NCBI RefSeq assembly: GCF_011839805.1
Contig: NZ_VWPY01000002.1
Span: 62,001-126,000, forward strand
Direction: 5' to 3'
Length of the DNA stretch: 64,000 nt
From: Kineococcus rubinsiae
GTDB taxonomy: Bacteria > Actinomycetota > Actinomycetes > Actinomycetales > Kineococcaceae
The translations under genes and the position numbers were made by a program. Below the pieces are notes generated by a model. That model searched no databases and was not told where the DNA came from. It was given only the letters and a program-made list of their open reading frames with translations. Each line of letters starts with the position of its first letter. Positions within the stretch are counted from its first letter, which is position 1. Positions 1 to 64,000 of the stretch are shown here, one piece after another.

Positions 1-1
1 C

Positions 2-1774
<1,773 letters not shown>

Positions 1775-1798
1775 GGCGTGGAGAAGGGGAGGGTGGCG

Positions 1799-2428
1799 GT
1801 GCGGGCGGCCCTGGCCTGCGCCGCCGCCGTCGGCCTCCTCACGGTGGCCGTGCTGCGGGGCTGGACGGGCGGGGTCGACGGCCCCGTCTCCCGGGCGGCC
1901 GTCGCGGCGGCCCTGCGGTCCCCGGCGGTCACGACGGGCTGGCAGGTCCTCGAGCAGGTGACGCAACCGGTGTGGTTCCACACGGCCGGGGTCCTCGCCC
2001 TCATCGCGGTGTTCGGGCGGGGCCGCCGTCGTGACGCCCTGGCCGCGCTCGCGGCCGGGGCCGCCGCCGTCGCGGTGTCCCCGCTGGTCAAGACGCTCGT
2101 CGACCGGCCCCGGCCCGCCCTGGAGGCGGGGCTGACCACCGCGGGCGGCGGCTCCTACCCGTCCGGGCACGCCCTGGCGTCGGCGACCGTGGTCCTCTAC
2201 GTCCTGATCCTGCTCCTGCCGCCCGCCGCCGACCGGGCGCGCCGGTGGCGACGGTGGGCGGTCGGCGCGGTGGTCCTGCTCGTCGTCGGCGTCGACCGCG
2301 TCTGGCTCGGGGCCCACTGGCCGAGCGACGTCCTCGCGGGCTGGCTCTTCGCGGGGCTGCTGGTGGCGACCGCGACGGCCGTCGCCCACCGTCGCCCCGG
2401 ACCGGGGACCCGCCCCTCCCCGCCGTGA
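1799..2428 (+). CDS. PAP2-family membrane phosphatase
   Basis: Integral membrane phosphatase of the PAP2 superfamily, probably dephosphorylating a lipid (phosphatidate or undecaprenyl diphosphate type) at the outer face of the membrane. The three family motifs are present: K-x6-RP (KTLVDRPRP, about residue 98), PSGH (about 122) and the R-x5-H-x3-D box (RVWLGAHWPSD, about 170). Several hydrophobic segments fill the rest of about 209 residues. I chose GTG 1799 because GGAGG at 1788-1792 lies six bases upstream; GTG 1778 would add seven residues but has no Shine-Dalgarno site. It is convergent with the glycosyltransferase operon and ends inside a shared hairpin. Substrate not determinable. Confidence 0.85.
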   Translation: MRAALACAAAVGLLTVAVLRGWTGGVDGPVSRAAVAAALRSPAVTTGWQVLEQVTQPVWFHTAGVLALIAVFGRGRRRDALAALAAGAAAVAVSPLVKTLVDRPRPALEAGLTTAGGGSYPSGHALASATVVLYVLILLLPPAADRARRWRRWAVGAVVLLVVGVDRVWLGAHWPSDVLAGWLFAGLLVATATAVAHRRPGPGTRPSPP

Positions 2429-2457
2429 TCATGCAGGCATCACCTGCACGACCACGG
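2423..2457. terminator. Hairpin terminator between convergent genes (dispersed palindrome copy 1)
   Basis: A 15-base arm CCGTGATCATGCAGG (2423-2437), a five-base loop and an imperfect second arm (2443-2457). In RNA made from the minus strand the two mismatches become G-U pairs, so the stem is complete in that direction. It lies between the PAP2 stop and the end of the minus-strand GT39 gene. The left arm is identical to that of the hairpin after pyrF at 42305. There is no U tract. Confidence 0.7.
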
Positions 2458-2467
2458 CAGGGCTGGG

Positions 2468-4597
2468 TCACGCGGCGGTGGCGGAGGCGAGGGCGGTGGA
2501 CGCCGCGACCGGCTGCGTGAGGTCGTAGAACGTCGTGCCGTCCACGGTCGTGGTGGTGAAGTTCTCCGCGACCCACGCCGCGATCTGGGCCGCGGGCTCG
2601 GTGCCGCCCGTGCTCGAGGCGCCGCCGAGGCTGCGGCCCTGCGCGTAGTAGTGGATGTCCCCGGCGGCGACGTGCGCCTGGAACTGCGCCAGCGTCGGCG
2701 ACGGGTCGGTGCCGTTGAACCCGCCGACGGCCATCACCGGGTCCTGCGTCGCGAGCTGGTAGCCCGCGGCGTTGTTGGAGCCCGTGGTCGCGAGGACCCA
2801 GCGGTAGGAGGAGGCGTCGGCCTCCAGGAGTGCGACGACGTCCGCGCCGGGTGTCGTCGAGCCCAGCAGGCCTCCCATCCCGCCGCCGGTGCCGCGGACC
2901 CCGGTCGGCCCGCCGCCCGGGGCGAACCCACCGGCGAACCCGCCCGGAGGAGCGGCGGCCGTCGCGCCCTGCCCACCGGCCTGCCCACCGACCTGCCCAC
3001 CGAAGCGGCCGCGGGACGGCCCACCGCCGGCGAAGCCCGCGCCGGGCCGGCCGCCGGCCGCCCCGGCCACGGTGGGGCCGGCCGACACGATCGAGCCCTC
3101 GTGACCCGTGGAGACGGTCTGCGCGGTGTAGGCGACGGGGCCGGCGAGCCCGGCCACCACGGCCGCGGCGAGGCCCCCGCGCAGCAGCGCGGGCACCAGC
3201 CGGTGCCGCAGCAGCGAACCCGCCACGAGCGCCGCGGCGCCGAGCACCCCGGCGACGAGCACGACGGCACGCAGCCACGGGATGAACTCCGGGGTCCGCC
3301 CGAGCAGGACGGCCGACCACACCGCGGTGAGCAGCACGACGCCCGCGAGGGCGGGCAGCGCCCACCGGCGGGCGCGCGAGCGCCACAGGTCGACGGCCCC
3401 GAGGCCGACGAGCGCCGCGACGCCGGGCGCCAGGGCGACCGTGTAGTAGGGGTGGATGATCCCCGACATGAAGCTGAAGGTGAGGCCGGTGACGAGCACC
3501 CAGCCGGTCCAGGCCACGTAGGCGGCGCGGTGCGGATCGGTGCGCGGGGCGCGCCGGGTGAGGACGAACCCGGCGGCCGCGAGCAGCAGCGCGGCGGGCA
3601 GGAGCCACGCGATCTGGCCGCCCATCTCGCTGCCGAACAACCGGGCGATGCCGGTCTCGCCCCAGCCGCCGCCGCCCCCGACGCTGCCGGTCTCCTCGCC
3701 CGTCAGGCGGCCGAAGCCGTTGTAGCCGAACGTGAGCCCGAGGATCGAGTCGTCCTGCGAGCCCCCGACGTAGGGGCGCATCGACGCGGGCACGAGTTCC
3801 ACGACGGCGACCCACCAGCCGGCCGCGACGACGAGGGCGAGGCCCCCGAGCAGCAGGTGCCGGGTCCGGCGTCCCAGGGGGTGCGGCGCCGCCCACAGGT
3901 AGGCCAGCGCCAGCCCGGGCAGGACGAGGAGCACCTGCAGCTGCTTGGTGAGGAACCCGAGGCCGAGCAGGGCCCCGCAGAGCACGAGCCAGCGCGCGCG
4001 GCCGGAGTCGACCGAGCGCAGCAGCGCCCACGTGGCGACGACCATGACGAGCACGAGCAGCGCGTCGGGGTTGTCGAAGCGGAACATCAGCGCCGCGACG
4101 GGGGTGAGCGCCAGCACCGCGCCGGCGAGCAGCCCGGCCGCGGGCGTCGAGCGGCGCCGGACCGCGGCGAACAGGACGCCCACGGCGGCGACGCCCTCGA
4201 CGGCCTGGGGCAGCAGGACCGACCAGGACGACAACCCGAAGATCCGCACCGAGAGCGCCATGACCCACAGCGAGGCGGGCGGCTTGTCGACCGTGATGGC
4301 GTTGGCGGCGTCGGAGGAGCCGTAGAAGAACGCCTCCCACGACCGCGAACCCGCCTGCACCGCAGCGGCGTAGAAGGCGTTGCCCCAGCCCGAGGCCGAC
4401 AGCCCCGCGGTGTAGAGCACCGCGGTGGCCACCAGCAGGCCGAGCACCGCGGGCCGCACCCAGGCGGGGTCGCCGGGGCGGCCGCGCCACAGGCGGGCCG
4501 CCCGCCCCGGGGCGGTGGTGACGGGCGACGTCGCCGTGACGGCGGCCGTCTCGCGCCGCCGGAACCAGCGGCCGGTCAGGTCGGGGGAGACGCTCAT
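2468..4597 (-). CDS. GT39-type membrane glycosyltransferase (ArnT/PMT-like)
   Basis: A 709-residue GT-C fold enzyme, likely using a polyprenyl-phosphate sugar donor to glycosylate an extracytoplasmic acceptor. The N-terminal half holds many membrane helices; the family hallmark VDKPP lies near residue 103 in the first extracytoplasmic loop. Between about residues 512 and 574 there is a very glycine-rich stretch with GGQVGGQAGGQG repeats, followed by a soluble C-terminal domain (SSYRWVLATTGSNNAAGYQL). The ATG at 4597 has GGAGG upstream and overlaps the stop of the upstream GT2 gene by four bases (ATGA), so the two are translationally coupled and probably act in one pathway: GT2/GtrA makes or flips the lipid-linked sugar, this enzyme transfers it. 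Acceptor unknown. Confidence 0.85.
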   Translation of the reverse strand: MSVSPDLTGRWFRRRETAAVTATSPVTTAPGRAARLWRGRPGDPAWVRPAVLGLLVATAVLYTAGLSASGWGNAFYAAAVQAGSRSWEAFFYGSSDAANAITVDKPPASLWVMALSVRIFGLSSWSVLLPQAVEGVAAVGVLFAAVRRRSTPAAGLLAGAVLALTPVAALMFRFDNPDALLVLVMVVATWALLRSVDSGRARWLVLCGALLGLGFLTKQLQVLLVLPGLALAYLWAAPHPLGRRTRHLLLGGLALVVAAGWWVAVVELVPASMRPYVGGSQDDSILGLTFGYNGFGRLTGEETGSVGGGGGWGETGIARLFGSEMGGQIAWLLPAALLLAAAGFVLTRRAPRTDPHRAAYVAWTGWVLVTGLTFSFMSGIIHPYYTVALAPGVAALVGLGAVDLWRSRARRWALPALAGVVLLTAVWSAVLLGRTPEFIPWLRAVVLVAGVLGAAALVAGSLLRHRLVPALLRGGLAAAVVAGLAGPVAYTAQTVSTGHEGSIVSAGPTVAGAAGGRPGAGFAGGGPSRGRFGGQVGGQAGGQGATAAAPPGGFAGGFAPGGGPTGVRGTGGGMGGLLGSTTPGADVVALLEADASSYRWVLATTGSNNAAGYQLATQDPVMAVGGFNGTDPSPTLAQFQAHVAAGDIHYYAQGRSLGGASSTGGTEPAAQIAAWVAENFTTTTVDGTTFYDLTQPVAASTALASATAA

Positions 4598-5892
4598 CGG
4601 GTGGTCCCTCCGGTGGTGCTGCCGGGTCGGTGGTGGCGACGTCCCGGGAACACCCAGGTGCGCAGGAGCAGGAACCGGACCACGGTGGCGGCCAGGTTCG
4701 CGACGGTCAGGACGGCGAGCTCCACGCCCCGCCCCGCGGCGGGAGCGCCCACGTGCAGGAGGGCGAGGCTGCCGGCGGTGATGGCCCAGCCGAGCAGGAA
4801 CACGAGCAGCCCCTGCGCCTGGTGCCGGCCCGCCCCCTCGCGGCCCCGCACGCCGAAGGTGAGCCGGCGGTTCAGGGCGGTGTTCGCCACGGCCGTCACC
4901 AGCAGGGCGAGGAAGTTGGCGACCTGGGCGCCGGAACCCTCCTGGAACAGCAGGTACAGCAGGGCGTAGGCGAGCGTGGAGACCAGGCCCACGCCGACGA
5001 AGCGCGCGAGCTGCCCCGCCAGGCTCGTGGGCACCCCGGCGAGCGAGGCGGGCTGCCGGCCGCGGCCCAGGCTCTCGCGGACCTGCTGCAGCGGAACGCG
5101 ACCGGTGGCGATGGCCGTGCCGAGGCGGCGGATGCCCCGCAGGTCGGCGAGGGCTGTGGCGACGATGTCGACGCGGCTGTCCGGGTCGTCGACCCAGTCC
5201 ACGGGGATCTCCTGGATGCGCAGGCCCGAGCGCTCGGCGAGCACGAGGAGCTCGGTGTCGAAGAACCAGCCCGTGTCCTCCACGAGCGGCAGCAGCTGGC
5301 GCGCGACGTCGGCGCGGATCGCCTTGAACCCGCACTGGGCGTCGCTGAAGCGCACCCGCAGGGTCCCGTGCAGCAGGAGGTTGTAGCAGCGGGAGATGAC
5401 CTCGCGCCGGGCGCCGCGCACGACGACGGAACCCCGCGCCAGGCGCGAGCCGATCGCCACGTCGGAGTGCCCCGACAGCAGTCCGGCGACCAGCGGCAGC
5501 AGCGCGGCGAGGTCGGTGGACAGGTCCACGTCCATGTACGCCAGGACGTCCGCGTCGGAGGTGGACCACACCTGGTTCAGCGCCCGGCCGCGCCCCTTCT
5601 CCTCCATCCGGACGAAGCGGACTCCGGGCAGTTCCGCGGCCAGCGCCCGGGCGACCTCGGGGGTCGCGTCGGTGCTGGCGTTGTCGGCGATGGTGATCCG
5701 GGAGGGGAAGGGGAACCCGGCGAGGTGGGCGTGCAGCCGGCGCACGCAGGGCCCGAGGTCGGTCTCCTCGTCGAACACCGGCACCACGACGTCCAGGACG
5801 GGGGCGGAGGAGGGTTCCCGGGGCTCCGCGTCGACGGCAGTGCGCGGGCGCGGGGTCGTCGTCCGCCCGGGCGGGATCGTCGTCGCTGTCAT
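4594..5892 (-). CDS. GT2 glycosyltransferase fused to a GtrA-like membrane domain
   Basis: A 432-residue bifunctional protein. Residues about 45-290 are a DPM1-like GT2 domain (DVVVPVFDEETDLGPC, nucleotide-sugar binding; MDVDLSTD, the DxD metal site near 120; CGFKAIRAD), which would load a sugar from an NDP donor onto polyprenyl phosphate. Residues about 295-430 form a four-helix GtrA-like domain, a family linked to flipping such lipid-linked sugars. It sits between the two-component system and the GT39 gene it overlaps. The ATG at 5892 is preceded by CCTCCC rather than a purine-rich site; GGAGG lies about 22 bases upstream, so this start is uncertain or the message is leaderless. Confidence 0.85.
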   Translation of the reverse strand: MTATTIPPGRTTTPRPRTAVDAEPREPSSAPVLDVVVPVFDEETDLGPCVRRLHAHLAGFPFPSRITIADNASTDATPEVARALAAELPGVRFVRMEEKGRGRALNQVWSTSDADVLAYMDVDLSTDLAALLPLVAGLLSGHSDVAIGSRLARGSVVVRGARREVISRCYNLLLHGTLRVRFSDAQCGFKAIRADVARQLLPLVEDTGWFFDTELLVLAERSGLRIQEIPVDWVDDPDSRVDIVATALADLRGIRRLGTAIATGRVPLQQVRESLGRGRQPASLAGVPTSLAGQLARFVGVGLVSTLAYALLYLLFQEGSGAQVANFLALLVTAVANTALNRRLTFGVRGREGAGRHQAQGLLVFLLGWAITAGSLALLHVGAPAAGRGVELAVLTVANLAATVVRFLLLRTWVFPGRRHHRPGSTTGGTTR

Positions 5893-6013
5893 GGGAGGAC
5901 TCTCGGTCGCCGACCTCCGCGCGGTGTGGGGCCGCGCTGTGGTCGACCTGTGGGTCTCGCCCCGCACCGGGCTCGGGGCCGGACGAGGGCGCCGCGTCCC
6001 CGCCCGGGGACCC

Positions 6014-7528
6014 TCAGGCGGTGGGCAGCGTGACCCGGAACGCCGTGCGCCCCGGGGTGCTCTGGACCGACACGGCCCCGTGGTGCGAGGCCACGACCGC
6101 GTCGACGATGGCCAGGCCGAGGCCGGTGCTGCCGGCCTCGCGCGAGCGGGAGGAGTCGCCGCGCGCGAACCGCTCGAACACGTGCGGCAGCGTCTGCGGC
6201 GGGATGCCCGGGCCGTCGTCGACGACGTCGAGGTGCGCCGCGCCACCCTCGGCGCGGATGCCCACGGTCACCGTGGTCCCGGGCGGGGTGTGGGTGCGCG
6301 CGTTGGCCAGCAGGTTGGTCAGCACCTGGTGCAGGCGGCCCTGGTCGCCGACGACCTCGACGACCTCGTCGGGCAGGTCCAGGCGCCAGGTGTGGTCGCG
6401 GCCGGCGACCTGCGCGTCGCTGACGGCGTCCAGGACGATCATCGTGAGGTCGACGGGCCGGCGCTCCAGCGGGCGCCCCGCGTCGAGCCGCGCGAGCAGC
6501 AGCAGGTCCTCCACGAGGCCCGTCATGCGCACGGCCTCGGACTCCACGCGCCCCATGGCGTGCAGCACGTCCGGCGGGACGGCGTCGCGGCTGCGGCGGG
6601 TCAGCTCGGAGTACCCGCGGATCGCCGCCAGCGGGGTGCGGAGCTCGTGGGAGGCGTCGGCGACGAACTGCCGCACCTGCAGCTCGGAGGCGTGCCGCGC
6701 CTCCAGCGCGCTGCTGACGTGGTCGAGCATCCGGTTCAGCGCCAACCCGACGCGGCCGACCTCGGTGTTCTCGTCGGTGTCCTGCAGCGGGACCCGGTCC
6801 TCGAGACCGACGTCGCCGCGGTCCAGCTGGAGCTCCGAGACGCGCCCCGCGGTCGCGGCGACGCGCCGCAGCGGCAGCAGGTCGCGGCGGATGAGGACGG
6901 AGCCGAGGACGGCGGCCGCGGCCACCCCCACGAGCAGGGCGCCCGCCTCCACGGCGATCACGGACAGGACCGTGCGGTTCACCCCGTCCAGCGGCAGGCC
7001 CGTGACGGCGACGGAACCGTCGGCCCGGGTCGTGGCGCTCACGCGGTAGTCGCCGAGGCCGTCGAGGTCGACGGTGTGCTGCCCGTCGCCGGCGACGCTC
7101 CTCAGCTGCGCGGCCTGCGCGCCGGTCAGGGGCGAGCTGCACGCCTGGGTCGCGCTGATCTCCAGGACACCGGTGTCGGCCAGGTCGACCCGGCCGCCGA
7201 CGAACTGGGCGTAGAGGGTCCCGTCGACCTGGCCGGGCCCACCCAGGGCGGGCAGCGAACCGGTGGCGCAGGCGGTGTCGTCGGCGTCGAACCCGGGCAG
7301 CCCCGGTCGGGGGACCCCGCCGCCGCGGAAGTCGCCCGCGACGAGGCGCTGGGAACGGCCCGCGGCCTCCTCCAGCTGGGTGTTGAGCTGGCCGTTCAGG
7401 GTGTGCCGCAGCGCGATCGTGGTGACGACGCCGATGACGAGGCCGACGCCGAGCAGCAGCGCGATCGTCGTGACCAGCAACCGGCTGCGCAGCGACTGCG
7501 GCGTCAGCCGGGACCGCAGGGAGTTCAC
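6014..7528 (-). CDS. Sensor histidine kinase (HAMP, HisKA, HATPase)
   Basis: A 504-residue membrane sensor. One helix near residues 18-40 is followed by an extracytoplasmic domain, a second helix near 190-210, a HAMP linker, and the HisKA domain with the phospho-acceptor histidine in ASHELRTPL (about residue 294). The catalytic domain shows the N box ([12 protein letters not shown]), G1 (DDGPGIP), F (FERFARG) and G2 (GLGLAI) motifs, all intact. The GTG start overlaps the TGA of the response-regulator gene (GTGA), so they form a cognate pair. It is followed after about 120 bases by the GT2/GT39 genes, suggesting that cell-surface glycosylation may be one output. The signal is unknown. Confidence 0.93.
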
Positions 7529-8277
7529 GCGGGCGGCGCGGCGTCCGCGGGCTTCAGGACGTACCCGGCACCGCGGACGGTGTGGATCATCGGGTTGCGG
7601 CCCGCGTCGATCTTGCGGCGCAGGTAGGAGATGTAGAGCTCGACGATGTTCGCCTGACCGCCGAAGTCGTAGTTCCAGACCCGGTCGAGGATCTGCGCCT
7701 TCGACAGCACGCGGCGGGGGTTGCGCATGAGGTAGCGCAGCAGCTCGAACTCGGTGGCGGTCAGCCGGATCTCGGTGCCGGCGCGCACCACCTCGTGGCT
7801 GTCCTCGTCCAGCACCAGGTCGCCGACCGCGAGCACGGGTTCCTGCTTGGCGGCCGCGAGGCCCGAGCGCCGCAGGAGGCTGCGCAGGCGGGCCACGACC
7901 TCCTCGAGGCTGAACGGCTTGGTGACGTAGTCGTCGCCGCCCGCCGTGAGACCGGCGACGCGGTCCTCGACGGCGTCCTTGGCCGTGAGGAACAGCACGG
8001 GCACGTCGGTGGCGTCGGCGCGCAGGCGGCGCAGCACCTCCAGGCCGTCGATGTCCGGCAGCATGATGTCGAGGATCACCGCGTCGGGGCGGAAGGTGCG
8101 GGCGGCGCGGACGGCCTCGAGGCCGTTGCCGGCGGTCTGCACCTCCCAGCCCTCGTAGCGCAGGGTCATCGACAGGAGCTCGGAGAGGGTCGACTCGTCG
8201 TCGACCACGAGCACTCGCAGGGCGGTGCCGTCGGGGCGCGAGAGCTCCGTGCGGCGGGCGGCGGTCGGCGCGGTCAT
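7525..8277 (-). CDS. OmpR/PhoB-family response regulator, PhoP-like
   Basis: A 250-residue DNA-binding regulator: receiver domain with acidic pair D26-D27, phospho-acceptor D70 (VILDIMLPD), the conserved Thr (LFLTAKD) and Lys (VTKPFSLEE), then a winged-helix output domain ([37 protein letters not shown]). Sequence style is close to the mycobacterial PhoP/TrcR group ([24 protein letters not shown]). It is the first gene of a minus-strand operon with its histidine kinase and two glycosyltransferases. A PhoP-box-like direct repeat lies 45-61 bases upstream of the start, suggesting autoregulation. Orthology to PhoP itself is not proven. Confidence 0.93.
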
Positions 8278-8321
8278 GCCCCGATCATCGGACCCCCACC
8301 TGCGTGGTGTCCCGGGGAAGA

Positions 8322-8338
8322 CTGTGACCGACCTGTGA
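8322..8338 (-). promoter_or_regulatory. PhoP-box-like direct repeat upstream of the response regulator
   Basis: On the minus strand the sequence reads TCACAG-5 bases-TCACAG, two half-sites starting 11 bp apart (8338-8333 and 8327-8322), one DNA turn. This matches the direct-repeat layout bound by OmpR/PhoB-family proteins and the TCACAGC-N4-TCACAGC box known for mycobacterial PhoP. It lies just upstream of the regulator's own gene. Inferred site. Confidence 0.55.
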
Positions 8339-8369
8339 GTGGTCGTTGCCACGGGGGACCGCCGGCCGG

Positions 8370-8801
8370 TCAGGAGGCGGCGAGCTCGCCGGTGGGCAGG
8401 GTCCGGGCCAGGGCCAGCACGCGCTGGACCGCTCCGCGCGCCGACGACTGCGAGCACGATCCGCCCGCGCGGGCGGTGCAGCGGCGCAGCTGCTCGACGA
8501 AGCGGACCGCCGTCGAGTCCACCGCGGTCACGCCGCGCAGGTCCAGGTGCACGCGCGGGTGCTCGCGACCGCGGCAGTGCGTCTCGGCCTGCACGAGCAC
8601 CTCGTCCAGGCGCGGGGTCAGGAGGAGGTCGACGTCGCCGGTGAGGACGACGTCGAGGACGGCGCCGCGCCGCCGCGTGCGCACGGCCGAGGCCGGGACC
8701 TGCTCGTCGTCGAAGGCGCCCGCGGTGAGGGACGGCAGCTCGGCGCCGCGGGGCGGCGTCGTCACGGTGCGGCTGACGAGGCGGAACGGGGTGGTGGTCA
8801 T
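8370..8801 (-). CDS. STAS-domain protein (anti-sigma-factor antagonist-like)
   Basis: A 143-residue cytoplasmic protein. Residues about 45-135 match the STAS fold, with the conserved loop [12 protein letters not shown] in the variant form DLRG-TAVDST near residue 94; the Ser in DST is at the position phosphorylated in SpoIIAA-type antagonists. The N-terminal 40 residues are not recognised. A GGGAGA site precedes the ATG at 8801. It is transcribed away from rarA and no anti-sigma kinase is adjacent, so its partner must be encoded elsewhere. It could instead be a STAS protein of a stressosome-like or phosphorelay system. Confidence 0.75.
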
Positions 8802-8940
8802 GGCGGTCTCCCTGGGGTGGAGGGGTTCTGGTGCGGCAACCCTCGACCCCGCGCGTGGGTGGGGCGCCGGTGCGCGCTGTGCATCTCCTGGAAGGGCTGG
8901 ACGCCGCCTGTGCGGGGACCGTCCGGCGCGGCCCGGCGAC

Positions 8941-8956
8941 TACGGTGGCGCCCGTG
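8941..8956 (+). promoter_or_regulatory. Leaderless promoter of rarA
   Basis: A TACGGT -10 hexamer (8941-8946) ends seven bases before the GTG start at 8954, so transcription would begin at or next to the start codon. No Shine-Dalgarno site is present. Confidence 0.5.
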
Positions 8957-10330
8957 GCCGACCTGTTCTCCAGCCCCGGGCTCGACGACGACCCGGGCAC
9001 CGGCGGCGACGTCCCCACCGTCCTCGCGGGAGCCCCGCTCGCCGTCCGGATGCGCCCGCGCAGCATCGACGAGGTCGTCGGCCAGCAGCACCTGCTCGGC
9101 CCCGGATCGCCGCTGCGGCGGCTCGCGTCGGAGGAGGAGCTCGGCCGCGCGGGGCCCGCCTCGGTGATCCTCTGGGGGCCCCCGGGCACGGGCAAGACGA
9201 CGCTCGCGCACGTGCTCGCGCGCTCGGGCGGGCGGCGGTTCGCGGAGCTCTCGGCCGTGACCGCGGGCGTCAAGGACGTCCGCAAGGTCATGGAGGAGGC
9301 GCGCGACGGCCGCGACCTCTACCGCCGCCAGACGGTGCTGTTCCTCGACGAGATCCACCGCTTCACCAAGGCGCAGCAGGACGCGCTGCTGCCGGGGGTC
9401 GAGAACCGCTGGGTCGTCCTGGTGGCCGCCACGACGGAGAACCCCAACTTCTCCGTCGTCACCCCGCTCCTGTCGCGCTCGCTGCTGCTGACCCTGCAGC
9501 CGCTGGACGACGACGACGTCCGCGGGCTGCTGGAGCGCGCCGTCGCCGACCCGCGGGGGCTCGCGGGGGAGGTGGAGCTCTCGCCCGAGGCGCTCGCGCA
9601 CCTGGTGCGCCTGGCCGACGGGGACGCGCGGCGGGCGCTGACCGCGCTCGAGGCGGCCGCGGGCACGGCGTTCGACGACGCGTCCGCGGGCCCGCCGCGG
9701 ATCACGCTCGCGCACGCCGAGACGGCGCTGGACCGCGCCGCGGTGCGCTACGACCGGGCCGGCGACCAGCACTACGACGTCGCCAGCGCGCTCATCAAGT
9801 CCATGCGCGGCAGCGACGTCGACGCCGCCCTGCACTACCTGGCCCGGATGCTGGAGGCGGGGGAGGACCCCCGCTTCATCGCCCGCCGCATCGTCATCTC
9901 GGCCTCGGAGGACGTCGGCATGGCCGACCCGAGCGCCCTGCAGACGGCGGTCGCGGCCCTGCACGCCGTCGCGCAGATCGGCATGCCCGAGGCGCGGATC
10001 ATCCTGGCCCAGGCCGTCGTGCACAACGCCGTCGCGCCCAAGTCCAACGCCGTCTACAACGGCATCGGCGCCGCCATCGCCGACGTCCGCGGCGGCCTCG
10101 CGGGCACCGTCCCGCCGCACCTGCGCGACGCCCACTACTCCGGCGCGGCCCGCCTGGGCCACGGCAAGGGCTACCAGTACTCCCACGACGCGCCGGCCGG
10201 CGTCGCCGAGCAGCAGTACGCGCCCGACGAGCTGGTGGGCAGGGACTACTACGTCCCCACCGACCGGGGCTTCGAGGCCCAGGTCCGCGAGCGCCTCACC
10301 CGGCTGCGCCGGATCGTCCGCGGCCGCTGA
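8954..10330 (+). CDS. rarA: Replication-associated recombination ATPase RarA (MgsA)
   Basis: A 458-residue clamp-loader-like AAA+ ATPase acting at stalled replication forks. Visible: the RarA opening ([23 protein letters not shown]), Walker [10 protein letters not shown] near residue 75, Walker [10 protein letters not shown] near 128, sensor 1 ([11 protein letters not shown]), the arginine-finger region (PLLSRSLLL) and the C-terminal tetramerisation domain ([10 protein letters not shown]-type segment [19 protein letters not shown]). GTG 8954 was chosen because a -10 box lies directly upstream and the usual short ADLF opening follows. Next in line is a PemK-like gene, where many actinobacteria carry rpsD. 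Confidence 0.95.
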
Positions 10331-10343
10331 CGCCGCGGCTGGC

Positions 10344-10358
10344 TAGGGTCCGCCCGTG
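10344..10358 (+). promoter_or_regulatory. Leaderless promoter of the PemK-like gene
   Basis: TAGGGT at 10344-10349 ends six bases before GTG 10356, and there is no ribosome-binding site. The geometry equals that before rarA and the DUF948 gene. Confidence 0.5.
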
Positions 10359-10895
10359 CCTGGTCTGCGATCCACCCTCACCCGCCTGCTCGCCCTCGGC
10401 GGCCGCGCCGCCCTGGCGGAGCTCGAGCGCCGCAGCGCCGCGCCCCGCCGGACGCCCGACACGGTCGACGCCGCCCGCGAGCGCCCGCGTCCCCGGCGCG
10501 GCGGCGCGTCGGCCGTCCCCGGGCGCGTGCAGGTCGAGTACGCGCCCCGCGCCGACGGCCACCCCGACCCGGGCGAGGTCGTCTGGACGTGGGTGCCCTA
10601 CGAGGAGGACGACGGGCGGGGCAAGGACCGGCCGGTGCTCATCGTGGGCCGCACGGGTGCGGACCTCGTGGGCCTGATGCTCACGAGCAAGGACCACGAC
10701 GGGCGTCCGGCGGACGGGCGGAGCTGGGTCGACGTCGGGACCGGGGCCTGGGACCGGCAGGGCCGGCCCAGCGAGGTCCGCGTCGACCGGGTGCTCACGG
10801 TGTCGCCCGCGCAGGTGCGCCGCGAGGGCTCGACGCTGCCGCGGGAGCGCTTCGACGAGGTGGTGGCCGAGGCCCGGCGGGTGAACGGCTGGTGA
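10356..10895 (+). CDS. PemK/MazF-family protein, lone
   Basis: A 179-residue protein whose C-terminal two-thirds resemble the MazF/PemK endoribonuclease fold: GEVVWTWVPYEEDDGRGKDRPVLIVG gives the early beta-strands with the basic KDRP motif, followed by LMLTSKDHD and RVDRVLTVSP. The first 60 residues are Arg/Ala-rich and unassigned. No antitoxin gene flanks it: the upstream neighbour is rarA and the downstream one DUF948. Such solitary actinobacterial PemK-like proteins are common and need not be toxins; function as an mRNA interferase is inference. The gene is read from its own leaderless promoter. Confidence 0.75.
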   Translation: MPGLRSTLTRLLALGGRAALAELERRSAAPRRTPDTVDAARERPRPRRGGASAVPGRVQVEYAPRADGHPDPGEVVWTWVPYEEDDGRGKDRPVLIVGRTGADLVGLMLTSKDHDGRPADGRSWVDVGTGAWDRQGRPSEVRVDRVLTVSPAQVRREGSTLPRERFDEVVAEARRVNGW

Positions 10896-10918
10896 CCGGC
10901 CGCGGTGGGGGCAGACGG

Positions 10919-10935
10919 TAGGGTCGTGGCCCGTG
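10919..10935 (+). promoter_or_regulatory. Leaderless promoter of the DUF948 gene
   Basis: TAGGGT at 10919-10924 ends eight bases before GTG 10933; no Shine-Dalgarno site lies between. Confidence 0.5.
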
Positions 10936-11289
10936 TCGGTAGGGGACTGGGCGGGACTGATCGCGGCGCTGGCCTTCGTGGCTCTCGTGGGCGTCCTCGC
11001 CGTCCCGCTCGTGAAGCTGGGCCGCGTCCTGGACCAGACCCGCGCGACGGTCAAGCAGATCTCCGACAGCACCGGGCCGCTGCTGGCGTCGGTCACGGAG
11101 GCCGTCTCGACGACCAGCGCGCAGCTCGCGAAGGTGGACACCGTGACCACCAGCGCCGCGCAGATCAGCACCAACGTCTCGGCCCTCACGGGGCTGTTCG
11201 CCGCCACGCTGGGCACGCCCGTCGTGAAGGTGGCCGCCTTCAGCTACGGGGTGCGCTCGGCGCTGCGGCGCGGCCGGGCCCGGTCGTGA
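10933..11289 (+). CDS. DUF948-family membrane protein
   Basis: A 118-residue protein with one N-terminal membrane helix (about residues 6-27) followed by a helical segment rich in Thr, Ser and Val (TRATVKQISDSTGPLLASVTE) typical of the DUF948 family, and a basic C terminus. The family is found next to alaS in most actinobacteria, and that position is kept here; its role is unknown. The stop overlaps the start of the following small gene (GTGA). Confidence 0.85.
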   Translation: MSVGDWAGLIAALAFVALVGVLAVPLVKLGRVLDQTRATVKQISDSTGPLLASVTEAVSTTSAQLAKVDTVTTSAAQISTNVSALTGLFAATLGTPVVKVAAFSYGVRSALRRGRARS

Positions 11290-11519
11290 CGACGCGGCAG
11301 CTGGCCGGGGGAGCGCTCGCGGTGCTGGCCGCCGCGACCGTCCTGGTCCGCCACCGCACCGGCTCGCTGCGCGCCTTCGCGGGCGCCGTCGCGGAGGGCA
11401 CCGCGCAGCGCGAGGCCGAGCTGCGGCTGGCCCTGGGCGTCGACGCGGGCGGCGTGCCGGCCGCGTCAGCGCGCAGACTGGTGCAGGAGCCCGCCGGCGT
11501 GCACCCGGACCTCCCCTAG
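11286..11519 (+). CDS. Small membrane protein between DUF948 and alaS (DUF6167-like)
   Basis: A 77-residue protein starting at GTG 11286, which overlaps the DUF948 stop by four bases. It opens with a hydrophobic segment ([18 protein letters not shown]) and continues with a charged helix ([18 protein letters not shown]). Small proteins of this type occupy the same place before alaS across actinobacteria. Function unknown; identity rests mainly on position and general make-up. Confidence 0.75.
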
Positions 11520-11604
11520 ACCGCACGACCCGCAGGACCACCCGCACGACGACCGCAGGACCACGAGCACCACCCCCGAACCACGAGCAGGAGGCATCAC
11601 CACG

Positions 11605-14286
11605 ATGCAGACGGCAGAGATCCGTCGCCGCTGGCTGGAGTTCTTCGAGAGCAGGGGCCACACCGTCGTGCCCAGCGCCTCGCTGGTCTCCACCGACCCC
11701 AGCCTCATGTTCACCGTGGCCGGGATGGTGCCCTTCATCCCCTACCTCACCGCTCAGGTGCCCGCGCCGTACAAGCGGGCCACGAGCGTGCAGAAGTGCC
11801 TGCGGACCCTCGACATCGAGGAGGTCGGCAAGACCACGCGGCACGGCACGTTCTTCCAGATGAACGGCAACTTCTCCTTCGGCGACTACTTCAAGCGCGA
11901 GGCCATCGACTTCGCGTGGGCGCTGCTGACGACCCCGCAGGCCGACGGCGGCCTGGGCTTCGACCCGCAGCGCCTCTGGGTCACCGTCTACCTCGACGAC
12001 GACGAGGCCGAGGCCCTGTGGCGCGGGATCGGCGTGCCCGCGGAGCGCATCCAGCGCCGCGGCAAGGCCGACAACTACTGGCAGACCGGCCAGCCCGGCC
12101 CCGGTGGCCCCTGCTCGGAGATCTACTACGACCGCGGGCCCGAGTTCGGCGCCGAGGGCGGCCCGGAGGCCGACGAGGACCGCTACATCGAGATCTGGAA
12201 CCTCGTCTTCATGCAGTACCAGCTCTCGGCGGTCCGCTCGAAGACGGACTTCGACGTCGAGGGCGAGCTGCCCGCGAAGAACATCGACACCGGCATGGGC
12301 CTGGAGCGCGTCGCGTTCCTGCTGCAGGGCGTCGACAACATGTACGAGATCGACGAGGTCCGGCCGGTGCTGGACCGCGCGGCGCAGCTGTCGGGCAAGC
12401 GCTACGGCGCGGTGCACGACGACGACGTCCGCATGCGCGTCGTGGCCGACCACGTCCGCAGCGCCCTCATGCTCATCGGCGACGGCGTGACCCCCGGCAA
12501 CGAGGGCCCCGGCTACGTCCTGCGCCGCCTCATCCGCCGCGCCGTGCGCGCGATGCGCCTGCTGGGCGTGGAGGAGGAGGCGCTGCCGCACCTGCTGCCC
12601 GCGTCCATGGAGGTCATGAGCGCCTCCTACCCGGACCTGCGCCGCGACTTCGAGCGCATCGCCTCGGTCGCCTACGCCGAGGAGGACGCGTTCCGCCGCA
12701 CCCTCGTCTCCGGCACGACGCTGTTCGAGACCGCGGTGCGCCAGACGAAGTCCGCGGGCGGGACGTCGCTGTCGGGCGAGCGCGCCTTCGCGCTGCACGA
12801 CACCTTCGGCTTCCCCATCGACCTGACGCTGGAGATGGCGGCCGAGCAGGGCGTCTCCGTCGACGAGGCGGGCTTCCGCCGCCTCATGGCCGAGCAGCGC
12901 GACCGCGCGAAGGCCGACGCGCGCGCCAAGCGGGCCGGCGGCGCCGACCTCTCCGGCTACCGCGCGCTGCTGGAGAGCCTGTCCGCCCCCGTGCTGTTCA
13001 CGGGCTACGAGCAGCCGTCGTCGGAGGCCCGGGTGTCCGTGCTGCTCGTCGCGGGTGCCTCGACCCCCGCGGTGCGGGCGGGCGAGGACGTCGAGGTGGT
13101 CCTGGACCGCACGCCGTTCTACGCCGAGGGCGGTGGTCAGCTCGCCGACCACGGCCGCATCGTCTCCGCCTCCGGCGCGGTCGTGGAGGTCCACGACGTG
13201 CAGCAGCCCGTCCGCGGGCTCTACGTCCACAAGGGCACCGTCACCAGCGGTGAGCTGACCGCGGGCGACGCCGTGCACGCCGAGGTCGACGCGACCCGCC
13301 GCCGCTCCATCAGCCGCGCCCACACCGCGACGCACCTGGTCCACCAGGTGCTGCGCGAGCACCTGGGCGACACCGCGACGCAGGCCGGGTCGGAGAACGC
13401 GCCGGGACGGCTGCGCTTCGACTACTCCTCCAGCGCCTCCGTGGCCGGGCAGGTCGTGCAGGACATCGAGGCCGTCGTCAACGCGCGCGTCACCGACGAC
13501 CTCGAGGTCCGCGCCGACGTGATGGACCGCGAGTCGGCGCTGAACTCGGGCGCGATGGCCCTGTTCGGGGAGAAGTACGGCGACCGCGTCCGCGTGGTGT
13601 CGATCGGCGGAGACTGGTCCAAGGAGCTGTGCGGCGGGACCCACACCCTCACCACGACCCAGGTCGGCCTCGTCTCCATCGTCTCGGAGAGCTCCATCGG
13701 CTCCGGGGCCCGGCGCATCGAGGCGCTCGTGGGCGACGACGCGTACGCGTTCCTGTCCCGCGAGCACGTGCTGGTCAACCAGCTCACCGACGTCGTCAAG
13801 GCGCGCCCGGAGGAGCTGCCCGACCGCATCGGCGCCCTCATGACCCGCCTGCGCGACGCGGAGAAGGAGATCGCCAAGCTGCGGGCGGGGCAGGTCCTCG
13901 CGGCGGCCCCGCAGGTCGCGGCGGCGGCGAAGGACACCTTCGGCGTCTCGGTCGTCGTGCACGACGCGGGGGCCGCCTCGGCGGACGACCTGCGCACCCT
14001 CGTGCTCGACGTCCGCTCGCGCCTCGGCAACGACCGGCCCTCGGTCGTCGCGGTCGCGGGCGTCGCCAAGGACCGGCCCGTCGTGGTCGTGGCGACCAAC
14101 GAGGAGGCGCGCCGCTGGGGCGTCAAGGCCGGTGAGCTCGTGCGCGGCGCCGCGAAGACCCTCGGCGGCGGCGGGGGCGGCAAGGACGACGTCGCCCAGG
14201 GCGGCGGTCAGGACGCGGCCAAGGTCGGCGAGGCGCTCGCCGGCATCGAGCACGCGGTCGGGCAGCGCGTCACCGGCAGTGCCTGA
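11605..14286 (+). CDS. alaS: Alanine--tRNA ligase
   Basis: An 893-residue class II synthetase that charges tRNA(Ala) and edits mischarged Ser and Gly. The catalytic domain ([24 protein letters not shown] opening; [32 protein letters not shown]), the tRNA-recognition domain, the editing domain with HTATHLVHQ and the zinc motif CGGTH (about residues 675-679), and the C-Ala domain are all present at the expected length. GGAGG precedes the ATG at 11605. The 85-base spacer before it contains short GACCAC-type repeats of no clear meaning. It is followed three bases later by ruvX. Confidence 0.98.
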
Positions 14287-14289
14287 GCG

Positions 14290-14880
14290 GTGACGGACTC
14301 AGTGCGGCAGGGCGTGCGACTCGCCGTCGACGTGGGCAGCGTCCGCGTCGGCCTGGCGACGTGCGACCCTGCTGCGATGATCGCGACCCCGTTGCGCACC
14401 CTGGTGCGCGACGCCGTGCACGACGAGGACGTCGCCGAGGTCGCCCGGGAGGCGGCCGACCGCGGCGTCCTCGAGGTCGTCGTCGGGCTGCCGCTGTCGA
14501 TGGACGGGTCCGAAGGCGCTGCGGCGCAGCGGGCCCTGGACTACGCGGGCCGCGTCGCGAAGGCCGTCGCGCCGCTGCCGGTCCGCATGGTCGACGAGCG
14601 GCTGAGCACGGTCGACGCCCACCGCGTGCTGCACGCGTCGGGGCGCAGCGAGCGCTCCTTCCGCTCGGTGGTCGACCAGGTCGCCGCCGTGGTGCTCCTG
14701 CAGGCCGCGCTCGACGTCGAGCGCACGTCCGGGCGTGCACCCGGACGGGTGATCTCCACCGGAGTCCGCAAGCCGCGCAAGCCGCGGGGCCAGGCTGGCG
14801 CGGACACCGCGTCGGTGGCCCCTCCCGCACGTCCCGACGCCACCGCACGTCCTGAAGCCAGGGAAGGCTGGGGCTCATGA
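14290..14880 (+). CDS. ruvX: Holliday-junction resolvase-like protein RuvX (YqgF)
   Basis: A 196-residue RNase H-fold protein linked to 16S rRNA 5'-end processing and possibly Holliday-junction resolution. Acidic active-site positions are visible: D14 in LAVDVGSVRVG, the glutamate in VVGLPLSMDGSEG/DERLST near residue 102, and D in VVDQVAAVVLLQ near 129. The 30-residue tail after the domain is Arg/Pro-rich and unlike the compact family core. The gene lies in the conserved alaS-ruvX-mltG run, and its TGA overlaps the mltG start (ATGA). Confidence 0.9.
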   Translation: MTDSVRQGVRLAVDVGSVRVGLATCDPAAMIATPLRTLVRDAVHDEDVAEVAREAADRGVLEVVVGLPLSMDGSEGAAAQRALDYAGRVAKAVAPLPVRMVDERLSTVDAHRVLHASGRSERSFRSVVDQVAAVVLLQAALDVERTSGRAPGRVISTGVRKPRKPRGQAGADTASVAPPARPDATARPEAREGWGS

Positions 14881-15986
14881 TGGATCTCACGGACCTGCCG
14901 GGGTCCTCGCGCCCCGACGGAGCGGGCAAGCGGCAGCGCCGGCGCGTGCGCCGGCGCCGCACCGCGGTCGCCGTCCTCGTGGCGCTCCTGCTGCTCGCCG
15001 GCGCGACGTGGGCCGCCTGGGGCACCCTCGGCCCGCTCGTCGCCAGCGTGACCGAGAGCGACGACTTCGAGGGCGCGGGATCCGGCCAGGTCGACGTCAA
15101 GGTCGCCTCCGGCGACACGGGCCGCGCGATCGGCGCGACCCTCGCCGAGGCCGGCGTCGTGAAGTCGCAGAGCGCCTTCGTGAAGGCGGCGACGGCCCAG
15201 CCGGACACCGCGGGCATCCAGCCGGGCACCTACCGGCTGAAGAAGGAGATGTCCGGTGCCGCGGCGGTCTCGCTGCTGCTCGACCCGGCGTCGCGGATCA
15301 CCACGAAGCTCACGGTCCCCGAGGGGCTGCGCGCCACGCAGGTGCTCGACCGCATCGCCGAGCAGACCCCCATCACGCGCGCCGAGCTGGACGCGGCGCT
15401 GCAGGACCCGGCGGCGCTGGGCCTGCCGCCCGCCGCGAACGGCAACGTCGAGGGCTACCTCTTCCCGGCCACGTGGGACGTCAACCCCGACGAGACGGCG
15501 GTGCAGCTGCTGTCCGGGATGGTGGCGCGGACCAACCAGGCGCTCACCGACCTGGGCGTCGCCCCCGAGGCCGTGCACGACGTCGTCGTGAAGGCGAGCA
15601 TCGCCCAGAAGGAGGCGCGGACCCCCGAGGACATGGCCAAGGTGGTCACCGTCCTGGACAACCGCCTCGCGGCCGACCGCCCCCTGCAGCTGGACTCCAC
15701 CGTGAGCTACGCCGTCAACGGCTCCACGGTGACGACGACCGCGGCCGAGCGGGCCACGGACTCGCCGTACAACACCTACCTGCACCCGGGCCTCCCGGCC
15801 GGGCCCATCAGCAACCCCGGCGAGGACGCGCTGCGGGCGGCCATGGAGCCCACGCCCGGCCCGTGGCTCTACTTCGTCACGGTGGACCTGGCGACGGGCG
15901 AGACCCGCTTCGCCACGACGGACGCGGAGCACGCCGCCAACGTCGAGCTGTTCCGGCAGTACCTGAGGGAGCACCCGGAGGGGTGA
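14877..15986 (+). CDS. mltG: Endolytic murein transglycosylase MltG
   Basis: A 369-residue inner-membrane lytic transglycosylase that cuts nascent peptidoglycan strands. A basic N terminus (KRQRRRVRRRRT) leads into one membrane helix (about residues 30-50), then a LysM-like subdomain and the YceG/MltG catalytic domain (GNVEGYLFPATWDVNP; VVKASIAQKEART; LQLDSTVSYAV; YNTYLHPGLPAGPISNPG). The motif ASIAQKEA has Gln where many homologues have the first Glu of EKE but keeps the second Glu, as other actinobacterial members do. It starts at ATGATG, overlapping ruvX; aroE follows after 31 bases. Confidence 0.93.
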   Translation: MMDLTDLPGSSRPDGAGKRQRRRVRRRRTAVAVLVALLLLAGATWAAWGTLGPLVASVTESDDFEGAGSGQVDVKVASGDTGRAIGATLAEAGVVKSQSAFVKAATAQPDTAGIQPGTYRLKKEMSGAAAVSLLLDPASRITTKLTVPEGLRATQVLDRIAEQTPITRAELDAALQDPAALGLPPAANGNVEGYLFPATWDVNPDETAVQLLSGMVARTNQALTDLGVAPEAVHDVVVKASIAQKEARTPEDMAKVVTVLDNRLAADRPLQLDSTVSYAVNGSTVTTTAAERATDSPYNTYLHPGLPAGPISNPGEDALRAAMEPTPGPWLYFVTVDLATGETRFATTDAEHAANVELFRQYLREHPEG

Positions 15987-16017
15987 GCGGGCGGAGCACG
16001 GGCGCGGGGGGCCGGCG

Positions 16018-16878
16018 GTGAGGGCGGCGGTCTGCGGGTCGCCGATCCAGCACTCCCTCTCGCCCGCCCTGCACCGCGCGGCGTACGCGGCGCTGGAGCT
16101 GGACGGCTGGGAGTACGACCTGCTCGAGGTGGACGAGGAGCGGCTGCCGCACGTGGTGTCCGCCCTCGACGCCACGTGGGCGGGGCTGTCGCTGACGATG
16201 CCGCTGAAGCAGGCGGTCATCCCGCTGGTCGACGAGGTCAGCGACTTCGCCCGCGCCGTCGGCTCCGTGAACACGGTCGTCGTGCAGCCGCGCCTGGACC
16301 GCCGCGGCGTCCCGGGCCGGCGCGGGGTGCGCCTGCGGGCCGAGAACACCGACGTCATCGGCCTGGTCACCGCCCTGGCCGAGCAGGGGGCGCAGCGGAT
16401 CTCCCGCGGCGTCGTCCTCGGCGGGGGAGCCACGGCGCGCTCGGCGGTCGTCGCGCTGCTGCAGGCCGGCTGCACGCGGCCCGTCGTGGTCGTGCGCAAC
16501 GCGACGCGGGCGGGGGAGCTGCGCGCCGTCGCGGCCCGCCTCGGCGGCGAGCTGGACGTGCGGGACTGGTCGGAGCTGCCCGTGGCCCTGACCGCCGACG
16601 TCGTCCTGTCCACCGTGCCGATCGGGGCCTCCGCCGCCATGACGGAGGCGCTGCTGGGCGGCTTCCGCCCCGTCTGGTGGCCGCTGCTGCTCGACGTCGT
16701 CTACGCGCCGTGGCCGACGCCGCTGGCCGCCGCGTGGGGCGGGGTCGTCGTCGGCGGCTTCGAGATGCTGCTGCACCAGGCCGCCGCCCAGGTGCAGCTC
16801 ATGACGGGACGCACCGCGCCCGTCGAGGCGATGCGCGCCGCCGGGCTCGCCGCGCTGCGCGCCCGCGCCCAGGCCTGA
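16018..16878 (+). CDS. aroE: Shikimate dehydrogenase
   Basis: A 286-residue NADP-dependent oxidoreductase that reduces 3-dehydroshikimate to shikimate. It shows the substrate-binding SxS motif (GSPIQHSLSPALHR), the catalytic lysine in LSLTMPLKQ (K64), GSVNT, the glycine-rich nucleotide loop LGGGATARS near residue 135 and a C-terminal GFEMLLHQAAAQ. GTG at 16018 is used. Its shikimate-pathway partners aroK and aroB are 13 kb downstream, on the other side of the pilus locus, and aroC is not in the window. Confidence 0.95.
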   Translation: MRAAVCGSPIQHSLSPALHRAAYAALELDGWEYDLLEVDEERLPHVVSALDATWAGLSLTMPLKQAVIPLVDEVSDFARAVGSVNTVVVQPRLDRRGVPGRRGVRLRAENTDVIGLVTALAEQGAQRISRGVVLGGGATARSAVVALLQAGCTRPVVVVRNATRAGELRAVAARLGGELDVRDWSELPVALTADVVLSTVPIGASAAMTEALLGGFRPVWWPLLLDVVYAPWPTPLAAAWGGVVVGGFEMLLHQAAAQVQLMTGRTAPVEAMRAAGLAALRARAQA

Positions 16879-16891
16879 GCGGCGCCCACCC

Positions 16892-16918
16892 CTCAAGCGG
16901 ACCGGCGCGACGGTCGAT
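16892..16918 (+). promoter_or_regulatory. FliA/WhiG-like promoter of pilT-pilC
   Basis: CTCAAG (16892-16897), a 15-base spacer, then GTCGAT (16913-16918), 70 bases before pilT. The same arrangement with the same spacer precedes the pilin gene (19622) and pilM (24755). The pattern resembles promoters of FliA/WhiG-type sigma factors (a CTCA-like -35 and GCCGA-like -10). Confidence 0.6.
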
Positions 16919-16987
16919 GCACCACCTCAGAGCGCCCGCGACGAGCGGCGCCGTGCGCCGTCCTGCGGCGCCGTGGAGGGGAGCGAC

Positions 16988-18235
16988 ATGGTCGACGCGG
17001 GTCCGGGCGGCAGCCCGCTGGCAGCACCCCCGACGGCGCGCGCCGCCGAGCCGGGCGTGCCCGCGCGGCCGGTGCGCCGCGACGTGGCGTCCCTGCTCGC
17101 CCCCGACCCGCTGGAGCACCGCCGCGCCGCCGCACCCGGCGCGCCCGCGGCGGCGCCTCTGGACAGCGCCCCGCCGCTGAAGGTCAACGACGTCCTCATC
17201 GCGGCCCTGAAGCTCGGGGCCTCCGACGTGCACATCACGACGGGCGCCCTGCCGACCGTGCGGCTGTCGGGCGAGCTGGAGCCGATGGAGGGCTTCGGCA
17301 AGCTCGCCGCGGCGGACCTGCAGCGCATGGTCTACGCGATCCTGACCCAGAAGCAGCGGGAGACGTTCGAGGCGAACCTCGAGCTCGACTTCGCCTACCA
17401 GGTGCCCGGGCACTCGCGCTTCCGCGTGAACGTCTACCGCCAGCGCGAGTCCGTGGGTGCGGCGTTCCGGCGCATCCCCTACGAGATCAAGCCGCTGGAG
17501 GACCTCGGTGTCCCGCCCGTCGTCGGCAGCTTCGCGGGGTTGCAGCGCGGGTTCGTCCTCGTCACGGGTCCGACGGGTTCCGGGAAGTCGACGACGCTCG
17601 CGTCGATCGTCGACCTGGCCAACCGCACCCGCAAGGACCACATCATGACGGTCGAGGACCCCATCGAGTTCCTGCACCGCCACAAGTCCTGCCTCGTCAA
17701 CCAGCGCGAGGTGGGGGAGGACACCAAGTCGTTCACGTCCGCCCTCAAGCACGTGCTGCGCCAGGACCCCGACATCATCATGGTCGGCGAGATGCGCGAC
17801 CTGGAGACCATCTCCGTCGCCCTCACCGCGGCCGAGACCGGCCACCTGGTGTTCGGCACCCTGCACACGCAGGACGCCGCCCAGACCATCGACCGCGTCA
17901 TCGACGTGTTCCCCCCGCACCAGCAGCAGCAGATCCGGGCGCAGCTCGCCGGTGCGCTGCAGGGCGTCGTGTGCCAGACGCTGTGCAAGCGCGCCGACGG
18001 CCGCGGCCGCGTCGTGGCCACCGAGGTGCTCGTGGCGACCCCTGCGATCCGCAACCTCATCCGCGAGGGCAAGACCCACCAGATCGGCTCCGCCATGCAG
18101 GCCGGCGGCCAGTTCGGCATGCACACCCTCGACCAGCACCTCGCGGAACTGGTCCGCACCCGCCAGATCACGTTCGAGCACGGCCTGGAGAAGTGCCACG
18201 CCGCCGACGAGTTCCGCCGCCTCACCGGCCGCTGA
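16988..18235 (+). CDS. pilT: Type IV pilus retraction ATPase PilT
   Basis: A 415-residue hexameric ATPase that powers pilus retraction. After about 55 disordered Pro/Ala-rich residues come the PAS-like N domain and RecA core: Walker A GPTGSGKST (about 194-202), the Asp box (TVEDPIEF), Walker B (DPDIIMVGEMRD), the His box (GHLVFGTLHT) and the PilT-specific AIRNLIREGK. The zinc tetracysteine and N1E domain of PilB are absent, so this is not the extension motor. Start at ATG 16988 behind GGAGGGGAG. It pairs with pilC 16 bases downstream and is read from a FliA-like promoter. Confidence 0.95.
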   Translation: MVDAGPGGSPLAAPPTARAAEPGVPARPVRRDVASLLAPDPLEHRRAAAPGAPAAAPLDSAPPLKVNDVLIAALKLGASDVHITTGALPTVRLSGELEPMEGFGKLAAADLQRMVYAILTQKQRETFEANLELDFAYQVPGHSRFRVNVYRQRESVGAAFRRIPYEIKPLEDLGVPPVVGSFAGLQRGFVLVTGPTGSGKSTTLASIVDLANRTRKDHIMTVEDPIEFLHRHKSCLVNQREVGEDTKSFTSALKHVLRQDPDIIMVGEMRDLETISVALTAAETGHLVFGTLHTQDAAQTIDRVIDVFPPHQQQQIRAQLAGALQGVVCQTLCKRADGRGRVVATEVLVATPAIRNLIREGKTHQIGSAMQAGGQFGMHTLDQHLAELVRTRQITFEHGLEKCHAADEFRRLTGR

Positions 18236-18251
18236 GAGGAACCGAGCAGCC

Positions 18252-19520
18252 ATGGCCACCGCCACCAGGACGCCCACCCGGACGCCCCAGAAGAACAGCA
18301 AGCTGAAGACGTTCGACTACGCCGTGCGCGACCGCACGGGCAAGCTCGTCAAGGGCACCCTGGAGGCCAACGACGCCACGGCGGTCGTGACCCGGCTGAA
18401 GAGCCAGGGCATGGCGCCCGTCTCCGTCGAGGAGTCCAAGGCCGGCAAGGGCCTGCAGATCGAGATCACCCTGCCCGGCGCCGGGCGCGTCACGCTCAAG
18501 GACCTGGCGCTCATGTCGCGGCAGTTCGCGACCATGGTGTCCTCGGGGCTGTCGCTGCTGAAGGCGCTGACCATCCTCTCGGAGCAGACCGAGAGCAAGA
18601 AGCTGGCGGAGACGCTGCAGGTCGTCCGCGGCGAGGTCGAGACCGGCACCGCCCTGTCGACCGCTCTGGCGAAGCACCCCAACACCTTCCCGCCCCTCAT
18701 GATCAACATGGTGCGCGCCGGTGAGGTGGGCGGGTTCCTCGACCAGGTCCTCGTGCAGCTCGCCGAGAACTTCGAGGCCGAGGTCAAGCTCAAGGCGAAG
18801 ATCAAGTCGGCCATGACCTACCCCGTCGTGGTGTTCGTCATCGCCATCGTGGCGGTCGTCGGCATGCTGCTGTTCATCGTCCCGATCTTCGCGAAGATGT
18901 TCTCGGACATGGGCGGGACCCTCCCGCTGCCCACCCAGATCCTCGTCTCGCTGTCGTCGGGGCTGCGCGTCACGGCCCCCGCGCTGGTGGTGCTCGCCGT
19001 CGTCCTGCCCGTCGTGTGGCGCCGCATCAAGAACCGGCCGGCGGTGCGGAACGTCGTCGACCCGGCGCTGCTGAGGCTGCCCGTCTTCGGCCTGCTGGTG
19101 CAGAAGATCGCCCTCAGCCGGTTCAGCCGCAACCTCGGGACGATGCTGCGCTCGGGCGTCCCGATCCTGCAGAGCCTCGAGATCGTCGGTGGCGCCAGCG
19201 GCAACGTCGTGCTGGAGCGCGCCGCGAACGACGTCATGGAGAGCGTCCGCCAGGGCCGGTCGCTGGCCGGCCCCCTCACGGAGCACAAGGTGTTCCCCCC
19301 CATGGTCGTGCAGATGATGTCCGTGGGTGAGGACACCGGCGCCCTGGACCAGATGCTGCACAAGATCTCCGACTTCTACGACCAGGAGGTCGACGCGACG
19401 ACGGAGGCCCTCACGAGCCTCATCGAGCCGCTGATGATCGCCTTCCTGGGCGGGATCATCGGCGCGATGATCGTCGCCATGTACATGCCGATCTTCGGGG
19501 TGTTCGAGCTCATTCAGTGA
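18252..19520 (+). CDS. pilC: Type IV pilus inner-membrane platform protein PilC
   Basis: A 422-residue polytopic protein on which the pilus motors act. It contains two copies of the T2SSF domain (first SRQFATMVSSGLSLLKALTIL, second FSRNLGTMLRSGVPILQSLEI) each with the conserved GE.(T/V)G turn (RAGEVGGFLDQ, SVGEDTGALDQ), and three membrane helices, the last near the C terminus (GGIIGAMIVAMYMPIFG). The N-terminal segment is the usual YAVRDRTGKLVKGTLEA motif. It directly follows pilT and is closed by a strong hairpin. Confidence 0.95.
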   Translation: MATATRTPTRTPQKNSKLKTFDYAVRDRTGKLVKGTLEANDATAVVTRLKSQGMAPVSVEESKAGKGLQIEITLPGAGRVTLKDLALMSRQFATMVSSGLSLLKALTILSEQTESKKLAETLQVVRGEVETGTALSTALAKHPNTFPPLMINMVRAGEVGGFLDQVLVQLAENFEAEVKLKAKIKSAMTYPVVVFVIAIVAVVGMLLFIVPIFAKMFSDMGGTLPLPTQILVSLSSGLRVTAPALVVLAVVLPVVWRRIKNRPAVRNVVDPALLRLPVFGLLVQKIALSRFSRNLGTMLRSGVPILQSLEIVGGASGNVVLERAANDVMESVRQGRSLAGPLTEHKVFPPMVVQMMSVGEDTGALDQMLHKISDFYDQEVDATTEALTSLIEPLMIAFLGGIIGAMIVAMYMPIFGVFELIQ

Positions 19521-19531
19521 CCTGCGCCCGA

Positions 19532-19569
19532 CCACGGCCCGTGAGCAGCTCGCTGCTCACGGGCCGTGG
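19532..19569 (+). terminator. Rho-independent-type hairpin after pilC
   Basis: A perfect 17-bp stem (19532-19548 with 19553-19569) and a four-base loop, 12 bases after the pilC stop. There is no U run, as is usual in very GC-rich genomes. It separates pilT-pilC from the pilin unit. Confidence 0.85.
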
Positions 19570-19621
19570 TGCGTTGCGGCAACCGTGACGGGTCCCTCCG
19601 GGTGACGCCACGAACATCGTG

Positions 19622-19648
19622 CTCAAGTCACGGGCGCACCCGGCCGAT
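19622..19648 (+). promoter_or_regulatory. FliA/WhiG-like promoter of the pilin gene
   Basis: CTCAAG (19622-19627), 15-base spacer, GCCGAT (19643-19648), about 87 bases before the pilin ATG. It is the best match of the three copies to a GCCGAT -10. Confidence 0.65.
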
Positions 19649-19734
19649 GACCACGGTGTCAACGAGCCGCGATCCCGGACACCCGGGACGCGAGGTGCGA
19701 GCGGCTCAGTCATCTCACCGAAGGGGAGCGCCTG

Positions 19735-20187
19735 ATGCTCGCTCGCATCCGCAAGTCCATGGACGAGAAGGACCAGGGCTTCACCCTGATCGAGCTCCTC
19801 GTCGTCATGATCATCATCGGAATCCTGTCCGCGATCGCCATCCCGGTCTTCCTGTCGCAGCGCACGAAGGCGCGCGAGACGTCCGCCAAGGCTGACGTCT
19901 CGGTCATCGGCAAGGAGGTCGCTGCCTACTACGTCGACGGCACCGCGGCGCTCACCGCCAGCGGCAACTCGACGACGGGTTGGACCCTCGCGACGAACCC
20001 GGTCACCACTGACGTCTCCACCGGCAAGCTGAGCAACGGCAACAAGATCACCGTGGCTACGATCGCGAGCGGCGCCAGCTACTGCGTCATCGTGCAGAGC
20101 GGGTTCTCCGCCACTGGTACTGGCACCTCGACCGACAAGCCGTGGCGTTTCAACCAGGACGGGCTGTCGCAGAACGCCGCCTGCTGA
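19735..20187 (+). CDS. pilA: Major type IV pilin (PilA-like)
   Basis: A 150-residue prepilin. A 15-residue charged leader (MLARIRKSMDEKDQG) ends at the PilD cleavage point G15/F16; the mature protein begins FTLIELLVVMIIIGIL with the conserved Glu at position 5, then a long amphipathic helix. The globular part is rich in Thr, Ser, Ala and Gly and contains two cysteines, one within SYC and one as the very last residue, which could form the C-terminal disulfide loop of pilins. GGGGAG precedes the ATG. It is followed by a partial terminator and minor pilins, consistent with higher expression of the major subunit. Confidence 0.92.
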   Translation: MLARIRKSMDEKDQGFTLIELLVVMIIIGILSAIAIPVFLSQRTKARETSAKADVSVIGKEVAAYYVDGTAALTASGNSTTGWTLATNPVTTDVSTGKLSNGNKITVATIASGASYCVIVQSGFSATGTGTSTDKPWRFNQDGLSQNAAC

Positions 20188-20200
20188 CCCCTGCTTCAGG

Positions 20201-20233
20201 TGGCTGGGCCGGGAACACGTCCCGGTCCAGCCA
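20201..20233 (+). terminator. Probable leaky terminator after the major pilin
   Basis: A 14-bp stem with one G-U pair (20201-20214 with 20220-20233) and a five-base loop, 13 bases after the pilin stop. No new promoter was recognised before the minor-pilin genes, so this hairpin may only attenuate transcription into them. Confidence 0.6.
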
Positions 20234-20354
20234 CTGACATGTCGGCGGAGGAGCGAGGGTGCGTCCCTCGTCACGAGATCGTGTCAACGCTGATCAGATG
20301 ACCGACGGACGAAGGTCGTCGGGTCGGGCGCCCACCACACACCCGGAGGACGAC

Positions 20355-21563
20355 GTGCGCGAACGCGCAGGTGATGACGAAGGTTTCACCCTGCTCGAGG
20401 TCGTCATCGCCCTGGTCCTCTTCGGCATCGTGGCCTCCGCCACGGCGGCGGTCCTCGTCCGCGGGGTCGCCGGCTCCAGCGACAACCGGGCGCGGGCCGC
20501 GGCCGCCAACATCGCCGCCCAGACCATGGACACGCTGCGGCAGAGCGGCGCGACGGGCCAGGGGTACACCGGCCTGGCGACCCGTCAGCTGGGTGACGTC
20601 GTGGTGCAGGGGCGCACCTACTCCGTCTTCGCCAGCGTCACGGCGGTCCGGAAGGCCAACGCCGGCAGCCCGTGTGCTGCGGGTGGGCTCTCGGACGAGA
20701 TCTTCAAGAAGGTCGGGGTCACGGTCACCTGGCCGGCCTCCGGCTCGGTCCAGCCGGTGCGGAGCGACACGATCGTGCAGAACCCGGGCGTGGCCGCCGA
20801 CCTCACCAAGGGCGCGGTGGGCGTCGTCGTCGCGGGCCCCGCCGCACAGCCGCAGCCGCGCGTGCCCGTGACCCTGAGCTCCGGTGCGACGCAGGTCACC
20901 GACGACAGCGGGTGCGCCTACTTCAGCGGCCTCCCGGCCGGCAACTACACCGCGACCGCGACCGCGCCGGGGTACGTCAACCCCAGCGGCGGCCAGTCCG
21001 CGACGCAGACGGCGGGCGTCGTCGCGGCCAGTGCGACGGTCGTCAACCTCACCTACGCCAAGGCGGCGACTCCCCGGATCACCTTCGGGACGGCGGGCCC
21101 GAACGGAACGCTCGACCCGGCGTACGTGTTCTACGGCACCCCCGGCTTCACGTTGAACAGCGGCACGTCGAGCTTCCCGGGCACGACGTCCACGGGGGTC
21201 GTCACCCCCGTCCTGTACCCGGCCGCCAGCGGCTACGAGACTTGGCTCGGCGGGTGCGTCAGCGAGGCGCCGACCTCGCGGGTGAGCTTCACGACGCTGC
21301 CCGGGGCCTCGCCGCAGGTCACCGTGCCGGCCGGCGGACTCACGCTGAGGAACACTGGCGCGGCGAGCGTCAGCATCCTCCTGCAGCACACCGACTCCTC
21401 CTGCGCGACGAGCTACACCGGGACGCTGCCACCCGGCGCGACCTACCGCGTGACGGTGCCCTTCGGCCAGTGGGCCGTGACCTCGCCGGGTGGTGCCGTC
21501 GTTTCCCCCGCGGCGGTCAGCCTGACCGACGGCGCGCCCACGGGCACGGTGACGGTCTCGTGA
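20355..21563 (+). CDS. Large minor pilin with a carboxypeptidase-regulatory-like domain (PilV-like)
   Basis: A 402-residue prepilin-like protein. With GTG 20355 (GGAGG five bases upstream) the leader is ten residues, cleaved at G/FTLLEVVIALVLFG with Glu at mature position 5. An alternative GTG 20259 also has GGAGG before it and would give a 42-residue leader, which is unusually long. After the pilin helix there is a beta-sandwich segment near residues 180-240 (RVPVTLSSGATQVTDDSGCAYFSGLPAGNYTATATAPGY) like CarboxypepD_reg/Cna-B domains, and a further unassigned region with cysteines. It is far larger than ordinary minor pilins, suggesting an adhesive or tip role. Overlaps the next gene by GTGA. 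Confidence 0.82.
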   Translation: MRERAGDDEGFTLLEVVIALVLFGIVASATAAVLVRGVAGSSDNRARAAAANIAAQTMDTLRQSGATGQGYTGLATRQLGDVVVQGRTYSVFASVTAVRKANAGSPCAAGGLSDEIFKKVGVTVTWPASGSVQPVRSDTIVQNPGVAADLTKGAVGVVVAGPAAQPQPRVPVTLSSGATQVTDDSGCAYFSGLPAGNYTATATAPGYVNPSGGQSATQTAGVVAASATVVNLTYAKAATPRITFGTAGPNGTLDPAYVFYGTPGFTLNSGTSSFPGTTSTGVVTPVLYPAASGYETWLGGCVSEAPTSRVSFTTLPGASPQVTVPAGGLTLRNTGAASVSILLQHTDSSCATSYTGTLPPGATYRVTVPFGQWAVTSPGGAVVSPAAVSLTDGAPTGTVTVS

Positions 21564-22195
21564 GCGGCGGCGCGAGGTTCCGTCCGCGGGGCGGGGACGA
21601 CGACGGTGTCACCCTCGTCGAGCTGTGCATCGCGATGGTCATCTCGGGCGTCATCGCCGTCCTGGTGGCGACGACCACCATCCAGGCGTTCCGCATCCAG
21701 CGCGAGACGACGCTGCGGGAGCGGGACTCCACGTCCGTCGCCCTGGCCATGGACGTCCTGTCCAAGGACCTCCGGCAGGCGATCGCGCCCCAGGTCGGGG
21801 CCACGACGCTCCCGGCGTTCAGCGTCGCCACACCGACCAGCCTCACGGTGGTCACCTGGGTGGCGGCCGACCCCGTCAAGGTCACCTACGCCCTCACCGG
21901 GGGGTCGCTGACCCGCTCGGTCCAGCAGCCCGACACGGCCGGCACCGGCGCGCGGTCGACCTTCACCGCGACGCCGCCGGTCACCACGACGACGCTGGCC
22001 CGCAACATCACGTCCACCGGCCTGTTCGCCTACGCCAAGTCGAGCGACCGCACCGTCTTCCTGGCCACGATCACCGGCGCGGCCGACCTGTCCCTCGTCC
22101 AGTCCGTCAAGGTCGACCTGACCGTGGACTCCGACGGCGGCGGTCGGCTGCCGGGGACGACGCTGACGAACACCGTCGCCTGCCTGAACCTGTGA
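21560..22195 (+). CDS. Minor prepilin (PilW/PilJ-like)
   Basis: A 211-residue prepilin-like protein starting at GTG 21560, which overlaps the previous stop. The leader (MSGGARFRPRGGDDDG) is cleaved at G16/V17; the mature start VTLVELCIAMVISGVIAVLV keeps Glu at position 5 but has Val rather than Phe/Met at +1. The remaining part is beta-rich and resembles PilW-type minor pilins (DVLSKDLRQAIA, typical of this group). It would be assembled with the two flanking large minor pilins into a priming/tip complex. Confidence 0.82.
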   Translation: MSGGARFRPRGGDDDGVTLVELCIAMVISGVIAVLVATTTIQAFRIQRETTLRERDSTSVALAMDVLSKDLRQAIAPQVGATTLPAFSVATPTSLTVVTWVAADPVKVTYALTGGSLTRSVQQPDTAGTGARSTFTATPPVTTTTLARNITSTGLFAYAKSSDRTVFLATITGAADLSLVQSVKVDLTVDSDGGGRLPGTTLTNTVACLNL

Positions 22196-22205
22196 GGAGC
22201 ACGAC

Positions 22206-23903
22206 ATGATCCGCTCGTTGACGCCTCGCCGGCGCTCCGCGTCGCCCGACGAGGGCTTCGCGCTGATGGGCGTCCTCATGCTCATGCTCGTGCTCCTCCT
22301 CGTGTGCTCCGTGGTGGTGAGCCTCGTGGTGTCCGGTTCGCGCTTCCAGCGCAAGCAGCAGGACTGGAACGCGGCGCTGGCGGCGGCGCAGGCCGGCATC
22401 GACGACTACCTGCAGCGGCTCAACAACACCGACGGCGGGTACTACCAGTACGACGGCACGGCCAGCGTGGACCCCGCGAACCCCGCCATGTCCGCCCCGG
22501 GCAGCCCCCTCACTTGGGCGCCGGTGCTCCAGTCGGACGGCGGCAGCAGCCGGGCGTCGTTCCACTACACCGCCGACACCGCCGCCTACACGGGCGCCGG
22601 CGTCCCCCAGACCGGCGTCATCACCGTCACCTCGACCGGCAAGGTCGGGACGCGGACCAGGACGCTGCAGACCCAGCTGCGGCGCAGCGGCTTCCTCGAC
22701 AACCTGTACTTCACGGAGTACGAGACGCAGGACCCCGCGCAGGGCAAGAACCCCACCACCTGCGCCCTGAAGCACTACTACGACGGGCGGCCGTCGAACT
22801 GCCGCGACATCCAGTTCGGCAACGACCGCCTCAGCGGGCCGGTGCACAGCAACGACACGATGCTCATCTGCCAGAACGTCGTCTTCACCGACAAGGTCAC
22901 CTCGGCCACGCCGGACCAGGGGAGCGGCAAGTTCTACCGGACCACCCCCTGCGGGAGCACCAACCCGGCGCCGGTGTTCCAGGCCGGCGTGCCCACCCAG
23001 GTCCCGGTCATCCCCGTGCCGAGCACGAACCAGACGGTGAAGCAGCAGACCGTGGGCTCCGCGGCGACCCAGGGGTGCCTGTTCGTGGGGCCGACCACCA
23101 TCACCCTGAACAAGAACCAGATGTTCGTCCACAGCCCGTGGACCCGGACCTCGCCGCGGTGCGCCCTGGACCAGTGGATCACCATCCCGTCCAACGGCAC
23201 GGTCTACGTCGACGACCGCCCCGCCAACGACTCCACCGACGTCAACAGCTGGAGCACCGCCGACGCGGCCGCCGTCCAGGCGCTCTGCGACCAGCAGGTC
23301 GGCGACGGCATCACCAGCGGGAACCCGGTCGGCTACCCCCTGCCGACGGAGTCCGGCTGGGCCTACGGCTGCACCGCGGGCGACGCCTTCGTCCAGGAGC
23401 TCGACGGCGCCGCGGCCAACGGGCTGACCGGTCGCCTGACCGTCGCGACGGCCGGCAACATCTACGTCACCGACAACCTGCACTACGGCCCCACCAGCGG
23501 CATCCTCGGCCTCATCGCCAACCAGAGCGTCTGGTACTGGCACCCCACCGACCGCACCGGCAAGAACATCAACCTGCCGGCGAAGCAGTACCCCGCGCAG
23601 GCGGCCAAGTCCCAGCCGCTGGTGAACCCGACGGTCTCGGCGGCCATGGTCTCCCTGCAGCACTCCATCGGGACCATGCACTACGACCAGGGGGCGTCGC
23701 TGGGGACGCTGACCATCAACGGCAGCATCACGCAGTTCTACCGCGGTGTCGTGAAGCAGGGGTCCGCCGGGTACGACAAGAACTACGTCTACGACCAGCG
23801 CCTGCGCTACGACTCGCCGCCGCACTTCCTCAACCCGACGACGAGCAGGTTCGCGCCGACCCTGAGCGCCGAGCTGGAGCCCCGGTACCGGGTGAGCGGC
23901 TGA
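22206..23903 (+). CDS. Large minor pilin without Glu5 (PilX/GspK-like)
   Basis: A 565-residue protein with a prepilin-like leader (MIRSLTPRRRSASPDEG) before F18. The hydrophobic helix FALMGVLMLMLVLLLV has Gly at mature position 5 in place of Glu, as in GspK/PilX-type tip subunits that cap the fibre. The long remainder has eight or more cysteines and segments such as LSGPVHSNDTMLICQN and ILGLIANQSVWYW that resemble DUF4900-type proteins. It lies between PilW-like and PilD genes, with its stop overlapping the PilD start. Role as pilus tip component is inferred from these traits. Confidence 0.78.
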   Translation: MIRSLTPRRRSASPDEGFALMGVLMLMLVLLLVCSVVVSLVVSGSRFQRKQQDWNAALAAAQAGIDDYLQRLNNTDGGYYQYDGTASVDPANPAMSAPGSPLTWAPVLQSDGGSSRASFHYTADTAAYTGAGVPQTGVITVTSTGKVGTRTRTLQTQLRRSGFLDNLYFTEYETQDPAQGKNPTTCALKHYYDGRPSNCRDIQFGNDRLSGPVHSNDTMLICQNVVFTDKVTSATPDQGSGKFYRTTPCGSTNPAPVFQAGVPTQVPVIPVPSTNQTVKQQTVGSAATQGCLFVGPTTITLNKNQMFVHSPWTRTSPRCALDQWITIPSNGTVYVDDRPANDSTDVNSWSTADAAAVQALCDQQVGDGITSGNPVGYPLPTESGWAYGCTAGDAFVQELDGAAANGLTGRLTVATAGNIYVTDNLHYGPTSGILGLIANQSVWYWHPTDRTGKNINLPAKQYPAQAAKSQPLVNPTVSAAMVSLQHSIGTMHYDQGASLGTLTINGSITQFYRGVVKQGSAGYDKNYVYDQRLRYDSPPHFLNPTTSRFAPTLSAELEPRYRVSG

Positions 23904-24691
23904 TGCTGCTCGTCCTCCTCGTCGCGGTCGTCGGCGTCGCGGTCGGGTCGTTCCTCAACGTCGTCGTCCACCGGGTCCCCCGGGGGGAGTCGATCGTCGC
24001 GCCGCCCAGCGCCTGCCCGGGGTGCGGGCACGCGATCCGTCCGCGCGACAACGTCCCCGTGCTGTCCTGGATCCTCCTGCGCGGGCGCTGTCGCGACTGC
24101 GGGGCACGGATCAGCGGACGCTACCCGCTGGTCGAGGCGGGCACGGGGCTGCTGTTCGTCGCCGTCCTCCTCGTGGTCGGTGTCTCCTGGGCCCTGCCGG
24201 CGTACCTGTACCTCGCCGCGATCGCCGTGGCGCTGGCCCTCATCGACCTCGAGGTCCACCGCCTCCCGGACGCCATCGTGCTCCCGTCCTACCCCGTGGC
24301 CCTCGTGCTGCTGGGCGCGGCGAGCGCGCTCGGCGGCGACGGGAGTGCGTTCGTGCGCGCCCTCGTCGGTGCGGCCGCGCTCTTCGCCCTCTACTTCGTC
24401 CTGTGGTTCGTGCGCCCCGGCGGCATGGGCCTGGGCGACGTCAAGCTCGCCGGCGTCCTCGGGCTGTACCTCGGGTGGTGGGGGTGGGACGCCCTCGCCG
24501 TCGGCGGTTTCCTCGCGTTCGTGGTCGGTGGGCTCGTGAGCCTGCCGCTGCTGCTCAGCGGCCGCGCGGGACGCCGCACCGCCATCCCCTTCGGCCCCTC
24601 GATGCTGGTCGCGGCCCTCGCGGCCCTGGTCGTCGCCGCGCCCCTGTCGAGCTGGTACCTGTCGCTCGTCGGCCTCAGCGCCACCGCCTGA
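23903..24691 (+). CDS. pilD: Prepilin peptidase / N-methyltransferase PilD
   Basis: A 262-residue membrane aspartyl protease that removes prepilin leaders and methylates the new N terminus. It shows the N-terminal GSFLNVVVHRVPRGESIV, paired CxxC motifs of the cytoplasmic zinc loop (CPGCGHAIRPRDNVPVLSWILLRGRCRDCG), and the two catalytic aspartates in ALIDLEVHRLPD and GMGLGDVKLAG. Multiple membrane helices fill the rest. Its ATG overlaps the stop of the preceding pilin gene (TGATG). It is the only prepilin peptidase seen and probably serves all four pilins here. Confidence 0.95.
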   Translation: MLLVLLVAVVGVAVGSFLNVVVHRVPRGESIVAPPSACPGCGHAIRPRDNVPVLSWILLRGRCRDCGARISGRYPLVEAGTGLLFVAVLLVVGVSWALPAYLYLAAIAVALALIDLEVHRLPDAIVLPSYPVALVLLGAASALGGDGSAFVRALVGAAALFALYFVLWFVRPGGMGLGDVKLAGVLGLYLGWWGWDALAVGGFLAFVVGGLVSLPLLLSGRAGRRTAIPFGPSMLVAALAALVVAAPLSSWYLSLVGLSATA

Positions 24692-24754
24692 CCCGTCCGG
24701 CGGCACCCGGCCGGCCGCACGGCGGTCGCGCTCGTGACCGCGGGTCGTGGGCGG

Positions 24755-24781
24755 CTCAAGGGGGTGCCGCCCGCGGCCGAA
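24755..24781 (+). promoter_or_regulatory. FliA/WhiG-like promoter of pilM-N-O
   Basis: CTCAAG (24755-24760), 15-base spacer, GCCGAA (24776-24781), 61 bases before pilM. Spacer length is identical to that of the other two pilus promoters. Confidence 0.62.
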
Positions 24782-24842
24782 GCTCTAGGGAGAAGAACCC
24801 CCACGGGCCCGCGGTGCGCGAGCCGGAGCAGAAGGAGACGAC

Positions 24843-25889
24843 GTGCCGCGACGAACGGCGATCGGCCTCGACATCGGCACGTCGGGAGTTCGCGCGGCGG
24901 AGCTGTCCTTCGGCAGCGGCGGGAGCACCCTGGAGAAGTTCGGCCAGGTGGCGGTTCCCCCCGGTGCGGTGCGCGACGGGGAGGTCGTCGAGCACGCGGT
25001 GGTCGTCGACGCCCTCAAGACGCTGTGGAAGAGCGGCCGCTTCAGCAGCCGCAAGGTCGCCCTCGGGGTCGCCAACCAGCGCGTCGTCGTCCGCCAGGTG
25101 GACCTGCCCTGGGTCCCGGCCGCCGAGCTGCGGAAGTCCCTGCCGCTGCAGGTGCAGGACTACCTCCCGATGCCCGTGGCGGACAGCGTCATCGACTTCC
25201 ACGTCACCGAGGAGATCACCTCGGGCGGCGGGCGCGTGCTGCGCGGTCTGCTCGTCGCGGCCGCCCGGGACATGGTCATGTCGAACGTGCGCGCGGTGCA
25301 GGCCGCGGGGCTCCGGCCGGTGTCGGTGGACCTCAGCTCCTTCGCGGTGCTGCGCTCCGTCGGTCGCCCGCACAGCGAGGTGGCGACCGAGGCGCTCATC
25401 GACGTGGGGTCCCGCGTCTCCAACCTCGTCGTGCACTCCGGCGGGGTTCCCCGCTTCGTCCGCGTCCTGCTCATGGGCGGTCAAGACGTCACCGACGCCA
25501 TCGCCGAGCGGCTCGGGGTTCCGCTGGACCTCGCCGAGGCCATCAAGCGCTTCGGGATGGAGGACGCCACCGAGCAGGACCTGGAGCTGACCGGCAGCGC
25601 CGTGGACCTCATGCTCGAGGCCTTCGTCGACGAGATCCGCTCCTCCATCGACTACTTCTCGGCCTCGAACCCCCAGCACCGCCCCGAGCGCCTCGTGCTC
25701 ACGGGTGGGGGTTCCCTGCTGCCGGGCATCGCCGCCCGGTTGGAGGCGGCCACCCGCATCCCCACCCGGTCGGGTGACCCCCTGTCCACGCTGCACCTGG
25801 GCCAGACCGGCCTCGACGACGACCAGTTGTCCCTCCTGCAGCCCCTCGCCGCCGTCCCCGTCGGCCTCGCCCTCGGAGTCGCATCGTGA
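24843..25889 (+). CDS. pilM: Type IV pilus assembly ATPase-like protein PilM
   Basis: A 348-residue actin/FtsA-fold cytoplasmic protein that binds the N-terminal tail of PilN and couples the alignment complex to the motor. It begins with the phosphate-binding loop AIGLDIGTSGVRAAEL and shows the family segments QDYLPMPVADSVIDFHV, a second nucleotide loop (LIDVGSRVSNLVVHSGG) and LTGGGSLLPGIA. GTG 24843 has GGAG upstream. It is the first gene of a unit with pilN (overlap GTGA), pilO and two further proteins. Confidence 0.92.
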   Translation: MPRRTAIGLDIGTSGVRAAELSFGSGGSTLEKFGQVAVPPGAVRDGEVVEHAVVVDALKTLWKSGRFSSRKVALGVANQRVVVRQVDLPWVPAAELRKSLPLQVQDYLPMPVADSVIDFHVTEEITSGGGRVLRGLLVAAARDMVMSNVRAVQAAGLRPVSVDLSSFAVLRSVGRPHSEVATEALIDVGSRVSNLVVHSGGVPRFVRVLLMGGQDVTDAIAERLGVPLDLAEAIKRFGMEDATEQDLELTGSAVDLMLEAFVDEIRSSIDYFSASNPQHRPERLVLTGGGSLLPGIAARLEAATRIPTRSGDPLSTLHLGQTGLDDDQLSLLQPLAAVPVGLALGVAS

Positions 25890-26548
25890 GCCTCGCCACC
25901 CTCGAAGCCGTGGCGACGCAGTCCGTCGTCGCCCGGGTCGACCTGCTGCCCGAGGGGATCGACGACGCCCGGAGGTTCCGGCTCGTGCAGGCGGGTCTCG
26001 GTGCCTCGCTCGTCGCCGTCGTCGGTCTCGTCGGACTCGCCTCCCTCATCGGGGCCAGTCACGTGCAGACCGCCCAGGACGCCCTCGACGGCGAGCAGCA
26101 GCGCACCGTGCAGCTGCAGCGTCAGCAGAGCCGGTACGCCGAGGTCCCCGTCGTCTCCCAGCAGCTCGACGCGGCCCGCGCCGCGCAGCGCGCCGTGTCG
26201 GCCTTCGACGTCAGCTGGTTCGGGATGCTCGACGCCGTCGCCGGCCGGACGCCCGCCGAGACGACGGTGTCGACCATGACGCTGGCCCTCGACCCGACGG
26301 CCACGGCCCCGGGCGGCAGCGGTGTCACCGCCCCAACCGATCCCCTCGGCGTCCCCGGCGTGGGCAGCGTGAGCATGGTCGGCACCGCCCCGTCCCAGGA
26401 CGCCGTCGCCTCCCTGCTCGAAGGCCTCGCGCAGGTCCCCGGGCTCGCCCACCCGCTGGTCTCGTCCGCGGCGGCGACCGAGGACGACTCGGTCACCTAC
26501 ACGACGACGACGACCATCACGCCCAGCGCCCTGCTGAACCAGCAGTGA
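25886..26548 (+). CDS. pilN: Type IV pilus alignment protein PilN
   Basis: A 220-residue bitopic membrane protein. The cytoplasmic N terminus carries VDLLP (residues 18-22), equivalent to the NLLP motif that docks into PilM. One membrane helix (about 37-58) is followed by a coiled-coil segment (DALDGEQQRTVQLQRQQSRYAEV) and a ferredoxin-like periplasm-side domain. It forms a heterodimer with PilO in known systems. The GTG overlaps the pilM stop by four bases. Confidence 0.88.
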   Translation: MSLATLEAVATQSVVARVDLLPEGIDDARRFRLVQAGLGASLVAVVGLVGLASLIGASHVQTAQDALDGEQQRTVQLQRQQSRYAEVPVVSQQLDAARAAQRAVSAFDVSWFGMLDAVAGRTPAETTVSTMTLALDPTATAPGGSGVTAPTDPLGVPGVGSVSMVGTAPSQDAVASLLEGLAQVPGLAHPLVSSAAATEDDSVTYTTTTTITPSALLNQQ

Positions 26549-26573
26549 CGCGGCCCGAGACGGAGAGCCGACC

Positions 26574-27248
26574 ATGACGATGCGCAAGTCCACCCTGTGG
26601 ACCCTCGCGACCGCGCTGATCGCCCTGCTCGTCCTCGCGGGCGGCTGGCTCCTGGTGCTGGGGCCGCAGCGCGCCGAGGCGGCGGACCTCGCCACCCAGC
26701 GCAACTTCGTCGCCGAGCAGAACGAGCGGCTGGCGCTGAACCAGGCGCAGCTGCAGGCGCAGCTCGAGGAGCTCCCGGCCCAGAAGGCGCAGCTCGCCGC
26801 GATCCTCGCGAGCCTGCCGGACGACAGCCGGCTCCCGCAGCTGCTGCGCCAGCTGGAGTCCTCCGCCGAGAACACCGGGGTCAGGCTGACGTCCGTGGCT
26901 CCGGGGACCGCCGCCGCCTACGACGCGACCGGCGCCCCGGGCGTGGTGAGCGTCCCGGTCGTCGTGTCCGTGGACGGCACCCTCGCCGAGGTCGAGCTCT
27001 ACCTCAAGCAGCTGCAGGCCGACTCCACGCGCTACTTCCTCATCGAGTCCGTGGCGCTCTCCGCCGGGACGGGCGGCGTCAGCGGCACCTCCTCGGGGAT
27101 CTCGACGGTCATCACCGGGAAGGTGTTCGTCCTCTCCGCGTCGGCGAGCGCGGCGACGCCGGCCATCGCGGGCACCACGGCTCCCGCCCCCACCACGGCG
27201 GTCCCGGGCGGCACCACCGCCGGCACCGGCCCGACCACCCTGTCCTGA
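26574..27248 (+). CDS. pilO: Type IV pilus alignment protein PilO
   Basis: A 224-residue bitopic protein: short cytoplasmic tail, membrane helix (about 8-30), a strong coiled coil rich in Gln/Leu/Ala (AEQNERLALNQAQLQAQLEEL), then a ferredoxin-like domain (LPQLLRQLESSAENTGVRLTSV; VVSVDGTLAEVELYLKQLQ) and a Thr/Gly/Ala-rich tail of about 35 residues not seen in most PilO proteins. It is read 26 bases after pilN behind a GAGAG site. Confidence 0.87.
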   Translation: MTMRKSTLWTLATALIALLVLAGGWLLVLGPQRAEAADLATQRNFVAEQNERLALNQAQLQAQLEELPAQKAQLAAILASLPDDSRLPQLLRQLESSAENTGVRLTSVAPGTAAAYDATGAPGVVSVPVVVSVDGTLAEVELYLKQLQADSTRYFLIESVALSAGTGGVSGTSSGISTVITGKVFVLSASASAATPAIAGTTAPAPTTAVPGGTTAGTGPTTLS

Positions 27249-27261
27249 GCGGAGGAACGCC

Positions 27262-28392
27262 ATGAGCACGAACCCCTCGCCGTTCGGCGCCGAGCTGTTC
27301 CCCGCGGACGACGCCGCGACGGAGGTCGTCGAGACGTCCGCCCCCGTCCGGGAGCGGACGCCCGTCGACCCCCGGGTCCTGAGGTCCCTGCTCGCCGGCG
27401 CGGCCGTCGTGGCCGTCCTCGGCGCGGGGACGGCCGGCTTCCTCTGGATCAGCAGCACGCCCTCCGGTGACGTGGCCGACGCCGCCCTCGGCGGCGCCCG
27501 CAGCACACCGTCGGTCGCGGGCCCCGTGCGCGCCACCGGCATCGCCTTCGGTCAGCGCGAGGTGTTCGCGACCTCGGGAGGCACCGGAACCGGATCGGAC
27601 GACGTGGCCACCGGCACCGGCACCGGCACCGGCACGGGCACCGGTACGGACTTCGGCCCCGCGAGCGGTGGCGGTCGGCCCGTGACGTCGCCGACCACCG
27701 CCCCGTCGTCGGTGCGACCCGCGGGCCCGGTCGTGCCGACGCGGACCACCGCGCCCGCTCCCCGCCCGTCGACGTCCGGTGCGCCGTCGGTCGTGCCGCC
27801 TCCCGCCGTCACGGCCCCCGTCTCCTCGGCTCCCGGCTGGGTGACGCCGGTCGTCCGCTTCGTCGGCGGCTCGGCGGGTTCGGGGACCTTCGACATCGAC
27901 GGCGAGACGCGCACGTTCACGACGGGGCAGGCGGTCTACCCGCTCGGCGTCGTCTACGCCGGCGTCGTGCTGGACGACCCGTCCAGCAGCCCGACGCCCT
28001 CGAGCTCCACGTCCGCGACGACCGAGCCCCCGAAGCTGCTGGGCGTCCTGCTCACCGCCGGCGACCGCAGCACCGGGTGGATCGTCCCGCCCGGCACCGC
28101 GCTGCCCGACGTGGTCGTCGGGCGCACCCAGGGCCGGGCCCGCGTCATCGGCCTGCTGCGCGAGCAGTACTTCCTGCGCGTCGACCGCCGCGTCGACGTG
28201 CTGCAGGCCGTGGGCACCGCGGTGCCGGGCACCTCCCTCACGTTCACGGGGGAGACGAACGACGTCCACACGCGCTGGGCCGTCCAGGCGGGCGATCCGT
28301 CGCTGGCCCGGGGCGACGTCTACTTCTCCGACGGCCCGGTCATCTCCTTCGGCCGCTTCGGCGCAGGGGAGGCCGACGGTGTCTCCTACTGA
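27262..28392 (+). CDS. Bitopic protein in the PilP position, function unknown
   Basis: A 376-residue protein that I cannot assign to a family. A cytoplasmic N terminus of about 45 residues is followed by one membrane helix (about 49-70). Residues about 110-190 are low-complexity Gly/Thr then Pro/Thr/Ser, encoded partly by a tandem ACCGGC hexamer tract. The C-terminal 170 residues look folded and beta-rich (VTPVVRFVGGSAGSGTFDIDG; YFLRVDRRVDVLQAVG). Coming straight after PilO, it occupies the place of the lipoprotein PilP of Gram-negative systems but has no lipobox, so it may span the thick cell wall instead. Confidence 0.7.
   Translation: MSTNPSPFGAELFPADDAATEVVETSAPVRERTPVDPRVLRSLLAGAAVVAVLGAGTAGFLWISSTPSGDVADAALGGARSTPSVAGPVRATGIAFGQREVFATSGGTGTGSDDVATGTGTGTGTGTGTDFGPASGGGRPVTSPTTAPSSVRPAGPVVPTRTTAPAPRPSTSGAPSVVPPPAVTAPVSSAPGWVTPVVRFVGGSAGSGTFDIDGETRTFTTGQAVYPLGVVYAGVVLDDPSSSPTPSSSTSATTEPPKLLGVLLTAGDRSTGWIVPPGTALPDVVVGRTQGRARVIGLLREQYFLRVDRRVDVLQAVGTAVPGTSLTFTGETNDVHTRWAVQAGDPSLARGDVYFSDGPVISFGRFGAGEADGVSY
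27609..27648 (+). repeat. Tandem CACCGG hexamer tract inside the PilP-position gene
   Basis: About six to seven near-perfect copies of a CACCGG-type hexamer encode an alternating Gly-Thr segment. Because the unit is a multiple of three, gain or loss of copies would change linker length without breaking the frame. Confidence 0.8.
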
Positions 28393-28459
28393 CGCAGCAG
28401 CTCCACGGCGGGCCCAGCGCCCGGTCGCCGACGCCGTCCCCCGCCGCAGGAGGTTCCCC

Positions 28460-29851
28460 GTGACCCGCACGCGCCGCCGCGCCCTGCTCGGCGCCGTCCT
28501 CGGCTGCGCCGCGCTGCTGCCGGCCCTCTCGGCCGCCGCGACGCCGACGCCGCTGGTGGCCCACCGCGGCTACGGCGCCGACCGCTACATCACGGCCTCG
28601 CTCCTGGAGGACCCCTCCCGCGACGTGGCCTACGTCGTGACCGGGCGGGACTTCCCCGACGGGCTGACCGCGGGGGCCCTCGCCGGGACCCCGGGCCGCA
28701 ACCTGTTCCTGACCCCGCACGACCAGCTGACGCCCGAGGTGCGCGCCGTCCTCGGCTACTACCGCAAGGTCGTCGTCGTCGGCGGGGAGAGCCCCGTCGG
28801 CCCCGACGTCATGACCTGGTTGCAGCGCAACACCCGTGCCGAGCTGACGCGGGTCGCCGGGGAGAACCGCTACGACACGGCCGCCCGGCTCTCGGCGCAG
28901 GAGTTCGCGCCCGGCGTCGCGGACGTCGTGGTCGCCACGGGTCGCACGTTCCCCGACGCCCTGGCGGGTTCCGCCGCGGCCGCGAAGGCGGGTGCCCCGC
29001 TCCTGCTGGTGGACGGCGGTTCCGTCCCCCAGAGCACCCGGGCGGAACTCGCGCGTCTGAGGCCCGGGAGGATCACCGTCCTCGGCGGTACCGGTGCGGT
29101 CCCCGACGACGTGCTGGCCGAACTGCGCTCCGCGACCACGGGAACCGTCACCCGCGTCGCCGGCACCGACCGCTACGCCACGGCCGTCGCCGTCAGCGCG
29201 GCGTTCTTCCCGACCGGTGCGCCGACCACCCAGTTCGTCTCGGGGACCAGCTGGCCCGACGCCGTGGCGGCGGGGGCGTTCGCCGGGCGCCGGCGCTCGC
29301 CCCTGCTGCTCACGCCGAAGGACTGCGTCCCGCAGGCGGTGAACCTCGAGGTCGAGCGGCTCGCCCCGAACTCGCTGCAGGCCATCGGCGGAGACGCCGT
29401 CTACTCCGTCGCCGCCGCCAAGCGGACCTCCTGCGGCAGCGACGTCCGCACCTACCTCGACGAGCTCCCCCCGCCCACGGGGAACGCCGCGCTGCGCGAC
29501 ACCCACGCCGTCATCGGCGGCGTGTTCTACCCGCGGTCGGTGGGTTTCGCGACGGACCCGCGGAACTCCGAGTACCGCACGTGGACCCTCGGCGGTTCCG
29601 CCGGGACCTTCACGGCCACGGCCGGCGTCGCCGACGGGACGACCTCGGGTCTCGCGGTCCACGTCGAGGTCGTCGGTGACGAGCGCCCCCTCGCGTCCTA
29701 CGACGTCGCGGCCGGGAAGCCCGCCGCGATCCGCGTCGACGTGCGCGGTGTCCAGCGCCTCACGCTCGTGACCACGTCCTCGGCGGTCACGGCCGCGTCG
29801 GGCGACCTGGACGCGGGCACCGTCCACTTCGGCGACGCCGGGCTGCGCTGA
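28460..29851 (+). CDS. Secreted CWB2 cell-wall-binding protein
   Basis: A 463-residue exported protein. GTG 28460 was chosen because AGGAGG lies six bases upstream and it gives a proper signal peptide (MTRTRRRALLGAVLGCAALLPALSAAA); the frame is open further upstream to 28379. Three cell-wall-binding repeat 2 units follow (each with RYxTA and FPDAL-type cores: GADRYITASLL, GENRYDTAARLS, GTDRYATAVAVS; FPDGLTAG, FPDALAGS, WPDAVAAG). The last 120 residues (AVIGGVFYPRSVGFA; FTATAGVADGTTSG) resemble an NPCBM carbohydrate-binding domain. It is the last gene of the pilM unit, hinting that it helps the pilus or cells bind wall glycans. Confidence 0.85.
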   Translation: MTRTRRRALLGAVLGCAALLPALSAAATPTPLVAHRGYGADRYITASLLEDPSRDVAYVVTGRDFPDGLTAGALAGTPGRNLFLTPHDQLTPEVRAVLGYYRKVVVVGGESPVGPDVMTWLQRNTRAELTRVAGENRYDTAARLSAQEFAPGVADVVVATGRTFPDALAGSAAAAKAGAPLLLVDGGSVPQSTRAELARLRPGRITVLGGTGAVPDDVLAELRSATTGTVTRVAGTDRYATAVAVSAAFFPTGAPTTQFVSGTSWPDAVAAGAFAGRRRSPLLLTPKDCVPQAVNLEVERLAPNSLQAIGGDAVYSVAAAKRTSCGSDVRTYLDELPPPTGNAALRDTHAVIGGVFYPRSVGFATDPRNSEYRTWTLGGSAGTFTATAGVADGTTSGLAVHVEVVGDERPLASYDVAAGKPAAIRVDVRGVQRLTLVTTSSAVTAASGDLDAGTVHFGDAGLR

Positions 29852-29866
29852 CGCGCTGACCGACCC

Positions 29867-29910
29867 GCACGCGAGGGCCCGCACCGGTGACGGTGCGGGC
29901 CCTCGTGCGT
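29867..29910 (+). terminator. Hairpin terminator closing the pilus locus
   Basis: A 14-bp perfect inner stem (29873-29886 with 29891-29904), four-base loop and an extended outer stem with one mismatch, starting 16 bases after the CWB2 gene stop. Confidence 0.85.
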
Positions 29911-29917
29911 CGCGGCC

Positions 29918-31552
<1,635 letters not shown>

Positions 31553-31603
31553 GCCGCGCAAGCCGGGGCCGCGCACGGCGACGGCCCGGCCTGCTGCCGC
31601 CGG

Positions 31604-31609
31604 TAGCAT
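31604..31609 (+). promoter_or_regulatory. Probable -10 box for efp-nusB
   Basis: TAGCAT lies 53 bases before the efp GTG and after the aroB stop. It is a good TANNNT hexamer in otherwise GC-only DNA. Confidence 0.45.
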
Positions 31610-31661
31610 GGGCGGGCCCGGCTGCCGCCGGCGCGACCAGCGAGACGGACTGAGAGACGAC

Positions 31662-32222
31662 GTGGCTTCGACGAACGACCTCAAGAACGGCACCGTGCTC
31701 AACCTCGACGGCAACCTCTGGTCGGTGGTCGAGTTCCAGCACGTGAAGCCCGGCAAGGGCGGTGCCTTCGTCCGGACGAAGCTGAAGAACGTCCTGTCCG
31801 GCAAGGTCGTCGACCGCACCTTCAACGCCGGCAGCAAGGTCGAGACGGCCACCGTGGACAAGCGGGACTTCCAGTACCTGTACCGCGACGGTGAGGACTT
31901 CGTCTTCATGGACTCCTCCACCTACGACCAGGTGATGGTCCCGCCCGCGACCGTGGGCGACGCCGCGAACTTCCTCCTGGAGAACCAGGACGTGATGATC
32001 GCGACGCACGAGAGCACCCCGCTGTACGTGGAGCTGCCGGCCTCGGTCGTGCTGGAGATCACCTACACCGAGCCGGGTCTGCAGGGTGACCGCTCCACGG
32101 GCGGCACCAAGCCCGCGACCGTCGAGACGGGCGCGGAGATCCAGGTCCCGCTGTTCCTCGAGCAGGGCACCAAGGTCAAGGTCGACACCCGCACCGGGGA
32201 CTACCTCGGTCGCGTGAGCTGA
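31662..32222 (+). CDS. efp: Translation elongation factor P
   Basis: A 186-residue three-domain tRNA-mimic that relieves ribosome stalling at polyproline. The KOW-like N domain carries the tip loop VKPGKGGAF with K32 at the modification position; the usual actinobacterial loop reads PGKGPA, so here Gly replaces the Pro after KG. Domains II and III follow at normal length ([50 protein letters not shown]). GTG 31662 starts the recognised [10 protein letters not shown] opening. nusB follows one base after the stop. Confidence 0.97.
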
Positions 32223-32223
32223 C

Positions 32224-32634
32224 GTGGCCGCCCGCCGCAAGGCCCGGCTGCGCGCCCTGGACGTCCTCTTCGAGGCCGACCAGCGCGCGATGGACCCGAT
32301 CGTCGTCCTGAAGGCCAAGATGGAGCGCGCGAACCCGCCCGTGGGCGAGTACGCCGTGACCGTCGTGGAGGGCGTGGTCGCCAACGCCGACCGCATCGAC
32401 GAGGTGCTGTCCACCTACTCGATGGGCTGGACCGTCGAGCGGATGCCGGCGGTGGACCGGGCGGCGCTGCGGATCGCGACGTGGGAGATCCTGCACGCCG
32501 AGGACGTCCCCGACCACGTCGCGATCAGCGAGGCGGTCGAGATCGTCCAGGAGCTGTCGACGGACGAGTCCCCGACGTTCGTGAACGGGCTGCTGGCCCG
32601 CATCGCCGAGCTCAAGGAGACCCTGCGCGCCTGA
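32224..32634 (+). CDS. nusB: Transcription antitermination factor NusB
   Basis: A 136-residue helical RNA-binding protein acting in rRNA antitermination. It shows the basic N-terminal helix (ARRKARLRALDVLFEADQR), PAVDRAALRIATWEIL and AISEAVEIVQELSTDESPTFVNGLLARI, the hallmark C-terminal segment. The GTG start follows the efp stop by one base, so the two are cotranscribed. A long hairpin closes the unit. Confidence 0.96.
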   Translation: MAARRKARLRALDVLFEADQRAMDPIVVLKAKMERANPPVGEYAVTVVEGVVANADRIDEVLSTYSMGWTVERMPAVDRAALRIATWEILHAEDVPDHVAISEAVEIVQELSTDESPTFVNGLLARIAELKETLRA

Positions 32635-32671
32635 GGGCGCTCAGCGTCGGTGACCGGTGCACGAGGCAGGA

Positions 32672-32729
32672 CGAACGACGAGAGGCCCCGCCCGCGGGAC
32701 GTTCCGCGGGCGGGGCCTCTCGTCGTTCG
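32672..32729. terminator. Bidirectional terminator between nusB and bldD
   Basis: A perfect 26-bp inverted repeat (32672-32697 with 32704-32729) with a six-base loop, placed between two convergent genes. Either strand forms an equally stable hairpin. Confidence 0.92.
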
Positions 32730-32739
32730 GGCGGGGCTG

Positions 32740-33234
32740 TCAGCCGTGTTCGACGGCCCTGCGGGCGTCGGCGTTCAGGACACCCCAGGCGATGAACTCG
32801 TCGCACAGGGTCGTGGCCGGCACGTCGTAGATGACGGCCAGCGTCCGGAGGTCGTCGGCGCGGATGCTGAGCACCCGGCCGTTGTAGTCGCCACGCTGCG
32901 ACTGGATCGTCTTCGCGTAGCGGTCGAGGGGCCCGGCCTTCTCGGCGGGCACCTCCTGGAGGCGCTCGAGGTCGAGCACGAGCCGCGGGGGCGGTTCGCT
33001 GCTGCCCTGCGGGGCGCCTTCGGGGAGCAGAGCCGAGACGGGGACTCCGTAGAAGTCCGCGAGCTCGGCCAGTCGCTGGACGGTCACTGCACGGTCGCCG
33101 CGCTCGTAGGAGCCCACGACGACGGCCTTCCACCGTCCCTCGGACTTCTCTTCGACGCCGTGCAGGGACAGCCCCTGTTGAGTACGGATGGCGCGCAGGC
33201 GCGATCCGAGTGCGCGGGAGTAGTCCGATGCCAT
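32740..33234 (-). CDS. bldD: Developmental regulator BldD (c-di-GMP-responsive)
   Basis: A 164-residue DNA-binding protein that in Streptomyces represses development genes when bound to tetrameric c-di-GMP. The N-terminal HTH (LGSRLRAIRTQQGLSLHGVEEKS; VVVGSYERGDRAVTVQRLAELADFYG) is nearly identical to the Streptomyces protein. The C-terminal domain retains the c-di-GMP signature RGD-x8-RxxD (QRGDYNGRVLSIRADD), all residues present. The ATG at 33234 has CCTCCC but no Shine-Dalgarno site upstream. A BldD-box-like palindrome lies 10-24 bases upstream, suggesting autoregulation. It is divergent from the pyr operon. Confidence 0.96.
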   Translation of the reverse strand: MASDYSRALGSRLRAIRTQQGLSLHGVEEKSEGRWKAVVVGSYERGDRAVTVQRLAELADFYGVPVSALLPEGAPQGSSEPPPRLVLDLERLQEVPAEKAGPLDRYAKTIQSQRGDYNGRVLSIRADDLRTLAVIYDVPATTLCDEFIAWGVLNADARRAVEHG

Positions 33235-33243
33235 GGGAGGATC

Positions 33244-33258
33244 GTCACGGAGCGTGAT
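33244..33258. promoter_or_regulatory. Probable BldD box upstream of bldD
   Basis: The 15-bp sequence from 33244 to 33258 fits the published BldD consensus (TNAC-NCWGN-GTNA pattern) with one mismatch. It overlaps the bldD promoter or leader, as expected for the autorepression known in Streptomyces. Inferred site. Confidence 0.5.
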
Positions 33259-33411
33259 GTCCCCCGTCAAGCTGACGGGCCGCATCTGGCCGGTTCGGTG
33301 CGAAGTCCCACCCGGTCGGCACGCCCTCCGCTACTCCGGGTGAGCGCTTGATCTCACAACGACAGATGTTCGGGGGTCTCGGCGCCTCCCGGAGGGCCCG
33401 AGCCGCTCCTG

Positions 33412-33417
33412 TAGTCT
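33412..33417 (+). promoter_or_regulatory. Probable -10 box of the pyr operon
   Basis: TAGTCT lies 84 bases before the pyrR GTG, leaving a leader of about 75 bases that contains the PyrR-binding hairpin. Confidence 0.45.
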
Positions 33418-33457
33418 CGCACCGCTGCCGCCGCTGGACGGTGTGCAGCGCCTGACG

Positions 33458-33494
33458 TCCTTTAAGGATCCGCCCTGTGAGGCGGGGAAGGAGG
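33458..33494 (+). promoter_or_regulatory. PyrR-binding leader hairpin covering the pyrR ribosome-binding site
   Basis: Upper stem CCGCC/GGCGG (33470-33474, 33481-33485) encloses CUGUGA, which fits the conserved CNGNGA hexaloop of PyrR sites. A lower stem pairs TCCTT (33458-33462) with AAGGA (33488-33492), which is part of the Shine-Dalgarno site AAGGAGG (33488-33494) six bases before GTG 33501. UMP-bound PyrR would therefore block translation, as reported for mycobacteria. Confidence 0.78.
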
Positions 33495-33500
33495 TCGCAC

Positions 33501-34097
33501 GTGAGTGCTGCCCGTGACCAGACGGCCGACCCCACGGCCGGCGGACGCGTCCTGCTCGAGGGCGCCGACATCCACCGGGCGCTGACCCGCATCGCGCACG
33601 AGCTGCTGGAGGCCAACAAGGGCCCCGCGGACCTGCTGCTGCTGGGCATCCCCACCCGCGGCGTCCCGCTCGCCCAGCGGCTCGCCCAGCGCCTCCTGGA
33701 GGTCGAGGGGACGGTGGTGCCCACCGGGTCGCTCGACGTGACGATGTACCGCGACGACCTGCGCCGTCACCCCACGCGCCCGCTGCTGCCGACGGAGCTG
33801 CCGCCCGAGGGCCTGGACGACAAGGTCGTGGTCCTCGTCGACGACGTCCTCTACTCGGGCCGGACCATCCGCGCCGCCCTCGACGCGCTGTCCGACCTCG
33901 GCCGGCCCCGCGCGGTGCGCCTCGCGGTCCTCGTCGACCGCGGCCACCGCGAGCTGCCGATCCGCGCCGACCACGTCGGCAAGAACCTGCCGACCTCGGC
34001 CGCGGAGCGCGTGAGCGTCCTGCTCGCCGAGCGCGACGGCCGGGACGCGGTCGTGCTGTCCTCCGCGCCGTCGACCGAGCCGGAGGCGCGCGCGTGA
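33501..34097 (+). CDS. pyrR: Bifunctional pyr operon regulator / uracil phosphoribosyltransferase PyrR
   Basis: A 198-residue PRTase-fold RNA-binding protein that represses the pyr operon when UMP is high and has weak uracil phosphoribosyltransferase activity. The PRPP loop [21 protein letters not shown] is intact, preceded by [19 protein letters not shown] and followed by [23 protein letters not shown], all characteristic. GTG 33501 is the start because AAGGAGG lies six bases upstream; GTG 33477 falls inside the regulatory hairpin loop. It overlaps pyrB by four bases. Confidence 0.96.
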
Positions 34098-35098
34098 ACC
34101 GCCACCTGCTCTCCGCCGCCGACCTCGACCGGGCCGAGGCCGTCGCCGTCCTCGACGTCAGCGAGGAGATGGCCGCGACCCAGCGCCGCGAGATCAAGAA
34201 GCTGCCCACGCTGCGGGGGCGCACGGTCGTCAACCTCTTCTTCGAGGACTCCACGCGGACCCGGACGTCGTTCGAGGCCGCCGCCAAGCGGCTGTCGGCC
34301 GACGTCATCAACTTCTCCGCGAAGGGCTCCAGCGTCTCCAAGGGCGAGAGCCTCAAGGACACCGCGCTGACGTTGGAGGCGATGGGCGCGGACGCCGTCG
34401 TCGTCCGGCACTGGGCCTCCGGCGCGCCGCACCGCCTCGCGCACGCCGGCTGGACGCGCGGCAGCGTCGTCAACGCGGGCGACGGCACCCACGAGCACCC
34501 CACGCAGGCCCTGCTGGACGCCTACACGATCCGGCGCCACCTGCGCCCGGCCGGCGGGGCGGGCCAGGGCGGCACGGGCCAGGACCTCGAGGGCGTGCGC
34601 GTCACGATCGTCGGCGACGTCCTGCACTCCCGCGTCGCGCGCTCCAACGTCCTGCTGCTGCACACCCTGGGTGCCGAGGTCACGCTCGTCGCCCCGCCGA
34701 CGCTGCTGCCCGTCGGGGTCGAGGCCTGGCCGTGCCGGGTCACCAACGACCTCGACGCGGCGCTGGCCGACGGGGCCCCCGACGCCGTGATGATGCTGCG
34801 CGTCCAGCGGGAGCGGATGGAGAGCGCGGGCGGCGGGTACTTCCCCTCGGCGCGCGAGTACACGCGCCGCTACGGCCTCGGCCGCAGCCGCCTCGCGCTG
34901 CTGCCCGGGCACACGATCGTCATGCACCCCGGCCCGATGAACCGCGGGCTGGAGATCTCCGCCGACGCGGCCGACAGCCCCCGCTCGACGATCGTCGAGC
35001 AGGTCGGCAACGGCGTCGCCGTCCGGATGGCCGTCCTGTACCTGCTCCTCGCGGGCGACGGCACCACCACCACGACCAGCACCGGAGGCCCCTCGTGA
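34094..35098 (+). CDS. pyrB: Aspartate carbamoyltransferase catalytic chain
   Basis: A 334-residue enzyme joining carbamoyl phosphate and aspartate in the second step of UMP synthesis. It shows the carbamoyl-phosphate motif [13 protein letters not shown], the 80s-loop region ([12 protein letters not shown]), [16 protein letters not shown], and [12 protein letters not shown] Gly-rich insertion ([17 protein letters not shown]) and a Thr-rich tail are peculiar to this protein. No pyrI regulatory subunit is present, as usual in actinobacteria. It overlaps both neighbours by GTGA. Confidence 0.97.
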
Positions 35099-36393
35099 GC
35101 TCCACCCTCGTCACCGGCGCACGGGTCCTCGGCGGGGAGCCGACCGACCTGCTGCTGACCGACGGGCGCATCGCGGCCGTCGGGCCGGGCCTGTCCGCCG
35201 AGGGCGCGGAGGTCGTGGACGCCACGGGCCTCGTGGCCCTGCCCGGGCTCGTCGACCTGCACACCCACCTGCGCGAACCCGGCCGCGAGGACGCCGAGAC
35301 CGTCGAGACGGGCACGCAGGCCGCGGCGCGCGGTGGGTTCACGGCCGTGTTCGCGATGGCCAACACGTTCCCCGTCGCCGACACCGCGGGCGTCGTCGAG
35401 CAGGTCAAGCGCCTCGGCGACGAGGCCGGGTGGGCGGAGGTCCGCCCCGTCGGCGCCGTCACCGTGGGGCTCGCGGGCCGTCAGCTCGCCGAGCTCGGCG
35501 CGATGGCCGACTCCGCGGCCGGGGTCCGGGTGTTCTCCGACGACGGGCACTGCGTCTCCGACGCCGTGCTGATGCGCCGGGCGCTGGAGTACGTGAAGGC
35601 CTTCGACGGCGTGATCGCCCAGCACGCCCAGGAACCGCGGCTGACCGAGGACGCGCAGATGAACGAGGGGACCGTCTCGGCGGTCCTCGGCCTGCGGGGC
35701 TGGCCGAGCGTCGCGGAGGAGGCGGTCATCGCGCGCGACGTCCTGCTGGCCGACCACGTCGGCTCCCGCCTGCACGTCTGCCACGTCTCCACGGCGGGTT
35801 CGGTCGAGATCCTGCGCTGGGCCAAGGCGCGCGGCGTGCAGGTCACCGCGGAGGTCACCCCGCACCACCTGCTGCTGACCGACGAGCTGGCCCGCAGCTA
35901 CGACCCCGTCTACAAGGTGAACCCGCCGCTGCGCACGCAGGCCGACGTCGAGGCGGTCCGCGAGGGGCTGGCGGACGGCACGATCGACATCGTGGCCACC
36001 GACCACGCGCCGCACCCGCTGGAGGACAAGGACTGCGAGTGGGCCGCCGCGGCCATGGGCATGACGGGCCTGGAGACGGCGCTGTCCGTGGTCCAGCACG
36101 CCATGGTCGACACGGGCCTGCTGACCTGGGCGCAGGTCGCCGACCGGATGTCCGCGGCGCCCGCGCGCATCGGCCGGCTCGCGGGTCAGGGCGAGCCCCT
36201 GGCCCCCGGCAGCGCCGCGAACCTCGTCCTCGTCGACCCCGCGGCCCGCTGGACGGTCGACCCCGCGCAGATGGCCACGAGCGGCCGGAACTCGCCGTTC
36301 CGCGGCATGGACCTGCCCGGCCGGGTCGTCGCCACCGTGCTGCGCGGGCGACCGACCGTGCTCGACTCCCACCTCGTCAGGAGCACCCCGTGA
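35095..36393 (+). CDS. pyrC: Dihydroorotase
   Basis: A 432-residue class I zinc amidohydrolase that cyclises carbamoyl aspartate. The metal ligands are visible in [11 protein letters not shown], the later histidines in ICHVSTAG-like [11 protein letters not shown] and EVTPHHLLL, and the catalytic Asp in [12 protein letters not shown] 35095 was chosen for the pyrB overlap and the [14 protein letters not shown] opening. The next gene, a small membrane protein, starts by GTGA overlap. Confidence 0.97.
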
Positions 36394-36908
36394 AGTGGAT
36401 CGCCGTCGTCCTGCTGGTCATGGGGCTCATGATCCTGTGGCGGATGATGTTCTCCGGCTACCGCGGGCGCGCCAACCGGCAGAAGGCCCTGCCGCGCCCC
36501 GCCGGGGCGACGGACTGGAAGGCCATGACCGGTGCGGTGGAGGGGATCTTCATCTCCACCACCGACGCGGAGAACACCCTCGACCGGATCGCGGCGCACG
36601 GCCTCGGCACCCGCAGCGCGGTGCAGCTGGGGTTCGTCGACGGCGGCGTGGGGTTCCTGCGCCAGGGCGCCCGCTCCTTCGTCGTGCCGGCGGCCGACGT
36701 CGTCGGCGTCGGCCACGGGCCCGGCATGGTCGGCAAGTGGATGGGACGCAGCGACGGCATCGTCGTGCTGCGGTGGAAGCTCGGCGACCGCGTCGTCGAC
36801 ACGGGCGTGAAGCCCCGCCGCACCGCCGACGGGGACCGGTTCGCGCAGCAGGTGGAGGAACTCGTGCGCTCATCGCGCAGCAGGAGCACGACCGAGGGGG
36901 AGAAGTGA
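36390..36908 (+). CDS. PH-like-domain membrane protein between pyrC and carA
   Basis: A 172-residue protein with one N-terminal membrane helix ([22 protein letters not shown]) and a cytoplasmic beta-rich domain resembling bacterial PH-like folds ([43 protein letters not shown]). Proteins like this occupy the same place between pyrC and carA in many actinobacteria. Its function is unknown; retention inside the operon by overlaps on both sides (GTGA) suggests coordinated expression rather than a role in UMP synthesis. Confidence 0.85.
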
Positions 36909-38127
36909 GCGGCGGACAGGAGTTGCCGGTGCGGGCGGTGCTGGTGCTCGAGGACGGCCGGACGTTCCGCGGCGAGGCGTACGGCGCCGTCGGGGAGACC
37001 GTCGGGGAGGCCGTGTTCTCGACCGGCATGACCGGGTACCAGGAGACGCTGACGGACCCGAGCTACCACCGGCAGGTCGTCGTCATGACCGCGCCGCACG
37101 TCGGGAACACCGGCTACAACGACGAGGACCAGGAGTCGCAGCGCATCTGGGTCGCCGGGTACGTCGTGCGCGACCCCGCGCGCGTCCCGTCGAGCTGGCG
37201 CTCGCGCCGCACGCTGGGCGAGGAGCTCGCGGCGCAGGGCGTCGTGGGCATCTCCGGCGTCGACACCCGCGCCCTGACCCGGCACCTGCGCGAGCGCGGC
37301 TCCATGCGCGCCGGGGTGTTCTCCGGCCCCGCCGCCGAGCGCTCCGCCGAGGAGCTCATGGCCGCCGTGCAGGGCGCGCCGGCCATGGCCGGCGCCGACC
37401 TCGCCGGTCAGGTCACCACGCAGCAGGCCTACACCGTGCCCGCGGTGGGGGAGCGGCGCTACTCGGTCGCGGCCCTCGACCTCGGCATCAAGTCGATGAC
37501 GCCGCAGCGCCTCGCCGAGCGCGGCGTGGAGGTCACGGTGCTGCCCGCGACGGCCACGCTCGAGGACGTGCTGAGCGCGGGCGCCGACGGCGGCGTGCCC
37601 GACGGGGTGTTCTTCTCCAACGGCCCGGGCGACCCCGCCGCGGCCGTGCACGAGATCGAGGTGCTGCAGGGCGTCCTGGAGCGCAGGGTGCCGTTCTTCG
37701 GCATCTGCTACGGCAACCAGCTGCTGGGCCGGGCCCTGGGCTACGGCACCTACAAGCTCAAGTACGGCCACCGCGGGATCAACCAGCCCGTCATGGACCT
37801 GACCACCCGCAAGGTCGAGGTGACGAGCCACAACCACGGGTTCGCCGTCGACGCCGTCGCGGGCGAGGTGCGGACCACGCCCTACGGCCGCGCCGAGGTC
37901 AGCCACGTCGGCCTCAACGACGGGGTGGTCGAGGGCCTGCGCTGCCTCGACGTCCCGGCGTTCTCCGTGCAGTACCACCCCGAGGCCGCGGCCGGGCCGC
38001 ACGACGCCGCGTACCTGTTCGACCGCTTCGTCGACCTGATGGACGGGGTGCCGACCACGGCCCTGGTCGACGACACCGGCGCTGTGGACACCACCGAGAA
38101 CCCCGCCGACTCGCAGAAGGACGCCTG

Positions 38128-38128
<1 letters not shown>
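36905..38128 (+). CDS. carA: Carbamoyl-phosphate synthase small (glutaminase) subunit
   Basis: A 407-residue class I glutamine amidotransferase subunit supplying ammonia to CarB. The N domain ([40 protein letters not shown]) precedes the amidotransferase domain with nucleophile Cys in [12 protein letters not shown] and the His-Glu pair in [15 protein letters not shown] 36905 overlaps the upstream stop; GTG 36929 with AGGAG before it is a second possible start. The stop overlaps the carB start. Confidence 0.96.
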
Positions 38129-41429
<3,301 letters not shown>

Positions 41430-41433
<4 letters not shown>

Positions 41434-42296
41434 GCCCCCGCTCCGGCGACGGGGCGGCCCGGTTCGGCGCGCGGCTGGCCGCGGCCTCGGCCGAGCACGG
41501 CCCGCTCTGCGCGGGCATCGACCCGCACGCCCCGCTGCTCGCGGCGTGGGGCCTGACCGACGACGCCGACGGCGTCGAGCGGTTCGGCCGCACGGTCGTC
41601 GAGGCGCTGGCGGGGCACGTGGCCGCGGTGAAGCCGCAGGTGGCGTTCTTCGAGCGCCACGGCTCGCGCGGGGTGGCCGCCCTGGAGCGGGTGCTCGCCG
41701 ACGCGCGGGCGGCCGGGCTGCTGACGGTCGTCGACGCCAAGCGCGGGGACATCGGCTCGACGATGGCCGCCTACGCAGACGCGTTCGCGGGGGACTCGCC
41801 GCTCGCGGGCGACGCCGTCACGGTGTCCCCGTTCCTGGGGTTCGAGTCGCTGCGCCCCCTGCTCGACGTCGCGGCGCAGCACGGGCGGGGCGTGTTCGTC
41901 TTGGCCCTGACGTCGAACCCCGAGGGCCCGGGCGTGCAGCACGCCGTGGCGGCCGACGGCCGCTCGGTCGCCCGGTCGATCGCCGAGGCCGCGGCCGCGG
42001 AGAACGCCGGTGCCACGCTGCTGGGCGACGTCGGCCTCGTCGTGGGCGCGACGGTCGGGGCGGCCGTCGCCGACCTCGGCCTCGACCTCGCGGCCGTCAA
42101 CGGGCCGCTCCTGGCCCCCGGGGTCGGGGCGCAGGGCGCGACGGCGCAGGACCTGCGGACGGTCTTCGGCGACGCCCGCCGGCTCGTCCTGGCCACCAGC
42201 TCGCGTGAGGTCCTGGGCGCGGGCCCCGACCCGCGGGCCCTGCTCGACGCGGCCCGCCGCACCGCCGACCAGGTCCGCGCGGCCCTCGCGGACTGA
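41430..42296 (+). CDS. pyrF: Orotidine-5'-phosphate decarboxylase (long type)
   Basis: A 288-residue TIM-barrel enzyme decarboxylating OMP to UMP. The active-site cluster [17 protein letters not shown] (Asp, Lys, Asp) is complete, with [12 protein letters not shown] and [10 protein letters not shown] typical of the longer, type 2 PyrF of actinobacteria. GTG 41430 overlaps the carB stop; GTG 41421 is possible. In many actinobacteria mihF and gmk follow directly; here a palindromic terminator ends the operon instead. Confidence 0.95.
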
Positions 42297-42304
42297 CCCA
42301 CCCT

Positions 42305-42339
42305 CCGTGATCATGCAGGTAGTCCCTGCATGATCACGG
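42305..42339 (+). terminator. Perfect palindrome terminator after pyrF (dispersed palindrome copy 2)
   Basis: Arms of 15 bp (42305-42319 and 42325-42339) are exact complements around a five-base loop, nine bases after the pyrF stop. The left arm CCGTGATCATGCAGG is identical to that at 2423, and loop length is the same. Confidence 0.85.
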
Positions 42340-42397
42340 TGGGCGGGGGACCGCGGGGGTGCCGCGCCGCGGCCTGACGCGCTCCGCGCCGTGGGGC

Positions 42398-42403
42398 TAG
42401 AGT
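42398..42403 (+). promoter_or_regulatory. Probable -10 box for the MFS gene
   Basis: TAGAGT lies about 170 bases before the MFS GTG, after the pyrF terminator. It leaves a long, structured untranslated leader. Confidence 0.5.
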
Positions 42404-42433
42404 CGCCGGAGCAAGCGAACCTCTGAGCACTCT

Positions 42434-42576
42434 GCCCGGTGGAGTCGGTGCGGGACGAGCGTCCCCGGTCCGCGCCACCACTGGACGGTTCTCGGCGGGA
42501 CCACGGGGCGACTCCTCCAGGACGCCGACGACCCCGGGTGGTCCGCCGACCGGGCAGCACGAAGGACCTCTCGTGC
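42434..42576 (+). promoter_or_regulatory. Structured RNA leader of the MFS gene, possible riboswitch
   Basis: Within this leader GCCCGGT (42434-42440) pairs with ACCGGGC (42549-42555), GGAGTCG (42441-42447) with CGACTCC (42509-42515), and GGGAC/GTCCC (42452-42465) forms a small hairpin. A competing helix pairs CGGCGGGACCAC (42493-42504) with GTGGTCCGCCG (42538-42548). The start codon itself lies in a six-pair hairpin (42557-42562 with 42571-42576) whose loop holds AGGA. Some elements (ACTGG, GGGGCGACTCC, CCGCC) recall the ZTP/pfl class, but spacing differs; no class is assigned. Confidence 0.5.
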
Positions 42577-43811
42577 CCGCCTCCGTCGACGACGGCCGTC
42601 CTCCTTCCCCCTACCGGGTGCTGCTGCGCCTGCCCGGCGCCGCGCTCTTCGCCGCGACGGCCGCCGCCGGCCGCATCGGCATCGCCATGACCGGCCTGGG
42701 CCTGCTGCTCCTCGTGCGCGAGCGCAGCGGTTCCTTCGCCACCGCGGGTGCCGTGGTCGCCGCCTTCGCCGTGGCCGAGGCGCTGCTCGGCCCGCAGGTC
42801 GCCCGCCTCGTGGACCGCTGGGGACAGTCCCGCGTCCTGCCCCCGCTCGTCGCGGCGCACGCGGCCGCCGTCGCGGGCCTCCTGCTGAGCCCGGTGCCGC
42901 CGCTCGCGCTCGCGGCCCTCGCCGGCGCGACGATCCCGCAGCTCGGCGCCCTGTCCACGGCCCGGTGGGTCGCGCTGCTGCGCGGGCGACGGCTCGCGGC
43001 CTCGCTGCCGGCGGCCTTCTCGCTCGAGTCGCTCGTCAACGCCCTCGCCTACCTGGCCGGGCCCGTCCTGGTCAGCGTCCTGGCGGGGGCGGTCGACCCG
43101 GCCCTCGGCACGGGCGTCGCCGCGGGGCTCGTCGTCGCGTCCGGACTCGCCCTCGCGCTGCAGCGCAGCACCTCACCGCCCGCGGGACACCCGGCTCACC
43201 ACCCCGCCGGGGGCGGTGGCGGCCTGCTGCGGCCCGGGTTCCTCGCCGTCCTGCTGGTGAACCTGGCCATCGGCGTCCACTTCGGCGCCAGCCAGGTGGC
43301 GGTCACGGCCTTCGCCGTCGAGCGCGGGACCCCGGCGCTGGCCGGGGTCCTGTTCGGGATCTCCAGCGGGGCCGGGCTCCTCGCCGGGTGGGCGTACGGG
43401 CTGCGGCGCTGGGGCAGCGCACCCCCGCGGCAGCTGGTGGTGCTCGGCGCGGCCCTGGCCGTGGCGTGCACGGCCCTCAGCCTGAGCACCGCCTTGCCCG
43501 TCGCGGTCACCGCCGTCCTGCTCGCGGGCGCGGTCGTCCCGCCCGTCCTCGTGCTGAGCACCGTGCTGGCCGAGGCGCACGTCGACCCGCGCTCGCTGAC
43601 GCAGGCGCTGACCTGGCTGAACTCCGCCGCCGCGGGTGGCAGCGCGGGCGCGACCGCCCTCGCCGGCCTGGCCGTCGACGCCCGCGGGGCCCCGGCCGCC
43701 TTCCTCGTCAGCGTGGCCGCCGGTGCGGCGCTGGCGCTGGTCGCGGGGGTGGGCGCGCGGGTCCTCGGTCAGACTGTCGCCCTGTCGTCGAACCAGGGAG
43801 GCCGGCCGTGA
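42573..43811 (+). CDS. MFS transporter
   Basis: A 412-residue membrane protein with about twelve hydrophobic helices and a central cytoplasmic loop rich in Pro, His and Gly (STSPPAGHPAHHPAGGGGG). Between helices 2 and 3 it has a reduced form of the MFS loop (VARLVDRWGQSR). It resembles small actinobacterial efflux-type MFS proteins; the substrate cannot be told. It is preceded by an unusually long structured leader and overlaps the following gene by GTGA. The neighbourhood (end of pyr operon) gives no clear functional link. Confidence 0.85.
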   Translation: MPASVDDGRPPSPYRVLLRLPGAALFAATAAAGRIGIAMTGLGLLLLVRERSGSFATAGAVVAAFAVAEALLGPQVARLVDRWGQSRVLPPLVAAHAAAVAGLLLSPVPPLALAALAGATIPQLGALSTARWVALLRGRRLAASLPAAFSLESLVNALAYLAGPVLVSVLAGAVDPALGTGVAAGLVVASGLALALQRSTSPPAGHPAHHPAGGGGGLLRPGFLAVLLVNLAIGVHFGASQVAVTAFAVERGTPALAGVLFGISSGAGLLAGWAYGLRRWGSAPPRQLVVLGAALAVACTALSLSTALPVAVTAVLLAGAVVPPVLVLSTVLAEAHVDPRSLTQALTWLNSAAAGGSAGATALAGLAVDARGAPAAFLVSVAAGAALALVAGVGARVLGQTVALSSNQGGRP

Positions 43812-44452
43812 CGGGTGCGACCGAGGAGGCCGACGTCCCCGCGGGCGTCCTGCTGCTCCTGCGCGACGCCGTGGGCGGGAGGCTCCTGACCGACGCGGAC
43901 GGGATGGCGGCCGTCCTCACCGCGGCCGGCTGGGTGCGCGGCACGGTCGGCGGGTCCTGGGCGTGCGTCGAGGACCCGTCCTGGACGGTCGAGTCCGTCG
44001 CCCACCCGCCGGGCCTGTCGGTGTTCACGGTCGGCTGGGACCACGACGTCGCCCGCGCGGTCACGCGGCTCGGCGCCCGCCTGGACGCCGGCGAGGCCGG
44101 CCTGGTCCCCGGCGGTGAACCCGACGCGGAGTGGCGCCGCTGGTCTGCCGGCGCCGCGCTCGTCCTGCTGCAGCACGCGCGGCAGCGGTGGTGGGGCACC
44201 CGGCTGGCGCCCGCGATGCTGCAGCTGGCCGTGCAGCCGGCGGGTGCCGAGCACGAGGCCCCCGCCCCCGACCCCGAGCGGGCGCGACGCGTCGCGCGGG
44301 CGGGCTCGCCCGTCGCGCGGTGGTACCTCGCGGGCGACGCGACGCTGCCCGACGACGTCGTCGACCTGCTCGCCGCGGACGACGACCCCCTCGTCGTCGC
44401 GGCCCTCACCGCCGGGGAGGGCCAGCGGCTGATCGCCCGCGAGGAGCGGTGA
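43808..44452 (+). CDS. Hypothetical protein cotranscribed with the MFS gene
   Basis: A 214-residue soluble protein starting at GTG 43808, which overlaps the MFS stop. I do not recognise a family. It has no signal peptide or membrane helix; it is Ala/Gly/Asp-rich with a Trp-rich central part (GWVRGTVGGSWACVEDPSWTV; EWRRWSAGAALVLLQHARQRWWG). The translational coupling suggests a role tied to the transporter. Confidence 0.7.
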   Translation: MTGATEEADVPAGVLLLLRDAVGGRLLTDADGMAAVLTAAGWVRGTVGGSWACVEDPSWTVESVAHPPGLSVFTVGWDHDVARAVTRLGARLDAGEAGLVPGGEPDAEWRRWSAGAALVLLQHARQRWWGTRLAPAMLQLAVQPAGAEHEAPAPDPERARRVARAGSPVARWYLAGDATLPDDVVDLLAADDDPLVVAALTAGEGQRLIAREER

Positions 44453-44465
44453 CCGGGCCCGGCCG

Positions 44466-44546
44466 TCAGGCGACCGGCGCGGCCGCGGTGCGGTCGGCGG
44501 GCAGCACGAGCACCCCCGGTGCGCCGGGGTCCCAAGCCTCGTCCAC
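44466..44546 (-). CDS. Possible 26-residue leaderless ORF or 5' remnant of a phosphatase-like gene
   Basis: On the minus strand TACCGT (44558-44553) sits six bases before GTG 44546, the same leaderless geometry as the rarA, PemK-like and DUF948 genes. The 26-codon frame reads MDEAWDPGAPGVLVLPADRT-, which recalls the N-terminal W-x3-APGVL-LP motif of actinobacterial protein-tyrosine-phosphatase-family proteins, but stops at once. It may be a remnant of such a gene or chance. Low confidence. Confidence 0.3.
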   Translation of the reverse strand: MDEAWDPGAPGVLVLPADRTAAAPVA

Positions 44547-44626
44547 GGGAGCACGGTAGGCCGCGGCGGTGCCACCCCGGGGCGGCCCCGCTGGGACGGC
44601 CGTCCCGGCGCTGCCACCCTGGGGCG

Positions 44627-45508
44627 GTGACGACGCCTGTACCGCGTTCGGCCGCGAACCGGGCGCTCGCCCACGTGGCGGGCCTCGCCCGCGGCGGCCC
44701 GCTGGACGCGTCGTGGCGCGCAACGCTGCACTTCCACCCCGACCGCCTCGTCGCCGGCACCCCGGTCCTGCGCGCCATGGCCGCCGACGGCCGCTACCGC
44801 TCCCAGTTCGAGACGGGCACCGGCAACGGCGGGCTGACGGCGCACCCCGGCGGCGACCGCTGGCGGTGGGAGAGTCGCCTCTTCGGCGGTGCCTACGACG
44901 ACGCGCCGGCCGCCGAGCGCCCGGTCTACGGCTCGCTGAACCACCGGCGCCGGAGCGTCGGCGGCTCACCGCGGTTCGGGTCCGCGCACCTCCGCCTCGC
45001 CGCGGACGCCCTGTCCCGCACCACCTTCTGCTACCCCGACAGCGTCTTCGAGCCCGTCGACGTCGGGAACGCCTCCCGCGCCGCGGTGGTCGGGCTCGCG
45101 GACGCCGCCACCCGCTCCGGCGACCTCGACCCCCTGGACGACTACGTGGAGGCCCACGTCCACGGCGGCGTCCGGTTCGGCCGCGACGTCGAGGCCCTCG
45201 TGCTGGACCCCTGCCACCGCGGCACCGACGTCGAGCGGGACGCGGCCCTGCTCGGCGTGCCGGTCGAGTGGCACCCGGGGTTCGCCACGACGGTCGACGT
45301 CGTCGCGGCGCACCCCGGGTACCGCGGGGCGGACGTCGTCGCCGCGGCCGCCCGCATCGCCGCCGCCGACGGCGTGCTGACCGCGCGCGTGGTGGGCGAC
45401 GCCGTGCGCGCCGGGCTCGAGGACGAGCAGGTCCTCAAGCGGGTGTGGCACTGCGTCGCGCGCTTCGGCCGGCCGCGGGTCGAGGCGCCCGACGGCGCGG
45501 CCGGGTGA
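44627..45508 (+). CDS. DUF3626-family protein
   Basis: A 293-residue protein with the conserved core of DUF3626: LHFHPDRLV near the start, GRYRSQFETGTGNGGLTAHPGGDRWRWESRLFGG in the middle, and ERPVYGSLNHRR, FGSAHLRL, YVEAHVHGGV and VEWHPGF further on. The many His and Asp residues suggest a metal site or nuclease/hydrolase, but the function of the family is not known. Start at GTG 44627; upstream DNA (44565-44625) contains two near-copies of a TGCCACCC-GGGGCGG segment. It is convergent with the GH42 gene. Confidence 0.82.
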   Translation: MTTPVPRSAANRALAHVAGLARGGPLDASWRATLHFHPDRLVAGTPVLRAMAADGRYRSQFETGTGNGGLTAHPGGDRWRWESRLFGGAYDDAPAAERPVYGSLNHRRRSVGGSPRFGSAHLRLAADALSRTTFCYPDSVFEPVDVGNASRAAVVGLADAATRSGDLDPLDDYVEAHVHGGVRFGRDVEALVLDPCHRGTDVERDAALLGVPVEWHPGFATTVDVVAAHPGYRGADVVAAAARIAAADGVLTARVVGDAVRAGLEDEQVLKRVWHCVARFGRPRVEAPDGAAG

Positions 45509-45520
45509 GCGGCGCGCCGG

Positions 45521-47590
45521 TCACCCGGCCGGGGCGACCCGCCACGGCGCGGCCCCGTCGCGGATCCGGAGCACGGCCCAGCCCCGTGCGGCCACGTCGA
45601 GTCCGGCGTCGGCCTCGCTCCCCGTCGTGAGGTCGTGTCCGGGCCCGGTGACCCGCACCGCGGCGGCGGAGTGGTTCAGCACGAACAGGTAGTCCGCCCG
45701 GGCGCCCCGGCGGCGCACGACCTCCACGAGGGGTGGGCAGCCCTCGACGACCGGGGAGACCCCCGCCTGCGCGCAGAGCCCGCGGAGCCAGCGGCGCAGC
45801 GAGTCCTCGACCAGGAACGTCGAGGCGTAGTGGGCGACGCCGCGACCCGTGGCGCACCGCGTGACGGCCGGGGCGCCGTCGAGCTCCCCGCCGCGGTAGC
45901 GCGCCACCACCTCGGCGCCGTCGAGGTCGACGACCTCGCTCCACACGGTGCCGGTGAGCTCGCCGTCCCCGTATTCGAGGACGACCTGCTCTCCCGCACC
46001 CAGCGGGTGCAGCTCCTCCACGCGGACACCCAGCAGGTCCCGCAGGCGCCCGGGGTACCCGCCGGGCACGACGTGCAGGTGCTCGTCGGCGTACCCGGTG
46101 AAGGGCCAGACGGCGAGGTGCCCGCCGCCGCTCACGTGGGCGCGCAGGCGCTCCACCGCGGCGTCGCCGAGGGCGAACATGCTCGGCACGAGGACCAGGC
46201 GGTAGCGGGAGAGGTCCGCGTCCGGGGCGACGAAGTCCACCGCGAACCCCTCCTGCCACAGCGCCCGGTGGGCGGCGCGCACGGTGGCTGAGTAGTCGAG
46301 GTCGTCGCTGGGCAGCTGGTGGGTGTCCGTGGCCCACCAGCCCTCCGCGTGCCACACGACCGCCACGTCGGCGAGGACCAGCGGCCCGTCGGCCGGAGCT
46401 CCGGCCACCTCGGCGATGGACTCCAGGACCCGGCCCAGCTGCTCGAAGCCCCGGAACGAGCGGGACTCCGCTCCGGCGTGGGGGACGATCCCGCCGTGCC
46501 ACGCCTCCGACCCGGCCAGCGGTGCGCGCCACTGGAAGAACAGCGCGCCCTGCGAACCCCGGGCGACGTAGGACAGCGAGTTGCGCACGACCCGGTCGGG
46601 TTCCTTGTGGGCGCGGCGGCCCGGCAGGGACGAGCTCGTGCTGCTCTGCTCCATGAGCAGCCACGGCCCGCCACCGGCCCAGGAGCGGGTGAGGTCCCCG
46701 CCGTAGGCGGCGTGGGTCTCCCCGTCCGGGCCCGTCGTGTCGAGGTAGTGGTCCACCGAGACGAGGTCCAGCTCGGCCGACCAGCCCCACTGCTCCAGGT
46801 GGTTCCAGGAGGGCAGCATGAAGTTGGTCGTGACGGGGGCCGGCGACCCGGTGGCCCGGATGACGTCGCGCTGCTCGCGCAGCGCGTCCAGCATCTCGTC
46901 GGAGGAGAACCGCTTGAAGTCCAGCGCGTGCGTCGGGTTCGCCAGGTACTGGGTCCGCCGTGGCGGCAGGACGTCCTCCCAGGAGGAGTAGCCCTGCGAC
47001 CAGAACGCGGTGTACCAGCGTCGGTTCAGCTCCTCGAGCGTCCCGTAGCGCCGTCGCAGCCACCGGCGGAACGCGGCGGCCGCGTGCTCGCCGTGGTCGA
47101 GCGTCCCGTACTCGTTGTGCACGTGCCACGCGATGAGCGCCGGGTGGTCGCCGTAGCGAGCGGCCAGTTCCCCGGCGATCGCCCGGCACGCGTCGCGGTA
47201 GGCGGGGGCGCTCACCGCGTAGGTGTCGCGGCTGCCGTGGACGAGCGACCGGCCGTCGGCGTCGACGGGCATCGCGTCGGGGTGGGCACGGGTGAACCAC
47301 GGGGGAGGGGAGGCCGTCGGCGTCGCGAGCACGACGCCGATGCCGCCCTCGTGCAGGGTCGCCAGGACGCGGTCCAGCCAGCCGAAGTCGTAGGTCCCCT
47401 CCGACGGCTCGAGCAGCGCCCAGGAGAACACCCCGACGGTGGCGGCGTTGACCCCCGCCCGCCGCATGAGGGCGACGTCCTGCGCCCACACCTCCTCCGG
47501 CCACTGCTCGGGGTTGTAGTCGCCGCCGAACAGGAACCGGTCGGTGCCGAGCCGCCGCGCGGGCCGAGCGCTCGCGTGCTGCGCCGTCAT
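45521..47590 (-). CDS. GH42 beta-galactosidase
   Basis: A 689-residue cytoplasmic glycoside hydrolase releasing beta-linked galactose from imported oligosaccharides. The TIM barrel begins FLFGGDYNPEQWPEEVW; the acid/base Glu is in WHVHNEYG (about residue 160) and the nucleophile Glu in LLMEQSS (about 314). The A4-type trimerisation domain and a C-terminal beta domain follow. No signal peptide. The ATG overlaps the stop of the permease gene (ATGA), so it is the last gene of the importer operon and probably works on its cargo. The natural substrate could also be an arabino- or galacto-oligosaccharide. Confidence 0.93.
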   Translation of the reverse strand: MTAQHASARPARRLGTDRFLFGGDYNPEQWPEEVWAQDVALMRRAGVNAATVGVFSWALLEPSEGTYDFGWLDRVLATLHEGGIGVVLATPTASPPPWFTRAHPDAMPVDADGRSLVHGSRDTYAVSAPAYRDACRAIAGELAARYGDHPALIAWHVHNEYGTLDHGEHAAAAFRRWLRRRYGTLEELNRRWYTAFWSQGYSSWEDVLPPRRTQYLANPTHALDFKRFSSDEMLDALREQRDVIRATGSPAPVTTNFMLPSWNHLEQWGWSAELDLVSVDHYLDTTGPDGETHAAYGGDLTRSWAGGGPWLLMEQSSTSSSLPGRRAHKEPDRVVRNSLSYVARGSQGALFFQWRAPLAGSEAWHGGIVPHAGAESRSFRGFEQLGRVLESIAEVAGAPADGPLVLADVAVVWHAEGWWATDTHQLPSDDLDYSATVRAAHRALWQEGFAVDFVAPDADLSRYRLVLVPSMFALGDAAVERLRAHVSGGGHLAVWPFTGYADEHLHVVPGGYPGRLRDLLGVRVEELHPLGAGEQVVLEYGDGELTGTVWSEVVDLDGAEVVARYRGGELDGAPAVTRCATGRGVAHYASTFLVEDSLRRWLRGLCAQAGVSPVVEGCPPLVEVVRRRGARADYLFVLNHSAAAVRVTGPGHDLTTGSEADAGLDVAARGWAVLRIRDGAAPWRVAPAG

Positions 47591-48483
47591 CCCTTGAGCC
47601 CTCCGCTGATCAGGTCCATGCGCCAGAAGCGCTGCAGGAAGAGCAACATGGCGATCAGCGGCACGATCGACACGGCGGCACCCACGATGGCCAGCGTGTA
47701 CAGCGCCGGTTCGCCGGAGCCCTTCGCCAGCAGGGAGTACAGGCCGACCGTGAGCGGGTACCGGCGCTCGTCGGACAGCATCACGAAGGGCAGCAGGAAG
47801 TTGTTCCAGGCGCCGACGAACTGCAGCATGAAGACGGTGACCATGCCGGGCAGCAGCATGGGCAGGGCGACCGCGCGGAAGGTGCGCCACTCGCTCGCGC
47901 CGTCGATGCGCGCGGCCTCCACGACCTCGTCGGGCACGGCGGCCAGGGCGTAGACGCGGCACAGGTAGATGCCGAACGGCGAGATGATCGACGGGAGCAG
48001 GACCGACCAGTAGCTCCCGGCGAGACCGATCTTCGTCATGAGCAGGTACTGCGGGATCGCCAGCGTGATGCCGGGGAGCAGGACCCCGCCGAGGATCGCC
48101 AGGAAGACGGCGTCCCGGCCGGGGAACCGGTACTTCGCCAGGGCGTACCCCGCCATGGTCGAGACCAGGGTCGACAGCACCGATCCGATCCCGGCGTACA
48201 CGAGGCTGTTGAGGCTCCAGAGCAGGAACTGCCCGTCCCCGTAGGCGAAGAGGGCACGCAAGTTGTCCAGCAGGCCGGTGCCCGGGGCGAAGGTGAACGT
48301 CGAGAACAGCTCGCCGGGGGACTTGCTCGACGCGACGAGGACCCAGGCGACGGGGACGAGGCAGTAGACCGCCCCGAGCACGAGGATCGCGGTGGGCACG
48401 ACCTTCGCCTGCCGCGGCGGCCTCGCGGGGGCGCGGTGCGGCGCGGTCACGACGGGGCTCACCGCGGAGTCCAGGGCGCTCAT
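47587..48483 (-). CDS. ABC sugar transporter permease (MalG type)
   Basis: A 298-residue inner-membrane permease with six hydrophobic helices. The cytoplasmic EAA loop (EVVEAARIDGASEWRTFRAVALPML) that contacts the ATPase is clear, and the C-terminal FWRMDLISGGLKG is typical of carbohydrate permeases. It starts at ATG 48483, one base overlapping the upstream permease (TGATG). No ATPase gene is present in the operon, so a shared MsiK-type ATPase encoded elsewhere would be needed. Confidence 0.93.
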   Translation of the reverse strand: MSALDSAVSPVVTAPHRAPARPPRQAKVVPTAILVLGAVYCLVPVAWVLVASSKSPGELFSTFTFAPGTGLLDNLRALFAYGDGQFLLWSLNSLVYAGIGSVLSTLVSTMAGYALAKYRFPGRDAVFLAILGGVLLPGITLAIPQYLLMTKIGLAGSYWSVLLPSIISPFGIYLCRVYALAAVPDEVVEAARIDGASEWRTFRAVALPMLLPGMVTVFMLQFVGAWNNFLLPFVMLSDERRYPLTVGLYSLLAKGSGEPALYTLAIVGAAVSIVPLIAMLLFLQRFWRMDLISGGLKG

Positions 48484-49433
48484 CAGGCGTCCCCGAACGC
48501 GCGGCGCTGCGCGAGGCGCAGGAGGACGACGGAGACCAGGAGGGTGCCCACCGCCAGCAGCACGGAGGCGGCCGCGGCGAGCGGGAGGTCGTCGCGGGTG
48601 AAGGCGTCGCGGTAGATCGTCATGAGGGGTACCCAGGTCTGCGAGATGGACGTGGTCATGGGGCGCAACGTCGTGGGTTCCCCGTAGACCTGCAGGGTGC
48701 CGATGAGGGCGAACAGCGCCGTCAGCACGATGGCCGGGGCGACGAGGGGCACCTTCACGCGCACGGCGATCTGCAGCTCGGAGGCGCCGTCGAGGCGGGC
48801 CGCCTCGTGCAGCTCGGCGGGGATCCCGCGCAGCGACGTGTAGATGATGATCATGTTGAAGCCGACCCCGCCCCAGATCGCGATGTTCGCGACCGAGCCG
48901 TACAGGGTCGAGCCGGACAGGAACGGGATCGTGCCGAGGCCCAGGGCTTGCGTGACGTCGCTGATCGGGCTCGTCGTCGGCAGGTACAGGAAGCCCCACA
49001 GGAGGGAAGCGATGACGCCCGGCACGGCGTAGGGGATGAAGATGGCCGTGCGGGAGAAGCGCTTGGCGGTGGTCGTCGTGGCGTCCAGCAGCAGCGCGAA
49101 CACCAGGGCGAGGCCCAGGGTGAGGGGCACGGCGATCACGCCGTAGGCCAGCAGCCGCCCGAAGCCCTCCAGGAAGTCGGTGCTGGTCAGCGCGGTGACG
49201 TAGTTGTCCAGCCCGATGAACGTCTCCTCGCGGCGGCCGAAGGGCCCCGCCCCGCTGACCCGCAACCCCCGCAGGCTCAGGTAGACCGCGTACCCGATCG
49301 GCACGAGGAGGAAGACGACGAACAGGACGAGGGCGGGGGCCAGGAACAGGTAGGGGGCGACGGGACGGCGCCCGGGCCGTCCGGCCCCCGCACGGGCGCG
49401 GGGGCCGGCCGCCGTGGCGGTGGTGGGGCTCAT
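48483..49433 (-). CDS. ABC sugar transporter permease (MalF type)
   Basis: A 316-residue permease with six helices (PYLFLAPALVLFVVFLLVPIGYAVYLSL first) and an EAA loop (ELHEAARLDGASELQIAVRVKVPLV). It pairs with the MalG-type permease that follows and overlaps both neighbours by one base. The overall arrangement binding protein, permease, permease, hydrolase is a standard CUT1 importer operon. Confidence 0.93.
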   Translation of the reverse strand: MSPTTATAAGPRARAGAGRPGRRPVAPYLFLAPALVLFVVFLLVPIGYAVYLSLRGLRVSGAGPFGRREETFIGLDNYVTALTSTDFLEGFGRLLAYGVIAVPLTLGLALVFALLLDATTTTAKRFSRTAIFIPYAVPGVIASLLWGFLYLPTTSPISDVTQALGLGTIPFLSGSTLYGSVANIAIWGGVGFNMIIIYTSLRGIPAELHEAARLDGASELQIAVRVKVPLVAPAIVLTALFALIGTLQVYGEPTTLRPMTTSISQTWVPLMTIYRDAFTRDDLPLAAAASVLLAVGTLLVSVVLLRLAQRRAFGDA

Positions 49434-50734
49434 CAGCCGGCGCTGACGGTGAAGCCGGACTTCTCCATGTCGGCCACGACCGCCTCCTGCACGGTGGCGA
49501 GCGCGTCGATGAACGACGTGCGGTTGGTCACGGCGTCGTTGAACGCGTCCTGGAAGGCGCTGTTGGCCACGTTGACGTTCGGGCCCCAGCTGACCTCGGG
49601 CACCGTGTTGCTCGAGATGCGCTGCGCGACCTGCCAGTAGTCCGCCTGCTGCGGCGACTGGACGGGAGGATCGCTCTTCAGCGTCAGCTCCTGACCGTCG
49701 AGCGACGCCGGGTACTGACCGGCGCTGATCTGGGCCGCCGACCCCTCGGGGCTCGTGTTGATCCACGCGGCGAACTCCGCAGCCTGCTCCGCGTGCTTCG
49801 ACGACGTCGTCACGACGACGGCCGAGCCGCCCTGGAAGGACACGGCCGAGTCGCCCGCCTTCCACTGCGGGACGGGCGCGAGGGCCCAGTCCCCGGCCTG
49901 CTCGGGCACGACGCCGTTGATGACGCCGTTGGCCCACAGCGCCGCCGGCCAGGAGAGGACCTTGCCCGCGGCGAGCTTCGCGTTCCACTCCGGCGTGAGC
50001 AGGGGCTCGGCGTCGACGACCCCGCGGTCGACGAGGTCCTGCCAGTAGGCGGCGACCTCGCGGGAGGCGGCGTCGTCGATGGACACCGTCCACTTCTCGC
50101 CGTCCACCGTCCACCACTGCGCACCCGCCTGCTGCGCCATGGCGGCGAAGCCGCCGAACTCCGCCGGGGCGAAGGTCGCGAGCGTGGACCCGGGGTCCGC
50201 GGCGCGCACCGCCTCGGCGGCCGTGGCGAACTCCGCCCAGGTCGTCGGCACCGCGATGCCCAGCTCGGTGAACCGCTTCTGGTTGTAGGCCAGGGCCTGC
50301 GGGCCGACGTCCTGGGGGATCCCGTAGACGGCCCCGTCGAACTCGACCTGGCTCCACACGCCCGGGGTGAACTGCGCCTTCGCGTCGGAGGCGAAGCTGC
50401 TGATGTCCGCGGCGACGCCGCCGACGATCATCGCCGGCAGCGTGTCGTACTGCACCACGGCGACGTCGGGGGCGTTCTTCGCCCGGGTGGCCGTGAGCAG
50501 CTTCGCGCTGGACTCCGTCGAGCCGCCCGCGTCGGTCTTGCGGACCTGGACGTCGGGGTGGGCCTCGTTCCAGGCCGCGACCATGCCGTCCTGCGCCGTG
50601 CCCCAGCCCCAGTAGGTCAGGGTGACGGGCCCGCCGTCCTCGCTGCTGCTGCTGCTGTCGCCCTTCGAGCAGGCGTTGAGCGTGAGCGCCAAGCCTGCCG
50701 CAGCGGTGGCCGCCGCGAAGGTCCTCCTGCGCAT
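49433..50734 (-). CDS. Sugar-binding lipoprotein of the GH42-linked ABC importer
   Basis: A 433-residue extracellular solute-binding protein. The signal peptide ends in a lipobox (LTLNAC, Cys at about residue 22), then a Ser/Asp linker and the two-lobe CUT1 binding fold (VTLTYWGWGTAQDGMVAAWNEAHPDVQV; FQGGSAVVVTTSSKHAEQAAEFAAWI). AAGGAG precedes ATG 50734. It is the first gene of the operon, with a LacI-type operator 42-55 bases upstream of the start, so it is probably induced by a beta-galactoside. Confidence 0.93.
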   Translation of the reverse strand: MRRRTFAAATAAAGLALTLNACSKGDSSSSSEDGGPVTLTYWGWGTAQDGMVAAWNEAHPDVQVRKTDAGGSTESSAKLLTATRAKNAPDVAVVQYDTLPAMIVGGVAADISSFASDAKAQFTPGVWSQVEFDGAVYGIPQDVGPQALAYNQKRFTELGIAVPTTWAEFATAAEAVRAADPGSTLATFAPAEFGGFAAMAQQAGAQWWTVDGEKWTVSIDDAASREVAAYWQDLVDRGVVDAEPLLTPEWNAKLAAGKVLSWPAALWANGVINGVVPEQAGDWALAPVPQWKAGDSAVSFQGGSAVVVTTSSKHAEQAAEFAAWINTSPEGSAAQISAGQYPASLDGQELTLKSDPPVQSPQQADYWQVAQRISSNTVPEVSWGPNVNVANSAFQDAFNDAVTNRTSFIDALATVQEAVVADMEKSGFTVSAG

Positions 50735-50775
50735 GTCCGTCTCCTTCGACGTGGGGGGATGCCGTCCGCACTGAA

Positions 50776-50789
50776 TCGAAGCGCTTCGA
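50776..50789. promoter_or_regulatory. LacI-family operator between the importer operon and its regulator
   Basis: TCGAAGCGCTTCGA is a perfect 14-bp palindrome with a central CG, typical of LacI-family sites. It lies in the divergent promoter region between the binding-protein gene (minus) and the LacI gene (plus). Confidence 0.72.
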
Positions 50790-50948
50790 CGACGAATGCC
50801 GAGAGCTTCTTCGCCCTCACGCGCCGTTGTCAAGTGCTCCCCCCGCGACGCTCCGGTTCTGGCGCCGTGGCCTCCCCGGCGGCCGGCGTCCGACAGGATG
50901 GGTCGGTCCCGGGTAGCGGTGAGCGGGCAGCGGTGATCAGGAGGTGGG

Positions 50949-51953
50949 ATGGCGACGATCAGCGACGTCGCGCGGTCGGCGGGGGTCTCGCTCAGCACGG
51001 TGTCGTACGTGCTGAGCGGCAAGCGGTCGATCTCCGAGCCCACCCGCACCCGCGTCCTGGACGCCGTCGCCCTCCTCGGCTACCGGCCCAACGCCGGGGC
51101 CCGGGCGCTGGCGTCGGCCTCGAACCGCACGGGCGTCATCGGCCTCGTCGTCCCCCTGCACGAGGACGCCGACGTGAACGTCGTCATGCAGTTCGTGCGG
51201 GCGGTGACCACGACCGCCCGGCGCCACGAGGCCGACGTCCTCCTGCTCACCCAGGAGGACTCCGCGGGCCTCGAGCGGGTGACCGCCACCGCCCTGGTCG
51301 ACGGGCTGGTCGTCCTGGACATCGCGGTCGACGACCCCCGGATCCCGCTGCTCGCGGGCCTCGGGCGCCCGGTCGTGCTCATCGGCCTGCCCCGCGAGAC
51401 GCAGGGACTGTCCTGCGTGGACTTCGACTTCGCGCTCGCGGCCCGCACCGCCGTGGACCACCTGGCCCGGCTGGGGCACACCAGCATCGGCCTCGTCAGC
51501 TCGAGCACGTCGTCGGTGCACCAGGCCGGCTACGCCGACCGGCTGCAGGCCGGCTTCCTCGAGCAGGCCGCGGCCGCGGGAGTCCGGGTCGCGACCCAGT
51601 CCTGCGACCCCACCGCGGCGGCGGCGCGGACGTGCCTGGCCGGCCTGCGCGCGCAGCGACCCGACCTGACCGCGCTGGTGGTCCACCACGAGGCGGCGCT
51701 GCCGCACCTGGTCTCGGCCCTGGGCGAGCAGGGCGTCCGCATCCCCCGGGACCTGTCGCTGGTCAGCGTCGGCGCCGCCGGCGCGGCCGCGGGGTTGCCG
51801 CAGCCGGTGGACGTCGTGGAGGTGCCCGTCGGGGAGATGGGCCGGGTCGCCGTCGAGATGCTCTCCGCGCGGATCTCCGGCGCCGGCACCGCCGAGGTGC
51901 GGCTGCTGTCCTCCCCGCTGGTCACCCAGGGCGGGAGCGCGCCGGCGTCCTGA
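50949..51953 (+). CDS. LacI-family transcriptional regulator
   Basis: A 334-residue repressor. The N-terminal HTH and hinge are standard (TISDVARSAGVSLSTVSYVLSGKRSISEPTRTRV; YRPNAGARALAS), followed by the periplasmic-binding-protein-like effector domain (RTGVIGLVVPLHEDADVN; HTSIGLVSSS). GGAGG precedes ATG 50949. Divergent position and the nearby palindrome suggest control of the ABC/GH42 operon and possibly of itself. The inducer is unknown. Confidence 0.92.
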   Translation: MATISDVARSAGVSLSTVSYVLSGKRSISEPTRTRVLDAVALLGYRPNAGARALASASNRTGVIGLVVPLHEDADVNVVMQFVRAVTTTARRHEADVLLLTQEDSAGLERVTATALVDGLVVLDIAVDDPRIPLLAGLGRPVVLIGLPRETQGLSCVDFDFALAARTAVDHLARLGHTSIGLVSSSTSSVHQAGYADRLQAGFLEQAAAAGVRVATQSCDPTAAAARTCLAGLRAQRPDLTALVVHHEAALPHLVSALGEQGVRIPRDLSLVSVGAAGAAAGLPQPVDVVEVPVGEMGRVAVEMLSARISGAGTAEVRLLSSPLVTQGGSAPAS

Positions 51954-51981
51954 CCCCTCGCGGGGAGCCCGGCCCGGCGGC

Positions 51982-52413
51982 TCAGTCGTCCGCTGCCTCC
52001 TCCGGCCCGCCCGGCTGCCGCGCGGGGCAGGTCAGCTCCAGCATGTCGGCCAGGCGCCACGCCTCGACGACGCTCAGGTGCAGCCCCATCTCCCGGTGGG
52101 TGCCCAGGCCCGAGTAGATGGCCACGCCGGACAGGTCCGGCTCGTGGCCGTCGTCGTCCAGGACGCTGAGGCAGAGCCAGGGCTTCACGCCGGGGCGGAA
52201 GTGGGCCAGCCGCATGGGCGGCAGGGTCCGCGCACCGGTGAGGTAGGGCAGGAGCATCCGCACGTAGTCGAGGTCGTAGACCTCGGTGCGCCCGTCGGCG
52301 CGCAGGATGACGTCTCTACCCCGGATGGTCACGGACTCGGCGGCGGTGGCCCCTAGCTGCACGCCTCCAGTCTGCGGACCCGGCCGCCGAGATGGCGACG
52401 AGGGCTTGGTCAC
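51982..52413 (-). CDS. Hypothetical protein
   Basis: A 143-residue protein with no recognised family, signal peptide or membrane segment. The central 100 residues look like a compact beta-rich domain (ESVTIRGRDVILRADGRTEVYDLDYVRMLLPYL; GVAIYSGLGTHREMGLHLSVVEAWRLADMLEL). The first 20 residues are basic and Pro/Ser-rich, and the true start could be a later GTG before QLGATAAES. It lies between the LacI gene (convergent) and the kinase gene (same strand). Confidence 0.6.
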   Translation of the reverse strand: MTKPSSPSRRPGPQTGGVQLGATAAESVTIRGRDVILRADGRTEVYDLDYVRMLLPYLTGARTLPPMRLAHFRPGVKPWLCLSVLDDDGHEPDLSGVAIYSGLGTHREMGLHLSVVEAWRLADMLELTCPARQPGGPEEAADD

Positions 52414-52450
52414 AGCCGTCCCGGTCAGGCGTCCCGGTCAGCCGTCCCGA

Positions 52451-53419
52451 TCAGGCCGCGCCGGCCAGGTGGTCCAGCACGGCGATCCACTCGGCGGCCG
52501 GCAGGTCGTCGCGGTCCAGCCCGAGGAGGACCGCGTCGCGGACCTCCCGGGCGCGGGGGGCGCCCGAGGCCCCGCCGACCCGCTGCACGGACAGGGACGC
52601 GGTGACGACGGCGAAGGCGGTGCAGGTGCGCAGGTCCCAGCCGGCGACGTGCCCTCCGCAGAAGGCGGCGACGAAGCAGTCGCCGGCCCCCGTCGGGTCC
52701 ACGGCGGTCGTGGGCGGCGCCATCACCTCGCAGCGCTCACCGGTGGCGCTGTCCAGCGCGAGCGCTCCCCGGGCTCCGCGGGTGACGACGACGAGGGGCG
52801 TGCGCTCGGCGAGAGCGTCCAGGGCGGCGTCGACGTCGTCCGCGCGGGTGTAGAGCAGCGCTTCGTCCTCGTTGGGCACGAAGGCGTCGACCTCCGCGAG
52901 CGCGTCCAGCACGGACGGCGCCCACCGGCCGGTCTCGTCCCACCCCACCCCGCCGACGACGACGGTCCCGGCCCGGCGCAGGTCGCGGACCCAGGCCGGG
53001 ACGCCCTCGGCGACGCCCACGTGACACGCCGCGACCGGGGGCAGCGGGGTGGGGAGGGTGTCGGACAGCCAGGTGCCGCGCTCCTCGTAGGTGACGAAGC
53101 TGCGGTCGACGCCGTCGGTCAGGGCCACCGTGACGGCCGTGCGGGCCTCCGGCAGCACCGTCAGCCAGTCCAGCCGGAGTCGGGCCTCGGCGGCGAGGCG
53201 GTCCAGGACGGCGGTGCCGAAGAGGTCGCGGCCGACGGCGCCGACGAGGGCGGTCCCGAACCCGAGGCGGGCGCCGGCCACGGCCCGGGTGGCGGTGCCG
53301 CCGGGGGTGACGGCGAGGCCGTCGGCGAACACCTCGGCGCCCGGGGCCGGGGCCTGGACGCCGGACATCACCAGGTCGCAGAACACCCGGCCGCCGAAGA
53401 CGAGGTCGAGGTCGGTCAA
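52451..53419 (-). CDS. PfkB-family carbohydrate kinase
   Basis: A 322-residue ribokinase-like sugar or nucleoside kinase. It shows the N-terminal substrate region (TPGGTATRAVAGARLG), the ATP-site segment VVVTRGARGALAL and the PfkB signature with catalytic Asp and anion hole (DPTGAGDCFVAAFCGG). The start is TTG 53419, supported by AGGAGG four bases upstream. It is divergent from the GH4 gene across a region with three operator-like repeats, so the two are probably co-regulated: the kinase may make or process the phosphosugar handled by GH4. Confidence 0.88.
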   Translation of the reverse strand: MTDLDLVFGGRVFCDLVMSGVQAPAPGAEVFADGLAVTPGGTATRAVAGARLGFGTALVGAVGRDLFGTAVLDRLAAEARLRLDWLTVLPEARTAVTVALTDGVDRSFVTYEERGTWLSDTLPTPLPPVAACHVGVAEGVPAWVRDLRRAGTVVVGGVGWDETGRWAPSVLDALAEVDAFVPNEDEALLYTRADDVDAALDALAERTPLVVVTRGARGALALDSATGERCEVMAPPTTAVDPTGAGDCFVAAFCGGHVAGWDLRTCTAFAVVTASLSVQRVGGASGAPRAREVRDAVLLGLDRDDLPAAEWIAVLDHLAGAA

Positions 53420-53442
53420 GGGTCCTCCTGGTGCGCACTGGA

Positions 53443-53521
53443 TGATCGATCGTGCAAGGACGTCCGTGACAGACTAGCCAGAGATGCGCGATCGGTCATA
53501 GGCTCTCTGCGTGATCGAGCA
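53443..53521. promoter_or_regulatory. Three operator-like repeats in the pfkB/GH4 divergent promoter
   Basis: Three 14-bp copies of a TGCRCGATCGRTCA-type pseudo-palindrome lie at 53443-53456 (reverse), 53485-53498 and 53508-53521, each with at least 12 of 14 matches. The core CGATCG is palindromic. A fourth copy precedes the binding-protein gene at 62948. Confidence 0.62.
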
Positions 53522-53536
53522 GAGTGGGTGCGGGGC

Positions 53537-54922
53537 GTGAAGCTGGCGATCCTGGGTGGCGGTGGTTTCCGGACCCCGTTCGTGTGGCAGGCCCTGCTGC
53601 GCGACCAGGGGTCCCCGCGCATCACGAGCGTCACCCTCCAGGACACCAGCGAGCAGCGCCTGGCCGGAATGCGGGCCGTGCTGGAGCAGCTGGCGGAGGG
53701 GTTCGGGGAACCCCCGGTGCTGCGGACCACCACCAGCCTGGACGCCGCCCTCGAGGGCAGCGACTTCGTGTTCTCGGCCGTGCGCGTCGGTGGCCTCGCC
53801 GGCCGCTGCGCCGACGAGCGGGTGGCGCTCGACCTCGGGGTCCTGGGGCAGGAGACGACCGGACCCGGGGGCCTGGCCTACGCGCTGCGCACCGTGCCGT
53901 TCATGGTGGACGTCGCCGAGCGCGTCGAGCGGCTGGCCCCCAGCGCCTACGTCCTGAACTTCACCAACCCCGCGGGCATCATCACCGAGGCCATGCAGGG
54001 CGTCCTGGGTGACAGGGTCCTCGGCATCTGCGACACCCCCTCCGGCCTCGGCCGCCGCGTCGCCCTCCTGCTGGGCCACGACCCCGACCACGCCCGGCTG
54101 GACTACGTGGGCCTGAACCACCTCGGCTGGCTGCGCCGCGTCGTCGTCGGCGGCCGGGACGTCCTGCCGGACCTGCTCGGCGACGACGGCCTGCTCGCCC
54201 ACCTGGAGGAGCAGCACGTCTTCGGCGCCCCCTGGCTGAGGTCCCTCGGGTCCGTGCCCAACGAGTACCTCTACTACTGGTACCGCAACGTCGAGGCCGT
54301 CGCCCGCATCCGGGAGTCGGCCATGACCCGCGGGGAGTTCCTGCTCAAGACCCAGGGCGAGTTCTTCGACCAGCTCCCCTCGGCCGGCCGCGGTGCCGCG
54401 CAGCTCTGGCGGGACACCGTCCTGGACCGCAGCGCCAGCTACATGGCCGAGGCCAAGGGCGGTGAGCAGGGTGCTCCGGAGAACCCCGAACCCCCGGAGA
54501 CCGATCCGTCGCAGCAGGGCTACGCGGGGGTGGCTCTCGCCGTCATGGCCGCGATCAGCCGCGACGAGCCGTCCACCGCGATCCTCAACGTGCGCAACGG
54601 CAGCACCGTCGCCGGGCTGCCCGAGGACGCCGTCGTCGAGGTGCCCGTCGCCGTCGACGGCAGCGGGGTGCGGCCCTTCGCCACCCCCGCGCCCGACCTG
54701 CACCAGCTCGGCCTCATGCAGCAGGTCAAGGCCGTCGAGCGCCACGTCATCGCCGCCGCGCTGCACGGCGACAGGTCCGAGGCGCTGCTGGCGTTCGCGA
54801 CGCACCCCCTGGTGCGCTCGGTGGACGTCGCCGAGAAGCTCCTCGCCGGGTACGTCGAACGGATCCCGGAGGTGGCGGCCGTGTTCGACCGGTCCGCCAC
54901 CCGCCCGTCCTCCCGCCCCTGA
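53537..54922 (+). CDS. GH4-family glycosidase (6-phospho-beta-glucosidase-like)
   Basis: A 461-residue NAD- and Mn-dependent glycosidase that cleaves by oxidation-elimination. The dinucleotide fold opens the protein (KLAILGGGGFRTP), followed by NFTNPAGI, the metal ligands Cys in GICDTPSG (about 165) and His in GLNHLGW (about 195), and a Tyr-rich NEYLYYWYRN segment. These features fit the phospho-beta-glycosidase branch, though no PTS gene is present to supply phosphosugars; the adjacent PfkB kinase might. GTG 53537 begins exactly at the Rossmann strand. Confidence 0.9.
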   Translation: MKLAILGGGGFRTPFVWQALLRDQGSPRITSVTLQDTSEQRLAGMRAVLEQLAEGFGEPPVLRTTTSLDAALEGSDFVFSAVRVGGLAGRCADERVALDLGVLGQETTGPGGLAYALRTVPFMVDVAERVERLAPSAYVLNFTNPAGIITEAMQGVLGDRVLGICDTPSGLGRRVALLLGHDPDHARLDYVGLNHLGWLRRVVVGGRDVLPDLLGDDGLLAHLEEQHVFGAPWLRSLGSVPNEYLYYWYRNVEAVARIRESAMTRGEFLLKTQGEFFDQLPSAGRGAAQLWRDTVLDRSASYMAEAKGGEQGAPENPEPPETDPSQQGYAGVALAVMAAISRDEPSTAILNVRNGSTVAGLPEDAVVEVPVAVDGSGVRPFATPAPDLHQLGLMQQVKAVERHVIAAALHGDRSEALLAFATHPLVRSVDVAEKLLAGYVERIPEVAAVFDRSATRPSSRP

Positions 54923-54974
54923 CCCCCCGCTCGCCCCGACGCCCCGCGCGCCACCCCCGAACGAGGAGAACCCC

Positions 54975-57900
54975 GTGCACGACGACCGCTCCCTGGTGGA
55001 GGGCCGCGTCCGCCGCGTCCTGACCCACCGCATCCGTCCCGCCGTGCACTCGCACCGGGTCCCGCTGAGCCTCACCGCGTGGCTGGTGCCCGACGAGCCG
55101 GTGCCCGCGGGCGAGGCCGTCGCGGCGCTGGAGCAGGGGGCGTTCGGCGAGTTCGCCGTCGGCACCACGTGGGGCCGGCCCTGGTCGACCACCTGGGTCC
55201 GCGCCCACGGCGAGGTGCCCGCCGAGTGGGCCGGCCGCCGCGTCGAGGCGCACTTCGACCTCGGCTTCGTCGGCGACTGGCCCGGCAACCAGGCCGAGGC
55301 CCTGGTCCACTCCCTGGACGGCATCCCGATCAAGGGCGTCGCCCCGGACAACCAGGTCGTCCCCGTGGTCCGCGTCGCCGAGGGCGGTGAGGTCGTCGAC
55401 CTGCTGCTGGAGATGGCCGCGAACCCCGACGTCATGGCCGACGACATGAAGCCGACCCCGCTGGGGGACAAGGCGACCGCGGGGCAGGCGCACCTCTACA
55501 CCATGAAGGTGGCCGACCTCGTCGTCCTCGACGAGGAGGTCTGGATGCTGGCGGTGGACGTCGAGGTCCTCGACGACCTCATGCGCCACCTGCCCGCGTC
55601 CGAACCCCGCCGGTACGAGATCGCCCGCGCGCTGGACCGCGCCCTGGACGCCCTGGACCTCGACGACGTCTCGGGATCGGCCTCCGCCGCGCGCGCCGAG
55701 CTGGTCGACGTCCTGTCCTCCCCGGCCGTGCGCAGCGCGCACACGCTCTCCTCGGTCGGGCACGCCCACATCGACTCCGCCTGGTTGTGGCCGCTGCGCG
55801 AGACCGAGCGCAAGACGTCGCGGACGTTCGCCAACGTGACCGCGCTGGCGCAGGAGTACCCCGAGCTCGTCTTCGCCTGCTCGCAGGCCCAGCAGTACGC
55901 GTGGGTCAAGGAGCGCTCGCCGGAGGTCTACGCCCGCATGCAGGCCGCGGCGCGCGCCGGCCAGTGGGTCCCGGTCGGCGGCATGTGGGTCGAGGCGGAC
56001 GGGAACCTACCCGGCGGCGAGGCGCTGGTCCGCCAGTTCCTCACCGGCAAGGCCTTCTTCCGCGACGAGTTCGACGTCGACTGCAAGGGCGTGTGGCTGC
56101 CGGACTCCTTCGGGTACTCGGGTGCCTACCCGCAGATCGCGCGGCTGGCCGGGATGGACTGGTTCCTCACCCAGAAGATCTCCTGGAACCAGACGAACGC
56201 CTTCCCGCACCACACCTTCCGCTGGGAGGGCATCGACGGGACGCAGATCTTCACGCACTTCCCGCCCGTCGACACCTACAACGCGATCTTCTCCGCCGAG
56301 GAGCTGACGCACGCGGTGGAGAACTACTCCGAGAAGGGCCGCGGGACCCGCTCGCTGGCCCCCTTCGGCCACGGCGACGGCGGTGGCGGCCCCACGCGCG
56401 AGATGCTCGAGCGCGCCCGCCGCTTCGCCGACCTCGAGGGCTCGCCCAAGGTCGTGATCCAGGACCCGAACGTGTTCTTCGCCGAGGCCGAGGCGGAGTA
56501 CCCGGCCGCGCCGGTGTGGAGCGGTGAGCTCTACCTCGAGCTGCACCGCGCGACCTACACCAGCCAGGCCCGCACCAAGTCCGGCAACCGCCGCAGCGAG
56601 CACCTGCTGCGCGAGGCGGAGCTGTGGGCGACGACGGCCGCGCTGAACGCGCCGTCCTACGCCTACCCGCACGCCGAGCTGGACCGGTTGTGGAAGACCG
56701 TCCTGCTGCACCAGTTCCACGACATCCTGCCGGGGTCCTCGATCGCCTGGGTGCACCGGGAGGCCGAGCAGACCTACGCCGCCGTGCGCGCGGACCTCGA
56801 GGCCCTCGTGGCCGAGGCCGTCGCCGCCCTGGGCACCGGCCACCGGGTCGTCCTGAACACCGCGCCGCACGAGCGCACCGAGGTCCTCGAGGCCGACGGG
56901 CGCACGCTGCTGGTCCGGGTGCCCGCTTCTGGCGCCGCGGCGCTGGCGGAGACCACCGGGGAGGTCGCGGGCGTGAGCGCGGAACCGCGCGACGGCGGGT
57001 TCGTCCTGGCCAACGGGAGGATCACCGTGGTCGTCGACGCCGACGGGCTGCTGGCCTCCGTCGTCGACGAGGTGGCCGACCGCGAGGTCCTGGCCCCCGG
57101 GGGCCGCGGGAACCTCCTGCAGCTGCACACCGACTTCCCGAACAGCTGGGACGCCTGGGACGTCGACCAGCACTACCGCAACCGGGTCGTCGACCTGGTC
57201 GCGGCCGACGAGGTCACCCTCGTCGAGCCGGGGCCGCTGCGCGCCCGGGTCCGCGTGGTCCGCACCGTCCGCGCCTCGCGCATCGTGCAGGAGTACGTCC
57301 TGGCCGCCGGCTCGGACCGGCTCGACGTGCGCACCGAGATCGACTGGCACGAGCAGGAGAAGTTCCTCAAGGCGAGCTTCCCGCTGGACCTGCACGCCGC
57401 GGTCAGCTCCTCGGAGATCCAGTTCGGCCACGTGCAGCGCGCGACGCACACGAACACCAGCTGGGACCACGCCCGGTTCGAGACGGCCGCGCACCGCTGG
57501 GTCCACGTCGCCGAACCCGGGTACGGGGTGGCCGTCGTCAACGACTCCACGTACGGCCACGACACCACCCGCGCCTCCCGCGAGGACGGCGGGACGACCA
57601 CCACCGTCCGGCTCTCGCTGGTCCGCGGGCCGCGGATGCCCGATCCCGAGGCCGACCAGGGCCGGCACGCGATGTCGTACTCCCTGGTGCCCGGCGCCGG
57701 GATCGACGGCGCCGTCCGCTCCGGCTACGACGTGAACCTCCCGCTGCGCGTCGTCGACGGCCCGGAGCAGGCCCCGGCCGCGCCCGTGACCGTCACCGGC
57801 TCCGGGGCGACCCTCGAGGCCGTGAAGCTGGCCCAGGACGGCTCCGGCGACGTGGTCGTGCGCGTCTACGAGGCCTGGGGCGCGCGCGCCCAGGGCGTCC

Positions 57901-58070
57901 TGCGCACCTCGTTCCCGCTGGCCGAGGTCACGGTCGTCGACCTCATGGAGGAGCCCGCCGAGGCGGGCTCCGCCGCCGCCCGCGGGTACGCCGCCCAGCA
58001 CGACGACGGGTCCGTGGGCTTCGCCCTGCGCCCGTTCCAGATCCTGACCCTGCGGCTGCGCCGGGCGTGA
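54975..58070 (+). CDS. GH38 alpha-mannosidase
   Basis: A 1031-residue zinc enzyme releasing alpha-linked mannose. After an N-terminal beta domain come the zinc residues in GHAHIDSAWLWPL (about 262-273), the nucleophile Asp in LPDSFGYSGAYPQI (about 376), FGHGDGGGGPT and HQFHDILPGSSI (about 578), then the long C-terminal beta-sandwich domains. No signal peptide, so it acts on imported glycans in the cytoplasm. GAGGAGAA precedes GTG 54975. Its stop overlaps the GH2 start by GTGA. Confidence 0.95.
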   Translation: MHDDRSLVEGRVRRVLTHRIRPAVHSHRVPLSLTAWLVPDEPVPAGEAVAALEQGAFGEFAVGTTWGRPWSTTWVRAHGEVPAEWAGRRVEAHFDLGFVGDWPGNQAEALVHSLDGIPIKGVAPDNQVVPVVRVAEGGEVVDLLLEMAANPDVMADDMKPTPLGDKATAGQAHLYTMKVADLVVLDEEVWMLAVDVEVLDDLMRHLPASEPRRYEIARALDRALDALDLDDVSGSASAARAELVDVLSSPAVRSAHTLSSVGHAHIDSAWLWPLRETERKTSRTFANVTALAQEYPELVFACSQAQQYAWVKERSPEVYARMQAAARAGQWVPVGGMWVEADGNLPGGEALVRQFLTGKAFFRDEFDVDCKGVWLPDSFGYSGAYPQIARLAGMDWFLTQKISWNQTNAFPHHTFRWEGIDGTQIFTHFPPVDTYNAIFSAEELTHAVENYSEKGRGTRSLAPFGHGDGGGGPTREMLERARRFADLEGSPKVVIQDPNVFFAEAEAEYPAAPVWSGELYLELHRATYTSQARTKSGNRRSEHLLREAELWATTAALNAPSYAYPHAELDRLWKTVLLHQFHDILPGSSIAWVHREAEQTYAAVRADLEALVAEAVAALGTGHRVVLNTAPHERTEVLEADGRTLLVRVPASGAAALAETTGEVAGVSAEPRDGGFVLANGRITVVVDADGLLASVVDEVADREVLAPGGRGNLLQLHTDFPNSWDAWDVDQHYRNRVVDLVAADEVTLVEPGPLRARVRVVRTVRASRIVQEYVLAAGSDRLDVRTEIDWHEQEKFLKASFPLDLHAAVSSSEIQFGHVQRATHTNTSWDHARFETAAHRWVHVAEPGYGVAVVNDSTYGHDTTRASREDGGTTTTVRLSLVRGPRMPDPEADQGRHAMSYSLVPGAGIDGAVRSGYDVNLPLRVVDGPEQAPAAPVTVTGSGATLEAVKLAQDGSGDVVVRVYEAWGARAQGVLRTSFPLAEVTVVDLMEEPAEAGSAAARGYAAQHDDGSVGFALRPFQILTLRLRRA

Positions 58071-60988
58071 ACGCGGCGGAGGGCGTCTGGTCCGACCCCG
58101 AGCACGTCGGTCGCCGTCGGGAACCGGTCGGCACCCTGCGCCGCGCCGTCCCCGACGACGGGGCGACCTGCCTGGACCTCGACGGCGACTGGGACTTCCA
58201 GCTGCTGGCGACCCCCCGGGACCGCCCGGGGACGCGGTGGTCGACGGCCCGCGTCCCCGGGTGCTGGACCACCGAACCCGGCCTGTGGGGCGAGGTCCCC
58301 GACCCGCCCTGGTACACCGGCGACCAGATGCCGTGGCCGGACCTGCCCCCGCTCCCGCCGACGGCGCACAACCCCACCGGCGTCCACGCCCGCGACGTCA
58401 GCGTCCCGGCCGGGTGGGCCGGGCAGCGGGTGGTGCTGCACGTCGGCGCCGCCGAGAGCGTGCTGCTGGTGCGCGTCGACGGCCACGACGTCGGGTCGAG
58501 CACCGACTCGCACCTGGCCGCGGAGTTCGACGTCACCGCGTGGGCGCCACCCGGGACGACGGTGCGCATGGAGCTCACCGTCGTGAAGTGGTCGGCCGCG
58601 ACGTTCGTGGAGGACCAGGACCAGTGGTGGCACGGCGGGATCACCCGCTCCGTGCGGCTGTTCACCCGTCCCGTCCTGCACCTGTCCGACGTCCGGACCG
58701 TCGCGGGGGCCGACGGTGCGCTGCGCGTCGACGTCCGGGTCGGCACCGACGAGGGCCGGCTCACCGACGGCTGGCGCGTCGCCGCCCGCCTCGGCGGCAC
58801 GGAGCTCGCCTTCGACGCCGCGGCGCACGCGCGCGACCTCGAGGACGAGCGGATCTCCCTGTACCGAGGACGGGCCCGGTTCACGGGGGAGTTCGCCGGC
58901 ATCGCGACGTGGACGGCCGAGACGCCTGCGCTGCACGACCTCACGGTCGAGCTGCGCGACCCCGCCGGCGCGCTCGTCGACGCCGTGGTCCAGCGGGTGG
59001 GGTTCCGCACCGTCGAGGTCGTCGGTCCCGACCTGCTGGTCAACGGCCGCCGCATCTTCGTGCGCGGGGTCAACCGCCACGACCGCGACCCGCTCACCGG
59101 CCGGGTCGTGACCGCGCAGGCCGTGCGCGAGGAGCTCCTGACCCTCAAGCGGTTCGGGTTCAACGCCGTCCGCACCTCGCACTACCCCAACGACCCGGTG
59201 CTCTACGACCTCACCGACGAGCTGGGGTTCTACGTCGTCGACGAGGCGAACGTCGAGTCCCACGCGTGGGCCCACGAGATCTCCGACGACCCCGCCTACC
59301 TGCCCGCGTTCACCCAGCGGGTCGCGCGGATGGTGCGCCGGGACCGCAACCACCCCAGCGTCGTCATCTGGTCGCTGGGCAACGAGAGCGACCACGGCGC
59401 CAACCACGACGCCGTGGCGGCCTGGATCCGCAGCGACGACCCGACGCGCCCGCTGCAGTACGAGGGCGCCATCAAGGACGACTGGTACGCCGGGGCGGCG
59501 GCCAGCGACCTCGTCTGCCCCATGTACGCCCACCTCGACCAGCTGGTCGCGTACGCGGAGGCCGGCCCGCTGCGCCCGGTCGTCCAGTGCGAGTACTCCC
59601 ACGCCATGGGCAACTCCAACGGGTCGCTGGCCGAGTACTGGGCGGCCATCGAGTCGCTGCCCGGGCTGCAGGGCGGGTTCGTCTGGGAGTTCGCCGACCA
59701 CGGCATCCTGCAGCGCACCGACGACGGCCTGCCCGCGGGCCGGGCCGGGGCGGGGATGTTCGCCGACGGCGTCCCGGCGCCGGGCTACCGCTGGGCCTCC
59801 GGCGGCGACTTCGGCGACACCCCCAACGACGGCGCGTTCTGCCTGGACGGCATGACGTTCCCGGACGGGACCCCGAAGCCGGCGATGTTCGAGCACCGCG
59901 AGCTCAGCTCCCCGGTGCGGCTCTCGCTGCAGGACGGCGGGCTGCGGGTCCGCAACGCCCTCGACGTCCTGGACCTGGCCCACCTGCGGGGCGAGTGGCG
60001 GCTGGAGGCCACCGACGGCACCGCGCTGCGCGTCGCGGCCGAGCTGCCGGCGCTGGCGGCGGGGGAGAGCGCCGTCGTGGCGCTGCCCGCGGAGCTGGCG
60101 GCGGCCGGCACGGGGGAGCGGTGGCTGCAGCTGGTCGTCACCCAGGCCGCCGCCACCGCGTGGGCCCCGGCCGGCGCGGAGGTCAGCCGGCCGTGCGTGC
60201 GGCTGCCGGACCGGCCCGCCGCGGTCCGGACGACCTCGACGGCCGCAGCGGTCCCCGTCGTCGTCGACGACCGCGGGCAGCTGGTGCTCGCGGGCCTCGC
60301 CGGCCGTCCCGAGCTGACGCTGTGGCGCGACCCCACCGACAACGACGTGATCGCCGGGGACGCCGCGCGGTGGACGGCCTGGGGCCTGGACACCGCCCGC
60401 CCGGTCGTGGAGTCCGTGCACGGCGACGGGGCGGCCACGGTCGTCGTGTCCCGGCTGAGCACGGGCGCCGGCGACGTCGTCCACACCCAGCGGTTCAGCA
60501 CCGTCACCGGGACGGGCTCGACGGTCGTCCTGCACGGCGAGGACACCGTCGAGGTGCCGGCGGGGCTGGACGACCTGCCGCGCATCGGCCTGCGGATCGC
60601 CCTCGCCGGGGACGCCGCGACGGTGCGCTGGTTCGGCGCGGGGCCGTGGGAGACCTACCCCGACCGCTGCACCGCGCCGACGGGCTGGCACGAGCGGCCC
60701 GTGGACGACCTCGCGGTGCCGTACGTGCGGCCGCAGGAGAACGGCGGGCGGACGGGAGTGCGGGAGGTCCTGCTCGGCGAGGCGGCGGACGGCCTGCGCC
60801 TCGGGTTCGCGCAGCCGGTGCTGATGACCCTCGCGCGCCGAGGCGGGCTGGAGCTGACGGCCGACGTCCGCCACCGCGGTCTCGGCTCGGCCTCCTGCGG
60901 CCCGAATGGGCTGCCGCAGTTCCGGATCGTCCCCGGCACGCACACCTGGGCCTGGACGGTGTCGCACGGTCACGGGGCCGTGCGGTGA
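58067..60988 (+). CDS. GH2 beta-galactosidase (LacZ type)
   Basis: A 973-residue five-domain hydrolase: sugar-binding jelly roll, Ig-like domain, TIM barrel with acid/base Glu in LGNESDHGANHD (about residue 440) and nucleophile Glu in VQCEYSHAMGNSNG (about 508), a linker domain, and the LacZ small-chain-like C-terminal domain (TLWRDPTDND; WFGAGPWETYPDR; YVRPQENGGR). There is no signal peptide. It overlaps GH38 upstream and the phosphodiesterase downstream, giving a three-gene coupled unit. GH2 members also act on glucuronides or mannosides, but the domain set favours beta-galactosidase. Confidence 0.94.
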   Translation: MNAAEGVWSDPEHVGRRREPVGTLRRAVPDDGATCLDLDGDWDFQLLATPRDRPGTRWSTARVPGCWTTEPGLWGEVPDPPWYTGDQMPWPDLPPLPPTAHNPTGVHARDVSVPAGWAGQRVVLHVGAAESVLLVRVDGHDVGSSTDSHLAAEFDVTAWAPPGTTVRMELTVVKWSAATFVEDQDQWWHGGITRSVRLFTRPVLHLSDVRTVAGADGALRVDVRVGTDEGRLTDGWRVAARLGGTELAFDAAAHARDLEDERISLYRGRARFTGEFAGIATWTAETPALHDLTVELRDPAGALVDAVVQRVGFRTVEVVGPDLLVNGRRIFVRGVNRHDRDPLTGRVVTAQAVREELLTLKRFGFNAVRTSHYPNDPVLYDLTDELGFYVVDEANVESHAWAHEISDDPAYLPAFTQRVARMVRRDRNHPSVVIWSLGNESDHGANHDAVAAWIRSDDPTRPLQYEGAIKDDWYAGAAASDLVCPMYAHLDQLVAYAEAGPLRPVVQCEYSHAMGNSNGSLAEYWAAIESLPGLQGGFVWEFADHGILQRTDDGLPAGRAGAGMFADGVPAPGYRWASGGDFGDTPNDGAFCLDGMTFPDGTPKPAMFEHRELSSPVRLSLQDGGLRVRNALDVLDLAHLRGEWRLEATDGTALRVAAELPALAAGESAVVALPAELAAAGTGERWLQLVVTQAAATAWAPAGAEVSRPCVRLPDRPAAVRTTSTAAAVPVVVDDRGQLVLAGLAGRPELTLWRDPTDNDVIAGDAARWTAWGLDTARPVVESVHGDGAATVVVSRLSTGAGDVVHTQRFSTVTGTGSTVVLHGEDTVEVPAGLDDLPRIGLRIALAGDAATVRWFGAGPWETYPDRCTAPTGWHERPVDDLAVPYVRPQENGGRTGVREVLLGEAADGLRLGFAQPVLMTLARRGGLELTADVRHRGLGSASCGPNGLPQFRIVPGTHTWAWTVSHGHGAVR

Positions 60989-61992
60989 AGCTCCTGCTGA
61001 TCGGCCTCGACGGGGTGCGGGCCGACCTCGCCCTGCCCGAGCTGGTCGCCGCCGACCCTGCGTTCGCGGCGCCGGACCACCCGGGCGATCCCCGCTTCAG
61101 CGCCCCCGGTGGGCCGGGCGCCGCGTTCGGGACGCCCCCGGCGACGCCGGTGGCCCCCACCCTGGCCCGCCTCGCGGCCGGGGGCCGGCTCGTCCCGGTG
61201 TGGATGACCCCGCCCACCGACTCCGGGCCGGGGTGGGCGTCGCTGCTGACCGGGACCACCCACGAGCAGAACGGCGTGTGGTGGAACGAGTTCGTCGGGC
61301 ACCGGCTGGCCCGCTGCCCGGACCTGCTCTCACAGGTGTTCGCCGCCGACCCGCGGGCCCGCACCTTCGCGGCGTCCACGTGGCCGGCCCTGGTGGACGC
61401 CTCCGGTCCCGGCCCGGTCGTCCACCAGCGCCCCGACCAGCAGGTCGGCGGTCAGCACCAGCTCTTCGCCGGCACCGACGTGAGCGACGGCTGCCGCTCG
61501 GCCGACCGTCAGGTGACGACCCGGGCGGCCTGGGTCCTGAACCACGAGGGCCCGGACGCCGCGTTCGTCCACCTCGAGGGCGTGGACGAGGCCGGTCACC
61601 GCGCGGGGGCGGCCTCGGCCGGGTACCTCGCGGCGATCAGCGCCGTCGACGAGCACGTCCGCCACCTGGTCAAGGCCGTCGCCGAGCGCTTCGAGCAGCT
61701 CGGGGAGGACTGGCTCGTCGCCGTCACCACCGACCACGGCCACCGGGCCGAGGGCGGGCACGGCGAGGACGAGGTTCTGGTCCGCCGCTCGTTCCTGCTC
61801 CTGCACCGCCTCGGGGGACCGCTGCCGGCTCCCCTCGCCGCCCTCACGAGCCTGCGCAGCGAGCAGGTCACCCCGGCCCTGCTGGCCGCCGTGGGGGTGC
61901 GCCCGGCCTCGCTGGAGACCGACCACGAGGTGGGGGTGGTCCGCGACGTCGCCCCGGTGGGCCCGACGCGCGACCTGCGGTACGAGTGGTGA
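60985..61992 (+). CDS. Alkaline-phosphatase-superfamily phosphodiesterase-like enzyme
   Basis: A 335-residue metal-dependent hydrolase of the type I phosphodiesterase/sulfatase-like group. Metal-site motifs are present: LLIGLDGVRAD (Asp), TDSGPGWASLLTG (nucleophile Thr/Ser region), HLEGVDEAGHRAG (Asp and His) and TTDHGHRAEGGHG (Asp-His and His). No signal peptide or helix is seen, so it is cytoplasmic and probably removes a phosphate or phosphodiester substituent from the imported glycan or its product. GTG overlaps the GH2 stop. Substrate unknown. Confidence 0.8.
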   Translation: MKLLLIGLDGVRADLALPELVAADPAFAAPDHPGDPRFSAPGGPGAAFGTPPATPVAPTLARLAAGGRLVPVWMTPPTDSGPGWASLLTGTTHEQNGVWWNEFVGHRLARCPDLLSQVFAADPRARTFAASTWPALVDASGPGPVVHQRPDQQVGGQHQLFAGTDVSDGCRSADRQVTTRAAWVLNHEGPDAAFVHLEGVDEAGHRAGAASAGYLAAISAVDEHVRHLVKAVAERFEQLGEDWLVAVTTDHGHRAEGGHGEDEVLVRRSFLLLHRLGGPLPAPLAALTSLRSEQVTPALLAAVGVRPASLETDHEVGVVRDVAPVGPTRDLRYEW

Positions 61993-62013
61993 GCGCCCCG
62001 GGGCCCTGAGGGC

Positions 62014-62823
62014 TCAGCCCGGCCGGCCCGCCCCGGCCCGGCCGTGGGGGCCCGGGGGACGCGCCGCGGCCGGGACGAGGTCGATGCCGACACCGGCCCG
62101 CTCCAGCGCGGCCCGGGTCTCGGCGTCGGGGTCGGCGTCGGTGACGAGCCGGTGGTAGTTGTCCGCGTCCAGCACGGTCGCGGTGCCGCTGCCCGGGAAC
62201 TTCGAGGCGTCGGCGAGCAGCACGACCTCGTCGGCCGCGGCCACCATGGCCCGCTTCACCGGGACCTCCTCGGTGACGGTGTCGACCGAGTGGCCGGTGC
62301 GGCGGATCCCGCTGGTGCCCAGCAGGAGCACGTCGGCGCGCAGCTGGCGCAGGCTCTCCTCCGTCAGGTAGCCCACCAGCGAGCGGTGGGCCGGGCGCAC
62401 CGAGCCGCCCAGCAGCACGAGGTCGACCACCGGGTCGTCGCCCAGCTCCGCGAACACCGCGAGGTTGCGGGTGATGACGGTCACCGGCCGGCCGTGCAGG
62501 TGGCGCGCGACCCGCCCGACCGTGGTCCCGATGTCGAGCAGGACCGACTGGCCGTCCCGCACGCGGGCGGCCGCGGCGCGGGCGATGGCCTCCTTGGGCT
62601 CGGCCTGGCGGTCCACCAGGTCGGCGTAGACGTCGTCGCGCACGTCCACCGGGCGCGCCCCGCCGTGCACGCGCTTGAGGAGACCGGCGTCGTCGAGCTT
62701 GACCAGGTCCCGCCGGATGGTGGCCTCGGACAGCCCGAGGCGCTCCACGAGTTCGGCCACGCTGGCCGGACCCTGGGTCCGCACGACCGTGACGATGGCT
62801 TCCCGCCGCTCCTCTGCCTGCAC
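62014..62823 (-). CDS. DeoR-family transcriptional regulator
   Basis: A 269-residue repressor with the N-terminal DeoR HTH (ERREAIVTVVRTQGPASVAELVERLGLSEATIRRDLVKLDDAGLLKRVHGGA) and the C-terminal sugar-phosphate sensor domain (VLLDIGTTVGRVARHL; TRNLAVFAEL; LGGSVRP; LLGTSGI). Start at GTG 62823, seven bases after a TATTCT -10 box. It is convergent with the glycosidase unit and divergent from a binding-protein gene. A TGCGCG-TT-CGCGCA palindrome just upstream is a likely own operator. Confidence 0.92.
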   Translation of the reverse strand: MQAEERREAIVTVVRTQGPASVAELVERLGLSEATIRRDLVKLDDAGLLKRVHGGARPVDVRDDVYADLVDRQAEPKEAIARAAAARVRDGQSVLLDIGTTVGRVARHLHGRPVTVITRNLAVFAELGDDPVVDLVLLGGSVRPAHRSLVGYLTEESLRQLRADVLLLGTSGIRRTGHSVDTVTEEVPVKRAMVAAADEVVLLADASKFPGSGTATVLDADNYHRLVTDADPDAETRAALERAGVGIDLVPAAARPPGPHGRAGAGRPG

Positions 62824-62830
62824 GGTCGAC

Positions 62831-62836
62831 AGAATA
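62831..62836 (-). promoter_or_regulatory. Leaderless promoter -10 of the DeoR gene
   Basis: TATTCT on the minus strand ends seven bases before GTG 62823, with no ribosome-binding site between. Confidence 0.5.
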
Positions 62837-62839
62837 CCT

Positions 62840-62876
62840 TGCGCGTTCGCGCATGCCACCCGTACTGTTCGCGCAA
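62840..62876. promoter_or_regulatory. Probable DeoR operator
   Basis: TGCGCG and CGCGCA flank two bases (62840-62853), and a further CGCGCA half-site follows at 62870-62875. The site overlaps the -35 region of the deoR promoter and lies upstream of the divergent binding-protein gene. Confidence 0.5.
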
Positions 62877-62901
62877 TCTCGTCGAAGAGGTTGCCGCATC
62901 C

Positions 62902-62915
62902 TGAGCGATCGATCA
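62902..62915. promoter_or_regulatory. Fourth CGATCG operator copy before the binding-protein gene
   Basis: TGAGCGATCGATCA matches the 14-bp motif of the pfkB/GH4 region at 13 of 14 positions and lies 33-46 bases before the ATG at 62948, connecting this importer to the same regulon. Confidence 0.6.
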
Positions 62916-62947
62916 CGACGTCTGGACATCGAGAAGGGTCCCCCCCA

Positions 62948-64000
62948 ATGAACCTGTCCCGTCGCCACCTCCTCCTGAGCTCGGGCCTCGCCGCCCTCGG
63001 GACCGGCGCCCTCGCCGCCTGCTCCACGAGCACCTCCGGGGGCGGCACGTCCGGCTCCACCGCCACCGCCCTCTGGTACTGGAACGGGGGGCTGAGCGAC
63101 AAGGTCGTCGCTGCCTCGAAGACCCGGTTCCCCGACGCCGGCATCACGCCCTCGGTCGTCGGCGGCGACTTCAAGCAGAAGCTGCAGACCACCCTGACCG
63201 GTGGCTCCTTCATCCCGCAGATCACCGGGGTCAAGGGCGAGGACATGCCCTTCTTCCGCTCGGTGGCCGACAAGTTCACCGACCTCAACACCCTCGGTGC
63301 CGCCGACATCGCCGCCGGCCAGCTGGCCTGGAAGTGGGCCGAGGCCCAGACCCCCGACGGCCGGCAGCTCGGCTTCCCCATCGACATCGGCCCGACGGCG
63401 ATGTTCTACCGCAGCGACATCCTGGCCCAGGCCGGCCTGCCGACCGACCCGACCGAGGTCGCCGCGGCCACCTCCACCTGGGACGACTTCTACGCCTTCG
63501 GGCAGGAGCTGCACGGCAAGGTCCCGGCCAGCTTCCCGGTCCCCAGCCTCTCGGCGGTCTTCCAGATCATCGTCGGCCAGATCTCGCAGCGCTTCGTCAG
63601 CGAGGACGACACCTTCGTCGGGGACAGCGACGAGATGAAGTCGGCCTGGGACACCACCGTCAAGGCGCAGGCGCTGGGCATCAACGCCAACGCCGCGCAG
63701 GGCCTGGACGCCGCCCTGGCCTCGGGGGTCACCGCGGTGGACCTGGGCGCCGCGTGGCACGCGCTGGACATCAAGCTCGCCGCCCCGGACACCAGCGGCA
63801 AGTGGATGGTGGCCAACAACCCCGTCAAGCCCACCAACTTCGGCGGCTCCTTCCTGACCATCCCGTCCGCGACGAAGGACAAGGCCGGCGCGTTCGAGAT
63901 CATCAAGTGGGTCCTGGGCACCGACAACCAGGGCGAGGCCTTCACCGACGCCAGCATCTTCCCCGCGGACCCGGCCGCGTGGGAGCTGCCCGCCCTCACC
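62948..64000 (+). CDS. ABC transporter sugar-binding lipoprotein, 3'-truncated by the window edge
   Basis: The frame is open from ATG 62948 to the end of the window (351 codons, no stop). A twin-Arg-like start (LSRRHLLLSSG) and signal peptide end in the lipobox LAAC (Cys about residue 25), followed by a Ser/Gly/Thr linker and an extracellular solute-binding fold of the CUT1 type (TALWYWNGGLSDKVVAA; FGGSFLTIPSATKDKAGAFEIIKWVLG). AGAAGGG lies upstream. Permease genes should follow beyond the window. It is probably the importer that feeds the GH4/GH38/GH2 enzymes. Confidence 0.9.
   Translation, partial: MNLSRRHLLLSSGLAALGTGALAACSTSTSGGGTSGSTATALWYWNGGLSDKVVAASKTRFPDAGITPSVVGGDFKQKLQTTLTGGSFIPQITGVKGEDMPFFRSVADKFTDLNTLGAADIAAGQLAWKWAEAQTPDGRQLGFPIDIGPTAMFYRSDILAQAGLPTDPTEVAAATSTWDDFYAFGQELHGKVPASFPVPSLSAVFQIIVGQISQRFVSEDDTFVGDSDEMKSAWDTTVKAQALGINANAAQGLDAALASGVTAVDLGAAWHALDIKLAAPDTSGKWMVANNPVKPTNFGGSFLTIPSATKDKAGAFEIIKWVLGTDNQGEAFTDASIFPADPAAWELPALT

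Follow-up and report, generated by a model that had tools for sequence, protein, structure and literature searches.

A conserved structured leader RNA at a fixed place before one clade of actinomycete MFS transporter genes

A conserved, structured leader RNA stands at a fixed place in front of the genes of one clade of MFS transporters in actinomycetes, and it founds a family that is absent from Rfam 15. We analysed it in a 64,000-nt stretch of the Kineococcus rubinsiae genome (contig NZ_VWPY01000002.1, positions 62,001–126,000; hereafter the window), whose coordinates are used throughout; the features of the leader and the MFS gene all lie on the + strand. A total of 26 further copies were recovered from actinomycetes, 25 of them directly before an MFS gene of the same kind (26 of 27 with the window included). 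Judged from the compared sequences, the element appears best read as a riboswitch-like leader, still an orphan, that would act on translation of a single MFS clade. An unassigned riboswitch-like leader is also what the original prediction, made from the window alone, had proposed, and this part of it is borne out by covariation, by the association of 26 of 27 copies with the MFS gene and by the lack of an Rfam family.

The MFS leader in the window

A -10-like hexamer, TAGAGT, can be read directly at 42398–42403, and transcription would be expected to start at about 42409–42411. With that start, some 165 untranslated bases separate TAGAGT from the GTG start codon of an MFS transporter gene (42573–43811; 412 aa; MFS_1 PF07690, 49.4 bits), which the leader would control. 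The hexamer, the long untranslated stretch, the GTG and the transporter gene are all present as originally described. A Shine-Dalgarno-like AAGGA, also read directly, lies at 42562–42566 between the closing stem P1 and the start codon, and its two G residues are retained in 24 and 25 of 26 copies. We found a -10-like hexamer within the 70 nt upstream of the element in 24 of 26 copies, compared with 7.4 ± 2.1 in base-shuffled controls; the pattern was TANNNT or [TG]ANAAT (middle base not A), the second form having been picked after viewing the alignment.

Upstream of the leader are carA-carB-pyrF-like genes (carA and carB assigned by eye, pyrF by Pfam). A perfect 15-bp inverted repeat without a T run, CCGTGATCATGCAGG/CCTGCATGATCACGG, lies directly 3′ of pyrF at 42305–42339 and is probably a terminator or operator. 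We found no terminator-like site in 42250–42650, which fits with translational control of the MFS gene.

Taken alone, the window leader does not rise above chance. Its MFE was not significantly below that of shuffled sequences (z = −0.51 for 42404–42600 and −0.35 for 42408–42580), and over the two Kineococcus leaders, those of the window and of K. siccus, z ranged from −0.35 to −1.76. The complementary segments that had been quoted as strong helices do exist, but the five Watson-Crick helices with 7 bp or longer stems in the window leader are not exceptional, as shuffles contained 2.2 ± 1.6 and 14 of 150 reached five. Conservation and structure emerge from comparison.

Conservation and distribution

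Between the window and Kineococcus siccus, the leader is identical in 143 of 154 ungapped columns (42424–42578; 93%), whereas the MFS genes agree at 151 of 254 fourfold-degenerate sites (59%) and 248 of 410 third positions. The resulting 34-point excess of upstream over fourfold identity was the largest among 52 orthologue pairs in a comparison of ~0.78 Mb of the K. rubinsiae genome with 0.63 Mb of K. siccus, based on crude gene calls; the runner-up, at 29 points, was pyrF, whose upstream region is coding. In absolute identity the leader does not stand alone: besides it, eight of 56 upstream regions were 90–95% identical over ~150 nt, and some of these overlap coding sequence. Matches to carA, carB and pyrF are found on the same K. 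siccus contig as the MFS leader, and the nearest upstream gene there is a TetR gene (Pfam), where the window has pyrF. At this K. siccus locus (L064, 30–2735), a KdgT-like and an EamA-like gene (both by eye) and the TetR gene lie directly upstream of the leader.

A sensitive DNA search matched the leader to two linear plasmids of Streptomyces chartreusis (76% identity, E = 1e-14, and 78%, E = 4e-15). Both matches end shortly 5′ of annotated MFS transporter genes, whose products are 54% and 51% identical to the window protein in the main alignment. From the window, K. siccus and plasmid sequences we built a four-sequence covariance model with a preliminary structure (R2) and searched genomes independently of genes, using evenly drawn samples and strict filters. 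Matches were obtained in 4 of 394 genomes of the class (our own included), 6 of 230 in the family of genome G518 and 16 of 239 in the family of genome G602. This yielded 23 new copies at E ≤ 0.001, excluding our own genome and repeats, and 22 of the 23 lie directly before a homologue of the window MFS gene, 43–56% identical in 21 cases.

Two of these copies deserve separate mention. The well-kept element L228 (locus L251, G894:C54) precedes an MFS gene that matches in three separate pieces and is a pseudogene or an assembly error. L244 (locus L267, G1013:C1:6613472–6621588) is a truncated element that lacks P1 and has no MFS gene within ~4 kb; it is either a decayed remnant or an independent use.

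The copies span several actinomycete families, including Kineosporiaceae and, on plasmids, Streptomycetaceae. Occurrence is patchy: the two-sequence model R1 detected the element in 2 of 12 genomes from the window's family, and R2 with strict filters in 4 of 394 from the class. R1 found its own two sequences and weak matches of at most 28.7 bits, which we read as chance, as we do a weak second match, within the window, of R3, a further model of this RNA family (17707–17830; 17.5 bits, E = 0.25). R3 gave no new copy in the family of genome G439, which comprised only five genomes, and the element was not found in a pattern scan of viral contigs.

Consensus fold and covariation

We aligned 26 copies with MAFFT without reference to structure (alignment A8), leaving out the truncated L244. 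RNAalifold returned a consensus of 40 pairs, 13 of them with double changes. The refined fold consists of 41 pairs in seven helices, with 95.3% of 1058 cells paired across the 26 copies. Fifteen of the 41 pairs changed on both sides, compared with 5.6 ± 1.6 in shuffles, none of 500 having as many. Each of the seven helices has at least one double-changed pair, and when partners were slid by 1–3 columns, pairing fell to merely 41–58%. On a tree we counted 14 co-substitutions, of which 8 kept the pair; under an exchanged-partner null the corresponding figures were 4.4 and 0.87 ± 0.93 (0 of 1000 for either); without the three most divergent copies the counts were 7 and 4 against 1.6 and 0.33 (0 and 1 of 1000). 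These figures lean toward the refined fold, because the structure was partly chosen on the same data and the copies were selected with the preliminary structure of R2, which favours P1, the P3 arm and 42505–42510/42529–42534. A blind all-pairs covariation analysis of the 26 sequences gave nothing significant (best E = 4.6); substitutions were few and left it no power.

The closing stem P1 is formed by CUGCCCGGU (42432–42440) and ACCGGGCAG (42549–42557), with 98.4% of cells paired and three double-changed pairs, and it encloses two arms, P2-P3 and P4. The distance from the end of P1 to the start codon is 15 nt for 23 of the 26 copies and 14–17 nt for the whole set; we placed start codons by means of the alignment, and for the two S. 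chartreusis plasmids they coincide with the annotated ones. P2 pairs GGAGUC (42441–42446) with GGUUCU (42487–42492) in 98.7% of cells, again with three double-changed pairs. In the 26-sequence alignment this fold replaced the P2 hairpin of our first structure, GGUUCU/GGGACC. Sequestration of the Shine-Dalgarno by GGUUCU was also considered and was rejected, as by inspection it fails in the Streptomyces copies.

The P3 arm (42447–42476) continues P2 with 42447–42451/42472–42476 and then 42452–42456/42461–42465 around a tetraloop. Its two helices are 94.6% and 90.6% paired and contain three double-changed pairs, for example C-G to U-A at 42451–42472. On the 3′ side lies an unpaired, asymmetric internal loop, ACCACUGGAC (42477–42486), in which 42482–42485 (UGGA) are identical in 26 of 26 copies and 42486 in 25; it is a candidate ligand-contact region. 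The P4 arm (42494–42546) is built from 42494–42497/42544–42546, 42500–42504/42538–42542 and 42505–42510/42529–42534, paired in 99.0%, 83.8% and 98.1% of cells, respectively. The window's own P4 is one base short in the first of these helices and has one mismatch, G42508/A42531. Variants among the copies include A-U, G-C and C-G at 42503–42539, and U-A, C-G, U-G and A-U at 42508–42531.

The original prediction had described two mutually exclusive helices, a 7-bp GGAGTCG/CGACTCC and an 11-bp pairing of CGGCGG-ACCAC with GTGGTCCGCCG. The 11-bp pairing was right and lies within the supported fold, though pair 42500–42542 fails in 11 of 26 copies. The 7-bp helix was not upheld: pairing at its four outer positions reaches 59% of cells, whereas GGAGUC pairs with GGUUCU in 98.7%. 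Its three inner pairs form in 98.7% of cells, so a short UCG/CGR contact may still occur. The start codon had likewise been placed in a hairpin stem; CACGA/UCGUG is present in the window, but complementarity in the relatives is no better than the shuffled level (258 of 2000 shuffles as good).

A further pairing, GUCGGYGY/RCRCCGAC, would join 42444–42451 to 42522–42529 and may be a switching partner of the P3 helix. It forms in 90.4% of cells and has 19 double-change cells (0 of 500 shuffles); these fall in two pairs only, against 2.4 in shuffles, and probably stem from a small number of independent events.

The associated MFS clade

In a protein tree of 62 sequences, the 25 RNA-bearing MFS proteins and six others without the element made up a single clade of 31 leaves (support 0.849). 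The tree omits L228, L011, L015, L018 and L077, which were too short, and its RNA-lacking loci are a selection. Model R3 gave no match at E ≤ 0.1 in 62 loci of other MFS homologues, and R2, applied to 40 of these, gave one weak match (L078, 18.9 bits). Four Kineococcus MFS homologues that are 47–49% identical (L011, L015, L018 and L023) are preceded by a short leader of another type, common to all four and containing the inverted repeat CCGGNCCCCAGNCCGG.

The window protein matches MFS_1 alone in Pfam, has no match in NCBIfam and none in the PDB at E ≤ 0.001; the transporter is probably an exporter. We saw no recurring neighbour gene by eye at the 18 loci with a called MFS gene, where gene calls were crude, and the neighbourhood offers no clue to a ligand.

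A proposed mechanism and its rivals

We think it probable that the leader is a riboswitch in which a ligand-stabilised P1 sets translation of the MFS gene; ligand binding, the identity of the ligand, the direction and level of control, and export are what we infer here. The ~126 nt at 42432–42557, with P1 closing the P2-P3 and P4 arms, would act as a cis-regulatory leader RNA. A small molecule, probably the substrate of the transporter or a related metabolite, would bind the conserved loops and so stabilise the fold, P1 included. Because the end of P1 adjoins the Shine-Dalgarno, 15 nt upstream of the start codon, formation or melting of P1 would alter ribosome access and thereby set how much transporter is translated. 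We lean, by a little, towards the more specific proposal of a new actinomycete riboswitch class dedicated to this MFS clade, which would sense the substrate and switch translation through P1, perhaps with exchange between P3 and the GUCGGYGY/RCRCCGAC pairing. On that same slight preference, the substrate would be a toxic metabolite or a natural product for which no riboswitch is known so far.

The main rival to the riboswitch reading is that the folded leader is recognised by a regulatory protein or by a second RNA, and that this bound factor controls translation together with P1. The comparative data speak for structure and not for a ligand, and regulator genes do occur near some copies: the TetR gene in K. 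siccus, a LacI-family gene and other regulator-like genes (by eye). No cognate protein is evident, however, since no neighbour recurs at the 18 loci inspected, and a simple protein site would hardly be expected to span ~126 nt and to include several stretches of conserved unpaired bases. We regard this explanation as unlikely but worth keeping in view.

Drug-exporter genes are known targets of leader-peptide attenuation, in which a ribosome that stalls on a short peptide, under an antibiotic for instance, causes the hairpins to refold and so exposes the start site. A GTG near P2 in most copies, and an ATG in some, could open such a frame. The GTG frame is nonetheless broken by single-base indels in eight relatives (L224, L226, L228, L240, L241, L230, L245 and L225), on which grounds we rejected the leader-peptide reading, and by inspection the differences between the window and K. 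siccus leaders have no codon periodicity. A translational attenuator of this kind is improbable.

Conservation at the level of DNA, through operators, or by recent recombination might be suggested by the TetR gene that precedes the K. siccus copy and by window and K. siccus upstream regions that are often 80–93% identical. Such an origin, with no RNA function, is very hard to square with compensatory double changes in all seven helices, with a near-fixed distance to the start codon and with homologues whose genes are merely ~50% identical.

Each new class of riboswitch tells us of a small molecule that bacteria sense, and it often accounts for a transporter whose function was obscure. Should the leader be a riboswitch, identification of its ligand would probably name the substrate of the transporter as well, because the family occurs, with hardly an exception, in front of a single uncharacterised MFS clade. 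Its structure is defined and its natural variants are numerous, so a direct test can be made. It also shows that an element without significant single-sequence folding energy can prove to be a strong RNA family once relatives are available.

Comparison with known RNA families

The covariance-model search against Rfam that the original prediction had named as a check was run on the 26 aligned copies, L244 being left out, and yielded no family at the gathering threshold. Rfam 15 scans at that threshold covered the window and 14 loci; scans in E-value mode, made for K. siccus, 10 loci and again the window, gave matches below gathering only. T-box, cobalamin and every other Rfam 15 family failed to reach their gathering scores in the 26 copies. 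The lowest E-value belonged to an opposite-strand match to the animal microRNA mir-4599, which scored 28.8 bits in L232 (E = 0.0067) and 18.8 bits in the window, against a cut-off of 100. ANTAR-target RNAs consist of two adjacent hexaloop hairpins with a conserved A and G.

The leader had been likened to the ZTP (pfl) riboswitch RF01750, another bacterial 5′ leader RNA, which it recalls in short segments, ACTGG, GGGG and CCGCC, in a similar order. A ZTP variant with an insertion is refuted as a sequence family and retains next to no probability, since the RF01750 model does not match the leader at E ≤ 10, the consensus letters and the fold differ, and R3 had no match at E ≤ 1 in the 11 loci that the ZTP search supplied, while the ZTP elements of Kineococcus itself score 25–37 bits. 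Our own genome has a ZTP riboswitch before glyA (Pfam SHMT; 28.0 bits, gathering 39). ZTP riboswitches have a purine or one-carbon gene downstream, as the glyA copy does; the leader is followed by an MFS_1 gene.

Ten of 11 Kineococcus genomes had a best ZTP match of 25–37 bits; most of these matches carry long inserts and, at the loci that could be read, a glyA-like gene follows (by eye). The exception is genome G008, with a best match of a different kind (23.1 bits). These elements (L183–L190, L192 and L191, the last at G000:C24:69759–69836 on the minus strand) would be missed by automatic annotation because they score below the Rfam gathering cut-off of 39 and mostly carry long inserts.

Searches of an open-access library listed no paper whose title or opening abstract lines describe the element; later motif collections could include it, even though it matched no Rfam 15 family. 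The words MFS and efflux are absent from the main text of PMC2864571 and PMC6429828, as far as the available portions of these papers go. The sole riboswitch listed among the matches to the window leader was Guanidine-III (ykkC-III, RF01763), at 10.8 bits (cut-off 36, E = 4.5), and guanidine riboswitches had no match in K. siccus (E ≤ 10) or in 10 other loci (E ≤ 1). A table in PMC2864571 lists Guanidine-III for Actinobacteria, and guanidine riboswitches control exporters, according to a portion of PMC7736828. The yjdF RNA (RF01764) differs from the leader in that no Rfam match connects the two and in its placement in Firmicutes in the table of PMC2864571. In its mode of association it is nevertheless similar, since PMC4793209 presents it as an orphan RNA linked to a single gene whose function is unknown.
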